A stretch of 64,000 nucleotides of DNA. It comes from Sporosalibacterium faouarense. Its GTDB lineage: Bacteria; Bacillota; Clostridia; Tissierellales; VENL01. The DNA lies in NCBI RefSeq assembly GCF_016765695.1, contig NZ_JAETGO010000084.1, positions 1 through 64,000 on the forward strand. Direction: 5' to 3'. The notes beneath the pieces were generated by a model. It ran no database searches and was not told where the DNA came from. It saw nothing but the letters and a program-made list of their open reading frames with translations. Shown piece by piece: positions 1 through 64,000 of this stretch. The position numbers were made by a program, and so were the translations under genes. Every line of letters begins with the position of its first letter. Position 1 is the first letter of the stretch.

Positions 1-90
1 CCCACTTCTATAAGTGGGAGAGAAGATTTCTCTTCAGGTGGAGTAGAGTCTCCATCTGAAGCCCCAATGTTCTGCTTTAGCAGAACGAGT
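1..90 (+). mobile_element. Cluster of three hairpins; possible right end of an IS200/IS605 (TnpB) element
   Basis: Three inverted repeats follow one another: CCCACTT/AAGTGGG at 1-18, a 12-bp stem at about 34-60 (CTTCAGGTGGAG against CTCCATCTGAAG), and GTTCTGC/GCAGAAC at 69-86. They run straight into GAGTTCAC at 87-94, where the stop codon of the chemoreceptor gene lies. From memory, right ends of clostridial IS200/IS605/IS1341 elements carry such serial hairpins (the omega/reRNA scaffold of TnpB) and often finish in a G-TTCAC-like terminus. The transposase or TnpB gene would lie left of the window, so this is inferred. An alternative is a complex terminator of an upstream plus-strand gene. 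Confidence 0.4.
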
Positions 91-2127
91 TCACTCTATT
101 TTAAATTTCTCTATATCATTCTCTAATCCCTTAGCTAATGACCTAGAAGTATTTGCTAGTGAAGTAATTTCTTCTATTGATGCTAATTGTTCCTCTGAAG
201 TGGCAGACACTTCTTCAGCACCAGCTGAATTTTCTTCAGTTATTGCTGAAATATTTTGAATTGAAGCCAATATATTATCCTTGCTTTCATCAATGTCTTT
301 ACTTACCTCACCAATTTTCTGTGTTCTTGATAATAATTCCTTAAGTTTACTCTCTATCAACTCAAATATCTTACCTGTACTATTAATTGATTCATTCTGA
401 CTTAGAGATATTTTATTCACATCATCCATTGTACTAACGGCATTTATAGATTTTGTCTTTATATCTCCTAAGATTTGTTGAATATCTATTATAGCTTCCT
501 TTGTATTTTCAGCTAATTGCCTTATTTCATCTGCCACTACCGCGAAGCCTCTCCCTGCTTCACCAGCTCTAGCTGCCTCAATGCTTGCATTAAGAGCAAG
601 TAAATTGGTTTGCTCAGAAATTTGTGTTATTAAACCAATAATTGATCCAACATTTTCAGTAGACTTATTGACATCTTCTACAATAGTGTACACTTCATTA
701 TTCTTATTTTTACTAGTTTCTGTTTTATCATATAGCTCTGAAATAATACTATTTCCTTGATCTCCTAATTCGTTCATTTCGTCTGTTAATTTAACTATTT
801 CATTTATAACACCATTTGATATGTTTATTTTTTTCCCAAGTCCTTCTGTACTGGATGCAACAGATTCCGTATCTTTTGCTTGCTCCGATGCACTTGTAGC
901 CATTTGTTCAATTGATAAAGAAATATTGTTCATAGACTCATTGGATTCTTCAGTTATTCTAGCCAAATCATTAGAAGAATTCACTATAGTATTAGCGCTT
1001 TGCTTTATGTTTTTGATTAAAACTTTTAATTGTTCTTGCATTTGCTGAATAGATTTTGCAATATTTCCTATCTCATCATTATAAATTAATATTTTTTCTG
1101 AAACCGGTTTAGTGAAATCTCCTTCAGCAATTTTTTGAATGTGATCCGATGCTACCTTTAAAGGTTTCATTGATACAGTTATTATTATATAAAGTATTAA
1201 AGCTACCAAAATTAAAATTATTACTAATAGCTTTATTGTAGAGTTCATCATATCTTGTTTTGCACTGGTTAAAGACTCCAAAGATAGACCTACACAAATT
1301 GATCCTATATGCTCTCCATCTTCATAGTAGGGAATCTGAACCTCTTGAGCGTAAAAGTCTTTTTCTTCATCATACCATTGCTCAGAGTATTCTTGTCCAT
1401 TTATCGCAGCAGATATAGTTGCTTGATTATCAAAGGTTTCACCAACATAATCATTATAACCAGCGATTCCTGTTCCAGTTTTATCTAATTGAAGGGCATA
1501 CATAACGTTTTGATTTTCTTCCATTACCTGATCAAGTAGGACCTCGATATTAAGTTCTTTATTAATTTGACTAATTTTTTCTAATGACATTCCTGCTTGA
1601 ACATAGTATCCATTTCCTAAGCTGATTCCACCAAATTTATATATTTTACCATCTAATGGGTTTTCCCTAGGTTCCTCTAAGTAACTATTTGATTCTCCAT
1701 TAAATACAGGGTCCATTTTATGTCCAATAGGATATTTCCACCCTATATTAGCGGGAACATTGGAATACTTTATAATTCTGTCCTCTCCTATTATACTTAT
1801 TTCTGATATACTTAAGTCGTTAACTATCTCTTCCATTTTATTATTTGTTATTTTTTCTATATCTAGGTATTTAATCATTGAAGCAGCAGCAATTATCTTT
1901 TCATCTACTATATCTTCAGCAATGCCCTCAATGGTATAATTATTTTGCACTTGCCTTTCTATTTGCCTTGCTAATTGCATTCCACTTTTAACTATTTCTG
2001 ACTCAAGTCTAGCATTAGCTGTTCTTAATAACAAAATGGAAGAAATTGAAATTGCCATAGTTAAAACGACTACAACTATAATAATTATCCTCCATTTAAA
2101 TGACATTTTCCCTATAAATTTATTCAT
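91..2127 (-). CDS. Methyl-accepting chemotaxis protein with extracellular Cache-type sensor
   Basis: Transmembrane chemoreceptor of 678 residues that would pass ligand state to CheA/CheW. The first membrane segment is at about residues 12-34, followed by an extracellular domain of roughly 250 residues (Cache-like, with a [10 protein letters not shown] stretch typical of the fold), a second membrane segment at about 297-317, a HAMP domain, and a long methylated coiled coil with the invariant hairpin tip [19 protein letters not shown]. The start is ATG behind AAAGGAGG with normal spacing. The stop TGA at 91-93 lies in the sequence bordering the hairpin cluster at 1-90. It is a single gene with no che genes beside it, and the ligand cannot be read from the sequence. 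A palindrome lies about 115 bp upstream. Confidence 0.95.
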
Positions 2128-2242
2128 ATACTACCTCCTTTTTACTTTTATTAATTAAAATCTAGATAACTAATCCTTATTTCACTTCTTAGTCTAGCCA
2201 CCTCCAAGTCACAATTCATTTCTATCTAGATATCATTAGTAA

Positions 2243-2267
2243 ATCATGATTATATTATAATCATGAT
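2243..2267. promoter_or_regulatory. 25-bp perfect palindrome upstream of chemoreceptor gene, operator-like
   Basis: The arms ATCATGATTATA and TATAATCATGAT flank one central base and match perfectly. The palindrome contains a TATAAT on the minus strand that fits a -10 element for the chemoreceptor gene, so a bound repressor would cover the promoter. It does not fit a consensus I know well; the AT-rich arms are only loosely Fur-like. Confidence 0.5.
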
Positions 2268-2343
2268 AATTTAAATTTCGACAATTTTCCTTTTTCCCCT
2301 TTGTCTAGTTTTGTCGAATGGCAAAAATATTATCATTATTTAT

Positions 2344-2391
2344 CAAAAAAATAAAAGTCATTGGACATTATTACAGTGTCAAATGACTTTT
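2344..2391 (-). terminator. Rho-independent terminator of the mrp operon
   Basis: A 15-bp stem with one mismatch (AAAAGTCATTTGACA arm) encloses a short loop and is followed on the minus strand by ATTTTTTTG. It lies just downstream of mrpD. Confidence 0.85.
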
Positions 2392-2452
2392 AAAGAACTC
2401 TTATATTCATTTTTATGTGCTTTTACATAATCATTATATTCAGATTTCCAAC

Positions 2453-4045
2453 TTAAAAATAGCTCCAAATAATCATTATAAATATAAAAGATATTAGCAT
2501 AAAATTGGTAGTTTCAAATGAAATATTTAAATGTCTTAACCTTTTTATTATTTTATAATCCTTCTCAATAATCCATTTATATATTAAGTACCCTAATCCA
2601 ATTGATATAATATAGTTTAAAAGACTTGATATGCTAACTACTTTTACAGTCGAAAAGTCATCTCCAAATAATATATTTGTAAATGGTAAATAAAAATTAC
2701 CCAAAATTATGCATATTATAGCTAAGGTAACCATAGCTATTCCAGTATTATAACTTTTAATCTTCTGTACTTTAAACGACCCGAAAAACATCTGGGACAT
2801 TTTAATGAATGAAGTTCCTGTTCCCAAATTAATAATATATAATATTATAGTTTTAATTCCATTGTCTTTCAATCCATACTTTATAATTGTTTTACTAACA
2901 AGCCCATTAAATAGAGGTGCACCAGTAATAGACAACATCCCAATAATCATAAGACAGGATATAAATGGCATATTCTTGAATACTCCTCTTATCTCAGTAA
3001 TTTTCCTCGTACCATATACATTTATTATGTATCCCGCTCCCATGAATAACAAGGATTTAAAAATTGCATGATTAAATATATGCATTACTCCACCAACATA
3101 GGATTTGCCAGTCATACTACTTAATCCCATTAGTATAATACCAATCTGAGATATTGTATGAAATGCTAAAATTTGTTTTATATCTTTTTGACTAAGAGCA
3201 AAGAGAACACCTGAAATTGCTGTAATACATCCTATTATAAAAAATATTTCTTTTAGGGAATCAATATTAAAGACTTGATTAAATCTAATAAATGCATATA
3301 CTCCGCCCTTAACTAGTAACCCTGAAAGTAAAGCAGATATGGATGCTGGTGCAGCACCATGGGCTTTTGGCAACCAATTGTACACAGGGAAAAATGCAGA
3401 TTTAACTCCTACTGCTGCAATTATTAAGATATATGAAAGGTTTACAACTGAGTTTTCTCCCATTAAACTAATCTTTTCCGATATAATATCTAAATTTAAG
3501 CTTCCAGTAACAGTATATATAAAAATTAGGCCTAATAGGAAAAATACCATTCCTATACTGTTAAATAGCAGATAGTATAAACCAGCTCTTACTGAGTAAC
3601 CATCTTTTTTATATATTATAAGTATAGTTGATAAAATAGTCGTTATTTCAATAAAAATAAACATGTTGAACATATCATTAGTTTGTATCAGTCCTAAAAA
3701 TGCTCCCTCAAGAAATAATAGAAAAAATAGAAATTTAAAATCAGATTTCCTTTTTTCCCAGCAATATACTAATATCAGCCACCACATAAGTATAGTAAGA
3801 AAAATAAAAGAAATAGATAATCGGTCATTCCTAAGAGATATTGAGATAGTCTTCTCCCATCCCCCTAATACTAATATTTGCTTTTCTATAAATCCATCAC
3901 ATAACATATAATATCTAATTGATAAGAAGGTAATAACTCCTTGAGCCAAAAATACTAAATAATTAAATACCTTTTTATTTACTACATAAACAAACATTGC
4001 AGTAATAATTGGAATGAAAATAATATATATAGGTATTAAATTCAT
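2453..4045 (-). CDS. mrpD: Na+/H+ antiporter subunit MrpD (ND2/4/5-type proton pump subunit)
   Basis: Polytopic membrane subunit of 530 residues that forms an ion channel of the Mrp complex. Family landmarks are present: Glu133 in FIFIEITT (fifth helix glutamate), Lys215 in GVKSAFFP, and the LPKAHGAAP motif with Lys227 and His229, followed by SALLSGLLVKGG. I chose the ATG at 4045, which begins one base after the mrpC stop and has GAGGGAAGG five bases upstream, over a TTG six codons earlier. It is the last gene of the operon. It is homologous to MbhH of membrane-bound hydrogenases, but no hydrogenase genes follow, so an antiporter is the best reading. Confidence 0.93.
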   Translation of the reverse strand: MNLIPIYIIFIPIITAMFVYVVNKKVFNYLVFLAQGVITFLSIRYYMLCDGFIEKQILVLGGWEKTISISLRNDRLSISFIFLTILMWWLILVYCWEKRKSDFKFLFFLLFLEGAFLGLIQTNDMFNMFIFIEITTILSTILIIYKKDGYSVRAGLYYLLFNSIGMVFFLLGLIFIYTVTGSLNLDIISEKISLMGENSVVNLSYILIIAAVGVKSAFFPVYNWLPKAHGAAPASISALLSGLLVKGGVYAFIRFNQVFNIDSLKEIFFIIGCITAISGVLFALSQKDIKQILAFHTISQIGIILMGLSSMTGKSYVGGVMHIFNHAIFKSLLFMGAGYIINVYGTRKITEIRGVFKNMPFISCLMIIGMLSITGAPLFNGLVSKTIIKYGLKDNGIKTIILYIINLGTGTSFIKMSQMFFGSFKVQKIKSYNTGIAMVTLAIICIILGNFYLPFTNILFGDDFSTVKVVSISSLLNYIISIGLGYLIYKWIIEKDYKIIKRLRHLNISFETTNFMLISFIFIMIIWSYF

Positions 4046-4046
4046 A

Positions 4047-4391
4047 TTAACCTTCCCTCTCAATCAATTCTTTCCAATTTAAAGTACCATAATAGTGGAA
4101 TATTTTTATACTAAGCATAAGAGCCAAAGCTGTTATAGCAGCTCCAATTACTATAGTTGTTATCATAAGGGCCTGTGGTAAAGGATCAACCATGTTTTCA
4201 GTTCCCTGTGACATTTCAGATATTATTGGAATGTTTGTGGAATCAATACTGCCAAAATTTAAAAATAACATTATTATTGAAGCTTGAATAATATTAAAGA
4301 ATATTATAGATTTTATAATATTTTTACTAGTACATACTCCATAGATTCCTATTGACAGTAATATAAACCCTAGTATAAAACTTACACGCAT
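4047..4391 (-). CDS. mrpC: Na+/H+ antiporter subunit MrpC (NuoK-like)
   Basis: Small three-helix membrane protein of 114 residues, homologous to NuoK and MbhG. The second helix region carries IIQASIIMLFLNFG, and the motif DPLPQALMITTIVIGAAITALAL is diagnostic of the NuoK/MrpC family. Its ATG overlaps the mrpB stop (TAATG), with GAGGAGGGG as ribosome binding site, so the two are translationally coupled. MrpC and MrpD work as a unit in the Mrp complex. Confidence 0.93.
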   Translation of the reverse strand: MRVSFILGFILLSIGIYGVCTSKNIIKSIIFFNIIQASIIMLFLNFGSIDSTNIPIISEMSQGTENMVDPLPQALMITTIVIGAAITALALMLSIKIFHYYGTLNWKELIEREG

Positions 4392-4795
4392 TATTTCCCC
4401 TCCTCTATAAAAGTCGAAAAAATTAATATAAGACCTGTTGAAACCTTAATTCCAATAAATAAATTTAAAATTATTAAAAAAAGAGATTTGAAACTATTAC
4501 TCTTTTCAATAGATATAAAGCTAGTAAAAATTTCTCCCTTTGTAAATAGACTTATTGAGGCTATTATAAGAATTACCATAAATACATATTTTTCCAATTT
4601 AATCAATAAGTTTAGATCCCTAATTTTCTCAGGATATATAAAATAGCTGATTAGAATAGCAGTTGCTAGTATTGCACCGCCCTGAAATCCACCTCCAGGT
4701 GTCAAATGACCGTTAATTATAATATAGAAACCATATAAAAGGATAAAAGGAAATAATAATCTACTTATACAAATTAATATATCTGAAGTTTTCAA
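4391..4795 (-). CDS. mrpB: Na+/H+ antiporter subunit MrpB
   Basis: Membrane protein of 134 residues with the MnhB-domain signature GHLTPGGGFQGGAILA at about residues 29-44 and four predicted helices. The start is TTG behind AGGAAGTGAT. In membrane-bound hydrogenases the counterpart is MbhF. It is separated from the upstream small subunit by about 25 bp and overlaps mrpC by one base. Confidence 0.92.
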   Translation of the reverse strand: MKTSDILICISRLLFPFILLYGFYIIINGHLTPGGGFQGGAILATAILISYFIYPEKIRDLNLLIKLEKYVFMVILIIASISLFTKGEIFTSFISIEKSNSFKSLFLIILNLFIGIKVSTGLILIFSTFIEEGK

Positions 4796-4820
4796 TTCAT
4801 CACTTCCTTTCTTTGTCTAC

Positions 4821-5087
4821 TTAAAGAACTTCATCATCTTTCTTTGACATATAAATAATTCCTGAAACAGAAATAATTAAAATACTTGCTTCAAATATTG
4901 AATCAAATAATCTATAGTCCAAATAAATACCAGTAACTATATTTTTGGAACCAGTATCATTGTATGTATTAGTTAAATAATAATCCTTACTGTCAGAATC
5001 AATATTCTCAACAGATTTTAGGGCTACATTTGAAAATATAAATATTATAGCTATTAACATAACTATTAATATAACTTTCTTAATCAT
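4821..5087 (-). CDS. MbhE-like small subunit (C-terminal part of MrpA)
   Basis: An 88-residue protein with a helix at each end. The stretch NIVTGIYLDYRLFDSIFEASILI matches the conserved end of MrpA (consensus near N-V-T-A-I-L-x-D-x-R-x-x-D-T-x-G-E), which is a separate gene (mbhE) in membrane-bound hydrogenase and MBH-type Mrp operons. The ATG at 5087 has GGGTG six bases upstream and overlaps the end of the DUF4040 gene; a GTG three codons earlier is less likely. Function is inferred from position and motif. Confidence 0.8.
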   Translation of the reverse strand: MIKKVILIVMLIAIIFIFSNVALKSVENIDSDSKDYYLTNTYNDTGSKNIVTGIYLDYRLFDSIFEASILIISVSGIIYMSKKDDEVL

Positions 5088-5628
5088 CCATTTCACCCTC
5101 TTCTATTTTGATAACTTCAATATCATCTTCATTTTTAGTCAATTGTTCTAATTTATTCATAAGTATACTAGTTTTCTTTCCTTTTAATATGTATTTACCG
5201 CTTTCTTTGCTTTTCTCTACTACTAAGTCTATATTCCTACTACGGAAAATTCCTTGTAACTCATCATACTTTCCATGATTAATAATTAATTTCAGATTAT
5301 AGTGTTTAGTAAAATTGTCCAATATCTCATATCCTTTGCCCTTAAAAAGTTCCCTATTGTCTAAAAAACCATCTTTTTTATTAACATGACTCACTACTAA
5401 AAATTGTCTTTGCTTAGAAATTGCGATTATATATATTAATGGAATGATAGCGCTCCCTATAGCAGCCTCAGCCAAGGCTAAGTCAGGAGACTTTAAAAAG
5501 TAATAGAGACTTGCAGAAACTAAGGAAAACGCAGAAAAGAAGAAGATTACTTTAAGATTATCTTTACTTTTCATAATACTAATAGATAAGAATATCAATA
5601 ATATTTGAAGTAAATGAGTTATTTTCAT
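5080..5628 (-). CDS. DUF4040/MbhD-like subunit (split MrpA C-terminus) with extra soluble domain
   Basis: A 182-residue protein. Residues 1-72 hold three membrane helices with SPDLALAEAAIGSAIIPLIYI, the DUF4040/MbhD signature, which in canonical MrpA is the segment behind the ND5-like domain. Residues 75-182 are soluble and charged (GYEILDNFTKHYNLKLIINHGKYDELQGIF...), an addition I do not recognise. The ATG overlaps the mrpG stop (ATGA), with AAGGATGAG as Shine-Dalgarno. The ND5-like N-terminal part of MrpA is not encoded in the operon. Confidence 0.85.
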   Translation of the reverse strand: MKITHLLQILLIFLSISIMKSKDNLKVIFFFSAFSLVSASLYYFLKSPDLALAEAAIGSAIIPLIYIIAISKQRQFLVVSHVNKKDGFLDNRELFKGKGYEILDNFTKHYNLKLIINHGKYDELQGIFRSRNIDLVVEKSKESGKYILKGKKTSILMNKLEQLTKNEDDIEVIKIEEGEMDD

Positions 5629-5918
5629 TTTTTTATCTCATCCTTTATATTTATTCCATTTAAATAGGCAGACCTAGCAATAATATGATTATTAACTGGA
5701 TTTGTTATCATAATAAAAATCATTATTAATAAAAGTCTTAAAGATAAAAGACTAATACCAGATTTTATAATCATAGCTATTATTATGGTTAATGCAGCTA
5801 CAGTATCTATTTTGCTACTAGTTAGTAATCTTGCATACATATTTTTAAATCTAAATATACCAATCATTCCAAACACAATATATACCCAAGATAATATTAA
5901 TATGCCCTTGTATATCAC
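5625..5918 (-). CDS. mrpG: Na+/H+ antiporter subunit MrpG
   Basis: A 97-residue, three-helix membrane protein with the MnhG pattern GIFRFKNMYARLLTSSKIDTVAALTII, then ITNPVNNHIIARSAY. The start is GTG, overlapping the mrpF stop (GTGA), with GGAGGGAG upstream. It overlaps the next gene by four bases. Homologous to MbhC. Confidence 0.92.
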   Translation of the reverse strand: MIYKGILILSWVYIVFGMIGIFRFKNMYARLLTSSKIDTVAALTIIIAMIIKSGISLLSLRLLLIMIFIMITNPVNNHIIARSAYLNGINIKDEIKK

Positions 5919-6175
5919 TTAAGTCTCCCTCCTCTTAAAATAAATCTAGATAACAGGGTAATACCAATAAATCCTATTATTCCATAGGATATAGCAATAT
6001 CTAATAAAAGAATGTTATCCTTATATACACCATAAATAGCCAATAAGAGGATTGTCTTCGCAGAAATAAGATTTAAAGCCAATAACCTGTCCCAAACTGT
6101 TGGTCCCATAGCCATTCTTATTATTGCTATGAACATACCTATAACTAGCAGAATCATTGTTATAAGTAAAAACAT
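5915..6175 (-). CDS. mrpF: Na+/H+ antiporter subunit MrpF
   Basis: An 86-residue, three-helix membrane protein with the MnhF motif RMAMGPTVWDRLLALNLISAKTILLL and the conserved Asp in LLDIAISYGIIGFIG. ATG start behind AGAGGGTG. Homologous to MbhB; coupled to mrpG by a four-base overlap. Confidence 0.93.
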   Translation of the reverse strand: MFLLITMILLVIGMFIAIIRMAMGPTVWDRLLALNLISAKTILLLAIYGVYKDNILLLDIAISYGIIGFIGITLLSRFILRGGRLK

Positions 6176-6192
6176 TTTTTCTCACCCTCTCT

Positions 6193-6669
6193 CTAGAAAA
6201 TTTCTTCGTACTTTTCTTTAATCTCTTTATTTAAATCAGTACCTTTTTTGGTTGGATCATCTATGGATAGTACCATTAACTTATTCTTATCTGTGTCAAC
6301 TGTTAAGGTACCTGGAGTCAACGTTATTGCATTGGATATCATAGTAATAATTAAAGGATTTTTTGTATTTAAATTAATTTCAATAAATATAGGTTCACAA
6401 TCCTTCTTTATAATTCGTACAATATAAGAAAATGAAGATTTATATATCTCAATCATCAACCTAAAGAAAAACTTTATTACATTTAATAGCATTGGAGTAT
6501 CAATCTTAAATTTAGATTTATCATATAGTATCCATTTAGTCATAGCAGAAACTATTGAACTTATTCCTAATCCTATTATCAGATTGGTTAATTGAAAATC
6601 TAGTGTTAATACTATCCAAAAGAAATATAATAGTACAAAAAGTTTATAGTTTTCTTTTATTAACTTCAT
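6193..6669 (-). CDS. mrpE: Na+/H+ antiporter subunit MrpE
   Basis: A 158-residue protein with N-terminal helices (FVLLYFFWIVLTLDFQLTNLIIGLGIS) and the MnhE core MISNAITLTPGTLTVDTD at about residues 110-127. ATG start with GGGAGGATAAA. It heads the antiporter genes in the MBH-like order E-F-G-A'-A''-B-C-D, equivalent to mbhA-H. One gene of unknown function precedes it. Confidence 0.93.
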   Translation of the reverse strand: MKLIKENYKLFVLLYFFWIVLTLDFQLTNLIIGLGISSIVSAMTKWILYDKSKFKIDTPMLLNVIKFFFRLMIEIYKSSFSYIVRIIKKDCEPIFIEINLNTKNPLIITMISNAITLTPGTLTVDTDKNKLMVLSIDDPTKKGTDLNKEIKEKYEEIF

Positions 6670-6697
6670 TTTATCCTCCCAAACTATTTTTTCATAT

Positions 6698-7039
6698 TTA
6701 ATTTTTCTTCCTAACGAGAGTAATCATAACTAATTTTGAGTTTGAATAATCAATATTTGAATCATTAACCATTTTCCCAATTAGATATAATTCATCTTTC
6801 GTATTTTCATCACCAAGGAGTTTCCAATATAAGCTTTCTACTTCCTCAGATCTGTTTGCCATAATCTTATTTTTCAGATCACTTAGTACTTTGCTATCGG
6901 CAATATTAGAACACACATAAATTCTACTATCTTCATCACTCTCTTTTAGATTTATCTGTATTGAAGTGGCTTTATTATGTAGTAAAAATGTCACAAGTTC
7001 ATTAACTATTGCAATTATTCTCTGTTTTTCACTTTGCAT
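6698..7039 (-). CDS. Conserved-looking protein of unknown function at head of mrp operon
   Basis: A 113-residue cytoplasmic protein without signal or membrane segment. I placed the start at the ATG at 7039 (AAGGGTGAT just upstream) rather than 20 codons earlier. The segment RIIAIVNELVTFLLHNKATSIQINLKESDEDSRIYV recalls the N-box helix and first strand of GHKL ATPases (histidine kinase-like), but no G-box follows, so it would be a remnant or a different fold. It lies 28 bp upstream of mrpE and is probably cotranscribed, so a regulatory or assembly role for the antiporter is conceivable. Function unknown. Confidence 0.7.
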   Translation of the reverse strand: MQSEKQRIIAIVNELVTFLLHNKATSIQINLKESDEDSRIYVCSNIADSKVLSDLKNKIMANRSEEVESLYWKLLGDENTKDELYLIGKMVNDSNIDYSNSKLVMITLVRKKN

Positions 7040-7363
7040 TTCATCACCCTTTCTAATTTTTACAATTTCTCGAGTAATTATTTGCATTAAAAACATCAAC
7101 CTGATTCTTTAATTTTGAAGAATAATTGTAAAAATGGTCAAGGAACTCTATAAACACTAGTAATTCCTTGACCCTTATGCACATATTAAGTTATTCCTTT
7201 ATGATTATATCTTTAAATTTAGACTTTTAAAATTCTTTCTATAAGAAAAATAACTAATAAAGTTTAATAATACTTATGAAATTTTACTTGATTTCATGAT
7301 TAAATTACAAAAAAATATTTTCTATTTAATTTATTTTTACCCTAAATGTACTAAATTTATCAC
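7040..7363. other. Intergenic region between mrp operon and putP
   Basis: This 324-bp AT-rich gap has no credible gene. It carries the putP terminator (7127-7173) and a weak inverted repeat (ATGAAAT/ATTTCAT near 7276-7300). The promoter of the mrp operon should lie here, but I see no convincing -35/-10 pair. Confidence 0.5.
7127..7173 (-). terminator. Terminator downstream of putP
   Basis: The stem GGTCAAGGAA/TTCCTTGACC encloses a 15-base loop, followed on the minus strand by ATTTTTAC. Confidence 0.7.
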
Positions 7364-8845
7364 TTATATTTCACTACTTCTAACTTTTTCAAACTCATTT
7401 AATATCTCTTCAGAAGGTTTCTTGCCTAGGAGACTAACACCCACTATTACTATACTGGCTAAAATAAATCCAGGGGCAATTTCATAAATATCAAATATCC
7501 CACCTGTCAGTTGCTTCCAAATGACTACAGTTAAACCACCAGTTATCATGCCTGCAATTGCACTTAACCTAGTCATACGCTTCCAAAATAAGGAGAATAT
7601 AACCACAGGTCCAAAGGCTGCACCAAACCCTCCCCATGCGTAAGAAACTAACTCCAATACAGATTCCTCAGCATTCAATGCTAGTATATATGCTACTATT
7701 GCTACACCTATAACTGCCATCCTACTAACCCAAACTAATTGTTTCTCTGATGCATTTCTTTTGAAAAATACTCTATAAAAATCTTCTGTTAAAGCAGATG
7801 CTGATACTAAAAGTTGAGAATCAGCGGTACTCATAATTGCTGCTAGTATGGCTGCTAACATTATGCCAGCTATTATAGCTGGAAAAATAGTGCTTACCAT
7901 TGCCATGAAAACATATTCTGGATCTACTAAATCAATATCTAAAAACACACGTCCAGTTATACCAACTAGTATAGCCATACTTAGGCTTATTACAACCCAT
8001 ATCATAGCTATATTTCTCGCCTTTTTTATCATTGAGGAAGATTTTATTGCCATAAAACGAGCTAAGATATGAGGTTGTCCAAAATATCCAAAAAACCATG
8101 CAAACAGTGAAAAAATTGAAATAAAAGTTAATTGGTTACCATCTGTCCCAGTAAAAGGATTCAATAATTCAACATTTATACTTCTCAAGCTATCTAATGT
8201 CGATCCCAATCCACCTACATTGGTTATGGCCACTGCAGGAACTATGATTATTGTGATAAACATTAGTAATCCCTGAAAGAAATCTGTCCAACTTACTGCC
8301 ATGAATCCACCAAAGAATGTATATGCTATTATTACTAATGCTCCTAAGGTTAATGCAACAGTATAATTCATCCCAAATACAACATTGAATAATTTTCCTC
8401 CTGCAACTAAACCTGATGAAGTATAAAATAGGAAAAATAAAATTATAAAAAAAGCAGATACCGTTCTTAATATCTTTGATTTATCCCTAAATCTGTTCTC
8501 AAAGTATACTGATAAAGTAATGGAATCTCCTGAAATCTGGGTGTATTTTCGCAGTCTTTTAGCTATAAATTTCCAATTCAGATAAGTACCTAAGCCTAGT
8601 CCTATTGCTATCCATATGGATTCCATTCCAGAAGCATAGGCATAACCAGGTAACCCAAGTAATAACCACCCACTCATATCTGAAGCCTGTGCACTCATAG
8701 CTGTAACCCAACTATTTAATCCTCTTCCTCCTAGAATATAGTCTGGTAAATTATCATTCCGTTTATAAAAGAATACACCTATAAGTAGCATAAATAATAA
8801 ATAAACTATAAACACAATTAAAACTTCAATACTAAAAGATATCAT
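7364..8845 (-). CDS. putP: Sodium/solute symporter, PutP (proline) type
   Basis: A 493-residue SSS-family transporter with about 12-13 helices. PutP-like stretches include the first-helix region MSAQASDMSGWLLLGLPGYAYASG (PutP: S-A-x-x-S-D-M-S-G-W-L-L), GGFMAVSWTDFFQGLLM and ADSQLLVSASALTEDFYR, covering the Na+ and substrate sites. The ATG at 8845 has AAAGGAGGACAG upstream; the reading frame extends nine codons further, but without a ribosome site. It is a single-gene unit with a good promoter at 8925-8954. Proline is the likeliest substrate, which suits an amino-acid-fermenting anaerobe (Stickland metabolism), but relatives with other substrates exist. Confidence 0.9.
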   Translation of the reverse strand: MISFSIEVLIVFIVYLLFMLLIGVFFYKRNDNLPDYILGGRGLNSWVTAMSAQASDMSGWLLLGLPGYAYASGMESIWIAIGLGLGTYLNWKFIAKRLRKYTQISGDSITLSVYFENRFRDKSKILRTVSAFFIILFFLFYTSSGLVAGGKLFNVVFGMNYTVALTLGALVIIAYTFFGGFMAVSWTDFFQGLLMFITIIIVPAVAITNVGGLGSTLDSLRSINVELLNPFTGTDGNQLTFISIFSLFAWFFGYFGQPHILARFMAIKSSSMIKKARNIAMIWVVISLSMAILVGITGRVFLDIDLVDPEYVFMAMVSTIFPAIIAGIMLAAILAAIMSTADSQLLVSASALTEDFYRVFFKRNASEKQLVWVSRMAVIGVAIVAYILALNAEESVLELVSYAWGGFGAAFGPVVIFSLFWKRMTRLSAIAGMITGGLTVVIWKQLTGGIFDIYEIAPGFILASIVIVGVSLLGKKPSEEILNEFEKVRSSEI

Positions 8846-8924
8846 TGCTGTCCTCCTTTCAAATAGAAACAATAATGTTATTACGTTTTTGTAATTAATT
8901 GTTTACTTTTTTGTAATTTTATTT

Positions 8925-8954
8925 ATTTTATCATCTGATATATGCTTATGTCAA
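8925..8954 (-). promoter_or_regulatory. Housekeeping-type promoter of putP
   Basis: On the minus strand a perfect TTGACA (8949-8954) is followed after 18 bases by TAAAAT (8925-8930), about 80 bp upstream of the putP start. Confidence 0.75.
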
Positions 8955-9069
8955 ATATATTGAAATTTAATAAATTCTTGACTTATATTATTTTGTAGGT
9001 GAAAATATCTCAAAACAATATAAGGACAAGTATTCCAAAGAATACTCATCCCAATTATTGACAAGGAAC

Positions 9070-9110
9070 TAAAAAAAAGACCTCCAACTAAAAACTAATT
9101 GGGGTCTTTT
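9070..9110 (-). terminator. Terminator downstream of the class III aminotransferase gene
   Basis: AAAAGACC-CCAATTA pairs with TAGTTGGAGGTCTTTT apart from a one-base bulge, and is followed on the minus strand by a run of eight T. Confidence 0.85.
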
Positions 9111-9121
9111 CACTAACTACT

Positions 9122-10375
9122 TTATTCTACAGGATATTTTTCTTTAGCAACCTCTAAAGCCTCTTCAATGGCTTTCAAGGCATTATTTAAATCTTCATCG
9201 GTATGCCTATAGCAAATATACCCATGATGATATGGCTGAATGAATAGATTTCTACGAATAGTTTCAGTATAGAAACATGTTCTTCTCTCCTTATACTTAT
9301 CATCAGCTTTATCAAATGTTATGTATGGCATCGGTGGGATTCCAGACACAGTAGCTGGAACACCTGATTTTTCAACTATGTTTGTTAATTTTTCTAAGAA
9401 TTCGGATCCTCTAGTCCAAATATCTTCTAGTATATTATCGCGCTCTAAGATTTCAATACACTTTAATGCAGCTACCATTTCTAAACTGTTCGGGAAGAAT
9501 GTTGAGCTTATGAAAACTTTTTCCTCCATAACCTTCATTATTTCTTCTTTACCTACACAGGCACTAATTGGATAGCCATTTGCCATAGCTTTACCAAACA
9601 CTGACATATCAGGTGTTACTCCATATCTTTCTTGTGCACCACCCATTGCAACTCTAAATCCAGTACGTATTTCATCAAAAATAAGGACAACATCATATTT
9701 GTCAGCTAATGCTCTAACTCCCTCAAGATAGCCTTCTGGTGGAGCCATTACAGGTTTTGCTAATGGATGACCTACAGGCGTAATTATAATAGCTGCAACT
9801 TCATCCTTGTTTTCTATTAATTTTTGTTCTAAGTCATCTAAATCTGCATATTTAAATTCAATAGTAAGCTCAGTAACTTGCTTAGGAACACCGCCAGGAA
9901 CTTCTACACACCAATCATGCCAACCATGATAACCACAACGAAGAATCTTAGGCTTATCTTTATAACCTCTAGCAATACGTACCGCTATACCAGTTGCATC
10001 AGAACCTGTCTTGCCTAACACTACCATTTCTGCTGAAGGTATCAATTCAATTAATTTTTTCTGTAATTCGTTTTGTACTTCCTGTACCAATGAAAAACAG
10101 AATCCTTTCTCCATTTGTTCAATTACTGCTTGATTTATCTCAGGCTCATTATAACCGAGAATAATAGGACCATATGCACAAAGCATATCAATGTAATCGT
10201 TTCCGTCTACATCAACTATATGTCCACCATATCCTTTTTCAATATATATAGGATACTCACCTGGAACAAAGTTGTATGGACGTCTAATACCCATTACTCC
10301 TCCTGGAGAAATTTTCTTTCCTTCCTCAAAAAGCTTTAATGACCCTTCAATGTTTAGCCTTGGTTTACTCTCCAT
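9122..10375 (-). CDS. Class III PLP aminotransferase, glutamate-1-semialdehyde aminomutase-like
   Basis: A 417-residue enzyme of the GSAM/omega-aminotransferase family. The cofactor lysine is Lys262 in MSVFGKAMANGYP, the PLP-ring aspartate is Asp234 in LIFDEIRTGFR, and GKTGSDATGIAVRIAR binds phosphate. I chose the ATG at 10375, which has AAGGAAGTGAT upstream, not the earlier Met codons. No tetrapyrrole genes are near, so 5-aminolevulinate synthesis is unlikely. Isolated genes of this kind in amino-acid-fermenting Clostridia may act on beta-amino acids or other omega-amino substrates. It lies upstream of putP, but each has its own terminator. Confidence 0.8.
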   Translation of the reverse strand: MESKPRLNIEGSLKLFEEGKKISPGGVMGIRRPYNFVPGEYPIYIEKGYGGHIVDVDGNDYIDMLCAYGPIILGYNEPEINQAVIEQMEKGFCFSLVQEVQNELQKKLIELIPSAEMVVLGKTGSDATGIAVRIARGYKDKPKILRCGYHGWHDWCVEVPGGVPKQVTELTIEFKYADLDDLEQKLIENKDEVAAIIITPVGHPLAKPVMAPPEGYLEGVRALADKYDVVLIFDEIRTGFRVAMGGAQERYGVTPDMSVFGKAMANGYPISACVGKEEIMKVMEEKVFISSTFFPNSLEMVAALKCIEILERDNILEDIWTRGSEFLEKLTNIVEKSGVPATVSGIPPMPYITFDKADDKYKERRTCFYTETIRRNLFIQPYHHGYICYRHTDEDLNNALKAIEEALEVAKEKYPVE

Positions 10376-10517
10376 GTATATCACTTCCTTATTCATTAAT
10401 ATTAGGACCCTATAATACATTCTAACATATTATATATTCAATAAAATCTAAAAATTCCCTTTATTTAAGATAGAATTATTAAAGTTTTTCTATCTCGTAG
10501 AAATCCTACTCTTTTTC

Positions 10518-11402
10518 CTATCTTTCGTCGGTATCCTCTTCTACTTCAGAAATTCTAAATTTCCCGTTTTGATAAATAAGGTCATATTCCTCAAATTTTT
10601 CTGTTCTTCCAAAACTTCCATTGTACATTACAACATTAACCCACAAATTTGTCCTTCCATTTGCCCCTCTACCATATTCATTAATAATATAGTCTGTCAC
10701 TATAATTTCATCTGTATTGCTATATATTTCATCAAAATATGGAGATAAAATACCTTTTTTATAGGTTTCTTTCTTATCATTAGTAAACAAATTCATTGCC
10801 CGAGCATAATCAGAAGTTATTATGCTATCATAAAATTCTACTATTGTATTTGAAGGACTTACATAATCATAATTAACAACAAAAGAAGAGAACTCCTTTG
10901 AATTTGCTAAGCTTAAATGTGTGTGTAAAACATCTTTTATTTGTCCATTGATTAAAATCTGAACATTTATAATATCCTCAAGCTGAGTTAAACTATTAAC
11001 TATTGAATATATCGTCAAAACTTCTTCTCTTTCACTATAATTTTTCTCAATAAAATCTTTAGAAAAATTAACATAGGCAGTCCCTTCCATTACATCAATT
11101 GACAAAAGCTTTGTACCTGATGGTATTAGGTTAAGAGATTGAGAATCATTTGGTCCTTTTAATAGCTCATCAATAACAGCTTCTTGTTCGTTTTGCCTTT
11201 TCATCTTTACTAATCTAACTTCTTGACTTAGTCTAGTAAGTTCATAATTTGGAAAGTATAATACTAACTTAGCATATTCCTCACTAGGTGTAGGATCTAT
11301 CGGTGGATAGTTATTACTTTCTTCATCAAAACTATCATAAGTAGTACATCCTGTAATCATTAATATAACTAAAAGGTAAATGTAACATAGCCTTCGTAAC
11401 AT
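10518..11402 (-). CDS. GerMN-domain lipoprotein
   Basis: A 294-residue secreted lipoprotein: signal peptide with lipobox ITGC (Cys19), then a GerMN (sporulation/germination) domain at about 45-160 (LVLYFPN... VIDELLKGPN... LIPSGTKLLSIDVMEGTAYVNFSKDF), then an NTF2-like C-terminal part ending in a charged tail. The ATG at 11402 has GGAGGAGT upstream. It follows the sensor kinase closely and probably shares its transcript; envelope lipoproteins encoded behind WalK-like kinases often tune the kinase, which is inference here. Confidence 0.85.
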   Translation of the reverse strand: MLRRLCYIYLLVILMITGCTTYDSFDEESNNYPPIDPTPSEEYAKLVLYFPNYELTRLSQEVRLVKMKRQNEQEAVIDELLKGPNDSQSLNLIPSGTKLLSIDVMEGTAYVNFSKDFIEKNYSEREEVLTIYSIVNSLTQLEDIINVQILINGQIKDVLHTHLSLANSKEFSSFVVNYDYVSPSNTIVEFYDSIITSDYARAMNLFTNDKKETYKKGILSPYFDEIYSNTDEIIVTDYIINEYGRGANGRTNLWVNVVMYNGSFGRTEKFEEYDLIYQNGKFRISEVEEDTDER

Positions 11403-11428
11403 AAAAACTCCTCCAAATAAAGTAATAA

Positions 11429-12880
11429 TCAATCTATTCCTATGTCAGTTGGTAACATAATGTAGAAAGTACTACCTTCACCAACCTCACTTTCAACTTT
11501 AATAGTTCCTTGATGGAGAGAAACTATTTGATACGCTATGGAAAGCCCTAATCCAGTCCCTCCTGTATTCCTTGCCCGAGCTTTATCTACTCTATAGAAC
11601 CTATCAAAGACATGACTTAAAGACTCCTTGTCAATTCCGATACCATTATCCTTAATCTCTATTATAGCATTTTTACCCTTGGTATATAAGCTTACTTTAA
11701 CTTGACCTTCTTTTGGAGTATACTTAATAGCATTATGAATTATATTTATTATTGATTGCTGAATTTTATCAGAATCAATACTTATCTGAACTTTTTCTTT
11801 TAATTTTAGCTCCAAATCAATTGATTTCTCTTTTGCCAAAGGTTGTAACCTTGTCACTATTCTTTCTAATAAAAAGTTTATGTAAGTTGTGCCATAGTTT
11901 AATGTTAACTTCTCTTTATCTAAATCTACTAGATATAAAAGATCGTCAATAATATTATTCAACCTGTTCACTTCTGAATTTATGTCCTTTAAGAATTCCT
12001 TATAAATATCTATATTACTCTCTTCTTGATGAATTAAAGACTCAGATAACAATTTCATTGAGCTAAGTGGAGTTCTTAATTCATGAGATACATTTGCAAC
12101 GAAATCTTTCCTTTGTTTATCTACTTGATCCAATTTATTAAGCATTATATTAAAAGAATCTGCCATTTTCTTAAATTCATCATTTGTATCCATCTTTATT
12201 CTTTGATTCAATTTATCTTGAGATATTTGACTGATTATTCTAGTGAAACGTTCTATTGGACTGGACAGATAGCTAGCAAAAATAAAGCTCAATAAAGCGA
12301 TAAAAATTATACTTGTCACCGATATGAGAATTAGCTTATTATTTATCTGAGCCAACTCTTCATATACGCTATTAATTGATGCTGAAATAAGTACTGCCCC
12401 AACAATTTCATTATCTAATTTTATTGGAACTGCTGTATATAACACGTGTCCAAGCTTCTTAAAATTATATAATCCATGAACATTTTTTCCTTTCAAAGCA
12501 TCATTTATTTCTGAATGTTTAAACTCTTGTCCAATATGTGCTGAGTTTGAATCCTCAATTACAATATTATTTTTATCTACTACAATAATCCGTGAATCAA
12601 TCTTTTGACTTCGAGGTTCAATGATTGGCCCTATATAGTCTACTAAATTTAAAGTTTTACTAGGCATCATATAATATTTTAGTCTATTAGATAATGTATT
12701 AGCCTCAGTTAAATACTCTAATTTTTCTTGATTTAAGTATATATTCAATATGGTCTGACTAATAAAAACGTTTATTATTATTAAAGAAACTACTATTAAT
12801 AATAAATAGGTGGAAACAAGCTTCCACCTAACACTAATAAAACGCCTATTATTTTTATTTCTTCCTAAAATAGTAACCAA
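11429..12880 (-). CDS. Membrane sensor histidine kinase, WalK/PhoR-like
   Basis: A 483-residue kinase with membrane segments at about 20-43 and 182-204, an extracytoplasmic PAS/Cache-like domain between them, HAMP (205-257), HisKA with His266 in FVANVSHELRTPLSS, and a HATPase domain with N box (IHNAIKYTP), G1 (DNGIGID), F box and G2 (GGTGLGLSI). The start is uncertain: TTG at 12880 overlaps the response-regulator gene by 26 bases and has GGGGAG too close to it, yet no better ATG or GTG exists before the first helix. Partner of the regulator encoded just upstream. The signal is unknown; cell-wall stress is typical for this class. Confidence 0.92.
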   Translation of the reverse strand: MVTILGRNKNNRRFISVRWKLVSTYLLLIVVSLIIINVFISQTILNIYLNQEKLEYLTEANTLSNRLKYYMMPSKTLNLVDYIGPIIEPRSQKIDSRIIVVDKNNIVIEDSNSAHIGQEFKHSEINDALKGKNVHGLYNFKKLGHVLYTAVPIKLDNEIVGAVLISASINSVYEELAQINNKLILISVTSIIFIALLSFIFASYLSSPIERFTRIISQISQDKLNQRIKMDTNDEFKKMADSFNIMLNKLDQVDKQRKDFVANVSHELRTPLSSMKLLSESLIHQEESNIDIYKEFLKDINSEVNRLNNIIDDLLYLVDLDKEKLTLNYGTTYINFLLERIVTRLQPLAKEKSIDLELKLKEKVQISIDSDKIQQSIINIIHNAIKYTPKEGQVKVSLYTKGKNAIIEIKDNGIGIDKESLSHVFDRFYRVDKARARNTGGTGLGLSIAYQIVSLHQGTIKVESEVGEGSTFYIMLPTDIGID

Positions 12881-13544
12881 CTCCCCATTTGGTTAAAATG
12901 TACTCTGCTTGACCAGAATCTTTTTCAATTTTTTCCCTTAATCTTCGTATATGTACATCAACAGTTCTTAAATCTCCAAAGTATTCATAGCCCCAAATAA
13001 TCTCAAGTAACTCTTCTCTTGTAAACACTTTACCAGGATTCGATGCCAAAAGTAATAGTAAATCAAATTCTTTTGCAGTAAGATTTACATCTCTTCCATC
13101 AATTGTAACTTTCCTTCCAAGTGTGTTGATCGTAAAATTATCAACTTGTATTATTTGTTCACCAAGCTTAGTACTCTTCGTATTAGCTCTCCTAAGTATG
13201 GCCTTTATTCTAGCCTTCAATTCTAATATATTAAATGGCTTGGTTAAATAATCATCAGCACCATATTCTAAACCAAGTATTTTATTGATATCTTCCCCTT
13301 TAGCTGTTAACATAATAATTGGAACTTGTGAATTCTCTCTAATTTTTTGACATACTTCTAATCCATCTATGCCAGGGAGCATAAGGTCTAGTATAATCAA
13401 CTCATACTTTGTGTTTTGTGCCTTTTCTAAAGCTTCATTTCCATCAAATGCAGTATCTATATCATATCCATCCTGCTCTAAACTGTACTTTAATCCTTTC
13501 ACCAATAAAGCTTCATCATCTACTATCAAAATTTTGGTGTCCAT
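12855..13544 (-). CDS. Response regulator, OmpR/PhoB family
   Basis: A 229-residue regulator with a receiver domain (Asp53 in LIILDLMLPG as phosphoacceptor, acidic pair near residue 10, Lys in YLTKPF) and a winged-helix DNA-binding domain in the last 100 residues (ELLEIIWGYEYFGDLRTVDVHIRRLREK). Two ATGs stand in tandem; I prefer the second, five bases behind GAGGTG. First gene of the regulator-kinase-lipoprotein unit; a possible promoter lies at 13599-13628. Confidence 0.95.
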   Translation of the reverse strand: MDTKILIVDDEALLVKGLKYSLEQDGYDIDTAFDGNEALEKAQNTKYELIILDLMLPGIDGLEVCQKIRENSQVPIIMLTAKGEDINKILGLEYGADDYLTKPFNILELKARIKAILRRANTKSTKLGEQIIQVDNFTINTLGRKVTIDGRDVNLTAKEFDLLLLLASNPGKVFTREELLEIIWGYEYFGDLRTVDVHIRRLREKIEKDSGQAEYILTKWGVGYYFRKK

Positions 13545-13598
13545 CATATCACCTCTTATATATTATTGCTATTATTGCCATCAGGCTAAGCGTCCAAC

Positions 13599-13628
13599 AA
13601 TATAACTATCTTCTACAAATTTCTTCAA
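13599..13628 (-). promoter_or_regulatory. Possible promoter of the two-component operon
   Basis: TTGAAG (13623-13628) and TATATT (13599-13604) on the minus strand, 18 bases apart, about 55 bp upstream of the regulator start and downstream of selB. Confidence 0.45.
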
Positions 13629-13704
13629 AATCCTTTTAGATTTTTAAATTTATTTTACAACTATGGTATGTACATCTTATTAAAATCTATATTTACATCT
13701 TCTA

Positions 13705-15612
13705 TTAATTTAGAATTCTAGTGTCCCCTGTTCTTTTAGTAATCCTCTTTTGATCAAAATCTTCCAATAGAGATACTGCAAATTTTCTGCTTGTATTTAA
13801 TAAATCTCTAAACTCCCCAAGGGATATTGACCCCTTTTCTTTAATATAATTTTTGGCCAACTCTATAGAACGCAAATATATATCCTTATGTATTATAATA
13901 TCATTTTTTAACATTATTAATACATTCAAATCAATAAGGGCTTCTATAACCTGTTCGATATCTCTTTTATCATAGTTTAGTTTACTCATAACATCTTCAG
14001 TTTGGAGATTTATAAACTTCTCTTTCAAATAAATATTTTCAATGTCTTGCCTAATTTGTTTCTGTATATCATTAAATTTGACTTCAAAATCTATTAAGGA
14101 TACACATTCATTGTTTTGTTTTATTATATTTCTTTCAATCAATAGATTGATAAAGCTTTCTCCCAGCTTTGGCTTTATTGTTCCAAGATATTTACTTCTT
14201 AACTCTTCCTTAAGCATACCAGTTTTTAAAGGCTTTTTATTATGAAATAAATTAAGGTCAGTGATTAATTTTTCAATAAAAGTATTATAATAATCTTTAT
14301 GTATAACATGAATATCCTTTAATAGCTTTAATGTTATAATTTTTCTCTTTTCTTTTAGCTTTTCAACATTTTCTAAAACTTTCTCTTCAGGCATAACTAT
14401 TAAAACTGATAAATCCTTTACACTAGGAAAAGAAGAACTCCTATCATTGATTATCTTTTCTATTACATCTATAGTATCTCCTTCTTCTTTAATCTTTAAC
14501 TCTTCAATTGTGGATTCATCAAATCTTTTTCGTTTGGGAGGATTAGGTTCTAATACTTCTCCACCGCCTATAGTGATCATTGGAGAGTAAAATCTAATTA
14601 TAAACTTGTCTCCTCTTTTAGCAACCACTTCCTCCTCTAACCTTAGTTGAGCATAGCAGTTTTCTCCAGGAGTTAGATAGTCTCTATCCAAGAATACTAC
14701 CCTGCATAGTATTTCTCTAGTTCCTAAATAAAGTCTAATCCTTGTTCTATTTTCAATAATCCTTTGAGAATCTTCTAGTAGTCTTAGCTTTACATCTATC
14801 ATCATGGTTTCTTCCATTGAATTTAAAGGCGCAATAATGTCACCTCTATTAATTTCTGATTTTTTTAATCCTGATATGTTTAAAGCAACCCTTTGCCCTG
14901 CATATGCAGATTCACTATCTTCTCCATGGACTTGAATTGAGCGTATTTTCCCTGTTTTATTACCCGGGAAAATACCAACCTCATCGCCTTCATCAAATTT
15001 TCCAGAAATTAATGTCCCAGTTACTACAGTCCCAAATCCAGTTATAGTGAATACTCTATCAACTGGAAGCCTTGGCATCTCTTCCACATCTCTTTCCTCG
15101 ATTTTTTTAGAATAATCTTCAATAGTTTCGATTACCTTGTCTATCCCTTTACCACTAAGAGAATCTGCTGGAATTATTGGGCTTTTTTCTAAAAAAGTTC
15201 CTTTAAGACTTTCTTTAATGTCCTCTTTAACAAGTTCTAACCAGTCTTCGTCTACTAAATTAACTTTAGTTAAAACTACAAATCCTAATTCTATATCTAA
15301 AAGATTAAGTATATTTAGATGTTCTTTTGATTGAGGCATCATTCCTTCATCAGCTGCAATAACTAGTATTACTATGTCCATACCAACTACTCCAGCCAGC
15401 ATATTTCTAATGAATTTCTCGTGACCAGGCACATCAATTATTCCAGCTCTTTGACCACTAGGCAAGTCAAAGTAGGTAAAACCTAACTCAATTGAAATAC
15501 CTCTCTCTTTTTCTTGTTTTAATCTATCAGTCTCTCTTCCTGTTAGGGCTTTAATAAGTGTAGTTTTTCCATGGTCGATATGCCCAGCAGTTCCTATTAT
15601 TATGTTTTTCAC
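13705..15612 (-). CDS. selB: Selenocysteine-specific translation elongation factor SelB
   Basis: A 635-residue GTPase that brings Sec-tRNA to UGA codons marked by a SECIS hairpin. G motifs are visible: [12 protein letters not shown] (G1), DVPGHEKF (G3) and LTKVN (G4). EF-Tu-like barrels follow ([10 protein letters not shown]) and then four winged-helix segments that bind SECIS RNA (residues about 370-635). GTG start with AAAGGAG. It ends the selD-selA-selB run; the selA-selB gap is only 12 bp. No tRNA-Sec gene (selC) is seen in the window. Confidence 0.97.
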
Positions 15613-15624
15613 TATACCACTCCT

Positions 15625-17040
15625 TTAGACCCTTTCTGCTGCATACTCAAAAGCACCTACTAAAGTTTTAAATTCTTCCTCTTTGATTGTTCTTAAATCC
15701 AAATACATTTTATCTTTATAGATTCTTGCTATCACAGGTATATCATATTCTCTTAAGCTATTTTCAAGTTTAGTAATCTTTCCTTCTTGAGATGAAATAG
15801 TAATAGTTTTAGTAGGAATCTGTTCTAAAGGCATTGAACCTCCTCCTACTTGAGAATACTGATCTTCAAGACCAACTGAGAAAGAATCATCTAATTTGCC
15901 TTTTAGAAGATTTAATAGCTCATTCCCTCTTCTTTCTAACTCTTCTAATGGCATAGTTATCATTCTTAAAGTCGGAATTTTTCTTATTGCCTCATCTTCA
16001 TCTAAATAAAATCTCAGTGTTGCTTCTAAGGCAGCAATTGTAAATTTATCAATTCTAAATGCCCTATTAAGTGGATGCTTTTTCATTATATCAATGAGCT
16101 TTTTCTTCCCAATTATTACCCCAGCTTGAGGTCCACCTAAAAGTTTATCTCCACTGAAGGTAATAATGTCTACACCAGCTTTCATGGAATCTTGAACCGT
16201 TGGTTCATATTCTAAGCCATATTTACTTAAATCAATTAAAACACCACTACCTAAATCTTCAACCACCGGTATACTGTGTTTCTTTCCTAACTCAACTAAC
16301 TCATCCAATTTAACTTCAGAAGTGAAGCCAAGGATTCTATAGTTACTAGTATGTACCTTTAAAAATGCTGAAGTATCTTCACTTAAAGCCCTTTCATAGT
16401 CCCAAAGATGAGTCTTATTAGTGGTACCTACATCCACTAATTTCGCTCCACTTTGTTCCATTACATCCGGAACTCTAAATGACCCTCCAATTTCAACTAA
16501 TTCACCTCTAGATACTATAACTTCCTTATCTTTTGCTAAACTACTTAATACTAACATTACTGCTGCAGCATTATTATTTACAACTAAAGCATCCTCTGCT
16601 CCAGTTACCCTAGTAATTATATCTATCAAGTGGCTATATCTTGAGCCTCTTTTCCCAGTATCTAAGTCAAACTCTAAGTTAGAATAGTTTGATACTACTT
16701 CTGATATATTCTCCATTACTTCATTATCTATTAGTGATCTTCCTAGATTAGTATGAATCACTACTCCTGATGCATTTATAACTCTTTTTAATCTATAAGA
16801 AACTTTTTTTCGAGCCCTTTTAGATACTAAAATTGGCAAATCTTCCACTTTACTATTTAACCCATCAGTATCTAAACTTCCATTAGCTATCTTGATTCTT
16901 AGATTATCTATCTCTTCTCTTATAGACTCAACTACTACCTCCCTTGGAACTTCATCCAAAAGATTCATTTCTTGTTCTATAAAAGAAATAATATCATCTA
17001 CCTTTGGCAATCTACTAAACAAATTTGCTTTTTTATTCAA
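15625..17040 (-). CDS. selA: L-seryl-tRNA(Sec) selenium transferase
   Basis: A 471-residue PLP enzyme that converts seryl-tRNA(Sec) to selenocysteinyl-tRNA(Sec) using selenophosphate. The PLP lysine is Lys299 in [15 protein letters not shown]. Other family stretches are [15 protein letters not shown] and NNNAAAVML. The start is TTG with AAAAGGA nine bases upstream. Lies between selD (44 bp upstream) and selB. Confidence 0.97.
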
Positions 17041-17083
17041 TATTCATCATCCTTTTAATTTATTGAAATCTAGCTGAATAACT

Positions 17084-18124
17084 TTATTCAATAATTAATG
17101 AGTACTCTTGTTTTTGTATAACCTCACCAATAACTGCAAACTCTGTGGAACTATTTTCAAGTTCCCTTAGGAGAACCTTTGCCCCATCTTTATTAACTGA
17201 AATTAAAAGCCCACCAGAAGTCTGAGGATCATATAATACATCTCTCATTTCTTGAGGCACTGAATCTTTAAATTTTACTTTATCCCCAATAAAAGACATA
17301 TTAGAATACGCTCCTGCTGGAATTATTCCCATACTTGCAAATTCTAAGGCCTTATTTAAAACAGGAATATTCTCACTAATAATCTTAATAGTTACATTGC
17401 TTCCTTCTGCCATCTCTAAACTGTGTCCTAAAAATCCAAAGCCAGTAACATCTGTGCAGCTATTAGCTCCTGCTTTCACCATAGCATCCTTTGCTTCTTT
17501 ATTTAAGGTAGTCATTATTTTTACAGCTGCCTCATAGGTCAACTCATCCACCATATCTGCCTTTATGGCTGTATTAATTATTCCTATTCCTAATGGCTTA
17601 GTTAAAACCAGTACATCTCCAATTTGAGCATTACAGTTAGTCAACACATTTTTAGGATGAACGAAGCCACTTACCGATAATCCATATTTAGGCTCATCAT
17701 CTTCAATTGTATGACCACCTACCAGAAGAGCTCCTGCCTCTTGTACTTTATCAAATCCTCCCCTTAATATCTTTGTCATTATGTCTGGAGATAAACAAGT
17801 AGGAAAACAAATAATATTCATAGCTAGCTTTGGCTCTCCGCCCATGGCATAGATATCACTTAAAGAGTTTGTAGCAGCTATCTGACCGTATACATAAGGG
17901 TCATCTACAACTGGTGTAAAAAAGTCGACTGTTTGTATAAGCGCTTTGTCATCATCTATTTTATAAACTGCTGCATCATCAGAAGTATCTATTCCAACTA
18001 ATAAATTTTCATCATAAGATTTTGGTATATGACACAGAACCTGTGCCAAGGTATCAGGACCTATTTTAGCTGCTCAGCCTGAGCTCTTTGTCATTTCAGT
18101 GAGTCTTCTCTCTTTTTCTGACAT
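17084..18124 (-). CDS. selD: Selenophosphate synthase containing selenocysteine (TGA read-through)
   Basis: Makes selenophosphate from selenide and ATP. The open frame from 18049 lacks the catalytic N-terminus. Reading upstream through an in-frame TGA at 18074-18076 gives MSEKERRLTEMTKSSG-U-AAKIGPDTL, so residue 17 (normally Cys or Sec of the S-G-C/U-A-x-K motif) is selenocysteine, followed by the catalytic Lys20. With the ATG at 18124 the protein has 346 residues, normal for the family. Later motifs include GIDTSDDAAVY, TVDFFTPVVDDPY and DVTGFGFLGH. A bacterial SECIS hairpin follows the TGA at 18031-18047. First gene of selD-selA-selB. Automatic annotation would probably truncate it or call it a pseudogene. 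Confidence 0.96.
18031..18047 (-). promoter_or_regulatory. Bacterial SECIS hairpin in selD mRNA
   Basis: In the mRNA, GGCACAG pairs with CUGUGUC over a three-base GUU loop (seven pairs, one G-U). The stem begins 26 bases after the UGA, placing the loop about 33 bases downstream. That is inside the usual distance for a SelB-recruiting element, and a G-U in the apical loop is typical. Confidence 0.75.
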
Positions 18125-18135
18125 ACTCTCACTCC

Positions 18136-18792
18136 TTATTCTACTGTTATTAAATTTTCTATAGATTTATATTTTTTGTCGCCAATACCAGAAACATTTT
18201 TTAGCTCTTCAATAGATTGAAAACTACTCTTTTCTCTATAATCAATTATTCTCTCGGCTATTACCTCTCCTATTCCTGGTAATTGACTAAGGGTTTCTAC
18301 AGAAGCTCTATTTAAATCTATTTTTCCATTAATATATCCTGAATCATTATCCGTTAGAAGCCCAATAATATCTTTTTCATCTAACTCTTCTCCAATTTCT
18401 GGCACATATATAACTTTTTCATCCTGTAATATCATGGCAGGATTGATTCTGTTTACATCGGCCTTACCATCTATTAATCCACCTACTTTGTCAAAAGCTT
18501 CATATAGTCTCGCCCCTTTAGGAAGTATAGCTATTCCAGGATTATGTACTTGTCCAATTATATAAACTACAATATTGTTGTCTTTTTTTTCTTCCTTATT
18601 CTCATTATCTTCATTATCACTATTCTCTTCAATATCCTTATCTATTTCTGAAATTTCTCCACTGTAGTTCTTATTATTATCTTCTTTTACTACTAATAGG
18701 TCATCCCCTATTATAACATTATACCCAATAATACTTATTATACCTACAACTAGTAATAGTATAGCTATTTGTTCTCGTTTTGTAAAGCGCAT
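18136..18792 (-). CDS. comEA: ComEA-like DNA-binding protein (SLBB plus helix-hairpin-helix)
   Basis: A 218-residue membrane-anchored protein: one helix at about 9-28, an acidic Asn/Glu/Lys-rich linker (38-72), an SLBB/soluble-ligand-binding segment (VVYIIGQVHNPGIAILPKGARLYEAFDKVGG) and two helix-hairpin-helix motifs at the end (KIDLNRASVETLSQLPGIGEVIAERIIDYR... LKNVSGIGDKKYKSI). Such proteins bind incoming DNA at the membrane during transformation. ATG at 18792 with GGGGTGG upstream. It stands alone, without comEB or comEC nearby, and is divergent from dacF. Confidence 0.9.
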   Translation of the reverse strand: MRFTKREQIAILLLVVGIISIIGYNVIIGDDLLVVKEDNNKNYSGEISEIDKDIEENSDNEDNENKEEKKDNNIVVYIIGQVHNPGIAILPKGARLYEAFDKVGGLIDGKADVNRINPAMILQDEKVIYVPEIGEELDEKDIIGLLTDNDSGYINGKIDLNRASVETLSQLPGIGEVIAERIIDYREKSSFQSIEELKNVSGIGDKKYKSIENLITVE

Positions 18793-19049
18793 CAATCAAA
18801 CCACCCCATTTATTGTTTTATTTCCATATTCTACTAAAAGCATAGCAAATCCTCTTTTAAATACGAATTCATTTACTTTTTTTATACTATTCTTTAATAT
18901 TATTTTTTTTATTTGATTATATTGTCGAATTTTATTGATTTTCATCATCTTATTTGCATATTCTTTTAAATACTCCAAATAACTAATTTAAAAATTAGTA
19001 TAAAATTTGTTATACTAGTTATATAATTTAATAGAAGAGGTGGTATTTA

Positions 19050-20330
19050 TTGAAAAAGTGTATCGCAGTAATTATGATTATATTATTCTTAGTAAATTTT
19101 TCAATTAATGTGTTTGCTGATACTCCAATAGTTACAAGTGAAGCAGCCATATTAATTGATGCAGAAACAGGTGAGGTTCTTTTTGAAAAAAATTCTCATG
19201 TTTCTCTTTATCCTGCTAGTACTACAAAAATAATGACAGGTATACTAGCTATAGAAAATTGTGATCTAGATGAAGAAGTAGTTATCCCAAGAGAAGCTAC
19301 TTTAGGAATCGAAGGAAGTCATATTGCTTTAGAGCCTGGTGAGGTCTTAACTATGGAAAATCTTTTATATGCATTGCTTATCGAATCAGCTAACGATGCT
19401 GCAAAGGCTATAGCAATACATATCTCTGGATCTGTAGAAGATTTCGCTAAATTAATGAATGAAAAGGCGAAGGAGTTAGGAGCCTATGATACTAATTTTG
19501 TCAATCCTAACGGTCTACATGATGATAATCATGTCACAACCGCCTACGATTTATCTTTAATAACTAGATATGCTATGAAAAATAAAGTATTTGCAAATAT
19601 CGTTAAGGAATATTTGTATACAATTGATACAACTAATAAGAAATCTGAGCCTAGATATTTAAAATCAAGTAATAAGATGCTTTATAGCGACGATGAGATT
19701 CGTGTAGATGGAAAGTATATACCAACTAAATACTATGGTGCTATAGGAGTTAAAACAGGTTATACCCCTGAAGCTAAAAACTGTCTTGTAACTGCAGTCA
19801 AAAGGGATAATCATACACTCATTACAGTTGTGTTGAAAGCAGTAGGTAGAAATCTATATGAAGATACTCATAATTTAATGAATTATGGATTTAAAAACTT
19901 TACTCTAGAAAACTTAGCATATAAAAACAGCTTTATAGAGAATATTAATGTTGAATCGGGTAATATTCCCTTTGCTACTGCTGTTATTGAAAAAGATTTG
20001 AAGGCAATAGTACCCAGTAGCAATGTAAATAATATAAAGAGCTTAATTAATCTTAATGGGGAAGTAAAAGCTCCCATTACGGAAGGTCAAGTTTTAGGAC
20101 AAGTTGACTATATGATTGATGATGAACTGGTAGGGTCTGTAAATATTGTTTCTGCTACTAATGTTACCAAAAAGACTTTACCCCCAACTCTAGATTATGC
20201 AAATGAAAAATTTCTTTTAAGAAAATGGTGGACGTGGCCAATAATTCTTTTATTATTAGTAATTGTTAATTTGAAAATTAGACAGCTAAGAAGAAGACGC
20301 AGAAGACAAAGAAGAACAATGTTTGTATAA
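19050..20330 (+). CDS. dacF: D-alanyl-D-alanine carboxypeptidase (DacF-like)
   Basis: Low-molecular-weight penicillin-binding protein (426 residues) that trims the terminal D-Ala of peptidoglycan stem peptides. Signal peptide to about residue 23; active-site motifs S57-TT-K60, S113-A-N115 and K235-T-G237; PBP5 C-terminal beta domain; then an anchor helix (WWTWPIILLLLVIVNL) and a very basic tail. TTG start with GAGGTGG. The promoter region has short inverted repeats (CTAATTT/AAATTAG; GTATAA/TTATAC). One of only three complete plus-strand genes here. Confidence 0.95.
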   Translation: MKKCIAVIMIILFLVNFSINVFADTPIVTSEAAILIDAETGEVLFEKNSHVSLYPASTTKIMTGILAIENCDLDEEVVIPREATLGIEGSHIALEPGEVLTMENLLYALLIESANDAAKAIAIHISGSVEDFAKLMNEKAKELGAYDTNFVNPNGLHDDNHVTTAYDLSLITRYAMKNKVFANIVKEYLYTIDTTNKKSEPRYLKSSNKMLYSDDEIRVDGKYIPTKYYGAIGVKTGYTPEAKNCLVTAVKRDNHTLITVVLKAVGRNLYEDTHNLMNYGFKNFTLENLAYKNSFIENINVESGNIPFATAVIEKDLKAIVPSSNVNNIKSLINLNGEVKAPITEGQVLGQVDYMIDDELVGSVNIVSATNVTKKTLPPTLDYANEKFLLRKWWTWPIILLLLVIVNLKIRQLRRRRRRQRRTMFV

Positions 20331-20336
20331 TAATTA

Positions 20337-20362
20337 CCCCCTAGATAATATTATCTAGGGGG
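20337..20362. terminator. Palindromic bidirectional terminator between dacF and rsfS
   Basis: A perfect 26-bp palindrome with arms CCCCCTAGATAAT/ATTATCTAGGGGG between convergent genes. Uridine runs are short on both sides, so strength is uncertain. Confidence 0.65.
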
Positions 20363-20370
20363 TTTCGATA

Positions 20371-20730
20371 TTAAAAGCTGGCTACATCTACCTCCACTTC
20401 TTCAGCATCTATCCATAATCTTTCTAAATTGTAAAACTCTCTATCTTCTTTATGGAAAACATGGACCACTATATCTCCAAAATCTAGTAGTACCCATTTG
20501 CCAGTATCATATCCTTCCTTATTCAAAAGCTCATACCCTGCTTCCTTCATCTTATCATCGATTTCATCTGATATTGATAACACTTGTCTTTTTGAGTTTC
20601 CACTCAATATCACAAAATAATCTCCTATAGTAGTCAAATCAGATATCTTCAATACTTTTATATCAAAGGCTTTTTTATCGTCGGCAGCAGATACTATAGT
20701 TTTTAATTCATCATTTAAAATTTCTGACAC
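20371..20730 (-). CDS. rsfS: Ribosomal silencing factor RsfS
   Basis: A 119-residue RsfS/Iojap protein that binds L14 of the 50S subunit and blocks subunit joining in starvation. Conserved stretch ISDLTTIGDYFVILSGNSKRQV and DFGDIVVHVFHKEDREFYNLERLW. GTG start with AGGAGG. Follows yqeK and nadD in the usual Bacillota order nadD-yqeK-rsfS. Confidence 0.96.
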   Translation of the reverse strand: MSEILNDELKTIVSAADDKKAFDIKVLKISDLTTIGDYFVILSGNSKRQVLSISDEIDDKMKEAGYELLNKEGYDTGKWVLLDFGDIVVHVFHKEDREFYNLERLWIDAEEVEVDVASF

Positions 20731-20741
20731 TTAATTACCTC

Positions 20742-21335
20742 CTATTTATCTTTTAAATTGAAAATTATTGAGTTTCTAGCTTTAATGGTATCTATATGTA
20801 TAGTAAGACCTTTATCAATAACATACTTAATAGTGCTTCCCATGGCTAGAAGTAATGCCTTGTCCAAATCCACATATGCTATTCTTCGAATATCATCTAC
20901 TCCTGAAAATATCCTTCCGGGCTCAATATAATCAGCTAAATAAATTATCTTCTCTAGTAAAGTCATATTAGCCTTTCCTGTAGTATGTATGTTAATAGCA
21001 TTAAGTATATCTTCATCCTCAACTTCATATATTATTTTGGCTAAAACCGCTCCTACAGGCCCATGGAGTAATCCTCTATTATTTTTCATAACATCATCTT
21101 GAATTATACCAAAATCTTTAGCCTTTTTCAATATTTCATCGGCGTTTTGCAGTTTGCCGCAATCATGCAAAAGTCCTGCGATGGCTGCCTTTCTCTCAGA
21201 GCAATTATACTTCTGAGCTAATTTAATAGCTGTTTTTGCAACTCCCAGAGAATGTTCATATCTAGCTTCTCCTATAGCCTCTTTTAAGACTTTATGTTTT
21301 TCTTTATCTCCTAGTATCTCATAATGAAATCTCAT
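20742..21335 (-). CDS. yqeK: HD-domain phosphohydrolase YqeK (Ap4A hydrolase type)
   Basis: A 197-residue HD hydrolase, the family that splits diadenosine tetraphosphate symmetrically. The metal site shows as H(28)SLGVAKTA, then LLHDCGKL and a later LADYIEPGR. The ATG lies one base behind the nadD stop, with GGGGGG as ribosome site. Confidence 0.94.
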   Translation of the reverse strand: MRFHYEILGDKEKHKVLKEAIGEARYEHSLGVAKTAIKLAQKYNCSERKAAIAGLLHDCGKLQNADEILKKAKDFGIIQDDVMKNNRGLLHGPVGAVLAKIIYEVEDEDILNAINIHTTGKANMTLLEKIIYLADYIEPGRIFSGVDDIRRIAYVDLDKALLLAMGSTIKYVIDKGLTIHIDTIKARNSIIFNLKDK

Positions 21336-21338
21336 ATA

Positions 21339-21980
21339 TCAAAACAACCCCCCATTTTCACTACTTTTATACAAGTTATTTTTATATATGTAATGCTCTA
21401 CTGATTCAGGCAAAAGATATTTTATACTTTGATTGTTATTAATTCTATTTCTTATATCAGTTGATGAAATCTGAAGAGCAGGTACTATTAGGGTGTATAT
21501 ACTTCTATTATATTTTTTTTCAAGCTTTTCGATACCCTTTTGCATTTTTTCTAAACCAAATCCTGGTCTAGTAGCTGCTACAAAATTACATAAAGTTAGT
21601 AGTTCATTTACATTTTTCCATGTAGGTAAATCTAATATAGCATCCGCTCCAGTTATAAAATAAAAATCCACTTCTTCATTGAATACTTCATTTAATTTTT
21701 TAATCGTATCAACAGTATATGTCTTTCCTGCTCTATCCATCTCAATTGAAGATACTTCAAAGTATGGATTGCTTATTGTTGCTAATAATGTCATTTGATA
21801 CCTATGTTCAGGCTCTGTTACGTTGCTTAAGTTCTTATGAGGAGGTTGTCCTGAAGGAATAAATATTACCTTATCAAGGTTAAACTTATTCCTTACCTCT
21901 TCAGCTATTACTAGATGTCCTATATGTATAGGATCAAAGGTTCCTCCCATAATTCCGTATTTTTTGCTTTTGTCTGACAT
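21339..21980 (-). CDS. nadD: Nicotinate-nucleotide adenylyltransferase NadD
   Basis: A 213-residue enzyme that makes NaAD in NAD synthesis. Nucleotidyltransferase signature GIMGGTFDPIHIGHL at about 8-22 and SSTDIRNRI near the C-terminus. The ATG at 21980 has GGAGGTAATC upstream; the frame extends eight codons earlier without a ribosome site. Coupled to yqeK. Confidence 0.96.
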   Translation of the reverse strand: MSDKSKKYGIMGGTFDPIHIGHLVIAEEVRNKFNLDKVIFIPSGQPPHKNLSNVTEPEHRYQMTLLATISNPYFEVSSIEMDRAGKTYTVDTIKKLNEVFNEEVDFYFITGADAILDLPTWKNVNELLTLCNFVAATRPGFGLEKMQKGIEKLEKKYNRSIYTLIVPALQISSTDIRNRINNNQSIKYLLPESVEHYIYKNNLYKSSENGGLF

Positions 21981-22094
21981 TTGATTACCTCCAGTTACTT
22001 TCACTACATCATATTATATATTATCATAACTATATTTTAAACTCTTTAACTTGATTTTTAACAGGAGGCTATTAAATACCATACTTCTTACATA

Positions 22095-22286
22095 TTAATA
22101 TTGATCTATGAAGCTCTTAATTTCATTGATTTCTTTCTTATCTATGCACTGAATACTATCTATTGATTCTTCTTCAAAATTTTTAAAATAGGCTGTTAGT
22201 TCTCCATTTTCGCCATCTTCATATCTAATACATTTGAATCCTTTATCATACAATTTTTTAACTCTCTCTAAATTTCTTTTATCCAT
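22095..22286 (-). CDS. Small conserved-type protein of unknown function
   Basis: A 63-residue acidic protein (MDKRNLERVKKLYDKGFKCIRYEDGENGELTAYFKNFEEESID...) with a strong GAAAGGAGA site seven bases before its ATG, which supports translation. It looks like a small alpha/beta fold. It sits between nadD and yhbY with its own 5' spacing. I do not recognise the family. Confidence 0.7.
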   Translation of the reverse strand: MDKRNLERVKKLYDKGFKCIRYEDGENGELTAYFKNFEEESIDSIQCIDKKEINEIKSFIDQY

Positions 22287-22377
22287 TGATATTCTCCTTT
22301 CAATTTTATAAATAATGGATTTGCTTATTTACAAATAAATATATTTTCCCATAAACATTTATTGTGAAATTTTCTCA

Positions 22378-22418
22378 AAAATATAAAGAGATTGGTATTT
22401 ACCAATCTCTTTATATTA
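22378..22418 (-). terminator. Terminator of the obgE-yhbY unit
   Basis: A 16-17-bp stem (AGAGATTGGTA/TACCAATCTCT core extended by TATA pairs) with a three-base loop, followed on the minus strand by TATTTTTGAG. Confidence 0.85.
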
Positions 22419-22447
22419 TTTACCTATTATGCAATTTGTATTATATT

Positions 22448-22741
22448 TTATTTTGGTAATTCAATTTGCTTATTATCTTCAGATTCTCTATAAATAATAA
22501 ATTTATTACCTATGCTTTGTACAAACTCAGCATTAGTTTTTTGTGCTACCTCGTTAGCAGCCTCCTTGGAATCCATAAAACTATTATCTAAAACATTTAC
22601 TTTAATGATTTCTCTAGCTTCTAGAGCATCATCAACTTGCTTAATAAAGTTTTCAGTTATTCCATTCTTTCCTAATTGAAAAATTGGATCGATTCCATGA
22701 GATAAACTCTTCAAGTAGCTTCTTTGCTTACCAGTTAACAA
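22448..22741 (-). CDS. yhbY: YhbY (CRS1/YhbY-domain) RNA-binding protein
   Basis: A 97-residue KH-like RNA-binding protein linked to 50S assembly: LTGKQRSYLKSLSHGIDPIFQLGKNGIT with the family GKxG motif. I prefer the TTG at 22741, eight bases after AAAGGAG, over the GTG at 22750 that overlaps the ribosome site; this gives the usual M-L-T-G-K-Q-R start. Downstream of obgE. Confidence 0.93.
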   Translation of the reverse strand: MLTGKQRSYLKSLSHGIDPIFQLGKNGITENFIKQVDDALEAREIIKVNVLDNSFMDSKEAANEVAQKTNAEFVQSIGNKFIIYRESEDNKQIELPK

Positions 22742-22788
22742 TAAAGACACTCCTTTAAACGCTATTGTATAAATTATTTAGTAATAAA

Positions 22789-22971
22789 TTATACTTCTAC
22801 TTCTTTTCTAGAAATTCTTCTGTGGTTTTCATAATTCTTACTTCCTTTTTTCCAACCACTTCTATTTTTTTCACCGGGGTTATATTTTTCGTTTATTACG
22901 AAATCTCCCTTTGCAATGCAGTAATATGTTGCTTGATTCTCTTTACAATTGTTGCACTGTAAACAGTTCAT
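22789..22971 (-). CDS. Small Cys-rich (zinc-ribbon-like) protein
   Basis: A 60-residue protein with CLQCNNC-x8-C at the N-terminus (Cys3, 6, 9 and 18), a likely metal knuckle, and a basic C-terminal half. ATG behind AAGGAAA and a more distant GGAGG. It lies between obgE and yhbY in the same direction with short gaps. Supported by cysteine spacing and context rather than by a family I can name. Confidence 0.55.
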   Translation of the reverse strand: MNCLQCNNCKENQATYYCIAKGDFVINEKYNPGEKNRSGWKKGSKNYENHRRISRKEVEV

Positions 22972-22991
22972 TTTCCTTCTTGACCTCCATT

Positions 22992-24275
<1,284 letters not shown>

Positions 24276-24404
24276 TTATATCATCCTTACTGTATATTAA
24301 GTTAAGTATAGACTTAAATTAATAATATTATTATACTTATATTATAGCTGATGTCAACTACAAATATTATTCCAAAAAATAAATTCTTTATAATTGATTT
24401 TTGC

Positions 24405-25217
24405 TTAGCTATATAAAAGCTTAGAATAAATATTATCCTCTGAATCTAAAGTTTTTTCATTATCATATTCAAAAAATATACATAGCTCTAGATCATTAAA
24501 TAATACATTTCTATAAATTCCTTTAATCTTATTAGCTAAGTTTTTAAATTCCTCTCCACAAAGAATAAATTCTATTCTATCTTTATACTCTTGTATTTTA
24601 ATGGTAAGTAGGCTCATTTCTCCATTAGCTCTTAGATAATCTAGTAGTTCTTTAATGACTTTTTCCAGTTCAAACACAATCTTATCTTCATTATCTATTT
24701 GTCTTAAATTGCTATCTATATATTTTTCCACATTAAATGTAATAAGAATTCCTAAATTATCAGCTTCATTGATCATTTTCATTAATACAAAAGAAATAGA
24801 TGGAATTGATATTCTAAAAGCTTTACTCATGCTGGAATTTATTGATGTAACCTTTTTGATATGCTCAATTGCCATATCTTCTTTATGTAACTGGAGATAA
24901 CCATAAATAATTTGAAAAAAGTTCATAAAATCATGGCGTTGATTACTAGCCAATTTTTTCAAACTATCTATATATCCACTGCTTATTAGGCTAATTGCCT
25001 CACAATTAGTCTTACCTTTACATATAGTAATTCTTGACATTTCAAATAAAGATAATAGCGAAACAAGTAACAAAATAGATAAAAATATTAAATTACTATT
25101 TAATCTAAACTGATTTTTTACTAAAAGATTAATGATACACATTATAGTGACAACAAGCTGCAAAGTTGCATATACTTTAATTTTATTTCCCCTTATCCAA
25201 TAAAGTATCCCCTTAAT
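24405..25217 (-). CDS. Spo0B-like membrane phosphotransferase/sensor-kinase-like protein
   Basis: Carries the Spo0B alpha-helical hairpin with its phosphorylatable histidine in NQRHDFMNFFQIIYGYLQL, after two N-terminal membrane helices, then a degenerate ATPase-like C-terminal domain. The place between rpmA and obgE is that of spo0B in Bacillus, so a role in relaying phosphate to Spo0A or a relative is likely. The start is unclear. The first conventional start codon is TTG at 25163, with no ribosome site and inside the first helix. The frame stays open upstream, and ATT at 25217 stands five bases behind AAGGGGGAG, giving (M)KGILYWIRGNKIKVYATLQLVVTIM and a complete helix. I list the longer form (270 residues) as a hypothesis. 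Confidence 0.75.
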   Translation of the reverse strand: MKGILYWIRGNKIKVYATLQLVVTIMCIINLLVKNQFRLNSNLIFLSILLLVSLLSLFEMSRITICKGKTNCEAISLISSGYIDSLKKLASNQRHDFMNFFQIIYGYLQLHKEDMAIEHIKKVTSINSSMSKAFRISIPSISFVLMKMINEADNLGILITFNVEKYIDSNLRQIDNEDKIVFELEKVIKELLDYLRANGEMSLLTIKIQEYKDRIEFILCGEEFKNLANKIKGIYRNVLFNDLELCIFFEYDNEKTLDSEDNIYSKLLYS

Positions 25218-25274
25218 AAGATCTCCCCCTTATCTTTCCCCTCATTGAATATTTTACCATATATAAAATTATTG

Positions 25275-25308
25275 TAAATAAAAAAACCTACCAGATAAGG
25301 TAGGTTTT
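25275..25308 (-). terminator. Terminator of the rplU-prp-rpmA operon
   Basis: The stem AAAACCTACC/GGTAGGTTTT with a six-base loop is followed on the minus strand by a run of T (TTTTTTTATTT). Confidence 0.92.
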
Positions 25309-25314
25309 ATAGGC

Positions 25315-25614
25315 TTATTCAGCGTCCACTGCAGCTTTTACAGGATAAATGCTTACCTGTTTTTTATTCTTTCCTTTTCTTTCAAACTTTACAACTCCAT
25401 CTGCCTTTGCGAATAGAGTATCATCTCCACCTATTCCTACATTTTGACCAGGATGGATCTTAGTTCCTCTTTGTCTAACTAATATATTACCTGCTAATAC
25501 AAATTGTCCGTCAGCTCTTTTCACACCTAATCTCTTAGATTCACTGTCACGACCGTTCTTTGTACTACCAACACCTTTTTTATGTGCAAACAACTGTAGA
25601 TTTAACTTTAACAT
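25315..25614 (-). CDS. rpmA: 50S ribosomal protein L27 with cleavable N-terminal extension
   Basis: A 99-residue L27. The ATG at 25614 has GGAGGTG upstream. It begins [24 protein letters not shown]: the nine-residue extension ending in L-Q-L-F is removed by the Prp protease in Bacillota so that the AHKK end can reach the peptidyl-transferase centre. The prp gene lies directly upstream, overlapping the ribosome site. Confidence 0.97.
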
Positions 25615-25618
25615 CTCT

Positions 25619-25966
25619 TTACACCTCCCCGTACTCGAGAGTAATATACTTAGGATATACTTCAAGTAATTGCTTCATTCCGACTTCCATTACTTGAAAT
25701 ACAGTTTGTGCTTTATCCAACATATCATTATCAATATAATCAGGGATACTAAGTTCAAAGTATCCATCTTCATCACAAACTTTAATAAAAACATCTTCTT
25801 CTGGAATATTACAAACTTTTATAATAGAAGCATAAGTTGTATGGGCCAATATAGATATAGCAGCACATACGATATCTTCTCCAGATTGTGCAAATCCAGA
25901 ATGTCCCTCAACAATGTATTTTAGAACATTTCCATTGTTATCCTTAAAAATACTAACTCTAGTCAT
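25619..25966 (-). CDS. prp: Ribosomal-processing cysteine protease Prp
   Basis: A 115-residue protease (YsxB family) with the dyad His22 in EGHSGFA and Cys34 in [10 protein letters not shown]. It cleaves the N-terminal extension of L27, whose recognition sequence is visible in the next gene. Located between rplU and rpmA as in other Bacillota. Confidence 0.96.
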
Positions 25967-25973
25967 ATTAACA

Positions 25974-26285
25974 CTATCCGTTAATGTTGCTTATTTTCAG
26001 TTTTGTATAAGGTTGACGATGTCCTTGTTTCTTTCTGTAGTCCTTTTTTGACTTATACTTGAAAACGATGATTTTCTTAGCTTTTCCTTGCTCTACAACC
26101 TCTGCTTCAACAGCAGCACCTTCTAAGTATGGTTTTCCAACTTTTAAATCTTCATCTCCTGCAATTAAAAGAACTTTGTCAAGGGTAATCTTGTCTCCAG
26201 CTTCACCATTAAGCTTTTCAACAAATACTGTATCGCCTTCTTGAACTCTATACTGTTTTCCACCAGTTTCTATTACTGCGTACAT
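25974..26285 (-). CDS. rplU: 50S ribosomal protein L21
   Basis: A 103-residue L21 ([25 protein letters not shown]... [24 protein letters not shown]). First gene of rplU-prp-rpmA. ATG preceded by GAGGAGGTG. Controlled by a leader RNA at 26300-26365. Confidence 0.98.
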
Positions 26286-26299
26286 TATTTCAGCACCTC

Positions 26300-26365
26300 C
26301 TCAATCCAGTCTCGCCAATGTGAGGTAACATACTTTTAAAACCTACATTGTGCGGCTACTTACAG
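26300..26365 (-). promoter_or_regulatory. L21 leader RNA (autoregulatory 5' region of rplU)
   Basis: Between promoter and rplU the transcript carries GTAGCCGCACAATGTAGGT, then ACCTCACATTGGCGAGACTGG. CAATGT-AGGT pairs with ACCT-C-ACATTG and the flanking CCGCA and GGCGAGACUGG parts match the L21 leader family of Bacillota as I remember it, which binds L21 to limit its own synthesis. Confidence 0.85.
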
Positions 26366-26371
26366 ATTCTA

Positions 26372-26400
26372 ATTTTAGCAGATTTGCAATGCTTTGTCAA
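26372..26400 (-). promoter_or_regulatory. Promoter of rplU operon
   Basis: TTGACA (26395-26400) and TAAAAT (26372-26377) on the minus strand, exactly 17 bases apart; transcription would start near 26365, at the edge of the leader RNA. Confidence 0.9.
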
Positions 26401-27909
26401 CTAACTACTTAAACTAATTTCCATTAATTTTTTCATGTTTTCAGTTTTTCCCATACTCTTTATATTTATGTCATTAAAATGAAGCTCTTTTGTACTGTTA
26501 ACTAAAATACTAATCTCAAATTTTTCTTCTAATTCCTTCAATACATCTCTATTATTCTTATGCAAAATTTCATTTAGCTCTGGATTCACTTCTACTAGCA
26601 CAGCTTCAGAATTTGTATGTAGCTTTATTCTTTTTAATTCAGTACGAAGCTTGTTTATTACTACATGCTCTGAAGATACTTTACCCTTACCACTGCAATA
26701 AGGACATTCTCTTAACAATTTAGTAGTTAACCTTTTTCTGGCCTTCTTCCTTGTCATTTCAACTAACCCTAATTGAGTCATACCCAATACTGCTGCCTTT
26801 GTTCTATCTTTCTTTAGAGATTCTTCTAAGGCTTTAAGAACTAAATTATCATCATCCTTATTATTCATATCTATGAAATCTATGATTATTATTCCACCAA
26901 TATTTCTTAATCTCAACTGCTTTGCTATGGCTCTAGCTGCTTCTAAATTCGTTTTAACTACAGTATCTTCCAGATTTGTTTTGCCAACATATTTCCCTGT
27001 ATTTACATCTATTGAAGTTAATGCTTCGGTCTCATCTATTACTATGTAGCCTCCGCTTTTTAGCCATACTTTTCTCTCTAAAGCATGACTTATTTGAGAC
27101 TCTATCCCATAATGTCCAAATATGTCATGACTATTGTCAAAATACTCTACTTTAGATTGTAAATGAGGTGAAATAAGCTCTACCAATTCAACAATACTCT
27201 TATATTTATCTCGATCATTTATAACCAAACGTTTAGATTCTGATGTAAACATATCTCTTACTACTCTGTGTACTAAGTCTAAGTCTCTATAAATAGTTCT
27301 AGGTGCAAATCCCAAATTTCTTTCTCTATCTATTTTATTGAACAACTTAAGCAAAAACTTCATATCATCCTTTAACTCTTCCATGCCTTTTCCTTCTGCA
27401 GCTGTTCTAAGGATTACTCCAATATTATCTGGCTTTATCTCTTCCATTATCCCTTTGAGTCTATCTCGTTCGTTTTCATTAGTAATTCTTCTTGATATCC
27501 CAATATAATTAGTGTACGGCATTAGAACTAAATTCCTACCTGGCAAAGTTATATGGGTTGTAATTCTAGCTCCCTTTGTTCCAAAAGGCTCTTTAATAAC
27601 TTGCACTATTAGTTCTAGTCCAGTTTTAACCACATCTTTTATTGAAATATTCTTCAAATCTATATCTTTATTTAAGATCATACTTTTAGGTATGGCATCC
27701 TTTATATGTAAGAAAGCGTTTTTTTCAAAACCAATATCTACAAAGGCCGCTTCCATTCCTGGTAAAACGTTAACAACCCTACCTTTATATACATTTCCTA
27801 GAATTTTATTACCATCTTCCCTCTCTATATAAAGCTCTACTAAATCATCATCTTCAAGAATTGCCACCCTATCTTGTTTAAAACCTACATCTATTATTAT
27901 CTCATTCAT
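26401..27909 (-). CDS. rng: Ribonuclease G/E family endoribonuclease
   Basis: A 502-residue RNase: N-terminal S1 domain (about 35-120), catalytic DNase I-like region with Asp301 (LTSIDVNTGKY) and Asp344 (IIIDFIDMNN) binding Mg2+, and the zinc-link cysteines C402-PY-C405. It lacks the long RNase E tail, so it is the short RNase G type used in rRNA maturation and mRNA decay. ATG with AGGAGAGG. In Clostridia it typically follows the two radical-SAM-linked genes as here. Its stop lies beside the rplU promoter. Confidence 0.95.
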   Translation of the reverse strand: MNEIIIDVGFKQDRVAILEDDDLVELYIEREDGNKILGNVYKGRVVNVLPGMEAAFVDIGFEKNAFLHIKDAIPKSMILNKDIDLKNISIKDVVKTGLELIVQVIKEPFGTKGARITTHITLPGRNLVLMPYTNYIGISRRITNENERDRLKGIMEEIKPDNIGVILRTAAEGKGMEELKDDMKFLLKLFNKIDRERNLGFAPRTIYRDLDLVHRVVRDMFTSESKRLVINDRDKYKSIVELVELISPHLQSKVEYFDNSHDIFGHYGIESQISHALERKVWLKSGGYIVIDETEALTSIDVNTGKYVGKTNLEDTVVKTNLEAARAIAKQLRLRNIGGIIIIDFIDMNNKDDDNLVLKALEESLKKDRTKAAVLGMTQLGLVEMTRKKARKRLTTKLLRECPYCSGKGKVSSEHVVINKLRTELKRIKLHTNSEAVLVEVNPELNEILHKNNRDVLKELEEKFEISILVNSTKELHFNDINIKSMGKTENMKKLMEISLSS

Positions 27910-27930
27910 AAAACCTCTCCTAAAAATTTA

Positions 27931-28632
27931 TTATATCGGTGTAGTAATATTATTTTCTTCTTCAATGAACAACTCCAATCTTTGAATTTTAGTTTTATCT
28001 TCTATTATATCCAAATTACTATAGTTATTAAAAGCCCATATCAAATCTTCTGGCTTAAGATTACCAGTACTACCTGTTTTTAACATAACCTTAAAAATAA
28101 CCGAATTATTATCGAAGCTAAAAATATCAAAATCCTTTATAAACTCTCTTATATTAACATCTCTTTTCTTTATTTTTCCTCTTTTTTTCTTTGTCTTTGT
28201 GATTATAATTTCGTCTTTATTTAAGAAATCATCTAACTCTTTTTGTAAAACATCTTCATCAATTGTATTTTCAAGATTAATTTTAATTATATAAGATGAC
28301 CATCTTATCAATGACATGATAGATTTCTTATCATCTGTATATTGTGATTTAATAATTCTAATTGATTTAGGTAAAAACTTATTTGTCATTTCAATAAAAC
28401 TCTCTATAGGAATCTGCCTATCTAACTCTAGATCAAAGTATTCACCATGACTAGTAACACCTAAAGGAAGAGCTGTTGCTAGAGATAGTTTAGGTTGAGG
28501 GTTATAGCCTTCTGTATATTTTACAGGTATATCGGCTCTTCTAAAACACCTTTGAAATAATCTCATAAGGTCTAAATGTCCAATAAATATCATTTCATTT
28601 TCTTTTGTAAATTTACCTCTTATTTTTATCAT
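27931..28632 (-). CDS. TIGR03936-family protein (DUF2344), partner of radical SAM protein
   Basis: A 233-residue protein of the DUF2344 family (MIKIRGKFTKENEMIFIGHLDLMRLFQRCFRRADIPVKYTEGYNPQPKLSLATALPLGV), usually encoded behind or fused to a TIGR03960 radical SAM protein. The ATG at 28632 overlaps the stop of the upstream gene by one base (TAATG) and has GGGGGTG seven bases away. The role is unproven; the constant link to rng and rplU suggests RNA or ribosome modification. Confidence 0.92.
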   Translation of the reverse strand: MIKIRGKFTKENEMIFIGHLDLMRLFQRCFRRADIPVKYTEGYNPQPKLSLATALPLGVTSHGEYFDLELDRQIPIESFIEMTNKFLPKSIRIIKSQYTDDKKSIMSLIRWSSYIIKINLENTIDEDVLQKELDDFLNKDEIIITKTKKKRGKIKKRDVNIREFIKDFDIFSFDNNSVIFKVMLKTGSTGNLKPEDLIWAFNNYSNLDIIEDKTKIQRLELFIEEENNITTPI

Positions 28633-30473
28633 TAGCATACACCCCCATTAAAGCTTTGGTTGATTCCACATGCTGTACAACCCTGCCTACAATCATGGGT
28701 TAGTTCACCTTTAATAGCCTTTTCATTTTCCTTTATTAAAAATTCCTTTGTCACACCTGTATTAATAAAATCCCATGGCAGAACTTCATCATAGCTTCTA
28801 CTTCTAGTGGCATAAAAATCTGTATCTATTCCTGTAGTCTCAAAGGCCTTCATCCATTTATTAAAATCAAATAAGTCTGCCCACCCGTCGAATCTACAAC
28901 CACTTTTCCAAGCTTCTACTATGGCCTTAGATACTTTTCTATCTCCCCTAGCAATAATTGCTTCTAGGAAGCTTAGCTTAGGGTCGTGATAATTATATTT
29001 TACCTTTCTATCTCTTATTTCTCCCTTTAATAAACGAATTTTATCATAAAATTCATCAATACTATTCTGAGGAAACCATTGAAATGGGGTAAAGGGTTTT
29101 GGTACAAAACAAGAGGTACTAGCAGTTATTTGAAGATTACCTTTTTGCTTTTCCCTTGGCAAGCTAAAGAATACATCCTTAACCTTATATGCTAAATCTT
29201 TGATGCCCATAACATCCTCTTTTTCTTCTGTTGGTAACCCTATCATAAAATAAAGCTTAACACCTGACCAACCCAGACCAAATGCTTCTTCTACGGAATC
29301 TATTAAATCTTTTTCTTCTATACCTTTATTAATAACATCTCTCAATCTTTGACTACCTGCTTCTGGAGCAAAGGTAAGTCCAGATTTTCTAAGATCTTGA
29401 ATTTCATCAAGGAATTCAAGTGAAAATGAATCCAGTCTTAAAGAAGGCAGGGATAAACCCACATTCTTATCTTTAAATTCTTCAATTAATCTTTTAATAA
29501 GCTCTTCAAGCTGTGAATAGTCACTAGTACTTAAAGATGAAAGGGAAATTTCGTCATGTCCAGTTGCATCAACTAACTTTTTAGCCAACTCGACTAAGGT
29601 GTCAACTTTTCTTTCTCTAACAGGTCTGTAAATCATTCCTGCTTGACAAAACCTACATCCTCTAGTACATCCTCTAAATATCTCAAGTATGATTCTATCA
29701 TGAACCGTTTCTATATACGGTACAATTATCTTGTCAGGAAAATATGTTTTATCTAAATCCTTGATTATGACTTTTTTAATAGTTTTAGGATATTTTGAAT
29801 TCTTAGGTACCATGCCCTTTATTGTATTATCTTCATTATACTCTATATTATAGAATGATGGCACATAAATACCTTCTAATTTCGCAACCTCATCCAAAAA
29901 GTCCTTTTTATCTTTACCTAACTTTTTCCACTGTTTATAGGTCTTTAAAACTTCTAATGTAAGTTCTTCACCTTCACCTATTACAAAAAAGTCTACTATG
30001 TCTGCAAGGGGTTCTGGATTATACACACAGGGTCCACCAGCTATAATAAAGGGATCATTTTCACCCCTATCTTCACTTAAAACTGGTATATTTCCTAAAT
30101 CTAGCATATTTAAAATATTTGTATAGCTCATCTCATATTGCAAAGTAAATCCTACAAAATCAAGTTCATTAATAGGCGTCTTAGTCTCCAAAGTATACAG
30201 TGGAATATCATTTTCTTTCATCTTTTCCTCCATATCTACCCAAGGAGCAAATACCCTCTCACAATAGATACTATCTTCATTATTTAAGAGATTGTATAAG
30301 ATATGTAATCCTAAATGGGACATCCCTACTTCATATATATCTGGAAAAGCGAATCCAAATCTCACTTCAATTTTATCAATTTCCTTAACAATAGAGTTTT
30401 CTTCACTACCGATATATCTAGCTGGCTTTTCAACTTTTGGTAAAATTTCTTCTAATAGTTCTTTATTAATCAT
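28632..30473 (-). CDS. TIGR03960-family radical SAM protein
   Basis: A 613-residue radical SAM protein: N-terminal B12-binding-like region (1-250), then the [4Fe-4S] motif C269-TRG-C273-RF-C276 in EIFRGCTRGCRFCQAG, a TIM-barrel core, and a C-terminal Cys cluster (CRQGCTACGINQSFNGGVC) that could hold another cluster. ATG with AAGGGTG. Translationally coupled to the TIGR03936 partner. Substrate unknown. Confidence 0.94.
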   Translation of the reverse strand: MINKELLEEILPKVEKPARYIGSEENSIVKEIDKIEVRFGFAFPDIYEVGMSHLGLHILYNLLNNEDSIYCERVFAPWVDMEEKMKENDIPLYTLETKTPINELDFVGFTLQYEMSYTNILNMLDLGNIPVLSEDRGENDPFIIAGGPCVYNPEPLADIVDFFVIGEGEELTLEVLKTYKQWKKLGKDKKDFLDEVAKLEGIYVPSFYNIEYNEDNTIKGMVPKNSKYPKTIKKVIIKDLDKTYFPDKIIVPYIETVHDRIILEIFRGCTRGCRFCQAGMIYRPVRERKVDTLVELAKKLVDATGHDEISLSSLSTSDYSQLEELIKRLIEEFKDKNVGLSLPSLRLDSFSLEFLDEIQDLRKSGLTFAPEAGSQRLRDVINKGIEEKDLIDSVEEAFGLGWSGVKLYFMIGLPTEEKEDVMGIKDLAYKVKDVFFSLPREKQKGNLQITASTSCFVPKPFTPFQWFPQNSIDEFYDKIRLLKGEIRDRKVKYNYHDPKLSFLEAIIARGDRKVSKAIVEAWKSGCRFDGWADLFDFNKWMKAFETTGIDTDFYATRSRSYDEVLPWDFINTGVTKEFLIKENEKAIKGELTHDCRQGCTACGINQSFNGGVC

Positions 30474-30543
30474 TTTTTATCACCCTTCTTAAGTTTCTTT
30501 ATATATTCTATTATTAGTATTTTTTCATGTATTTACTATTTTA

Positions 30544-31428
30544 TCATTTTTCTTTTTCAATTAATAGTTTTTGTAGTGTAACATCTATCCCATATTTTAA
30601 AATCCCTTCAAATAAGTCATTTTCATTGATGCTTCCAATGGAATTACCTGAGTCATCAATTACTATTATAATATGATATCTTTTAGGTAAGAAATAACTG
30701 GTTATCTCTTTGGCACTTACAGTCTTAATTCCCACTAATAAATGAGTTCCCATAATTCTTTTCTTTTTTAATTCTCCCCGTTTTTTTAATATTTCATAAA
30801 TGAAGAGAAAAGCTGCCATTTTATTTTCTTTTCTGGCAGCTAATAAAACAAATATAGATATAAGTATAAGGTATAGCCCTTCTTGATACAAGACGAAATT
30901 TACTACACCAATAATAATTACAAAAATACAAATAAAATAAGTTGCTTTTGTCATCATTCTAGTACAAGCTTTAAATCCAACTCTATTTGAAAAGAGTGCT
31001 CTTACTATCTTTCCTCCATCTAAAGGAAAAACAGGTAACAAATTGAAGCTTCCTATGATAATATTAGATCTTATAATTAAATTGATTACACTATTATTTA
31101 TACCTACTTCTTTTAACAAATAAAATAGCAAGGCAATTACGAAATTAGTAGCTGGTCCTACTACTGCCACTATTATTTCTTCAGTTATACTAAACCAAAA
31201 TATTCCATCTGCTTTAGCTATGCCCCCAAATGGAAAAAGCTCGATTTCATCCATTTGAATTCCTAATCTGATTGAAGTTACTACATGTATCATTTCATGA
31301 CATAATACCGATCCAATTCCAATTATTATTTCCTGCCCATAACCAAGGTATAAATAAAATCCTATTAACATTAGTAAAAGAAAGTTTATTTTTATCTTAA
31401 CTCCTTTTATTCCCTTTAAAAAAGACAT
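30544..31428 (-). CDS. spoIVFB: SpoIVFB-like intramembrane metalloprotease (site-2 protease)
   Basis: A 294-residue M50 protease with H44-EMI-H48 in a membrane helix and the second zinc motif FPLDGGK (Asp138). A CBS-like domain follows at the C-terminus (MGTHLLVGIKTVSAKEITSYFL... IIVIDDSGNSIGSINENDLFEGI). In sporulating Bacillota SpoIVFB cuts pro-sigma-K in the mother cell. ATG with AGGGATGTG. Encoded next to its likely regulator SpoIVFA, 15 bp downstream. Confidence 0.93.
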   Translation of the reverse strand: MSFLKGIKGVKIKINFLLLMLIGFYLYLGYGQEIIIGIGSVLCHEMIHVVTSIRLGIQMDEIELFPFGGIAKADGIFWFSITEEIIVAVVGPATNFVIALLFYLLKEVGINNSVINLIIRSNIIIGSFNLLPVFPLDGGKIVRALFSNRVGFKACTRMMTKATYFICIFVIIIGVVNFVLYQEGLYLILISIFVLLAARKENKMAAFLFIYEILKKRGELKKKRIMGTHLLVGIKTVSAKEITSYFLPKRYHIIIVIDDSGNSIGSINENDLFEGILKYGIDVTLQKLLIEKEK

Positions 31429-31443
31429 ATTAGCACATCCCTA

Positions 31444-32187
31444 TTATTTTGATACTAAATTCTTTGTTGTGAAACTCATTATATCCAAAGGGTTTATTGG
31501 AATATCATCTTCTCTTACCTCAAAGTATAAATATTTTAATCCATTTTCTGATATCTCAAGAGTGCCTATTTTTTCTCCTTTTTTCACCGATGTTCCCAAA
31601 GCTACAGAAACTTCATCTAACCTACCATAAACTACCTGTATTTCACCATAGTCAATTATTACTTGCTTTCCAAATAACTCGTCAGACTTTACCTCTTTGA
31701 CAACTCCACTTTCAATACTCTTTACATAGTCTTCATTAGTCTGTATTTCAACTCCCTTATGAAAAACAGATATATTATTAGTTTTTTTCTCTTCTCCAAA
31801 TGGACGATAAATTGAGCCAGATACAGGAATAGCGTAACCTGTATTAAAATCCTCATTATATTCTTCATTGTATTCTTCATCAGAATTGAAGACAGGAATA
31901 GCTTCATTTGTCCCCTCTATAACCCCTTTAACATAATTAACTACATCTTTGCTACCCTTTAAAATATCAGTATCATGATTGAGTGTCTTTTTAACTATTT
32001 CTATCGCCTTTTCAGTTGGCTCAGTATCGATTTGTTTAATCACTAAAATTGCCAATACTATAAGTATACAAATAATTAAATTTCTAAACTGGCTTCTGTA
32101 AAAAAATTTATTAGAGTTTTTTACATTATATCCTCTTTTTCTTCTTAAGTTATGTAAAGACTTATTCAAAAAATTATTTTTTTTCAT
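31444..32187 (-). CDS. spoIVFA: SpoIVFA-like membrane protein with degenerate M23 domain
   Basis: A 247-residue protein: basic N-terminus, one membrane helix (about 35-50), a linker, and an M23/LytM-like beta domain (120-240). The zinc ligands of active M23 enzymes are not intact: the first motif reads H-K-G-V-E (Glu for Asp) and the terminal H-x-H is replaced by Y-F-E, so catalysis is unlikely. That fits SpoIVFA, the non-enzymatic partner that holds SpoIVFB inactive. The pair sits between min genes and rplU as in Bacillus, apart from the inserted electron-transfer genes. Confidence 0.88.
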   Translation of the reverse strand: MKKNNFLNKSLHNLRRKRGYNVKNSNKFFYRSQFRNLIICILIVLAILVIKQIDTEPTEKAIEIVKKTLNHDTDILKGSKDVVNYVKGVIEGTNEAIPVFNSDEEYNEEYNEDFNTGYAIPVSGSIYRPFGEEKKTNNISVFHKGVEIQTNEDYVKSIESGVVKEVKSDELFGKQVIIDYGEIQVVYGRLDEVSVALGTSVKKGEKIGTLEISENGLKYLYFEVREDDIPINPLDIMSFTTKNLVSK

Positions 32188-32255
32188 ATTTTATCACTAC
32201 TCCAACTTTCCTTAGTTTTATTATAATATTATTTTAAAATCTCCTCTTTTATTAC

Positions 32256-32306
32256 AAAAAAGCACCATTTAAATTATCCAATAACGATAACTTAAATAGT
32301 GCTTTT
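32256..32306 (-). terminator. Terminator closing the dmkB/apbE unit
   Basis: A 15-bp stem with one mismatch (AAAAGCACTATTTAA arm) and an inner TTATC/GATAA stem; followed on the minus strand by a run of six T. Confidence 0.85.
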
Positions 32307-32324
32307 AGAATTACTCTTATTTAA

Positions 32325-33296
32325 TTATATTTCTCTACCAAGGAGTTTTTCTGTTAAATCATATAAATATTTTCTATATTTATTATCTGGTAGCTTTTCT
32401 AAATATATTTTAGCTTTTTCTATATATCTATCTAATAATTTCTTAGTATACTCTATTCCCCCTGATGATTTAACAATATCACTTATCTCAGATAAAGAAT
32501 TCTCATCAATATCTCCTTGGAGTAAATCCTTAAGCTGATTTTTGTACTTTTTACTATTCAAAGCATATATAACGGGTAGGGTATATATACCAACTGTTAT
32601 GTCATGCAACACAGGCTTTCCCAGCTTGTCCATAGTCCCTTCGAAGTCTAAGATATCATCCTGTAATTGAAAAACAGTTCCTAGAGTCATGCCAAATTTT
32701 CTAAGGTATTTTATAGTATTTTTATCACATTCAGCTGTTTCTGCTCCGATTTGACACGATAGACCGAATAATAGTGCCGTCTTATATTTAATACGTTTTA
32801 AATATTTTGTTGTACTCACATTTAAATCGTTTCTTGATTTATATTGTTCAACTTCACCTTCACAGATACTTTTAAGAATCTTTGCTATATGAGATGAATT
32901 CTTTAGTTTAGAATCTCCATCTAAATATTTAGAAGTTAATAATAAGGACTTTGTAACTAAAAAGTCTCCTGTGAAGATGGCTATTTTATTTCCATGTAAT
33001 TTATGAGTAGCTGGCTTACTTCTTCTCAATTCGGCTTCATCAATTACATCATCATGCACTAAAGTTGCTAAATGTAAAAGCTCTACAGAAGCTGATAAAT
33101 TAATTGCTGCTTTTCCATCATAGTTTCCAAACTTAGCACTATTAATTAGTAATGCAGGTCTCAAACGCTTACCTCCTGCGTTTATTAGTCTTCTACATTC
33201 TTCTTCTAGAATAGAGTTCTTGCTTTTAACGCTTTTTATTAAGCTTTCTTCAACCTTTTTTAATTCATTTAAAATTTCTTGTGTATACAGGTTCAT
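32325..33296 (-). CDS. dmkB: Polyprenyl diphosphate synthase (HepT/DmkB-like)
   Basis: A 323-residue trans-isoprenyl diphosphate synthase making the side chain of (demethyl)menaquinone. First Asp-rich motif D82-DVID86 in LATLVHDDVIDEAELRR, preceded by GGKRLRP; second in FQLQDDILDFEGT. ATG with GAAGGGAGA. The family symbol could also be hepT. I use dmkB because it is directly followed (upstream in coordinates) by apbE, a double FMN-binding lipoprotein and a type II NADH dehydrogenase, the company of DmkB in extracellular electron transfer loci. It lies 14 bp behind apbE, in one operon. Confidence 0.88.
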   Translation of the reverse strand: MNLYTQEILNELKKVEESLIKSVKSKNSILEEECRRLINAGGKRLRPALLINSAKFGNYDGKAAINLSASVELLHLATLVHDDVIDEAELRRSKPATHKLHGNKIAIFTGDFLVTKSLLLTSKYLDGDSKLKNSSHIAKILKSICEGEVEQYKSRNDLNVSTTKYLKRIKYKTALLFGLSCQIGAETAECDKNTIKYLRKFGMTLGTVFQLQDDILDFEGTMDKLGKPVLHDITVGIYTLPVIYALNSKKYKNQLKDLLQGDIDENSLSEISDIVKSSGGIEYTKKLLDRYIEKAKIYLEKLPDNKYRKYLYDLTEKLLGREI

Positions 33297-33309
33297 TTAA
33301 ATCTCCCTT

Positions 33310-34350
33310 CTAAGGTGTTACTATTTGAAATTCTTCATTTGTTTGTTCAAATTTATCTTTTACACCTTTTGATAGATATAGTTTTTTATCTTTAGTAATA
33401 TAAATAATTTCTATTTCATCTAAGCTATTAGCTAATTTAAGACCTTCTTCTACTCCTAGTACATAAAAAGCTGTAGATAATCCATCTCCTTGTATAGAAG
33501 TATCAGATAATACTGAAATTCCTGCAACATTATTTCTGGCTGGATATCCTGTTTTTGAATCAATTATATGATGATACCTTACTCCATCTTTTTCAAAATA
33601 TCTTTCATAATTTCCAGAGGTAACTACTGAAATGTCTTCGTCCTGTACAATTCCTACATGCTTCTGTCTAACTCTATATGGATCTTGAATTCCGATTCTC
33701 CAAGCATCTCCATTTGGCTTTGAGCCTACCGCAAAAATATTACCACCCAAATCAATTATTGCACTTTCAACCTTATTTTCTAAAAGTATTTTTTTTGCTT
33801 CATCAGCAGCATATCCTTTAGCTATACCACCTAAGTCCAATACCATTCCAGGCTCACTTAAATAAACCATATTATCTTCCATTAACTCTAATTTATTATA
33901 GTCTATCTTTAGAAGATTTTCTTCTATCTCCCCTTCTGATGGTATTCTTTCATGCTCAGTACCTATGCCCCAAAGCTTTACCAATGGACCTATAGTAGGT
34001 TCAAAGGCTCCATGACTGATTTGCGCAAATTCTTTTGCTTTCTTTAGAACATAATATACATCATCGTGAACTTTTACTGGCTTTATGCCCGCATTATCAT
34101 TAATTTTACTTACATCACTCGTCTCGATGTTTATACTCATTCTATTTTCAATTTCATCAAATCGATTAAAAACCTTATCAATGATTTCTTCATTTTGATG
34201 ATCATAAAGGGTAACTACAACGAAGGTTCCAAGCATAAAACTATCTTTAGATAATGTTTCAGTTGGTTGTTGATTATCTGTACACCCTGATAAAGCAGTA
34301 GTTATTATTATTGCAAAAATTAAAAAATATATTATTTTTCTTTTATACAT
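33310..34350 (-). CDS. apbE: FAD:protein FMN transferase (ApbE/FmnB-like lipoprotein)
   Basis: A 346-residue secreted flavin transferase that attaches FMN to Thr/Ser of S-G-A-T motifs using FAD. Lipobox ALSGC (Cys23); ApbE core with GGIAKGYAADEAKKIL, GGNIFAVG and the metal/FAD region SIQGDGLSTAFYVLG near the end. The ATG at 34350 follows AGAGGTG by six bases. Its probable substrate is the lipoprotein encoded just upstream (34496-35428), which has two SGAT motifs. In Listeria the counterpart is FmnB. A terminator lies between the two genes, so expression can differ. Confidence 0.94.
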   Translation of the reverse strand: MYKRKIIYFLIFAIIITTALSGCTDNQQPTETLSKDSFMLGTFVVVTLYDHQNEEIIDKVFNRFDEIENRMSINIETSDVSKINDNAGIKPVKVHDDVYYVLKKAKEFAQISHGAFEPTIGPLVKLWGIGTEHERIPSEGEIEENLLKIDYNKLELMEDNMVYLSEPGMVLDLGGIAKGYAADEAKKILLENKVESAIIDLGGNIFAVGSKPNGDAWRIGIQDPYRVRQKHVGIVQDEDISVVTSGNYERYFEKDGVRYHHIIDSKTGYPARNNVAGISVLSDTSIQGDGLSTAFYVLGVEEGLKLANSLDEIEIIYITKDKKLYLSKGVKDKFEQTNEEFQIVTP

Positions 34351-34425
34351 TATCAACACCTCTTTCTCAAATAATACACCACTATATAGTTTATCATATT
34401 TCTACAAAAAAAGATAAAAATATTT

Positions 34426-34454
34426 TAAAGCCCCAACGAAAAGTTGGGGCTTTA
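34426..34454 (-). terminator. Terminator behind the flavinylated lipoprotein gene
   Basis: The GC-rich stem TAAAGCCCCAAC/GTTGGGGCTTTA with a five-base loop, then an AT-rich tract with T runs on the minus strand. Separates pplA from apbE-dmkB, perhaps partly. Confidence 0.85.
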
Positions 34455-34495
34455 ATAGCTGTAATAATCTTTTAAATTTACTATTTAAGAGATAT

Positions 34496-35428
34496 TTATT
34501 TTGCGTCAGCTAATGCCTGTTCTGCAAGATCAAAGAACTCTTTAACATGGATAGTAGCTCCTGAAATTGCATCTGTATGTCCTTCTTCACTTGTGTACTC
34601 TATATCTGTTGGGTCTTGTGTTTCTATTAAATAAGCTTCTGCTGCTGATGCTTGTTCAACCCATGTTGATTGAGCTCCACCATTTTCTACCATACCATAG
34701 TCTCCATCTGCTGATGCTTGATCTTTAGACTTATCAGTATCTTCACCTATACCATCCCAATCAGCTGCTACTATATATCCATTAACAACTGTGATACTAG
34801 CATAGTATTTCCAACCATTACTAAACTCATCCATTTCAGCATAGTAATGACCATCTTTATATTGTCCTTTACCTTTAGGTCCTTGAGCTAAAGCCTTATT
34901 TGCTAAATCAGCAAATTCTTTAACTCCAATTGTTGCTCCTGAAATTGCATCTGTGTGTCCTTCTGCATCAAACTCTATTGCGTCAAAGTTTTGGTTGTCA
35001 ACTAAGTACTTCGCAGCAACTTCTGCTTGCTCATACCAAGGTGCAATTGCTCCACCATTTTCTACCATACCATATTCACCATCTTCTGATGCTTGACTCT
35101 TTGTTTTACCAGCGTTTTCGCTAACGCCTTCCCAATCTGCTGAAACAATTTTACCATCTTTTACTTCTAATGTTGCAACATATTTCCAACCATTGTGGAA
35201 TTCATCTTGTGTTGCAAAATAAATACCATCTTCTAATTCTTCCACATTTACATCTTCATTACCTGTATCTTCGTCTTCTGTGTTGTTGTCATTGTTGTCA
35301 ATGTTTTCATCGTTGTTAGTATCGTCAGCTGAATCTGCATTGTCTACATCCTCAGTTCCTCCACAACCAACTGCTACTAATGAAAATGCCAACATTAACA
35401 CTAATAATAATGCTAAACTTTTCTTCAT
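34496..35428 (-). CDS. pplA: Lipoprotein with two FMN-binding domains (PplA-like, extracellular electron transfer)
   Basis: A 310-residue surface lipoprotein: signal peptide and lipobox AVGC (Cys22), a highly acidic Asp/Asn/Glu linker (25-66), then two tandem FMN-binding domains (about 66-182 and 190-309). Each domain has a near-identical core: DGxYxA, EFxNGWKY, ADWxG, K-Q-A-S-x-DGxYGMVENGGA, and a flavinylation motif GHTDAISGATI with acceptor Thr166 and Thr292. Listeria PplA also has two FMN sites and passes electrons out of the cell. ATG with AAGGGGGAT. Strong promoter (35479-35507) and a Rex-like site (35515-35532). Transcribed away from ndh2. Confidence 0.92.
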   Translation of the reverse strand: MKKSLALLLVLMLAFSLVAVGCGGTEDVDNADSADDTNNDENIDNNDNNTEDEDTGNEDVNVEELEDGIYFATQDEFHNGWKYVATLEVKDGKIVSADWEGVSENAGKTKSQASEDGEYGMVENGGAIAPWYEQAEVAAKYLVDNQNFDAIEFDAEGHTDAISGATIGVKEFADLANKALAQGPKGKGQYKDGHYYAEMDEFSNGWKYYASITVVNGYIVAADWDGIGEDTDKSKDQASADGDYGMVENGGAQSTWVEQASAAEAYLIETQDPTDIEYTSEEGHTDAISGATIHVKEFFDLAEQALADAK

Positions 35429-35478
35429 AATTAATATCCCCCTTCTAAAAATGTTTGTTAAAAAATATACTTAACTAT

Positions 35479-35507
35479 ATTTTAGAGCAAAACTTATAAA
35501 CAATCAA
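35479..35507 (-). promoter_or_regulatory. Promoter of the pplA-like gene
   Basis: TTGATT (35502-35507) and TAAAAT (35479-35484) on the minus strand with exactly 17 bases between; the start codon is about 50 bp downstream. Confidence 0.8.
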
Positions 35508-35514
35508 GTATTTT

Positions 35515-35532
35515 TTGTTACTTTTATAACAA
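35515..35532. promoter_or_regulatory. Rex-like operator candidate
   Basis: TTGTTACTTTTATAACAA: perfect outer arms TTGTTA/TAACAA, matching the clostridial Rex consensus TTGTTAA-N4-TTAACAA in all but the two bases next to the N4 spacer. It lies seven bases upstream of the pplA -35 element in the ndh2/pplA divergent region. Rex senses NADH/NAD+, which suits an NADH-oxidising electron-export pathway; binding is inferred. Confidence 0.5.
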
Positions 35533-35568
35533 CTTTAATTTATTTTAGTCGATTATGTTATACAAATG

Positions 35569-35597
35569 TTGTAATATCACACCTTTTTTGCTATAAT
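35569..35597 (+). promoter_or_regulatory. Promoter of the ndh2-like gene
   Basis: TTGTAA (35569-35574), 17 bases, TATAAT (35592-35597). It implies an unusually long leader of about 260 bases before the TTG start. A second TATAAT at 35737-35742 with a weak -35 could be an alternative promoter. The leader shows no recognisable riboswitch. Confidence 0.7.
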
Positions 35598-35676
35598 GAA
35601 AGAGTTAATAATATATTATCTTAATATATACCTTTATACTGTTCTTATTTGATGGTCTAAATGCTTCAAAATACTA

Positions 35677-35742
35677 AATAGGTAAACATACAATTTTATA
35701 TAATATTTAAACTTATTTTTTTGCCTATTTACCTATTATAAT
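35677..35742 (+). repeat. Inverted repeat in ndh2 leader, overlapping a second -10 box
   Basis: AATAGGTAAA (35677-35686) and TTTACCTATT (35728-35737) are perfect inverted copies 41 bases apart. The right arm touches TATAAT at 35737-35742. This could be a looping operator or a long RNA stem in the leader. Confidence 0.5.
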
Positions 35743-35866
35743 GGATTAATAGATGTTTGTCTTATTTGTAGTATTCTAGTCAATTAATTCTAATAAGGAT
35801 TTCAGTATAAGGGAATGTTAACTATATATCAAAAATATAAAAAAATTTTTTAAGGGGGTTAAACTT

Positions 35867-37711
35867 TTGAAAAAAATAGTAATTCTAGGCGGCGGATATG
35901 GTGGAATAAGCGCTGCGAAAAAACTTCATAAGAAGTTTAAGAAAGATGATAATGTGCAAATTACGCTTATTGACCAAAATCCACATCATACGTTATTAAC
36001 TGAGTTACATGAGGTTGCCGGTAACAGAGTAACACCAACAAGTCTTTTAATTGACTTAAAGAGAGTTTTTAAATCTACTAAAGTTAATGTTGTCCAAGAT
36101 AAGATAACAGATGTAGATTTAGAAGGAAAGGAACTTAAATCTAGCAAAGAGATTTATGACTTTGACTATCTTGTTTTAGGAGTTGGTAGTGAGCCAGCTT
36201 ACTTCAACATCCCAGGAATGCAAGATCATGCATTCACTTTATGGTCAATGAAAGATGCATCAAAAATTAGGACTCAAGTACTTAAAATGTTTGAAAAAGC
36301 AAGTAAAGAAAGTAGTTCTGAAAAAAGAAAGTCACTTCTAACATTCGTTGTTGGTGGTGGTGGTTTTACAGGAATCGAGGTTCTTGGAGAACTAGTTCAA
36401 TGGACTAAAGTACTTGCTAAAGAATATGATATTGATCCTAATGAGATTCAACTTAAAGTTGTAGAGGCCATGGACAAGATATTACCTGTTCTTCCAGATT
36501 CATTAGTTAAAAAAGCTACTAGATTCCTTGAGAAGAAAAACGTTGAGGTTCTTACTAGCACAATGATTACTGGCGTATCTGATAGCAAGGTTGATTTTAA
36601 AGATGGTAGCTCAGTTGAAACTAATACCTTAATCTGGACTGGTGGAGTTAAAGCTAATGATTTCGCTAAGCAAATTGGTCTTGATGTAAATAGAAAAGGT
36701 AGAATCTTAGTAAACGACTACCTTCAAACTAATTTTGAAAATGTATATGCAATAGGTGATAATGCTGACTTCAGAGATGAAGGAAAAGAATCACTACCTG
36801 CACTTGTTGAAACTGCTATGCAAACTGGTAAATGTGCAGCTGAAAACATATATAATGATATTAAATCTAAAGAAAAGAAAGAAATGGAATTAAATCTACA
36901 TGGTGTTATGGTTTCAATAGGAAGTAAATATGGTGTTGCTGACACAATGGGACTTAGAACATCAGGTATAATAGCTATTTTATTTAAGCATATGATTAAC
37001 CTTCATTATTTATTTGAAATAGCTGGATTTGGAGTAGTTTTCGAATATATGATTCACCATTTCATCGAAAAGAACTACCAAACAAACCTATTCGAAAAAG
37101 AACTTGTTAGACACGCTGGAGCTAAGACATATGCTTTCTTCTTACCAGCAGTTAGAATGTTCTTAGGTGTTATGTGGTTAAGGGAAGGTCTTCATAAGTT
37201 AGGTTACAACTTCCTACGCGCTGGAGATAATGGTTTTATTTGGTTCGCTAAGGACTCATGGTTAGCAAACTGGTGGAATACTCTTGCAATCCAAGTTCCT
37301 AACCCACCAGCTGATGTAACTTCAGGAGCTTCTTTAATGAACCTTATTGGAGATCATACACCAGGATGGTATGAATGGTTTACAAATCTAACAGTTTATA
37401 ACGCTCCTATGTTCTTCCAAAAGATGGTTGTAATAATAGAATTAGGATTAGGATTAGCTTTCCTTTTCGGAGCATTTACTTTTATAGCAGGTATCATTTC
37501 TACAGTAATGATGATAAACTTTGCAATATCAACTGGAATTTCAGTTGACCAATACTGGTTCATATTCGCTTCAATTTCTTGTATGAGTGGTTCAGGAAGA
37601 GCTTTCGGATTAGACGCTTATATCATTCCTTACGCTGAACAACAATGGAGATATTTTGCAGACAATCGTGGTATAAGGCTGAATCCGTTTAGACCAGTCA
37701 AAAAAATATAA
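35867..37711 (+). CDS. ndh2: Type II NADH dehydrogenase with C-terminal membrane domain (Ndh2 of EET loci)
   Basis: A 614-residue protein. Residues 1-425 form the FAD/NADH two-dinucleotide-binding enzyme (GGGYGG at 8-13, second Rossmann motif FVVGGGGFTGIE, and VYAIGDNAD near 300). The rest (about 425-614) holds four or so membrane helices with DoxX-like features (FLPAVRMFLGVMWLREGLHKLGYN... ELGLGLAFLFGAFTFIAG... IFASISCMSGSGRAFGLDAYI). Ordinary NDH-2 is about 400 residues and only membrane-associated; the appended membrane domain is the hallmark of Ndh2 in flavin-based extracellular electron transfer. It would pass electrons from NADH to (demethyl)menaquinone. TTG start eight bases after AAGGGGG. 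Divergent from the pplA-like gene. Confidence 0.93.
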   Translation: MKKIVILGGGYGGISAAKKLHKKFKKDDNVQITLIDQNPHHTLLTELHEVAGNRVTPTSLLIDLKRVFKSTKVNVVQDKITDVDLEGKELKSSKEIYDFDYLVLGVGSEPAYFNIPGMQDHAFTLWSMKDASKIRTQVLKMFEKASKESSSEKRKSLLTFVVGGGGFTGIEVLGELVQWTKVLAKEYDIDPNEIQLKVVEAMDKILPVLPDSLVKKATRFLEKKNVEVLTSTMITGVSDSKVDFKDGSSVETNTLIWTGGVKANDFAKQIGLDVNRKGRILVNDYLQTNFENVYAIGDNADFRDEGKESLPALVETAMQTGKCAAENIYNDIKSKEKKEMELNLHGVMVSIGSKYGVADTMGLRTSGIIAILFKHMINLHYLFEIAGFGVVFEYMIHHFIEKNYQTNLFEKELVRHAGAKTYAFFLPAVRMFLGVMWLREGLHKLGYNFLRAGDNGFIWFAKDSWLANWWNTLAIQVPNPPADVTSGASLMNLIGDHTPGWYEWFTNLTVYNAPMFFQKMVVIIELGLGLAFLFGAFTFIAGIISTVMMINFAISTGISVDQYWFIFASISCMSGSGRAFGLDAYIIPYAEQQWRYFADNRGIRLNPFRPVKKI

Positions 37712-37746
37712 CATAAAAAAATAGCGCCTAGGCGCTATTTTTTATG
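37711..37746. terminator. Bidirectional terminator between ndh2 and mgsA
   Basis: The palindrome ATAGCGCC/GGCGCTAT is flanked by A and T runs on both sides, working for both convergent genes. It overlaps the mgsA stop codon at 37735-37737. Confidence 0.92.
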
Positions 37747-38148
37747 TCCATTTTCATGTATAACTTCTCTCCAACTTAAATCGCCTCTTGCTAATCCTTT
37801 AATTAATAGCTCAGCGGTGCCGATATTTGTTGCCAATGGAATATTGTGAACATCACATAATCTCATTAAAGCTAATATATCAGGTTCATGGGGCTGTGCT
37901 GTCAATGGGTCTCTAATAAAAAATATTAAATCCATTTCATTTGTAGCAATTTTTGCACCTATTTGCTGATCTCCCCCTAAAGGACCTGACAAAAACCTAT
38001 GTATCTTTAAGCCAGTTGCTTCCGAAATTTTCTTTCCAGTTGTACCTGTAGCAAAAAGATCATTCTGTTCTAAAATATTCTTATATGCTAAAGAGAAATT
38101 AATTAAACTCTGCTTCTTTTTATCATGGGCAATCAATGCAATCTTCAT
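37735..38148 (-). CDS. mgsA: Methylglyoxal synthase
   Basis: A 137-residue enzyme converting dihydroxyacetone phosphate to methylglyoxal. Family motifs: LIAHDKKK at the N-terminus, [12 protein letters not shown] (phosphate and catalytic Asp region), [15 protein letters not shown], and [15 protein letters not shown]. In Clostridia mgsA commonly follows the min genes. The last codons lie inside the bidirectional terminator. Confidence 0.96.
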
Positions 38149-38183
38149 ATACTGCCTCCAATAATTAAAATAAGTACTTTTTT

Positions 38184-38468
38184 CTAATCTTTCATTTTAT
38201 CCTTCATTTTCAAAATAGGTATATTTGCAATTAGTGCAGGAATTGGTGCATTATCAGACTCTCTCCGGGTCTTTGTAAATTTAACATCAAGTCCTTCTTC
38301 ATCAATTTCCATATAATCTGATATTACCCTTATTATATCACCTTTTACCATATCTAGAAAGCGAGGAGAAACATTAGCTCTGTCGTGGATAAGTACAAGT
38401 TTTAATCTTTCCTTTGCTACACTTTTACTATTGCTGTCATTTTTACTAAGTTTCTTAAAAAAATCCAA
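38184..38468 (-). CDS. minE: Cell-division topological factor MinE
   Basis: A 94-residue MinE that drives MinD oscillation. MinD-binding region [40 protein letters not shown] place the start at TTG 38468, seven bases after AAAGGAGG, rather than nine codons upstream. Follows minD. Confidence 0.94.
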
Positions 38469-38484
38469 CTTTATTCCTCCTTTA

Positions 38485-39279
38485 TTATTTCCCAAAAATC
38501 AATTTCCTAAGCTTACCTACTAAACCTTCATCAACTTCTAAGTCCATTAGTGGTACTTCTTCACCTAGAATCCTATTAGCAATATTTCTGTAAGCTTGTC
38601 CTGCGAAGGCTTTATCATCAGAAACTACTGGCTCTCCTTTATTTGTAGATATAACGATTGCTTCGTCATCTGGCACCACACCTAATAAATCGATTGCCAA
38701 TATGTCAATCATATCATCTATATTCATCATATCTCCTCTTGCAACCATTTCCTGTTTAATTCTATTTATTATAAGTAAAGGATTGTGTAATCCTTTAGAT
38801 TCTAAAAGTCCAATAATTCTATCAGCATCTCTAACTGCTGAAATTTCTGGGGTGGTAACGACAATTGCCTTCTGTGCTCCTGCTATTGCATTTTGAAAAC
38901 CTTGTTCTATACCAGCAGGGCAATCAATAATAATAAAGTCAAAATGCTCTTTTAATTCTTCACATAGTTCTTGCATTTGCCTAGGGGATACTGCTGTTTT
39001 GTCTTTCGTCTGAGCAGCTGGTAATAAATATAATCCTTCGTATCTCTTATCCCTTATAAGACCTTGTTTCAGTCTACAAACTTTATCAACAACATCTACA
39101 ATATCATAAACTATTCTATTTTCTAGTCCTAAAACAACATCTAAATTTCTTAATCCTATATCAGCATCCACAACAACAACTTTTTTACCTAAACTAGCCA
39201 AACCTGCACCTATATTTGCTGTAGTAGTAGTTTTACCTACACCACCTTTACCTGAAGTAATAACTATTACCTCACCCAT
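38485..39279 (-). CDS. minD: Septum-site-determining ATPase MinD
   Basis: A 264-residue ParA-family ATPase with deviant Walker A GKGGVGKTTTTAN (about 10-22), switch regions VVDADIGLRNLD and DFIIIDCPAGIEQGF, and a C-terminal amphipathic helix (VGKLRKLIFGK) for membrane binding. ATG with AGGAGGTAGTAT. Order minC-minD-minE. Confidence 0.97.
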   Translation of the reverse strand: MGEVIVITSGKGGVGKTTTTANIGAGLASLGKKVVVVDADIGLRNLDVVLGLENRIVYDIVDVVDKVCRLKQGLIRDKRYEGLYLLPAAQTKDKTAVSPRQMQELCEELKEHFDFIIIDCPAGIEQGFQNAIAGAQKAIVVTTPEISAVRDADRIIGLLESKGLHNPLLIINRIKQEMVARGDMMNIDDMIDILAIDLLGVVPDDEAIVISTNKGEPVVSDDKAFAGQAYRNIANRILGEEVPLMDLEVDEGLVGKLRKLIFGK

Positions 39280-39299
39280 ATATACTACCTCCTATACTC

Positions 39300-39950
39300 T
39301 TATTTTTTAGTTGAATAGGGTTCAATCAATACGGCATTTCCTTCTATTCTTGCGACTTCAGGCCACTTTGAAGCATTAACATAATTCTCTGAATCAGGTC
39401 TTCTTGCAATAATCTCAGCTATTCTCAACTGAGTTGGTTGAAGATTAAAAGCCGCTACAATGGCCTTACGGTTTCCATCACTACCTGCATGGGCAATTCC
39501 TCTTAGTGATCCCATTACTACGATATTGCCTTTAGCAACAACTTGTCCTCCAGGGTTAATATCACCAATTACTATAAGGTTACCTTCATATTCAATATAT
39601 TGTCCTGACCTAACTGTAGACCTAATAAACCTAGTCTCGCCTTCTTCGATCCCTGAAAAGAAACCATCTTGTATAGATGATTTTGGATCTATCCGTCCTT
39701 TAATTTCTAATGATTTCTTATCGTTAACAGCAATACCATATTTTTGCTCAATTATTATTTTCAATTCTTCTTTTTCGTTTATAGTTAGATTTTTGCCGAC
39801 AAAATTAATACGATCTGAACCAGCAAAAAAATCTTTGGTTTCTTTAAGCTTTAATTCAAGTTGCTCTTTTATTGCTTTGAAGTTTCCATCTTTTATATGT
39901 ATATAAATTCCCTCTTTATTACCTTTAAAAGCCACTAGATTTTCATTCAT
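39300..39950 (-). CDS. minC: Septum-site-determining inhibitor MinC
   Basis: A 216-residue division inhibitor: N-terminal FtsZ-interacting domain and C-terminal beta-helix (TVRSGQYIEYEGNLIVIGDINPGGQVVAKGNIVVMGSLRGIAHAG) typical of MinC. ATG with GGAGGTAGTC. Separated from the PBP2 gene by a terminator. Confidence 0.96.
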   Translation of the reverse strand: MNENLVAFKGNKEGIYIHIKDGNFKAIKEQLELKLKETKDFFAGSDRINFVGKNLTINEKEELKIIIEQKYGIAVNDKKSLEIKGRIDPKSSIQDGFFSGIEEGETRFIRSTVRSGQYIEYEGNLIVIGDINPGGQVVAKGNIVVMGSLRGIAHAGSDGNRKAIVAAFNLQPTQLRIAEIIARRPDSENYVNASKWPEVARIEGNAVLIEPYSTKK

Positions 39951-40035
39951 CTGACTACCTCCAATGATACTGGTACTAATATTGCTGTCTAATTATTAAT
40001 TCTTCATTCTTTATTTAATTCCTTCCTATTTTCCA

Positions 40036-40081
40036 TAAAAAATAAATTGGTAAGGTTTTAATTACCTCACCAATTTATTTT
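40036..40081 (-). terminator. Terminator of the mre-PBP2 operon
   Basis: An 18-bp stem with one mismatch (core AAATTGGTAAGGT/ACCTCACCAATTT), then TTATTTTTTATGG on the minus strand. The stop codon of the PBP2 gene lies in the loop. Confidence 0.88.
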
Positions 40082-43000
40082 CAAAGCTAGGTTTTTCCTC
40101 ATTTTTATTGTTTAACCCTAAATATTGGGCAATTATTTCCTTGGCCACAGGGGATGCATATCCTCCTGAACCACCTTGGAATATAACAGTTGCCACCGCA
40201 ATTTGAGGGTCATCATAAGGTGCATAAGCCACATACCAAGCATAATTATCATATTCTTCTCCATTATAGTTACCACCATCAGGATTATTCCCATCCCTTT
40301 CAGCAGTTCCTGTCTTCGCCGCTACTTTAACAGGAAACCCTACGAAACCAGCACTTGAAGATTTAGTAACCTCAGCCATACCTTTTTGTACATGAGTTAG
40401 ATTATTATAATCATTGAGATTAACCCTCGTAGTCTCCCTCTTACCTAATTCTTTAACCTCATCATTGTCATAACCAAGAACCTTATCTATTATACTAACG
40501 TTATGTCTATATCCACCATTAGCTATAGTCGCTATATAGTTAGCCATTTGAATAGGTGTATACTTATTATCCCCTTGTCCAATAGTAACATTTAGAGTAT
40601 CACCAATTTTCCATCCTGCATAATTTAAATAAGTGTATTTTATCATATCTACAAGATTTACTCCTATGCCATCTATCCTTCTCAATCCATCAAATCCTAG
40701 TTCATCTAATCTGCTTACTACCTGACCTCTAGTCAATATTTCCTCAAGTTCAACCCAATTTGATATTTGGTCTATTTTCTCATCTAATTCCTGCTTTGTA
40801 AATGTTAAATCATCTTTTATATAAAAGTGAAGATTATTCTTTAAATATGACTTTAAACTTCTTTTACTTTGCTCGACCTTATCTATTGGATTTGGAACTC
40901 TACCAGAAGCTTCACCATCTATTTCTATACCTGTCTTATCATTTAAGCCGAACTCCTTGCCAAGTCGAATAATATCATCAATTTCTACCTTGACATTTAA
41001 TTTTTTCCCAGTTCTTTGGTTTTCACCTAAAGCAAGACTGAAGAAATAATAGTTACATGAATCCTTTATTGCATCATATAAATTCTCGTATCCGTGAGTT
41101 CCACCATAATCATTCCAATACCAGCATCCAAATCTAGTGTTACCAATTTCTACATAACCTCTATCATTAATCTCATATTCAGGATCAAGTCCTAACTCTA
41201 ATCCTGCTAATGCAGTAAGCATTTTAAATGTAGAACCTGGCTGTACGGCTGTTTTTATAGCTACATTAAACAATGGCAGTCCATCTTCTTCATATTCAGG
41301 CTTTAAACTTTCCCAGTCAGCATTAGATATCCCAGTAGCAAATAAATTAGGGTCGTAGGATGGATAGTTAGCCATTGCTAAAACCTCTCCTGTTTTTACA
41401 TCTATTGCTACTACTGCTCCTTGATTTGCAAATTTATAGGCCCTGCTATAATTATAGTTTCCCCATTCACTCTCAAATTCTCCACCTATTCGTATCTGCT
41501 CTAATGCTTGCTTCAATGAATCCTCTGCTACTTTCTGTAGCTTTGAGTCCATAGTTAAATAAATATTGTCTCCTGGAATAGCTTTTGTTTCTTCAATTAC
41601 TTTTATTGTATTACCAAAGGCATCAACTTCAACTCTTTTTGCACCATCGACTCCATTGAGTAATTTTTCGTATTTTTTTTCAATACCTATTTTACCTATA
41701 ATGTCGTTGGGGGAATAATCATCACGATCCACTAAAAACTCTTGTATTTCATAAGACTGAGATATTTTCCCCATATATCCTAATGTATGGGCTGCCAATT
41801 GTCCATTTGGATAATATCTAACTGGCTCAACAGATATCTCTACGCCCTTCATTTCTACATTGTTTTCTTCAATTTCAGCAATAGTTTTATTCTCAATACC
41901 ATATGCAATATTTATTGGTTCATATGCCTTATATCCTTGTTTATTTAGCTGTTCAATAATAACTAATATATATCTAGCCTCATATTTAGTTAATTCTTCG
42001 TTTATATCATAATCATCTCTTAATTTTTGGAATACTTCTTCTATACTGCTATCTACAGAAACATTATATTTTTTAAGCCAATCCACCTTATTCTTATAGG
42101 GTACATACTCCCAATTAGATACAGTTATTTGCGGATTTACACCTTTTTCTAAAATTAGTTTTTGAACTTGATATTTAATATCATCATTGGTTATTACCTC
42201 ATCCAAAACACCATATTTATCACTTAAATGGAATAATGCTTCTTTAGCACTCAACTCATCTGGAAGTTCTTCATCCCCTAAGGAGTTAAACTCATCCTTT
42301 GCTTCATCACTAATATATTCAATAATAACTTCGCCTGACTCTTCATTTGCTGTTATCTTTACCGGAGCATTAACCCCATCTTCTTCCAGTTTAGATCTTA
42401 ACATATCGGCTACAATTATTTTGTTTTCGTCTTTTTCAAATATTTGATTTAATAGCTCTACACCCAGTGTTTCTTTTGCAATACTAATAAAATCCTCTTT
42501 AGCGTCAGAGTCCATAGTTATATTGCTAAATTCTGATGCTAGACTTCTTTTTATTGTGTTATAATCTCTATCATAATTTAAAGAATAAGGAATTAAATCA
42601 ATCCCAAAGGTCATGCCCTTGCTTTCTAACAATTCATAGGATAACTTCCTAGCCACTGAATTGCTTAATATCTTTCTTAGTATATTCTCATTATCGTTAA
42701 TAAGACTTATTAGAGTGTTTTTTGCTGTTAAATGTTGTTCAATATTATTTTCCCTTTTCCACTTTTCAATATCTTTCTTAGTATCAAATTGAAACTCAAC
42801 CTCTCCTTCTTTATCCAAACTAACTAATATAGGAGCGTCTATACCTTCTTTTCTTAATACCAGTCTTGCTTTCTCACCAATTATAAAAGAAAAAATCTTA
42901 TCTTTACTTAACTCTTCATAGTGGATTTCTAGAAATTCACCTATAAACCCTTGATTAACAATCGTATCTATAATTAATTCCTCGGCACTATCTACATTAT

Positions 43001-43391
43001 ATGAATCTTCATAATCTTCGTTAAACTGAAATTCATTGAATTTGATAGGGAATTCATCTATATAACTTTCTCCCTCTTTTTCAAGTATTCTCACTAAATT
43101 AAGAATAATATCGTTTCTATTAACACTTTTACTGTTTAGCTCATCCTTTAATATCTGAACTGTAAAGCTTGGCTTATTGCCAGCTAGAAGTCTTCCATAT
43201 CTATCCCTAATCTCTCCTCTTGGTGCAGTTATAGAAAGCTCCCTCAATCTTTTATCATCTGATTTTTCCCTTAGCTCGTCCCCTCGAACAACGGTAAGGG
43301 TTGCAAGTTTGAAAAAGAGAACTAGGAGCATAGATACTAAAATAATAGATAAAATATTATATCTATTTTTTAATTGTTTTAATAGCTTCAA
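40062..43391 (-). CDS. mrdA: Very large penicillin-binding protein 2 (elongasome transpeptidase) with repeated N-terminal modules
   Basis: Class B PBP of about 1109 residues, far longer than typical PBP2 (600-750). Membrane anchor at about 14-33; PBP-dimer start APRGEIRDRYGRLLA; transpeptidase motifs S720-T-F-K (PGSTFKMLTAL), S-C-N (KDSCNYYF) and K-T-G (AAKTGTAERDG). Between about 165 and 470 the dimer region is expanded by diverged copies of a 65-80-residue module (helix L-x-x-K-x-G-x-x-x-P-I-x-I/V, strand, Trp/Phe-rich linker, helix A-K-x-x-L-x-x-L). Start: TTG at 43391, behind GAGAGGGTG; a GTG three codons upstream overlaps that site. It works with MreBCD encoded upstream in the same operon. 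Confidence 0.93.
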   Translation of the reverse strand: MKLLKQLKNRYNILSIILVSMLLVLFFKLATLTVVRGDELREKSDDKRLRELSITAPRGEIRDRYGRLLAGNKPSFTVQILKDELNSKSVNRNDIILNLVRILEKEGESYIDEFPIKFNEFQFNEDYEDSYNVDSAEELIIDTIVNQGFIGEFLEIHYEELSKDKIFSFIIGEKARLVLRKEGIDAPILVSLDKEGEVEFQFDTKKDIEKWKRENNIEQHLTAKNTLISLINDNENILRKILSNSVARKLSYELLESKGMTFGIDLIPYSLNYDRDYNTIKRSLASEFSNITMDSDAKEDFISIAKETLGVELLNQIFEKDENKIIVADMLRSKLEEDGVNAPVKITANEESGEVIIEYISDEAKDEFNSLGDEELPDELSAKEALFHLSDKYGVLDEVITNDDIKYQVQKLILEKGVNPQITVSNWEYVPYKNKVDWLKKYNVSVDSSIEEVFQKLRDDYDINEELTKYEARYILVIIEQLNKQGYKAYEPINIAYGIENKTIAEIEENNVEMKGVEISVEPVRYYPNGQLAAHTLGYMGKISQSYEIQEFLVDRDDYSPNDIIGKIGIEKKYEKLLNGVDGAKRVEVDAFGNTIKVIEETKAIPGDNIYLTMDSKLQKVAEDSLKQALEQIRIGGEFESEWGNYNYSRAYKFANQGAVVAIDVKTGEVLAMANYPSYDPNLFATGISNADWESLKPEYEEDGLPLFNVAIKTAVQPGSTFKMLTALAGLELGLDPEYEINDRGYVEIGNTRFGCWYWNDYGGTHGYENLYDAIKDSCNYYFFSLALGENQRTGKKLNVKVEIDDIIRLGKEFGLNDKTGIEIDGEASGRVPNPIDKVEQSKRSLKSYLKNNLHFYIKDDLTFTKQELDEKIDQISNWVELEEILTRGQVVSRLDELGFDGLRRIDGIGVNLVDMIKYTYLNYAGWKIGDTLNVTIGQGDNKYTPIQMANYIATIANGGYRHNVSIIDKVLGYDNDEVKELGKRETTRVNLNDYNNLTHVQKGMAEVTKSSSAGFVGFPVKVAAKTGTAERDGNNPDGGNYNGEEYDNYAWYVAYAPYDDPQIAVATVIFQGGSGGYASPVAKEIIAQYLGLNNKNEEKPSFENKLVR

Positions 43392-43405
43392 ACTTAACAC
43401 CCTCT

Positions 43406-43903
43406 CTACTTTCTAAAGCTAAATTCTGGTTTCCTAAATATATGAGTTATAAGTTTATAGATTGGAAATGCTAAAATGAGATTATATATCATTTCCAAGA
43501 AAACTATCTCTTTAAAGACCTTATTGAAGCTTATATCTACCGATAGAAAGAACATTAAGAAGTAAAATAGAATATAAAAGCATATTGTAGCTCCAAATGT
43601 GAAAATTAAGGCTATTAAGGAGTTTTCCTTATATACTTTATTATCAATTAGACCAATGGTATATCCGATAATAAAGTAAATAAGTGCATATATTCCTATT
43701 ACTTCATTAAACATTAAATCTTGTAAAAGTCCCATAGATATACCCATAATACCCCCTACTTTTTTACCTTTTAGTAAGGCAATAATAACTATAATTATTA
43801 GGGTGGTATTTGGAACTACACCTGCAATCCTGAAATGTTGAAGTATAGTCGTCTGCAATAAAAAATTTGAAATAATCAATACAAAATAATAGAAAAAACT
43901 CAA
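43406..43903 (-). CDS. mreD: Rod-shape-determining protein MreD
   Basis: A 165-residue membrane protein with five or six helices (LLQTTILQHFRIAGVVPNTTLIIIVIIALLKGKKVGGIMGISMGLLQDLMF is the family core). The TTG at 43903, eight bases after AAAGGGG, lies just past the mreC stop and is preferred to the longer frame overlapping mreC. Confidence 0.93.
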   Translation of the reverse strand: MSFFYYFVLIISNFLLQTTILQHFRIAGVVPNTTLIIIVIIALLKGKKVGGIMGISMGLLQDLMFNEVIGIYALIYFIIGYTIGLIDNKVYKENSLIALIFTFGATICFYILFYFLMFFLSVDISFNKVFKEIVFLEMIYNLILAFPIYKLITHIFRKPEFSFRK

Positions 43904-43916
43904 TTGCCTAACCCCT

Positions 43917-44762
43917 TTATTTTTTAGTTCCAGTAACCACGTAAACATTATGAATATTTTTGAAATCTATAACTGGCTCAACATATATACTTTCAATCAA
44001 GTCCTCTTGCTTCTTTTCAAACTTAACAATCTTACCTATATATAATCCTTCTACAAAAATTCCTCCAAGACCAGAAGTTAATAGCTTGTCTCCATCAATT
44101 ACATTAGCTTCACTATCAAAAAGATATCCCTTCATCTCTCCATCTAAGCTACCTGAAAGCATTCCTCCATCTTGAGTTCTAATTATCTTATAACTTACGC
44201 TACTACCCTCATCTATTATTGACATTACCTTAGCCCAATTATCTCCAACCTCTGATATTCTACCAATCAGACCTTCTTCAACAACATTCTCTTCTATTCT
44301 TACTGCTTGGATAACTGGATCACCTTTTTTAATTCCATCATTTGTACCTTTATCAATCATAAATCTGTCAAACCAATTACCAGGGTCTTTTCCAGATACC
44401 TTAGCAGAAACGAAAACAAAATCTGTTTGTTTTTTAAGTTCAGCTTCATCTCTTAAGAAATCTGTTCTCATAATTATATCTTCATATTTTCTATTCAGTT
44501 CCTTTAATTGTGAGTTTTCTTTAGAAAGGAGTTCATTTTCTTCTTTAAGATTACCTAAATTACCAATAGATTCAATAGTACCTGAAACCCCTTCTCCTAT
44601 ATTATTAAAAAATTTTTGGACAGGAGTAATTATTTTTCCCACTGTATTCTCAATAAACGTTATTTTAGTCCTTCCATTTGCTGTAATTCCAATAATGATA
44701 ATAAGAATGATAGTAACACTTGTTACTATCATCCTGCTTGCATATTTTTTTAACTTGGACAT
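43917..44762 (-). CDS. mreC: Rod-shape-determining protein MreC
   Basis: A 281-residue protein: one membrane helix (about 11-28), coiled coil (65-100), then the extracytoplasmic beta-barrel core (VSGKDPGNWFDRFMIDKGTNDGIKKGDPVI... GLIGRISEVGDNWAKVMSIIDEGSSVSYKI). It links PBP2 with MreB and MreD. ATG with a GGTGAT site. Confidence 0.95.
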   Translation of the reverse strand: MSKLKKYASRMIVTSVTIILIIIIGITANGRTKITFIENTVGKIITPVQKFFNNIGEGVSGTIESIGNLGNLKEENELLSKENSQLKELNRKYEDIIMRTDFLRDEAELKKQTDFVFVSAKVSGKDPGNWFDRFMIDKGTNDGIKKGDPVIQAVRIEENVVEEGLIGRISEVGDNWAKVMSIIDEGSSVSYKIIRTQDGGMLSGSLDGEMKGYLFDSEANVIDGDKLLTSGLGGIFVEGLYIGKIVKFEKKQEDLIESIYVEPVIDFKNIHNVYVVTGTKK

Positions 44763-44782
44763 TCAATATCACCAACTTAATT

Positions 44783-45814
44783 TTACTTTCTTTGATTATG
44801 TGAAACCTTTCTTAATGTATCAATATTATCTAAAGCTTTACCAGTTCCCAAAGCTACACAGTCTAAAGGATTTTCAGCTATATTAACTGGCATTCCTGTT
44901 TCCTTCTTGATTAATCTGTCTAGCCCATTCAATAGAGCTCCTCCACCTGTTAACATAATTCCTAGCTCCATTATATCAGAAGCCAACTCTGGTGGTGTCT
45001 TTTCAAGGGTATACTTAATGGCATCAATTATATTCATTATTGGTTCTTTCATAGCATCGTGTATTTCTGTAGATGTAATTGTAATATTTTTTGGCAATCC
45101 AGATATTAAATCTCTACCTCTAATCTGCATACTCTCTTCTTTGCCATTTGTATCAGCTGATCCTATTGTAATTTTAACTTCTTCAGCTGTTCTTTCCCCT
45201 ATCATCAAACTATATGCTTTCTTAATATATTGAACTATTGATTCGTCAAGTTCATCCCCTGCTATTCTAATAGATTTGCTAGTTACAATTCCGCCTAAGG
45301 ATATGATAGCAACCTCAGTTGTTCCTCCACCAATATCTACAACCATGCTCCCTGTCGGTTCTTCTACGGGTAGTCCAGCACCAATAGCAGCAGCCATCGG
45401 CTCTTCGATAAGGTACGCATGTCTATCTCTAGCTCCAGCTTGAACAGATGCTTCTTCTACTGCTCTTTTTTCAACTTCAGTTACACCAGATGGAACACAG
45501 ACTACAACTCTAGGTTGTACAAAAGTCCTTCTTGGATATACCTTCTTAATAAAATATTTTAACATACTCTGCGTTACATCAAAATCTGCAATAACACCAT
45601 CTTTAAGTGGTCTAATTGCAACTATATTTCCAGGAGTTCTACCAATCATTCTTTTAGCTTCTTCTCCCACTGCTAATACTTCTTTTGTATTCGTCTGTAT
45701 TGCTACTACAGAAGGTTCTCTTATAATTATTCCCTTTCCCTTTATAAAAACAAGTGTATTTGCTGTTCCTAAGTCAATTCCCATGTCTTTAGAAAACAAC
45801 CCGAATATTCCCAT
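44783..45814 (-). CDS. mreB: Actin-like cell-shape protein MreB
   Basis: A 343-residue MreB with actin-fold nucleotide motifs: [34 protein letters not shown] and [15 protein letters not shown]. Guides the elongasome. ATG with GGAAGGAG. First of mreB-mreC-mreD-mrdA. Confidence 0.98.
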
Positions 45815-45871
45815 TGCCTTCTACTCCTTCCTATCCTTATCTTTCGATTATTATATTTATTTCAGTGAACA

Positions 45872-46567
45872 CTAAATGATATTCTTTTCCTTCAAACTAC
45901 TATATTTACCATCTCCAATAATAATATGGTCAAGGATCTTTATTCCAATAATATCTCCACATTCAATCAGTCTATTTGTCACATTTATATCCTCTTTACT
46001 GGGATAAGGATCTCCACTTGGATGATTGTGAACTAAGATGATCGATGCTGCACTTCTTTTGATAGCAACATTAAACACTTCTCTTGGATGTACTATTGAA
46101 GAGCTAAGACTACCTATTGAAATATCCTTAATAACAATAATTTGATTTTTAGTGTCTAGTAGTATTATCTTGAAAAATTCCTTTTTTAAGTATCTCATTT
46201 CTTCCATAAGAATATTTATAACATCCTTAGGTGAAGTAATTTTAATTTTGCTTTCTCCTGTAGCTGCAGATATTCTTTTGACAAGTTCCAATGTAGATAT
46301 AATCTGTGATGCCTTACACTTTCCTATTCCATTTATTGAGGTAAGCTCTTCAAAAGACAATTCTGTCAGATAAGCGATTCCTCTTTTGTCTAAAGCCAAT
46401 AATTCCTGCGATATTTCTATTGCTGTTTTTTCTCTATTTCCTGTCCTTATAATTATTGCCAAAAGTTCAGAATTAGATAATGCTTTAACACCATATTTAT
46501 AAAGTTTTTCTCTCGGTCTTTCATCCTCTGGTAGGTCTTTAATTGTGTAACCAGTATTTTTAATCAT
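45872..46567 (-). CDS. radC: RadC/JAB-domain protein
   Basis: A 231-residue RadC family protein: helix-hairpin-helix N-terminal part (FEELTSINGIGKCKASQIIS) and JAB metalloprotease-like domain with LVHNHPSGDPYPSKED (zinc ligands His, His, Asp). The biochemical role is unsettled despite its name. ATG with GGAGGAG. Commonly placed between maf and mreB. Confidence 0.95.
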   Translation of the reverse strand: MIKNTGYTIKDLPEDERPREKLYKYGVKALSNSELLAIIIRTGNREKTAIEISQELLALDKRGIAYLTELSFEELTSINGIGKCKASQIISTLELVKRISAATGESKIKITSPKDVINILMEEMRYLKKEFFKIILLDTKNQIIVIKDISIGSLSSSIVHPREVFNVAIKRSAASIILVHNHPSGDPYPSKEDINVTNRLIECGDIIGIKILDHIIIGDGKYSSLKEKNII

Positions 46568-46676
46568 AACTCCTCCACTATAATATTTTTTGAAATATTC
46601 CTTTTTAAAATACCATTGTACTTTAAAATTTATATCCTATTAAAAATATGGAATTATTTCACTAATATTATAATTT

Positions 46677-47255
46677 TCAAAGAAGAGGAAAGTCAAAATA
46701 CTTTTCTAATAAATAATCTACCTTTGATATGGGAAGTCCTACTATATTTGAATATGAACCTTCTATCCAATCCACTAATATAGATCCATACCCTTGAATA
46801 CCATAACTTCCTGCCTTGTCTTTGTACTCACCAGTTGATAAGTACCTCTTAAGTTTTTCCTGTGATAGATTTCTAAATTTTACTCTAGTCTTACTATAGC
46901 TAACTACTTTTTTTAACGTCCCAACTTGAATTAAACATATTCCTGTTAATACTAAATGCTCTTTTCCATTCAAGGACATTAACATATCCATTGCTTCTTC
47001 TTCATTATCAGGCTTACCTAAGACTTTATCTTTATAAACAATAGTATCAGCTGCAAGAATTATTTCATTGTTATTATATCTGTCTGCTACATCTTGAGCT
47101 TTTTGAAATGCCAATGACATTACAATCTGTTCTGGTATTTCATTTTCTCTTATCTTCTCTTCAATATTACTTGAAGACACCTCAATATCTATGTTAAATC
47201 TAGACATTAAATCTTTACGTCTAGGAGATGAAGATGCTAATATTAATTTTTTCAC
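46677..47255 (-). CDS. maf: Maf nucleotide pyrophosphatase
   Basis: A 192-residue house-cleaning dTTP/UTP pyrophosphatase. Motifs: LASSSPRRKDLMSRF at the N-terminus, ADTIVYKDKVLGKP, and GSYGIQGYGSILVDWIEGSYSNIVGLP. GTG start with AGGTGG. Upstream of radC and mreB. Confidence 0.96.
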   Translation of the reverse strand: MKKLILASSSPRRKDLMSRFNIDIEVSSSNIEEKIRENEIPEQIVMSLAFQKAQDVADRYNNNEIILAADTIVYKDKVLGKPDNEEEAMDMLMSLNGKEHLVLTGICLIQVGTLKKVVSYSKTRVKFRNLSQEKLKRYLSTGEYKDKAGSYGIQGYGSILVDWIEGSYSNIVGLPISKVDYLLEKYFDFPLL

Positions 47256-47271
47256 AAAACCACCTACAAAT

Positions 47272-47523
47272 TTATAGTTTTTTATACAATAAAAAGGCCA
47301 AAACTAATCCTATTGCACTTGCAACGTTTACATCTATCATTAACCCAAATGTTAAATCTAATACATTTAAATCTAGATGTAATGGCGTTGATAGACCTAT
47401 AGGATAGCTATATCCTAAAAATGCTACAGAATCACCTAAAATATCTCCTATTACTCCTCCAATTACTAAACCTACTGCTAACACTATCAATAATACTAAT
47501 GGATTTCTTCCGCTTGACCTCAT
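47272..47523 (-). CDS. DUF4321 membrane protein
   Basis: An 83-residue protein with two helices (VLLIVLAVGLVIGGVIGDILG and VASAIGLVLAFLLYKK) joined by a loop ending in LDLNVLDLTFGLMIDVN, the pattern of DUF4321, usually found beside maf in Clostridia. ATG with AAGGAGGAAG. Function unknown. Confidence 0.85.
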   Translation of the reverse strand: MRSSGRNPLVLLIVLAVGLVIGGVIGDILGDSVAFLGYSYPIGLSTPLHLDLNVLDLTFGLMIDVNVASAIGLVLAFLLYKKL

Positions 47524-47544
47524 TCTCTTCCTCCTTATCTTGCT

Positions 47545-48063
47545 CTAATAGTTTATGATTTTTGAAAAGTTTTTCTCAAAGGTTCTAGTTATCATTATAG
47601 AGCTTAACCCCACAAAATAACCTGTGAATAGACTAACTAGTGACATTATAGGGAGATAAGAAAATATCTTTATATTCTCCATAATTATACTAGCTACACC
47701 TATTTGAGCTATATTATGGGCCATGGCTCCAAAGATACTTACTCCAATTAAGCTAAAAAAGTTTTTGAAAAATTTAAACACTATTCCCATAACTATTACA
47801 CTTAATATGGCTCCAGCAAGGCTATAAAATAGTCCTGAAAAACCCCCTGTTGCCAAAGCAAAGGTTAAACTTCTTATAACTGCCACTGCAAAAGCCTCTT
47901 TAAATCCAAAAATCACCAGTGTAGTTAGTACTACCATATTAGACAATCCTAACTTAGCTCCCGGCGCTAGAAAAGGCACTGGCATTGTAGATTCTATTAT
48001 ACTAAGAGCTAAGCCTACAGATACTAATAACGATAAAAAAACAAGTTTTTTGATTCGACTCAT
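47545..48063 (-). CDS. Gx transporter family membrane protein (EetB-like)
   Basis: A 172-residue, five- to six-helix protein of the heptaprenyl-diphosphate-synthase component I/Gx transporter family (PVPFLAPGAKLGLSNMVVLTTLVIFGFKEAFAVAVIRS, GGFSGLFYSLAGAILS). The fold resembles ECF-type S components. In extracellular electron transfer loci this family is EetB, paired with a NusG-II protein (EetA), as here. The same pair is also common beside maf/mre in Clostridia, so its link to the genes at 32-38 kb is inference. Confidence 0.8.
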   Translation of the reverse strand: MSRIKKLVFLSLLVSVGLALSIIESTMPVPFLAPGAKLGLSNMVVLTTLVIFGFKEAFAVAVIRSLTFALATGGFSGLFYSLAGAILSVIVMGIVFKFFKNFFSLIGVSIFGAMAHNIAQIGVASIIMENIKIFSYLPIMSLVSLFTGYFVGLSSIMITRTFEKNFSKIINY

Positions 48064-48078
48064 AATTTCACACTTTCT

Positions 48079-48471
48079 TTAATGACTTATATAATCAAAG
48101 TCAGTATTGTTATTTCCTTCAGTAACAATTTCTATTACTAAATGATTTGGTAAACATACTATTACTTCTCCTGCATTGGATATCCAGCCTTGCTTAACAT
48201 CCAGCTTGTCGGGACAATCTGCATCAATAACTCTAACTCTATCTTTATCAAACTCAATAGTATTATGACCGAACTTAGAGTTTATTTCTAACGTCTCTCC
48301 AGCCATATTGGGACCAAGGGAGACCTTCTTATATTCCTCTCCATCAATCTCAATAATAACATACTTTGTACCGTTATTGAATGCTCCACTTTTAACTATA
48401 TATAAGCCAGAAATACTTATGATGATAATAAATACAATTAGTAGCTTGTCCCATTTGGTCATTTTCGTCAT
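48079..48471 (-). CDS. NusG domain II protein, membrane-anchored (EetA-like)
   Basis: A 130-residue protein: N-terminal helix (LLIVFIIIISISGLYIV) and an exported NusG-II beta domain (KYVIIEIDGEEYKKVSL... NTIEFDKDRVRVIDADCPDKLDVKQGWISNAGEVIVCLPNHLVIEI), with the family D-A-D-C-P-D-K motif and a second Cys. ATG at 48471, eight bases from AAGGA. It precedes the Gx transporter gene by 15 bp. The family includes EetA of extracellular electron transfer and domains of flavin-linked redox systems. Confidence 0.82.
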   Translation of the reverse strand: MTKMTKWDKLLIVFIIIISISGLYIVKSGAFNNGTKYVIIEIDGEEYKKVSLGPNMAGETLEINSKFGHNTIEFDKDRVRVIDADCPDKLDVKQGWISNAGEVIVCLPNHLVIEIVTEGNNNTDFDYISH

Positions 48472-48658
48472 ATAAAACATCCTTTTAATGTATTTTAATA
48501 GTCTCTAAATATGTTAAAAGTATACAATTCCACAATCATAGTTTACCATTTCCACAGTCCATTTACAAGTTACAATTTTTACATTATATCTTATCTTTAG
48601 CTATTAATATCATTGAATTTTTTTCACTTGTTTTTTCAATTTATTATATACAATAAAA

Positions 48659-48675
48659 TATCATTTTAAATGATA
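48659..48675. promoter_or_regulatory. 17-bp palindrome upstream of the eetA-like gene
   Basis: TATCATTT-T-AAATGATA is perfectly symmetric. On the minus strand it overlaps the -35 region of a possible promoter whose TATAAT lies near 48641-48646. It is about 190 bp from the EetA-like start. The regulator is unknown. Confidence 0.4.
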
Positions 48676-48708
48676 ATGTTTAATCATAAAATTGATTATA
48701 TGAAGCAA

Positions 48709-48747
48709 CAAAAAATGGAATGCTTCTTTTAATAAGACATTCCATTT
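48709..48747 (-). terminator. Terminator of the copper two-component/Csp operon
   Basis: The stem AAATGGAATG/CATTCCATTT with a 15-base loop, then TTTTTTG on the minus strand, nine bases after the Csp stop. Confidence 0.88.
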
Positions 48748-48755
48748 CCACAATA

Positions 48756-49103
48756 TTACATAGCCATCTTTCTACACTCTTCTGCACATTGACGACATAT
48801 TTCAGCACACTTTTTACAATGATTAGTTTGCATTTTTCCACACTCTTGTGCACATAAATCACAGATTTCAGCGCATTCTTTGCAAACATGTTTAGCATGA
48901 ACGCTACCTCTAGACATAAACTTCATAGCGATATCACATACGTCTATACAGTCATTAAGTAATTCAATACACTTCACCATACTTTTTACATCTTCTTCTC
49001 TAAGGCACAATGTTCTACATTCTTCACAAGCTTGTAAGCATTTCTTGCATTCATCTAAACAAGTTTGCATATTTTCATTACCTAGGTTGCCAACTAAACT
49101 CAT
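48756..49103 (-). CDS. csp: Cys-rich four-helix-bundle copper-binding protein (Csp/DUF326)
   Basis: A 115-residue cytoplasmic protein with 19 cysteines in C-x3-C-x2-C steps along predicted helices (C15, 19, 22, 26, 29, 33, 45, 52, 56, 74, 77, 81, 84, 88, 96, 99, 103, 106, 110), the layout of copper-storage proteins that fill a four-helix bundle with Cu(I). No signal peptide. Its ATG overlaps the kinase stop (ATGA), so it is translated with the two-component genes. Family by pattern; metal identity inferred. Confidence 0.9.
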   Translation of the reverse strand: MSLVGNLGNENMQTCLDECKKCLQACEECRTLCLREEDVKSMVKCIELLNDCIDVCDIAMKFMSRGSVHAKHVCKECAEICDLCAQECGKMQTNHCKKCAEICRQCAEECRKMAM

Positions 49104-50533
49104 TTATTATCACCTCCGAGGTTATTATTACCTTTTGGAAGAGTAATTATGAACTTAGTTCCTTTATTTTTTTCACTAATTACTTCTATTATTCCATTAT
49201 GCGCTTGTACTAGTTTTTCAGTAATTGTCAGACCAATTCCTGAGCCACCAGTATCCCTATTTCTTGACATATCACCTCTATACAATCTCTTGAATATATA
49301 TGGTAAGTCCTCTTTATTAATTCCAATGCCAGTATCTTCGACCTCTAGTATTATATTACTATTTGTTGAATTGGCTTTAACTCTTATTGTATCTCCTTTT
49401 CTTGTGAATTTAATAGCATTAGATATTAGATTTATTAATATCTGATTGATTTTATCTGGATCAGCTGAGATTGTTATATTAGTCTCTAAATCACTCTCCA
49501 GATTAATTTCTTTTTTATTAAATTCTAGTCTAAACCTATCTAAAACTTCTTTTATTATATACGAAATATCAACTTCTCTTTTTTGTAACTCTATTTTATG
49601 ATTTTCAATATCAACTAAGTATTTGAGTTCTTCAACTAAATTAATTAATCTATCGACCTCTCCCTTAAAAATACTTAGTCTTTCTTTAGAAGGCTCCCAA
49701 ATACCATCTAGCATTGCTTCTATATGACTATTTAGAACTGTCAACGGAGTCCTTAGCTCATGGGATATATCTGTTGTTAATCTTTTCCTTAATTTTTGTT
49801 GTTCCTGTAATGATAAGGCTAAATGATTTATAGAATTGGATAACTCTTTAAACTCAATTATTTTACTGTCCTCATTTATTCTTATATTTAGCTTACCTTT
49901 ACGTATATCATTTGAAGCCCTATTAATCTTTAAAACAGGCTTAGATATAATCTTCGAGAAATAAATACCTAACAAAACTGCAATAATTATTGAAAAAACA
50001 GATGAATATATGATTGAATTATTTATGCTTTTAGTAAACTCTATTTCACTTTCAGTGATTGTAAAAGGTCCCATATATCCTAGTTCCAGAGTCCCCACCT
50101 TTTTATTCAATGCAGATATATTATACTTCTCAGTCTTATAATCTTTACTACCTGTATAGTCTCCCGTAGACATCCCCATCATATTATGACCCATTCTATT
50201 CATCATGTCCATATGATTTTCCATCATAGAGTTTGTCATTTGTGACTGATATACAATATTACCATCACTATCCCTAATTGTAATATCAAAGTCCCTTGCA
50301 AGAGATGAATTTGCAATATATTGCAATCCTTCTTCAGTCCATCCATTTTCTTCATCATATGATTTCTTGATAAGAGCTATTATTTCATTTATTTTATCTT
50401 GTTGCTCACTCTCCATATATTCATCGAACTTATTAAACAAAGTTACATTCATAATTACACTAACTAATATTATAGAAGCTACTATCGCTACTAACATTAG
50501 TATAATTACTCTAGACCTAAGTTTATTTATCAT
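49100..50533 (-). CDS. Sensor histidine kinase with Met/His-rich outer loop (CusS-like copper sensor)
   Basis: A 477-residue kinase: helix 8-32, extracytoplasmic domain 33-171, helix 172-194, HAMP, HisKA with His258 in LTTDISHELRTPLTV, HATPase with N (LISNAIKFT), G1 (DTGIGIN) and G2 (GGSGIGLTI) boxes. Residues 99-121 of the sensor hold ten methionines and two histidines (M99, 103, 104, 108, 110, 111, 114, 118, 119, 121; H107, H116), a typical Cu(I)/Ag(I) ligand set. The ATG at 50533 has GGAGG five bases upstream and overlaps the regulator gene by 11 bases. Copper sensing is inferred from these ligands and from the csp and copA neighbourhood. Confidence 0.9.
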   Translation of the reverse strand: MINKLRSRVIILMLVAIVASIILVSVIMNVTLFNKFDEYMESEQQDKINEIIALIKKSYDEENGWTEEGLQYIANSSLARDFDITIRDSDGNIVYQSQMTNSMMENHMDMMNRMGHNMMGMSTGDYTGSKDYKTEKYNISALNKKVGTLELGYMGPFTITESEIEFTKSINNSIIYSSVFSIIIAVLLGIYFSKIISKPVLKINRASNDIRKGKLNIRINEDSKIIEFKELSNSINHLALSLQEQQKLRKRLTTDISHELRTPLTVLNSHIEAMLDGIWEPSKERLSIFKGEVDRLINLVEELKYLVDIENHKIELQKREVDISYIIKEVLDRFRLEFNKKEINLESDLETNITISADPDKINQILINLISNAIKFTRKGDTIRVKANSTNSNIILEVEDTGIGINKEDLPYIFKRLYRGDMSRNRDTGGSGIGLTITEKLVQAHNGIIEVISEKNKGTKFIITLPKGNNNLGGDNK

Positions 50534-51227
50534 TTTGACCTCCAATAAACTTATAACCTAATCCATAAACTGTCTTTATATATTTAGAATTATTATCTTC
50601 AATTTTATTCCTTAGATTCTTAATATGTGTATCTATGGTTCTATCAAACCCCTCATAGTCATACCCTAAAATTTTCTGAACTAAATCTTCGCGACTAAAT
50701 GTTCTACCTACATTAGAACCTAGTAACAATAATATTTTTAATTCTGTTGGAGTTACCTCCACAGTTTCACCATTTTTCATAACTTCTTTTTTAACTTTGT
50801 CAATTACTAACTTGCCCTTATTAAACTCTAATATATTAGCTTTTATTCTATCATCTGATATCCTTCTAAATATTGCTCTAATCCTTGCCATTAACTCTCT
50901 TGGACTAAATGGTTTTGTAATATAATCATCGGCTCCAATGTCTAAACCAGTTATTCTATCATCTTCTTCTACCTTAGCTGTTAACATCAATATTGGAACT
51001 TGTGATTTCAATCTAACCTTCTTACATACAGCTTCACCAGACAAATCTGGAAGCATCAAATCTAGTACGATTAAATCTATATCTTCTTCATCAAAAATTT
51101 TAAGAGCTTTTTTTCCATTAAAGGCTTTAAATACCTTATATTCATCCTTTTGCAAATATGCTTCAAGTACATTTACTATTTCTTCCTCATCATCTACAAT
51201 TAGAATACTTCGTTCTTCTAAACTCAT
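50523..51227 (-). CDS. Response regulator, OmpR family (partner of copper-type kinase)
   Basis: A 234-residue regulator: receiver with Asp56 (LIVLDLMLPD) and Lys in YITKPF; C-terminal winged helix (REDLVQKILGYDYEGFDRTIDTHIKNLRNKIE). ATG with GAGGTGAT. First gene of regulator-kinase-csp. Likely targets are its own operon and the neighbouring metal genes; no direct-repeat site was identified with confidence. Confidence 0.94.
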   Translation of the reverse strand: MSLEERSILIVDDEEEIVNVLEAYLQKDEYKVFKAFNGKKALKIFDEEDIDLIVLDLMLPDLSGEAVCKKVRLKSQVPILMLTAKVEEDDRITGLDIGADDYITKPFSPRELMARIRAIFRRISDDRIKANILEFNKGKLVIDKVKKEVMKNGETVEVTPTELKILLLLGSNVGRTFSREDLVQKILGYDYEGFDRTIDTHIKNLRNKIEDNNSKYIKTVYGLGYKFIGGQNDK

Positions 51228-51330
51228 ATTATCACCTCAATTAATTAACCTTATCCTATTATAATAGACTGTTTTTATAATGTCTTCATTCACATTATAC
51301 TCATTTTTTATTGGTAATAACAATTTTTCG

Positions 51331-51371
51331 AAAAAAACTTAATAAGCTATGGATTTAATCCATAGCTTATT
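51331..51371 (-). terminator. Terminator of the Met-rich secreted protein gene
   Basis: AATAAGCTATGGA/TCCATAGCTTATT stem with a five-base loop, followed on the minus strand by AAGTTTTTTTCG. Confidence 0.88.
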
Positions 51372-51390
51372 TTATCTACTCACTTAACTT

Positions 51391-51936
51391 CTAGTTACCC
51401 CAAAAGTTGCCCATCATTCCATTACCATGTCCATATCTATTTCCATTTCTATCTTCATAGTCGCTATCTGAATGACATCCTGCTGCCCCTCCCATTGAAT
51501 TATGCATCTCAATCATTTCCTCTCTACCAATTGATTCCATCATTTGTGCCATGCTATCATATCCATTTTCTCTCATTATTCTAATCATTTCTTGATAGTC
51601 TTCTTCACTTAGATCATTCATTATTTCATCCATAGCTTCATAGTTTCCTGTTTGCATGTTTCTTGCCATATCATTAAAACCATTATCTCTCATTATTTTG
51701 ACCATATCTTGAAAAACATCTTTTGATGGATTGTTAGAACTATTGATATTGAAGTTTGTATTACTTAACTCTTTATTCCCTGACTGATTTGTTTCTTTTT
51801 CTATTTGAATATTGTTTTTTGTGTCTTTTTCAATTATCCTGGTCTCATTATCCAATTCACTTGCAAGTACAACTCCACCAATTGACACTAATGAAATGAT
51901 TGCAATACTTACCATTGTTATAGTTTTAAATTTCAT
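51391..51936 (-). CDS. Secreted Met/His-rich repeat protein, possible copper binder
   Basis: A 181-residue exported protein: signal peptide (1-25, cleavage likely after VLA-S), polar linker, two copies of a 20-residue repeat (75-94 F-QDMVKIMRDNGFNDMARNM; 114-133 Y-QEMIRIMRENGYDSMAQMM) 39 residues apart, then a His/Gly/Met tail (MHNSMGG... CHSDSD... YGHGNGMMGNFWGN). Rich in Met spaced along helices, as in periplasmic copper carriers. ATG with GAGGGAGG. It lies upstream of the copper-type regulator with its own terminator. I do not recognise a named family; metal binding is inferred. Confidence 0.75.
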   Translation of the reverse strand: MKFKTITMVSIAIISLVSIGGVVLASELDNETRIIEKDTKNNIQIEKETNQSGNKELSNTNFNINSSNNPSKDVFQDMVKIMRDNGFNDMARNMQTGNYEAMDEIMNDLSEEDYQEMIRIMRENGYDSMAQMMESIGREEMIEMHNSMGGAAGCHSDSDYEDRNGNRYGHGNGMMGNFWGN

Positions 51937-52060
51937 AATTTTTGCCTCCCTCTATTGTTTTCAATTAATAAGTAATCTTATCTCTTAATTAAATTATAGT
52001 ATAGAAGTTTGAAGAAAATATGAAGATAAAAAGATATCTATCATTATTTTTTTCACTAAT

Positions 52061-52408
52061 CTATGAATTTCCACTCTCAATGTCACCATGCCATTCACTC
52101 ATACCCGGTATAACTTTAATAATGTGTTCAAATCCACTTTCAGCAAATATTTTAGTTGACATTTGTACTCGTCTTCCAGTTCTACATACTAAATAGTACT
52201 CTTCTTTCTTATCCAGCTCCTCAATTGAATTTTTTAAATTACTTAGGGGATGTGAAATAGCACCTGGTATGTGACCATTTACATATTCATCAGTCTCTCT
52301 AATATCAATAATACTAATGTCACTTTCCTTTTTTCTTTTTTGAAGTCCTCTGCTGTCTATAGTTTCATATCTAAAGTTAGATCCTAATTTTTTTCGTCTA
52401 AATATCAT
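52061..52408 (-). CDS. Rhodanese-domain protein
   Basis: A 115-residue single rhodanese domain with active-site loop C75-RTGRR and the family start D-I-R-E-x-x-E-Y. It would carry persulfide sulfur. ATG with GGAGGGTG. Divergent from the DUF302 gene across a CsoR/CstR-like palindrome, which suggests control by persulfide or copper. Confidence 0.92.
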   Translation of the reverse strand: MIFRRKKLGSNFRYETIDSRGLQKRKKESDISIIDIRETDEYVNGHIPGAISHPLSNLKNSIEELDKKEEYYLVCRTGRRVQMSTKIFAESGFEHIIKVIPGMSEWHGDIESGNS

Positions 52409-52494
52409 AATATATACACCCTCCTATAATTAAATTATACCCAATAAAATTGAAGAAAATATAAAGATGAAAAATTTAGTTTTATGATTAATTC

Positions 52495-52511
52495 ATACCC
52501 TAGTAGGGTAT
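52495..52511. promoter_or_regulatory. CsoR/CstR-type operator palindrome
   Basis: ATACCCTAGTAGGGTAT, symmetric apart from the centre base, in the divergent region between the rhodanese and DUF302 genes. It resembles the G/C-core palindromes bound by CsoR-family repressors (copper-responsive CsoR, persulfide-responsive CstR). No CsoR-family gene is in the window. Each gene has a TATAAT at a workable place (52540-52545 for DUF302) but poor -35 boxes. Confidence 0.6.
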
Positions 52512-52611
52512 ATTTTAAAATAATTACAATAAAAATGCTTATAATAACTTTAACAATGATTTTTATTAATAGACGCTTAAAAATATTATAAGTAAATAGG
52601 GAGGAATAAAT

Positions 52612-52998
52612 ATGGACATTAATTACAAAGTATCTACTTCAAAGTCTTTTAACGAAGCAGTTTCCAGTTTAAAAGAAAATCTATCTAATTATAACTTTGG
52701 TGTATTGTGGGAGTTGAATTTTAAAGATAAATTTAATGAAAAGGGATTAGAGTTTGCTAGCAACTTCATGATTTTTGAAGTTTGTAATCCTTCTAAGGCT
52801 AAGGAAGTCCTTGAACAAAACATAGAGATTGGATTCTTTCTTCCATGTAAGCTTGTTGTTTTTGAGAAAGAGGATAAAGTCTTTATTGGTATGCCTAAGC
52901 CTACCCAATTGATTGGTATGTTTGAAGAAAAACAATTGACTAGTGTGGCTAAGGAAGTAGAAGAAGAGCTTAAATCAGCAATAAATGATGCTATCTGA
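52612..52998 (+). CDS. DUF302 protein
   Basis: A 128-residue protein of the DUF302 fold (YKVSTSKSFNEAVSSLKENLSNYNFGVLWELNFKDKFNEKGLEF... MIFEVCNPSKAKEVLEQNIEIGFFLPCKLVVFEKEDKVFIGMPKPTQLIG). ATG with AGGGAGGA. DUF302 genes often accompany thiosulfate/persulfide or metal-stress genes; exact function unknown. One of the few plus-strand genes, sharing the palindromic control region with the rhodanese gene. Confidence 0.9.
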   Translation: MDINYKVSTSKSFNEAVSSLKENLSNYNFGVLWELNFKDKFNEKGLEFASNFMIFEVCNPSKAKEVLEQNIEIGFFLPCKLVVFEKEDKVFIGMPKPTQLIGMFEEKQLTSVAKEVEEELKSAINDAI

Positions 52999-53040
52999 TA
53001 AATTTATATCTTAAAAACTAAATAAGAAATTTTCTTACCT

Positions 53041-53079
53041 AAAAGGCACCCATCTGTAAAATATATGATGAGTGCCTTA
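53041..53079. terminator. Terminator between DUF302 and SHOCT genes
   Basis: AAGGCACCCATC/GATGAGTGCCTT with one mismatch and a 12-base loop between convergent genes; T-rich on the plus side. Confidence 0.75.
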
Positions 53080-53092
53080 TTATTATATATAT

Positions 53093-53344
53093 TTATTTTT
53101 TAAGAAGCTTCATTCTTGCTCTATATTCTTCTTCGTTTATTTCTCCTAATGCAAATCTTTCTCTTACAATTGAAGCTGCATTATTTGATGTGATGTTTGA
53201 GGATTTTGTTTTTTTGACTAATTTGTAAACTAATATAATTATACCTACAAATACTAGTACTTTAACTAAACCTATTCCTAGCATCCACCACCAAGCATTT
53301 GGATTATTATATCCAAAGTATGAAGACATAAATCCACAACCCAT
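53093..53344 (-). CDS. SHOCT-domain small membrane protein
   Basis: An 83-residue protein: Trp-rich N-terminus and helix (WWWMLGIGLVKVLVFVGIIILVYKLV) and a C-terminal SHOCT motif (IVRERFALGEINEEEYRARMKLL). ATG with GGGGAGGTA. Paired with a second SHOCT gene directly upstream. SHOCT proteins are often found in metal-resistance islands of Bacillota; role unknown. Confidence 0.85.
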   Translation of the reverse strand: MGCGFMSSYFGYNNPNAWWWMLGIGLVKVLVFVGIIILVYKLVKKTKSSNITSNNAASIVRERFALGEINEEEYRARMKLLKK

Positions 53345-53360
53345 ATCCTATACCTCCCCG

Positions 53361-53573
53361 TTAATCTCTAAGTATGTTTTTCTTTCTCTCATACTCTTCT
53401 TCACTTATTTCTCCCTTTGCATATCTTTCCTTAAGAATATCAAGGGCATTATTGCTTCTATGATGGTATCTATCTCTTGTATTGATATTGCTATCTCTAA
53501 CAAATAAATAGATTATTAATCCTATAATCAGTAGGCTAATAAATCCTCCGCCCATCATTCCAAATCCCATCAT
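53361..53573 (-). CDS. SHOCT-domain small membrane protein
   Basis: A 70-residue protein: Met/Gly-rich start (MMGFGMMGGGF), one helix (ISLLIIGLIIYLFV) and a SHOCT motif (ILKERYAKGEISEEEYERKKNIL). ATG at 53573, seven bases from AAAGGAGG; the frame extends 13 codons further without a ribosome site. Probably cotranscribed with the SHOCT gene 16 bp downstream; the two share the motif but differ in the helix. Confidence 0.85.
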   Translation of the reverse strand: MMGFGMMGGGFISLLIIGLIIYLFVRDSNINTRDRYHHRSNNALDILKERYAKGEISEEEYERKKNILRD

Positions 53574-53731
53574 ATAAATACCTCCTTTTTTTATCCTAAT
53601 TAAAGTATACAAAAACTTTATGAAGAAATTATGAAGCTATAAAAAGTATAGGTGTAGTTCTCTATGATTTCATAACTGAATATATTAAATCGTACTAACT
53701 TATTATAATCGAAGCCTAGTAGTCTAGGAGT

Positions 53732-54541
53732 TTACCATCCTCTTGAAGCTCCTCCGCCGCCAGAAGAGCCTCCGCCGCCAGAGTTACCATCATTTCCTCC
53801 ACCTCTTCCTCCTCTAGAAATCATTCTTAGAATTGTAAAGGTGAAGAATCCACGGAAAAATATCATATCAAGAATAATAAGTATTACAACTACAATCCCA
53901 ATAATAATCTTAAAGAAAGCATTTAATGGGCCTTCTTCTTCATTAGAGCCGTCTGACGTTGAGTGGTCATCATTAAGATTGCTACTTTTATTATCTATAT
54001 TGACATTGTATTCATCTTCTATTTCTCCAATAAATTCATTAAATGCATTATAAACTCCTGTATCATAATCTCCTTCTTGAAAAGCAGGTACTAAGTATTG
54101 ATCACTTATTCTACCTACTTTACCATCGGGAATAGCTCCTTCTAGTCCATATCCTACTTCAACTCTTAGTCTCTGTTCATTAGGAGCTATCAGTATTAAT
54201 AATCCATTGTTTTTCTCACTTCCGCCAATTCCCCATTCTCTAAACATTGTGACTGCATATTCATCTACACTTCTACCATCCAATGAATTCACAGTTGCCA
54301 CAACAATTTGAGCTTCTGTCTTCTCATAAAGGGACTCATTGACGGAAACAATATAATCTTCAGTTGTTGAATCGAGGATATTAGCACCATCATAAACATA
54401 GAATTCTATGCTAGGCTTAGGAATATCAAAATCATCAGCTATAACTAAACCATATGGTAATACTAAGACTAGAATTATACTTATAAATATTATGGATTTT
54501 AGAAAAGTAGGAGCCTTAAATCTAAAATTCATTAATTTCAC
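53732..54541 (-). CDS. TPM-domain (YgcG-like) membrane protein
   Basis: A 269-residue protein: signal helix (17-36), extracytoplasmic TPM domain (45-180; YVYDGANILDS... EAQIVVATVNSLDGRSVDEYAVTMFREWGIGGSEKNNGLLILIAPNEQRLRVEVGYGLEGAIPDG), linker, membrane helix (about 210-230) and a Gly/Ser-rich tail. The family is called TPM phosphatase but often has unclear activity. GTG start behind AGGAGG. Twelve bp from lemA, the usual pairing. Confidence 0.92.
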   Translation of the reverse strand: MKLMNFRFKAPTFLKSIIFISIILVLVLPYGLVIADDFDIPKPSIEFYVYDGANILDSTTEDYIVSVNESLYEKTEAQIVVATVNSLDGRSVDEYAVTMFREWGIGGSEKNNGLLILIAPNEQRLRVEVGYGLEGAIPDGKVGRISDQYLVPAFQEGDYDTGVYNAFNEFIGEIEDEYNVNIDNKSSNLNDDHSTSDGSNEEEGPLNAFFKIIIGIVVVILIILDMIFFRGFFTFTILRMISRGGRGGGNDGNSGGGGSSGGGGASRGW

Positions 54542-54552
54542 TGCCCCACCTC

Positions 54553-55122
54553 CTAATCAAACTTAACTTCTGGATTCTCTTGGTCCTCTTCAGATACCTC
54601 AAAATATTCTCTTTTTTCAATATTAAACATAGATGCAATAATGTTTGTAGGGAATTTTCTAATTTTATTATTTAACCCTTGAACTGACTCATTATAATCC
54701 ATTCTTGCAACAGCTATTCTATTTTCAGTTCCTGCTAACTCATCCTGTAACTGAATAAAGTTTTTATCAGACTTTAGTTCTGGATATCTTTCTACTACAA
54801 CATTTAAGCCTTGTAGTGCAGTGCTTAAATTAGCATTTGCATTTGCTAATTCCTGTGGTGAATTAGCTACCATAACCTTACTTCTTGCTTCAGTAACCTT
54901 TGTTAAGACCTCTTGCTCTTGATTAGCAAAACCTTTTACAGTTTCAACTAAATTAGGAATCAAATCAGATCTTCTTTTTAATTGATTCTCAACCTGTGCC
55001 CAATTTGAGTTTACCTCTTCATCTAATGAAACTAAAGAGTTGTAAGTTCCTGCAAATATCATTATTGGTAATACAACTACTAAAAGTATAACTACAGCTA
55101 CTATTATCAATGTCTTTTTCAT
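54553..55122 (-). CDS. lemA: LemA family protein
   Basis: A 189-residue LemA protein: N-terminal helix (LIIVAVVILLVVVLPIMIFAGTYNSLVSLDEEV) and the family segment WAQVENQLKRRSDLIPNLVETVKGFANQEQEVL, then LQDELAGTENRIAVARMDYNESVQGLNNKIRKFP. ATG with GAGGGGGTT. Forms a unit with the TPM gene; function in the envelope is poorly known. Confidence 0.95.
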   Translation of the reverse strand: MKKTLIIVAVVILLVVVLPIMIFAGTYNSLVSLDEEVNSNWAQVENQLKRRSDLIPNLVETVKGFANQEQEVLTKVTEARSKVMVANSPQELANANANLSTALQGLNVVVERYPELKSDKNFIQLQDELAGTENRIAVARMDYNESVQGLNNKIRKFPTNIIASMFNIEKREYFEVSEEDQENPEVKFD

Positions 55123-55339
55123 TTTATGAACCCCCTCATTTTTTTAATTTTATTTTTTTAATGACTAGATATTATATGATTATATCATACAATATGCATC
55201 CTATGTACTCACTATAACATAAATGTAATATTAGTAAGTATTATTCATTTAATATACCTATATATTATTCCAACTACTCTTTTATAAAATACAGTTCCTA
55301 CTAAATAGAATCTTTCATACTTAAAGAATTATAGTTTAA

Positions 55340-55364
55340 GAGGCTTCTATCAACCAGAAGCCTC
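55340..55364 (-). terminator. Hairpin downstream of copZ
   Basis: GAGGCTTCT/AGAAGCCTC with a seven-base loop; the T run on the minus strand is weak (CTTAAACT). Confidence 0.6.
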
Positions 55365-55371
55365 AGAAAAA

Positions 55372-55581
55372 CTAGTTTATTGAAACAACCTTATAACCTA
55401 TTTCGTCTATCGCTGACTCAAACTTAGCATCCTCTACTTCATGGGCTAATTCAACCTCTGCCTTCTTTGTTTCTACATCAACAACCGCTGATTTAACTCC
55501 ACATATTTCCTCTAATGCTTTTTTTGTATGAGCTGCGCAATGTCCGCAAGACATACCTTCAATAATTAAAGTTTTCTTCAT
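55372..55581 (-). CDS. copZ: Copper chaperone CopZ (HMA domain)
   Basis: A 69-residue single heavy-metal-associated domain with the metal loop GMSCGHC (MxCxxC). It carries Cu(I) to CopA. ATG with AAGGAGGTGAG. Third gene of copA-rseC-like-copZ. Confidence 0.95.
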   Translation of the reverse strand: MKKTLIIEGMSCGHCAAHTKKALEEICGVKSAVVDVETKKAEVELAHEVEDAKFESAIDEIGYKVVSIN

Positions 55582-55602
55582 AATCTCACCTCCTTCAAAT
55601 AT

Positions 55603-56040
55603 CTACCTTAATGGATCTGATAGAATTTTTACCATCTCAAATCCTGATTTGCTTTTATTTTGTATAGATTTATCAATAACTCTTAGTAAAAAGAATGAAA
55701 TTAATAGTGATACTCCTCCAAATGCCACTCCTAAAAGCTCAATATTATTAATGCCTAGTGTACTTCCAATATTTAATCCAATTGTTATACTTCCAATCAT
55801 CAGAATTAAAGGTACTACATAAACAATAAATGCTGTTCTTAAGACTGAGCTTGTTGCCATCTGAATTTCTACATAATCACCTGACTCAGCATTAGCACTA
55901 TTTTTTATATTTACAATTGTCCCTGAAACATTACACGATCCTTCACAACTTGTGCATTTATCTCCACAAGCTGATACCCTTCTTACAATTACCTTTGCCT
56001 TATCTTTATCTGTATTAACAACAAATCCAATTTTATCCAC
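55603..56040 (-). CDS. RseC/SoxR-reducing-type membrane protein
   Basis: A 145-residue protein with the RseC/MucC pattern: N-terminal beta part with four Cys (ACGDKCTSCEGSC), then two helices (TAFIVYVVPLILMIGSITIGLNIG and LLGVAFGGVSLLISFFLLRVI). Relatives act in Rnf/Rsx-linked reduction or envelope signalling. It sits 11 bp behind copA and 21 bp before copZ, so it is most likely part of the copper operon here. The four Cys could bind copper or an iron-sulfur cluster; that is inference. Confidence 0.88.
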   Translation of the reverse strand: MDKIGFVVNTDKDKAKVIVRRVSACGDKCTSCEGSCNVSGTIVNIKNSANAESGDYVEIQMATSSVLRTAFIVYVVPLILMIGSITIGLNIGSTLGINNIELLGVAFGGVSLLISFFLLRVIDKSIQNKSKSGFEMVKILSDPLR

Positions 56041-56051
56041 AAAATCACCTT

Positions 56052-58511
56052 CTATTTTCTATGACTTGGTTTAAATCCTTTTAGTCTTAATGCATTAGTC
56101 AAAACTGACACAGAACTTAGTGACATAGCACCAGCTGCTATCATAGGGTTTAACCTTGGTCCTCCAAATAATAGTAATAAACCAGCAGCTATCGGAATCC
56201 CAGCGGTGTTGTATCCAAATGCCCAAAATAGATTTTGCTTAATGTTTCTGATGGTTGCTTTACTTAGTTGTATTGCAGTAACTACATCCATGATGTCACT
56301 TTTCATTAATACTATATCTGCTGATTCCATAGCAACGTCTGTTCCTGATCCTATAGCTAATCCTACGTCAGCCTGTGCAAGAGCAGGAGCATCATTTATA
56401 CCATCTCCAACCATAGCTACTATTTTACCTCCATCCTGTAACTTTTTAACTTCACTTGCTTTATCCTCTGGTAAAACCTCAGCTAAAACTATATCTATGC
56501 CTACTTGCTTTGCTATTGCTTCGGCTGTCTTTCTATTGTCTCCAGTTATCATTGCCACTTCTATTCCCATTTCATGAAGTGTCTTAATAGCTTTTGCACT
56601 TGTTTCTTTCACTACATCGGCCACTGCTATAATTCCTGCCAATACCCCATTTATAGCAATAAACATCGGAGTCTTTCCTTCACTTGCCAATCTATCTGAG
56701 GCTTCCTGTAGTGATAATTTAATATTTCTATCATCCATTAATTTTTTGTTCCCTAAAAGAATATCTCTTCCTTCAATTGTTACTTCTATACCATGACCTG
56801 GAATAGCTTCAAATTTTTCTATTTGCTTAAATTCAAGATTTTTTTCTTCTGCTTCTCTAACTATTGCTTCACCTAATGGGTGTTCAGATCCCTTTTCCGC
56901 AGAAGCAGCTATTTCTAAAACTTCATCTTTATTATATTCATTTGAAATTACTACATCAGTTACTTTTGGTTTGCCTTCAGTTATTGTTCCTGTCTTATCG
57001 AATACAATAGTCTGAATTTTATGTGCTGTTTCAAGAGGAATACCTCCTTTAATTAGCACACCATAATCTGCTCCTTTACCAGTACCTACCATTATGGCGG
57101 TTGGGGTTGCTAAACCTAATGCACATGGGCAAGCAATAACTAGAACTGAAATAAATATTGTTAATGCAAATACTCCTGATGATCCAGATATAAACCATGC
57201 TAGACCCGCAAGTATTGCTATACCAATAACTACAGGTACAAAATATCCTGATATTACATCGGCCATTTTAGCTATTGGTGCCTTTGAACCTTGGGCTTCT
57301 TCAACTAGTTTTATTATTTGAGATAAAGCTGTATCTTTACCTACTTTTGTTGCCTTAAATTTAATTGTACCATTTTTATTTAAACTAGCACCTATTACTT
57401 TATCTTCAACATTTTTTTCAACAGGAATACTCTCTCCAGTTAACATTGACTCATCCACAGAAGTATGACCTTCTACAACCATTCCGTCAACTGGAATTTT
57501 TTCACCTGGCTTAACTAATATAACATCTTCAACTTCAACTTCCTCTATTGGAATTGTAGTCTCTTTGCCATCCTTAATAACTATTGCAGTTTTAGGCTGT
57601 AGTCCCATAAGTTTTTTAATAGCTTCTGAAGTTTTTCCTTTTGTAACTGATTCTAAGTATTTACCTAGCAGGATTAAAGTAATGATTACTCCTGCAGTTT
57701 CAAAATAAAGGTCATTTGCAAATTCTAAATCCCCTTGTGCTATTTTAATGGTTCCATATATCCCATAGGAAATTGCTGCTAGAGTACCTATTGCAATTAG
57801 CGAATCCATATTTGGACTTCTCTTAAATAGTGTTTTAAATCCAATTGTATAGAACTTATACCCTGCAATTACAACAGGTGCTGTAAGTAATAACTGTGCG
57901 AGAGCAAAATTTAAAGGATATTCTTCTGGATTTATGAAACCTGGTAGTGGTAATCCTAACATATGGCCCATTGCAATATATAGTAAAGGAATTGAGAACA
58001 CAGCTGAAGTTATAAACTTTTTCCATAATGTTTTCATTTCCTTTTCCCTACGCTCTTTTTCTGAATCTACCTTTTCATCAGCTTGAATATCTAATACCTT
58101 ATATCCAGCATTTTTAACTGCAGTCTTTATATCAGAAATCTTTGTTATTTGTGGATTATAGTTTACACTGGCCTTTTCAGTCGCAAAATTTACCGAGACC
58201 TCGGTAACTCCCTCAAGCTTTTTAATTTCTTTTTCGACTGCTTTTGCACAAGATGCACAACTCATACCACCTATAGGTATTATAATTTTTCTACCCTCTG
58301 CTTCTTCTTCAGCACTATAGCCAGCATCTTTTACTGAATTTTTTATTTCTTCTAAGCTAGTTTGACTTTCATCAAACACTACATTTAGTTTTTCAATGGC
58401 AAAGTTAACATTAGCTTCCTTTACACCATTGACTTTATTTACATTCCGCTCCACTGCATTAGCACAGGATGCGCAAGTCATTCCATTTATTTTTAATATC
58501 TCTTTTTTCAT
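56052..58511 (-). CDS. copA: Cu+-exporting P1B-type ATPase CopA
   Basis: An 819-residue copper exporter: two N-terminal HMA domains (C13-AS-C16 and C85-AS-C88), eight helices, A domain TGE (about 358-360), membrane metal site C461-P-C463, phosphorylation motif D505-KTGT, ATP-site HP (EHPLGEA), GDGINDAP, and the TM7/8 residues YNTAG and MSLSS. I chose the ATG at 58511 behind GGAGGGAG; the frame runs 43 codons upstream through the operator and promoter, so that extension is not translated. First gene of copA-rseC-like-copZ, with a CsoR-like site at 58552-58572. Confidence 0.97.
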
Positions 58512-58551
58512 TAAAACTCCCTCCTTCAAAGTCATTTTTCTTTGCTTTCCC

Positions 58552-58572
58552 CACCCCTTATGCGAGGGGGTG
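58552..58572. promoter_or_regulatory. CsoR-like GC-rich inverted repeat in copA promoter region
   Basis: CACCCC and GGGGTG face each other across nine bases, just downstream of the copA -10 box, so they cover the transcription start. GC-rich inverted repeats of this kind at copA/copZ promoters are CsoR targets. A structural role in the leader RNA is also possible. Confidence 0.55.
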
Positions 58573-58577
58573 TTTTT

Positions 58578-58607
58578 ACTGTAACATATTATTTCTTCAT
58601 TTGTCAA
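58578..58607 (-). promoter_or_regulatory. Promoter of copA operon
   Basis: A perfect TTGACA (58602-58607), 18 bases, then TACAGT (58578-58583) on the minus strand. The weak -10 and long spacer fit a regulated promoter. Confidence 0.6.
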
Positions 58608-58731
58608 ATATTTTTTGCGAAATTCCCTTTTTATATCCAATTTGAAAAGAAATATTATTATAATGTTTTACTTAAAAATTCTTGAGTTAATCTTGTTAAA
58701 AATTACAAAATGCAATTCACTCATCAATTAA

Positions 58732-59562
58732 CTAAATCCAAATCCAATAATAAGATAAAATGGATACTATAATCAAACTAATTATAGCTATAATTTCTCT
58801 TGCATTTAATGAATAGTTTTTATTTATTTCTTTATCTTGTGATAAACTTTTCCTCTTCAGTTTAGTCATTATTATAAGAGAAATAATAATGATAACAATA
58901 CTAGTAACATGGGCTACAGTCAATGGACCAATTACTATTGGATTCACTCTAAAAAATTCAACTATGAATCTATTAATTGAAAAGCCTATTAGATAAGTAA
59001 AGAATAATTGACCATCATATCTAATTGATTTTCTCCTACTCCAAAGAATTCCAAAAAGTATAAAGTTTAAAACAGCTTCATATATTTGAGCAGGATGTAG
59101 TAACACTCCATTTAAGTTTATACCCCAAAAATATTCTTTTATCATCTCTATACCAAATACGTCACAACCGATTCTTCCTATTCCTTGGCCTAATATTATT
59201 CCTGGTGCAACAATATCAGCAATCTTCCAAATATTAATTTTTTTCACCTTTGCATATACTACCGTAGTTATTATTCCTGCAATTAGAGCTCCTTGGATAG
59301 ATAAACCACCATCTCTAAATGCAAGGATTTTGATTGGATTATTAATATAATAATCTAGATTAAATACTAGTACATAGTATAATCTTGCTCCTAGTACCCC
59401 AGAAATTATTGCGTACAAAATAAAGTTTACTAGTGTATCCACATTGTAATTTCTTCTCTTTGCCTCTTTCATAGCAACTAAATATCCTGCTAGCATACCC
59501 AACGCTATAAAAAAACCGAACATATAAATGCTAAATCCACCAATATTAAATAATACTTTCAT
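58732..59562 (-). CDS. lgt: Prolipoprotein diacylglyceryl transferase family protein (Lgt)
   Basis: A 276-residue, seven-helix protein. Lgt features: N-terminal YMFGFFIALGMLAGYLVA, ARLYYVL, RDGGLSIQGALIAG, and the signature GQGIGRIGCDVFGIEMI, then HPAQIYEAVLNFILFGIL. It transfers diacylglycerol to the lipobox cysteine of lipoproteins, of which this window encodes several. Its place upstream of cop genes recalls extra lgt copies in copper islands of other Bacillota; whether it is the main or an accessory copy cannot be told. Confidence 0.9.
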   Translation of the reverse strand: MKVLFNIGGFSIYMFGFFIALGMLAGYLVAMKEAKRRNYNVDTLVNFILYAIISGVLGARLYYVLVFNLDYYINNPIKILAFRDGGLSIQGALIAGIITTVVYAKVKKINIWKIADIVAPGIILGQGIGRIGCDVFGIEMIKEYFWGINLNGVLLHPAQIYEAVLNFILFGILWSRRKSIRYDGQLFFTYLIGFSINRFIVEFFRVNPIVIGPLTVAHVTSIVIIIISLIIMTKLKRKSLSQDKEINKNYSLNAREIIAIISLIIVSILSYYWIWI

Positions 59563-59682
59563 TCAATTAATCACCTCTTTGTTTTATTTCTTGCTTAATA
59601 TGTCAGCAACTCTTTACTCTAAAATTAGCATTTTATTTCTAAACTAGTATAATATAAATTAATGCAAAAACAATGCCAACAT

Positions 59683-59707
59683 AAAAAGACTCAGAAATCT
59701 GAGCCTT
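59683..59707 (-). terminator. Terminator of cysK
   Basis: AAGGCTCAGA/TCTGAGTCTT with one mismatch and a two-base loop, followed on the minus strand by T4-A; overlaps the cysK stop. Confidence 0.75.
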
Positions 59708-60617
59708 AAATTATATTCATACTTAAGTATCTTTCTCCTGTATCTGGAGCAATAGCTAATATTTTCTTTCCTGGTCCTAGTTTTTTAGCCACCTGTAGTG
59801 CCACAAAGGTAGATGCCCCAGCAGATATGCCACATAAGATTCCTTCTTTCTTAGCTAAATCCTGAGTTGTTTTTATTGCATCTTCATCACTAACATGCTT
59901 AATTTCGTTATATATATCTCTATTAAGAGTATCTGGTATAAACCCCGGACCTGTTCCTACAATTTTATGTGGCCCTGGTTTTCCTCCTGCTATTACAGGA
60001 GAGTTTTCAGATTCAACTACATATATCTTTAAATTTGGTAAATGCTCTCTAAGAACTTCTCCAGTGCCACTAATGGTTCCTCCTGTTCCCGCTGTGGCAA
60101 CAAACACATCTAAATCATTATCAAAGTCATTTAAGATTTCTAAAGCTGTTGATTTCTTATGAACCTCTGGATTTGCAATATTTGTAAATTGATTTGGCAT
60201 AAAGCTGTTAGGAATTTCCTCCAAAAGTTCATTGGCTTTGTCTAAACAACCTTGCATTAATAGTTCTCCTGGAGTCAGCATCACTTCTGCGCCATAAGAT
60301 TTGAGCAGTTGTACCCTCTCTGCTGTAGCAGTTTCAGGCATAATAATAATTGCTCTATATCCTTTTGAAGCTGCAACCATAGCTATTCCTATTCCAGTAT
60401 TTCCCGAAGTTGGTTCAATAATTGTTCCACCTTCTTTAATTAAACCATTAATTTCCCCTTCAGCTATCATATTATAAGCAGCTCTATCCTTTACTGAACT
60501 ACTTGGATTAAAGCTCTCTAGCTTTATATACACATCTGCTGAGTTATCGTCAGTTAATCTACTCAATTTTACAATGGGTGTATTTCCTATCAATTCTGTT
60601 ATATTATTTACAATCAC
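59706..60617 (-). CDS. cysK: Cysteine synthase A (O-acetylserine sulfhydrylase)
   Basis: A 303-residue PLP enzyme. Lys43 in NPSSSVKDRAAYNMI binds PLP; EPTSGNTGIGIAMVAA holds the phosphate and substrate loop; TGTGGTISGTGEVL follows. I prefer the GTG at 60617 (MIVNNITELIGNTP, the family N-terminus) to the ATG five codons earlier, which has no ribosome site; GAAGGTGAT lies between them. Encoded behind a sulfonate-type ABC transporter; the two together would bring in and fix sulfur. Confidence 0.95.
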   Translation of the reverse strand: MIVNNITELIGNTPIVKLSRLTDDNSADVYIKLESFNPSSSVKDRAAYNMIAEGEINGLIKEGGTIIEPTSGNTGIGIAMVAASKGYRAIIIMPETATAERVQLLKSYGAEVMLTPGELLMQGCLDKANELLEEIPNSFMPNQFTNIANPEVHKKSTALEILNDFDNDLDVFVATAGTGGTISGTGEVLREHLPNLKIYVVESENSPVIAGGKPGPHKIVGTGPGFIPDTLNRDIYNEIKHVSDEDAIKTTQDLAKKEGILCGISAGASTFVALQVAKKLGPGKKILAIAPDTGERYLSMNII

Positions 60618-60909
60618 CTTATCACCTTCCATTCAGTTTCTAATAATATTTTAACCTTTTAAATGAGGATTCTTCTCATAATTCATTTTAAAAAACAGAT
60701 TGAAATTTTATGGAATCATAAAGTCTCATAGTACAAACAAAATATTTTTTCCAAGGTTATATTAGAGTTACTATCTACAAAGTAATTCTTTATTCTTAAA
60801 CTTATTTTCTTTTCTTAAATTTATTGATAAGTTTGATTTATGTTTGTTATTGAAATTATATATTTTATATTGTTAAACTAAATATGTCCATGATTCTATA
60901 CTAACACCA

Positions 60910-61878
60910 CTAATTATCAAACATATTACTTATATCTGTACTCCCATTTATAAATCCTAATGATCCAGATAAATCTGCAAACTCTTGTAAAACGCCTTTA
61001 TTTAAATCAGTCGTAAAAGCTACTCTATTAAATGAGTTATTAATAATATTTCGCTCTATATCTTGATTAGTTATTTCTTTAATCTTACTTCCAATGATAT
61101 TAATTGATTCTTCTTTATTATTGTTTATGAAGTTAATAGCATCTTCATGGGCTTCTAAAAACTCATTTACTGCCTCAGTATTTTCCTCTAGAAAATCTTT
61201 CCTTACAACTAGAATAGTTGCAGGTAAATTGCCCTCCCATGGTAGCTCATCTGAATCTCTTAACACTTCTACTATTCCTTCTGCTTCCATTACTGACGCC
61301 CATGGCTCTGATACAATTGCTGCATCAATTTGATTCTGCTGGAATAAACCAATCATAGTTGAAGGTTTCTGAGTAATTCTCTTAACTGTACCTCCATTTT
61401 CTTCTGTTGCCATGTTGTTTTCTTGTAATATCTTTCTAAGAAGAAGGTCATGGGTGCATCCTGTTGAAGGAGTAGCCACTATCTTTCCTCCTAAATCCTT
61501 TATATCATGTATTCCAGCATCCTTACGGACTATTAAAACATTTTCTCCTTTACTAGAATTAGAGATAGCTACTACCTCTCCACCCTGTAAATATCTATTT
61601 AATACAGGACCTGGACCAACATATCCAATATCTATCTGTTCAGTAGCCAATGCATCCATAAATAATGATCCATTTGGAAAAGTACTAGTGCTAATCTTAT
61701 AGTCTCCCATTTTTTCTGCAAATAACCCTTTTTCAATACCTACCATTGCTGGACCATGGGATATTCTTGGAAAATAACCTATTTTAATTTCTGATACATC
61801 TTTAGTTTCTGTGCCACATGCTGCTAATAATAGTATAAGTGCTAATACAATTGATATCACCTTTATATTCTTTTTCAT
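60910..61878 (-). CDS. ssuA: Sulfonate/nitrate-type ABC transporter substrate-binding lipoprotein (SsuA-like)
   Basis: A 322-residue lipoprotein: lipobox LLAAC (Cys21), SsuA/NMT1 fold with IGYFPRISHGPAMVGIEKGLF, FPNGSLFMDALATEQIDIGYVGPGPVLN, TPSTGCTHDLLLRKILQ and EPWASVMEAEG. The clear G-P-G-P-x-x-N ligand loop is typical of sulfonate/taurine binders. ATG with AAGGAGG. Third gene of ssuB-ssuC-ssuA. Confidence 0.88.
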   Translation of the reverse strand: MKKNIKVISIVLALILLLAACGTETKDVSEIKIGYFPRISHGPAMVGIEKGLFAEKMGDYKISTSTFPNGSLFMDALATEQIDIGYVGPGPVLNRYLQGGEVVAISNSSKGENVLIVRKDAGIHDIKDLGGKIVATPSTGCTHDLLLRKILQENNMATEENGGTVKRITQKPSTMIGLFQQNQIDAAIVSEPWASVMEAEGIVEVLRDSDELPWEGNLPATILVVRKDFLEENTEAVNEFLEAHEDAINFINNNKEESINIIGSKIKEITNQDIERNIINNSFNRVAFTTDLNKGVLQEFADLSGSLGFINGSTDISNMFDN

Positions 61879-61889
61879 TTTAATCCTCC

Positions 61890-62648
61890 TTAATTATTTA
61901 ATAATCCCCATCTTTCTAATACTCTTCCTTCTAGCTTTTTAAAAATTAGATTATCAGTTATAAATCCTGTAAGAGCTATCATTATCATTACAGATAAGAC
62001 AGTTTGCATATTACCCATATCCCGTCCCCACATTAGTATTTGCCCCAAACCTTTACCAGTTCCTAATATTTCAGCAGCCATTAAAGCTCTCCAACAAAAT
62101 GCCCATGCTAGTCTCATACCTGTAATAATATGAGGTATAGATGCAGGTACAATTACCTTTGCAAACATTTTGATATTTTTATATCCTAAGTTTTTAGCAC
62201 ATCTAATAAATTCAGGTGAAACATTCTTTATTCCAGTTGATGAGCTAATAATCATATTCCAAATACCACCTATTACAACAACGAAAATTATTGAAGGTTC
62301 TCCTAGCTTAAACCACAATATAGCCAGTGGCAACCAAACTACACTTGGAACTGATTGAAATGATAAAACTAAAGAACCAAAGGTCTCATCTAAAGTCTTA
62401 TTTGATGCTAGGATAACACCAATTGAAGCACCTAATATTGTGGCAATAAAATAGCCTATTAATAGCCTTCTTATGCTATGAAGTAATGCTATTGTATATG
62501 TCCCATCTTTAATTCCACTCCAAAGGGTTTTGAATACTTGTAGGGGAGAAGGGAACATAAATTCTGGCCATACTCCTATTTTATATACCACCTCCCATAG
62601 TATTATTGCGCTCACTAGGAACATTATCCTTTTCAAGTTTGTACTCAT
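61890..62648 (-). CDS. ssuC: Sulfonate-type ABC transporter permease (SsuC-like)
   Basis: A 252-residue permease with six helices and the EAA coupling motif near NLGYKNIKMFAKVIVPASIPHIITGMRLAWAFCW. The ATG at 62648 is six bases after AGGAGT and overlaps the ATPase gene by 68 bases, an unusually long overlap that couples translation. Partner of the neighbouring ATPase and binding protein. Confidence 0.92.
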   Translation of the reverse strand: MSTNLKRIMFLVSAIILWEVVYKIGVWPEFMFPSPLQVFKTLWSGIKDGTYTIALLHSIRRLLIGYFIATILGASIGVILASNKTLDETFGSLVLSFQSVPSVVWLPLAILWFKLGEPSIIFVVVIGGIWNMIISSSTGIKNVSPEFIRCAKNLGYKNIKMFAKVIVPASIPHIITGMRLAWAFCWRALMAAEILGTGKGLGQILMWGRDMGNMQTVLSVMIMIALTGFITDNLIFKKLEGRVLERWGLLNN

Positions 62649-63405
62649 ATCCTAACTCCTCTCTTGCCACCTTTTCTATTTCCTTCTTTAGCTTTTTAAA
62701 AACTTGTTGCTCCTTATAATAGATATCACTATTAGTCGATGCCCTAGGATGGGATATATCAATATTAATTTCATCGATAATTCTACTTGGTCTTGTTCCC
62801 ATAATAATGACTTTATCTGATAATTTTACTGCTTCTCTAATATTATGGGTTACAAAAATAATAGTTTTCTTAGTTTCCATCCATATTTGTTGCAATTCAT
62901 TATGTAGCAACAATCTAGTTTGTTCATCTAGGGCAGAAAAAGGTTCATCCATTAATAAGATTTCTGGATCCATAACAAGACTTCTGGCTAAAGAAACCCT
63001 TTGCTTCATACCTCCAGATAACTCATGAGGATAATGATTTTTAAACTTATTTAGGTGCACCTTCTTTAGAATATTAGTAACCTTATCTTCGATTTCTTTA
63101 GAAGAATAATTTAAATTTTTTAATCCAAAACTCACATTATCCTTTACTGTTAACCAAGGAAATAAAGCTGCGTTTTGAAATACCATAATCCTATCTGTAT
63201 CAGTTCCTTGTATTTCTTTATCATTGATTAAAATCTTACCTTTTGTCGGTTTATCTAAACCACATACTATATTTATTAACGTTGATTTTCCACATCCTGA
63301 TGGTCCTATTAGTGATATAAATTCTCCTCGATTAATTTTTAAATTTATATCTTTAAGAACCTCTATATTGCTATAGCTTTTATGGATATTCCTAATTTCA
63401 ATCAT
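62581..63405 (-). CDS. ssuB: Sulfonate-type ABC transporter ATP-binding protein (SsuB-like)
   Basis: A 274-residue ABC ATPase: Walker A GPSGCGKST, Q loop, signature LSGGMKQRVSLARSL, Walker B EILLMDEPFSALDEQ and H loop VTHNIREAV, as in the SsuB/TauB/NrtD class. ATG with TAGGAGGAAG. Its last 22 codons overlap the permease gene. First gene of the operon, with a good promoter at 63457-63485. Confidence 0.93.
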   Translation of the reverse strand: MIEIRNIHKSYSNIEVLKDINLKINRGEFISLIGPSGCGKSTLINIVCGLDKPTKGKILINDKEIQGTDTDRIMVFQNAALFPWLTVKDNVSFGLKNLNYSSKEIEDKVTNILKKVHLNKFKNHYPHELSGGMKQRVSLARSLVMDPEILLMDEPFSALDEQTRLLLHNELQQIWMETKKTIIFVTHNIREAVKLSDKVIIMGTRPSRIIDEINIDISHPRASTNSDIYYKEQQVFKKLKKEIEKVAREELGYEYKLEKDNVPSERNNTMGGGI

Positions 63406-63456
63406 GTCTTCCTCCTAATCCCTAGTATTCCAGTATGTTTTTGTGTATTTAACAGT

Positions 63457-63485
63457 ATGATATATTAGATGATTGTGCATGTCAA
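63457..63485 (-). promoter_or_regulatory. Promoter of ssuBCA operon
   Basis: TTGACA (63480-63485) and TATCAT (63457-63462) on the minus strand with exactly 17 bases between, about 50 bp upstream of ssuB. Confidence 0.8.
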
Positions 63486-63684
63486 GATGTTTCTCAGAAA
63501 ATTAATATGTTGAAAGATTCTGAATTTATCATATGTATATGGTACTGTTAATTGTGTCAAATGACTCCTTTAGTGTGTTATTTAACACATATTAATTGTT
63601 CATTTTCTATAAGTAAATTTAGCTTCTACATTGACGCAATATTTCTCTAATACAAAAGGCGAAAGAAATAATACAAGTGGAAAA

Positions 63685-63724
63685 GGGGGTATCACAATGA
63701 TTTTAAAATCATTGTGATACCCCC
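63685..63724 (-). terminator. 40-bp perfect palindrome acting as terminator
   Basis: Arms GGGGGTATCACAATGATTTT and its exact complement, with no unpaired centre. On the minus strand it is followed by TTTTCC, downstream of the gene that enters from the right edge. Its length and perfection are unusual for a simple terminator. Confidence 0.75.
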
Positions 63725-63815
63725 TCAAATATATTTAACCTTAAGAACAATTAGAAATCATAGTTTTAAGTCAACTCAATTACATGTAATTTAACATTTA
63801 AATATATATTACATT

Positions 63816-64000
63816 CTAGCTTAGTTTAAATGCGAATATAGCAAGGTACATTAGCCCTCCAAATATTATAGTGAAGGTAAACCCTATGGTCATTGAAAGA
63901 GCTAATGCCACAGCGGATCCAGCTACTGACATGACTCCATTTACTCCCCATATTAGAGGTATATGATTATCAAATCCACTATCATTTAGTTTTTTAATCC
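63816..64000 (-). CDS. C-terminal part of a membrane protein, spermidine-synthase-like family
   Basis: The frame entering from the right edge (61 codons plus TAG at 63816-63818) reads IKKLNDSGFDNHIPLIWGVNGVMSVAGSAVALALSMTIGFTFTIIFGGLMYLAIFAFKLS. The pattern I-P-x-x-W-G-V-N-G-x-x-S-V-x-G-S, then two membrane helices, is what I recall from the end of large membrane proteins with spermidine-synthase-like/methyltransferase domains. Start and catalytic part lie outside the window. Confidence 0.65.
   Translation of the reverse strand, partial: IKKLNDSGFDNHIPLIWGVNGVMSVAGSAVALALSMTIGFTFTIIFGGLMYLAIFAFKLS

Follow-up and report, generated by a model that had tools for sequence, protein, structure and literature searches.

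The window studied here, a stretch of 64,000 nucleotides from Sporosalibacterium faouarense (contig NZ_JAETGO010000084.1, positions 1 to 64,000), encodes a two-domain lipoprotein that is best read as a membrane-anchored two-FMN carrier of the Gram-positive flavin extracellular-electron-transfer (EET) type, anciently duplicated and homogenised by gene conversion, with a probability of roughly 0.7 for this reading. The gene and its parts are as follows.

34496-35428, minus strand: gene of the two-domain FMN-binding lipoprotein (PplA-like), 310 amino acids, ATG start
35363-35428, minus strand: signal peptide and lipobox, residues 1-22, with putative lipid-acceptor Cys22 (LVAVGC), read by eye
35240-35362, minus strand: disordered Asp/Asn/Glu linker, residues 23-63, from composition (28/41 D/N/E) and low pLDDT at 34-61
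34877-35239, minus strand: FMN_bind domain 1 (N type), residues 64-184, hairpin VKDGKIV, from profile, alignment and AlphaFold
34502-34870, minus strand: FMN_bind domain 2 (C type), residues 187-309, hairpin VVNGYIV, from alignment, AlphaFold and fold matches
34931-34933, minus strand: codon of the predicted flavin acceptor Thr166 (DAISGAT), from sequence
34553-34555, minus strand: codon of the predicted flavin acceptor Thr292 (DAISGAT), from sequence

The sequence-only reading of this gene had proposed an internally duplicated FMN lipoprotein, and its anatomical claims hold well. The two halves are 58-59% identical over 119 aligned residues (E=2e-47), a lipobox precedes them in the N-terminal lipoprotein signal MKKSLALLLVLMLAFSLVAVGC, and each half contains the three blocks described as near-identical (EFxNGWKY, DGxYGMVENGGA, GHTDAISGATI). 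The positions named as acceptors, 166 and 292, are indeed occupied by Thr within EGHTDAISGATI, where the [S/T]GA[S/T] acceptor motif of FMN_bind (PF04205) occurs as the consensus DAISGAT at 160-166 and 286-292. The linker, put at about 40 residues, is as acidic and amidic as claimed. The protein scores 38.7 bits against Pfam FMN_bind, with a curated cut-off of 22, a single stretch (domain 1) passing this cut-off unaided, and domain 2 is assigned to the family because of its 59% identity both to domain 1 and to the solved structure 2kzx. With two FMN_bind domains behind a lipobox, the protein falls among the multi-flavinylated proteins, defined by more than one such domain and an extracytosolic location (PMC8238504).

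The AlphaFold2 model, for which 18 relatives served as input, shows one fold in two copies with pLDDT mostly about 90 or more, while confidence is low across most of residues 1-61. The closest fold matches are to the Clostridium thermocellum A3DHT5 domain (PDB 2kzx; Z 14.0, 59% identity, 59-60% to the window C domain), which differs in having been solved as a single 131-residue domain under an entry title without function, and to Clostridium perfringens CPE2226 (PDB 3o6u; Z 13.3), in which the fold is shared and the acceptor Thr conserved (PMC10339131) but there is one domain with 23-30% identity. Crystallised covalent-FMN domains were matched as well (8p2a, Z 7.7; 8p2b, Z 6.5). That only one acceptor is in use, or that domain 2 is structural and the protein no two-flavin carrier, is scarcely probable. 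The acceptor motif does drift in relatives (SGVS, SGAS, AGVT), SGVS or AGVS replacing SGA[S/T] in most members of the subfamily (L008-L046), and in a model enzyme an Ala-to-Val change cuts flavinylation by about 50% (review PMC12052999); however, both window motifs are perfect DxxSGAT, both domains are predicted to be well folded, and every aligned relative retains Ser or Thr at both acceptors, Ser being an accepted flavinylation target (PMC12052999).

The surroundings of the gene were examined by profile searches, and the following features were found in the window.

33310-34359, minus strand: apbE, an FmnB-like FAD:protein FMN transferase gene, downstream and on the same strand (Pfam ApbE, 311 bits)
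34425-34455, minus strand: intrinsic terminator in the gap separating apbE from the lipoprotein gene, with a 13-bp stem and a U tract (z=-5.35)
32325-33296, minus strand: polyprenyl diphosphate synthase (HepT-like; quinone tail), next after apbE (profile matches)
35867-37711, plus strand: NDH-2 type NADH dehydrogenase with a DoxX/MauE-like C-terminal domain (Ndh2-like; Pyr_redox_2 E=7e-46)
47545-48063, minus strand: EetB-like ECF-S candidate for FAD export (PF07456; profile match, role from PMC9973259)
48079-48480, minus strand: EetA-like NusG_II protein (PF07009; profile match)

The adjacency of apbE, noted in the sequence-only reading, is thus correct, and the gene content of the whole locus fits a Listeria-type flavin EET neighbourhood: apbE, the NDH-2 gene and the quinone-tail gene adjoin, the NDH-2 gene lying upstream of and divergent from the lipoprotein gene (the DoxX/MauE match in its C-terminal part is weak and below cut-off), and the eetA/eetB-like genes are located about 12 kb from the lipoprotein gene, surrounded by cell-shape genes. 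A DHNA polyprenyltransferase is encoded at another place in the genome. In 21 Bacillota loci, several of them truncated by contig ends, the lipoprotein gene adjoined apbE in 11 and NDH-2 in 10. Because a strong terminator intervenes, co-transcription of the lipoprotein gene with apbE is not to be assumed, and the two are probably not one simple operon, and owing to it the carrier may be produced in greater amounts than the ApbE enzyme. An Rfam scan of the window at gathering scores returned no element. By these data, the occurrence of Listeria-style flavin EET loci extends to a Tissierellales-like organism.

In the proposed mechanism Cys22 would tether the lipoprotein to the membrane via the disordered acidic spacer, with the two FMN_bind domains in tandem, and the downstream ApbE would place FMN on Thr166 and Thr292, its FAD probably being exported by the EetB-like protein, as Listeria EetB is required to supply FAD to FmnB (PMC9973259). 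Electrons would then pass from NADH via NDH-2 to a membrane naphthoquinone, the putative donor, and through the two FMNs to an extracytosolic acceptor, which may be Fe(III), soluble flavin or a flavoprotein reductase. The suggested function of a short flavin wire at the cell surface needs restatement on two points. The term "wire" overstates what is known, if one judges by analogy with SaFMN3, a protein with three FMNs and flexible linkers which shows a single potential of -184 mV (PMC10339131), and "membrane-proximal" is safer than "cell surface" because a 41-residue linker is by our own estimate unlikely to span the Gram-positive wall.

Statements about the whole genome (97% complete) come from single-family searches of it. 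The ApbE family has one match there, and this sole ApbE must serve five FMN_bind proteins besides the window lipoprotein: a flavocytochrome-c-like reductase (L002, G000:C10:19820-20038), a single-domain PplA-like lipoprotein (L006, C58:81777-82025), an NqrC-like protein (L004, C41) and two RnfG proteins (L001, C83; L003, C85:74499). The window protein might on that account be a tethered carrier for a dedicated extracytosolic reductase or another envelope enzyme and not a part of general EET towards minerals or soluble acceptors, since the reductase on contig C10 combines FMN_bind with FAD and ApbE would load it together with both RnfG, the NqrC-like protein and the second lipoprotein. The reductase gene is, however, unlinked to the lipoprotein locus, and the NDH-2/quinone neighbourhood resembles that of EET loci, so this alternative is regarded as unlikely, and a carrier of the flavin EET type is preferred.

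The best known protein for comparison is PplA of Listeria monocytogenes, in which FmnB flavinylates two sites (PMC9973259), identified as Thr143 and Thr265 (PMC8906456). Both are lipoproteins with two FMN_bind domains and two acceptor Thr, spaced by 122 in Listeria PplA and 126 in the window protein, with ApbE/FmnB and NDH-2 as neighbours and quinone genes nearby, but the motif is SGATI-[GH]V in the window protein in place of TGATHSS in a true member of the PplA family (L068), and a longer middle segment and a separate subfamily set the window protein apart. Against the PplA model NCBIfam NF041941 it scores 70.9 bits, far below the cut-off of 325, which together with the separate subfamily makes doubtful the PplA orthology presupposed earlier. 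In a wider tree the window protein is placed in its own subfamily with 100% support, and other two-domain subfamilies form their own N and C clades, on few columns and long branches, while the true PplA is represented there by its N domain alone, the other domain having been dropped by the motif filter. On these sequence comparisons the duplication likely arose independently in several FMN-lipoprotein subfamilies, and the window protein and Listeria PplA are probably not orthologous domain by domain.

Another group for comparison is the short-domain multi-flavin proteins described in 2021, which likewise combine several covalent-FMN domains within a single extracytosolic chain. Their FMN_bind domains are 83-89 residues long, present in three or four copies and more than 80% mutually identical (PMC10339131), whereas those of the window protein are about 120 residues long and of two diverged types. 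Meheust et al. numbered multi-flavinylated extracytosolic proteins in thousands (PMC8238504), and multi-flavinylated lipoproteins loaded by ApbE are already known, so the window protein is ordinary in kind; only its evolutionary mosaic goes beyond the routine, as a pattern of modest interest.

The sequence-only reading took the near-identical blocks as a sign of recent duplication, and this did not survive the comparison with relatives. The same two domain types occur in relatives from Clostridia to Spirochaetota, members of several families within the order, Petroclostridium, Anaeromonas, a metagenome-assembled genome (MAG) labelled Robertmurraya and Spirochaetota all having two-domain proteins. 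In the domain trees the halves group by type across phyla, the window N half among N halves and its C half among C halves, and in the tree of the 5' part the window C segment joins the C segments of family f18 with 99% support. The types are told apart by a beta-hairpin, K-D-G-K in the N type and V-N-G-Y/T in the C type, to which the window conforms (KDGK and VNGY), and two of its positions discriminate fully or almost fully between them: at the first, Lys is found in 24/24 N domains and the commonest C-domain residues in none of them, and at the second, Asn is found in 24/24 C domains and in 1 N domain. In the 5' part the window halves agree in 12/26 synonymous choices, where codon usage predicts 14.5 +/- 2.4, which means saturation of the synonymous sites in this part. 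The combination of trees, hairpin residues and synonymous saturation indicates that the duplication is old and predates the compared families.

The competing explanation, a recent doubling in the host lineage from a single-domain ancestor, could point to the common blocks of the 58-59% identical halves and to the nearest relative, of the same family (G001; L020/L063, 9498-10022), where a single-domain lipoprotein of 163 aa stands at the equivalent place, between equivalent apbE and NDH-2 neighbours in the same gene order as in the window. It is also compatible with the approximately unbiased (AU) test, which on the whole domain (about 125 columns) did not reject the window N and C halves as a sister pair (p=0.20) and is too weak to decide, the pair of L037 not being rejected either (p=0.18), and on the 5' part again left the window halves as sisters unrejected (p=0.37). 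The diagnostic type hairpin in each half, the 99% placement with family f18, the saturated 5' synonymous sites and the distribution of two-domain relatives in many families and in Spirochaetota nevertheless speak against it, and the G001 domain carries the N-type hairpin, as expected from loss of the C domain or from a recombination deletion between N and C domains, either of which is a possible origin of that gene. The search for relatives across the host family yielded three genomes. On the combined evidence a recent doubling is held to be very improbable and was rejected in favour of the old duplication. It follows that tandem FMN domains may appear freshly duplicated though they are old, and block identity is unfit for dating them.

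The likeness of the halves is unevenly distributed within the domain. All strongly type-specific columns are located in its first half and none in the flavin-attachment part, and most of the identical blocks of the window halves fall in the 3' part, which has a synonymous identity of 31/44 against 22.0 +/- 3.1 expected; the longest stretch of identical DNA between these halves measures 26 nt (p=0.0085 by column shuffling). Among the genes compared such stretches are as long as 77 nt, and the halves of L008, L009, L037 and L038 are 85-89% identical in DNA in the 3' part vs 59-66% in the 5' part. The trees of the two parts are in conflict accordingly: in the 3' tree the N and C copies group by organism, with support of 99 for L008/L009, 96 for L037 and 93 for L038, while in the 5' tree a single branch (94) sets the C domains apart, and the AU test on the 5' part rejected the L008/L009 copies as a group (p=0.007), with p=0.07 for those of L037. 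This conflict in relatives is what intragenic gene conversion confined to the flavin-attachment segment would produce. The motifs are also under purifying selection, which contributes to the likeness but leaves the synonymous identity unexplained. In the window gene itself the trace of conversion is only moderate, the signal being stronger in relatives. A search of the available literature library on gene conversion in flavinylated proteins yielded no paper.

In the preferred reading the N and C types would keep unlike beta-hairpins while the flavin-attachment two-thirds are occasionally homogenised by intragenic conversion. A more specific model can be offered tentatively, as one that is doubtful at present: the hairpins are kept distinct by position, the flavin-attachment segment is repeatedly recopied by conversion, and expansion or collapse affects the N-C pair as a unit. 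If this is true, the two flavins are kept chemically equal and the docking surfaces unlike, one for the donor and one for the acceptor. The diverged hairpin, set against the homogenised flavin segment, gives a concrete lead to the surface that sets electron direction. Expansion is seen in L014 (G054) and L016 (G041), which have four domains in 546-547 aa arranged NCNC, and because of this arrangement the pair, not the single domain, is taken as the unit that expands; collapse would correspond to the single domain.

Relatives from diderm Spirochaetota (L041-L046) have two domains without lipid Cys or linker and are probably soluble periplasmic carriers; in the flanks seen, neither apbE nor NDH-2 was found. 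The joint lack of both elements gives some support to the earlier view of the linker as a spacer that holds the domains off the membrane. In one MAG sequence (L049, 6029-6707) the hairpin region is missing from both domains, which lead into near-identical 3' repeats, an arrangement that could be a repeat-induced misassembly.
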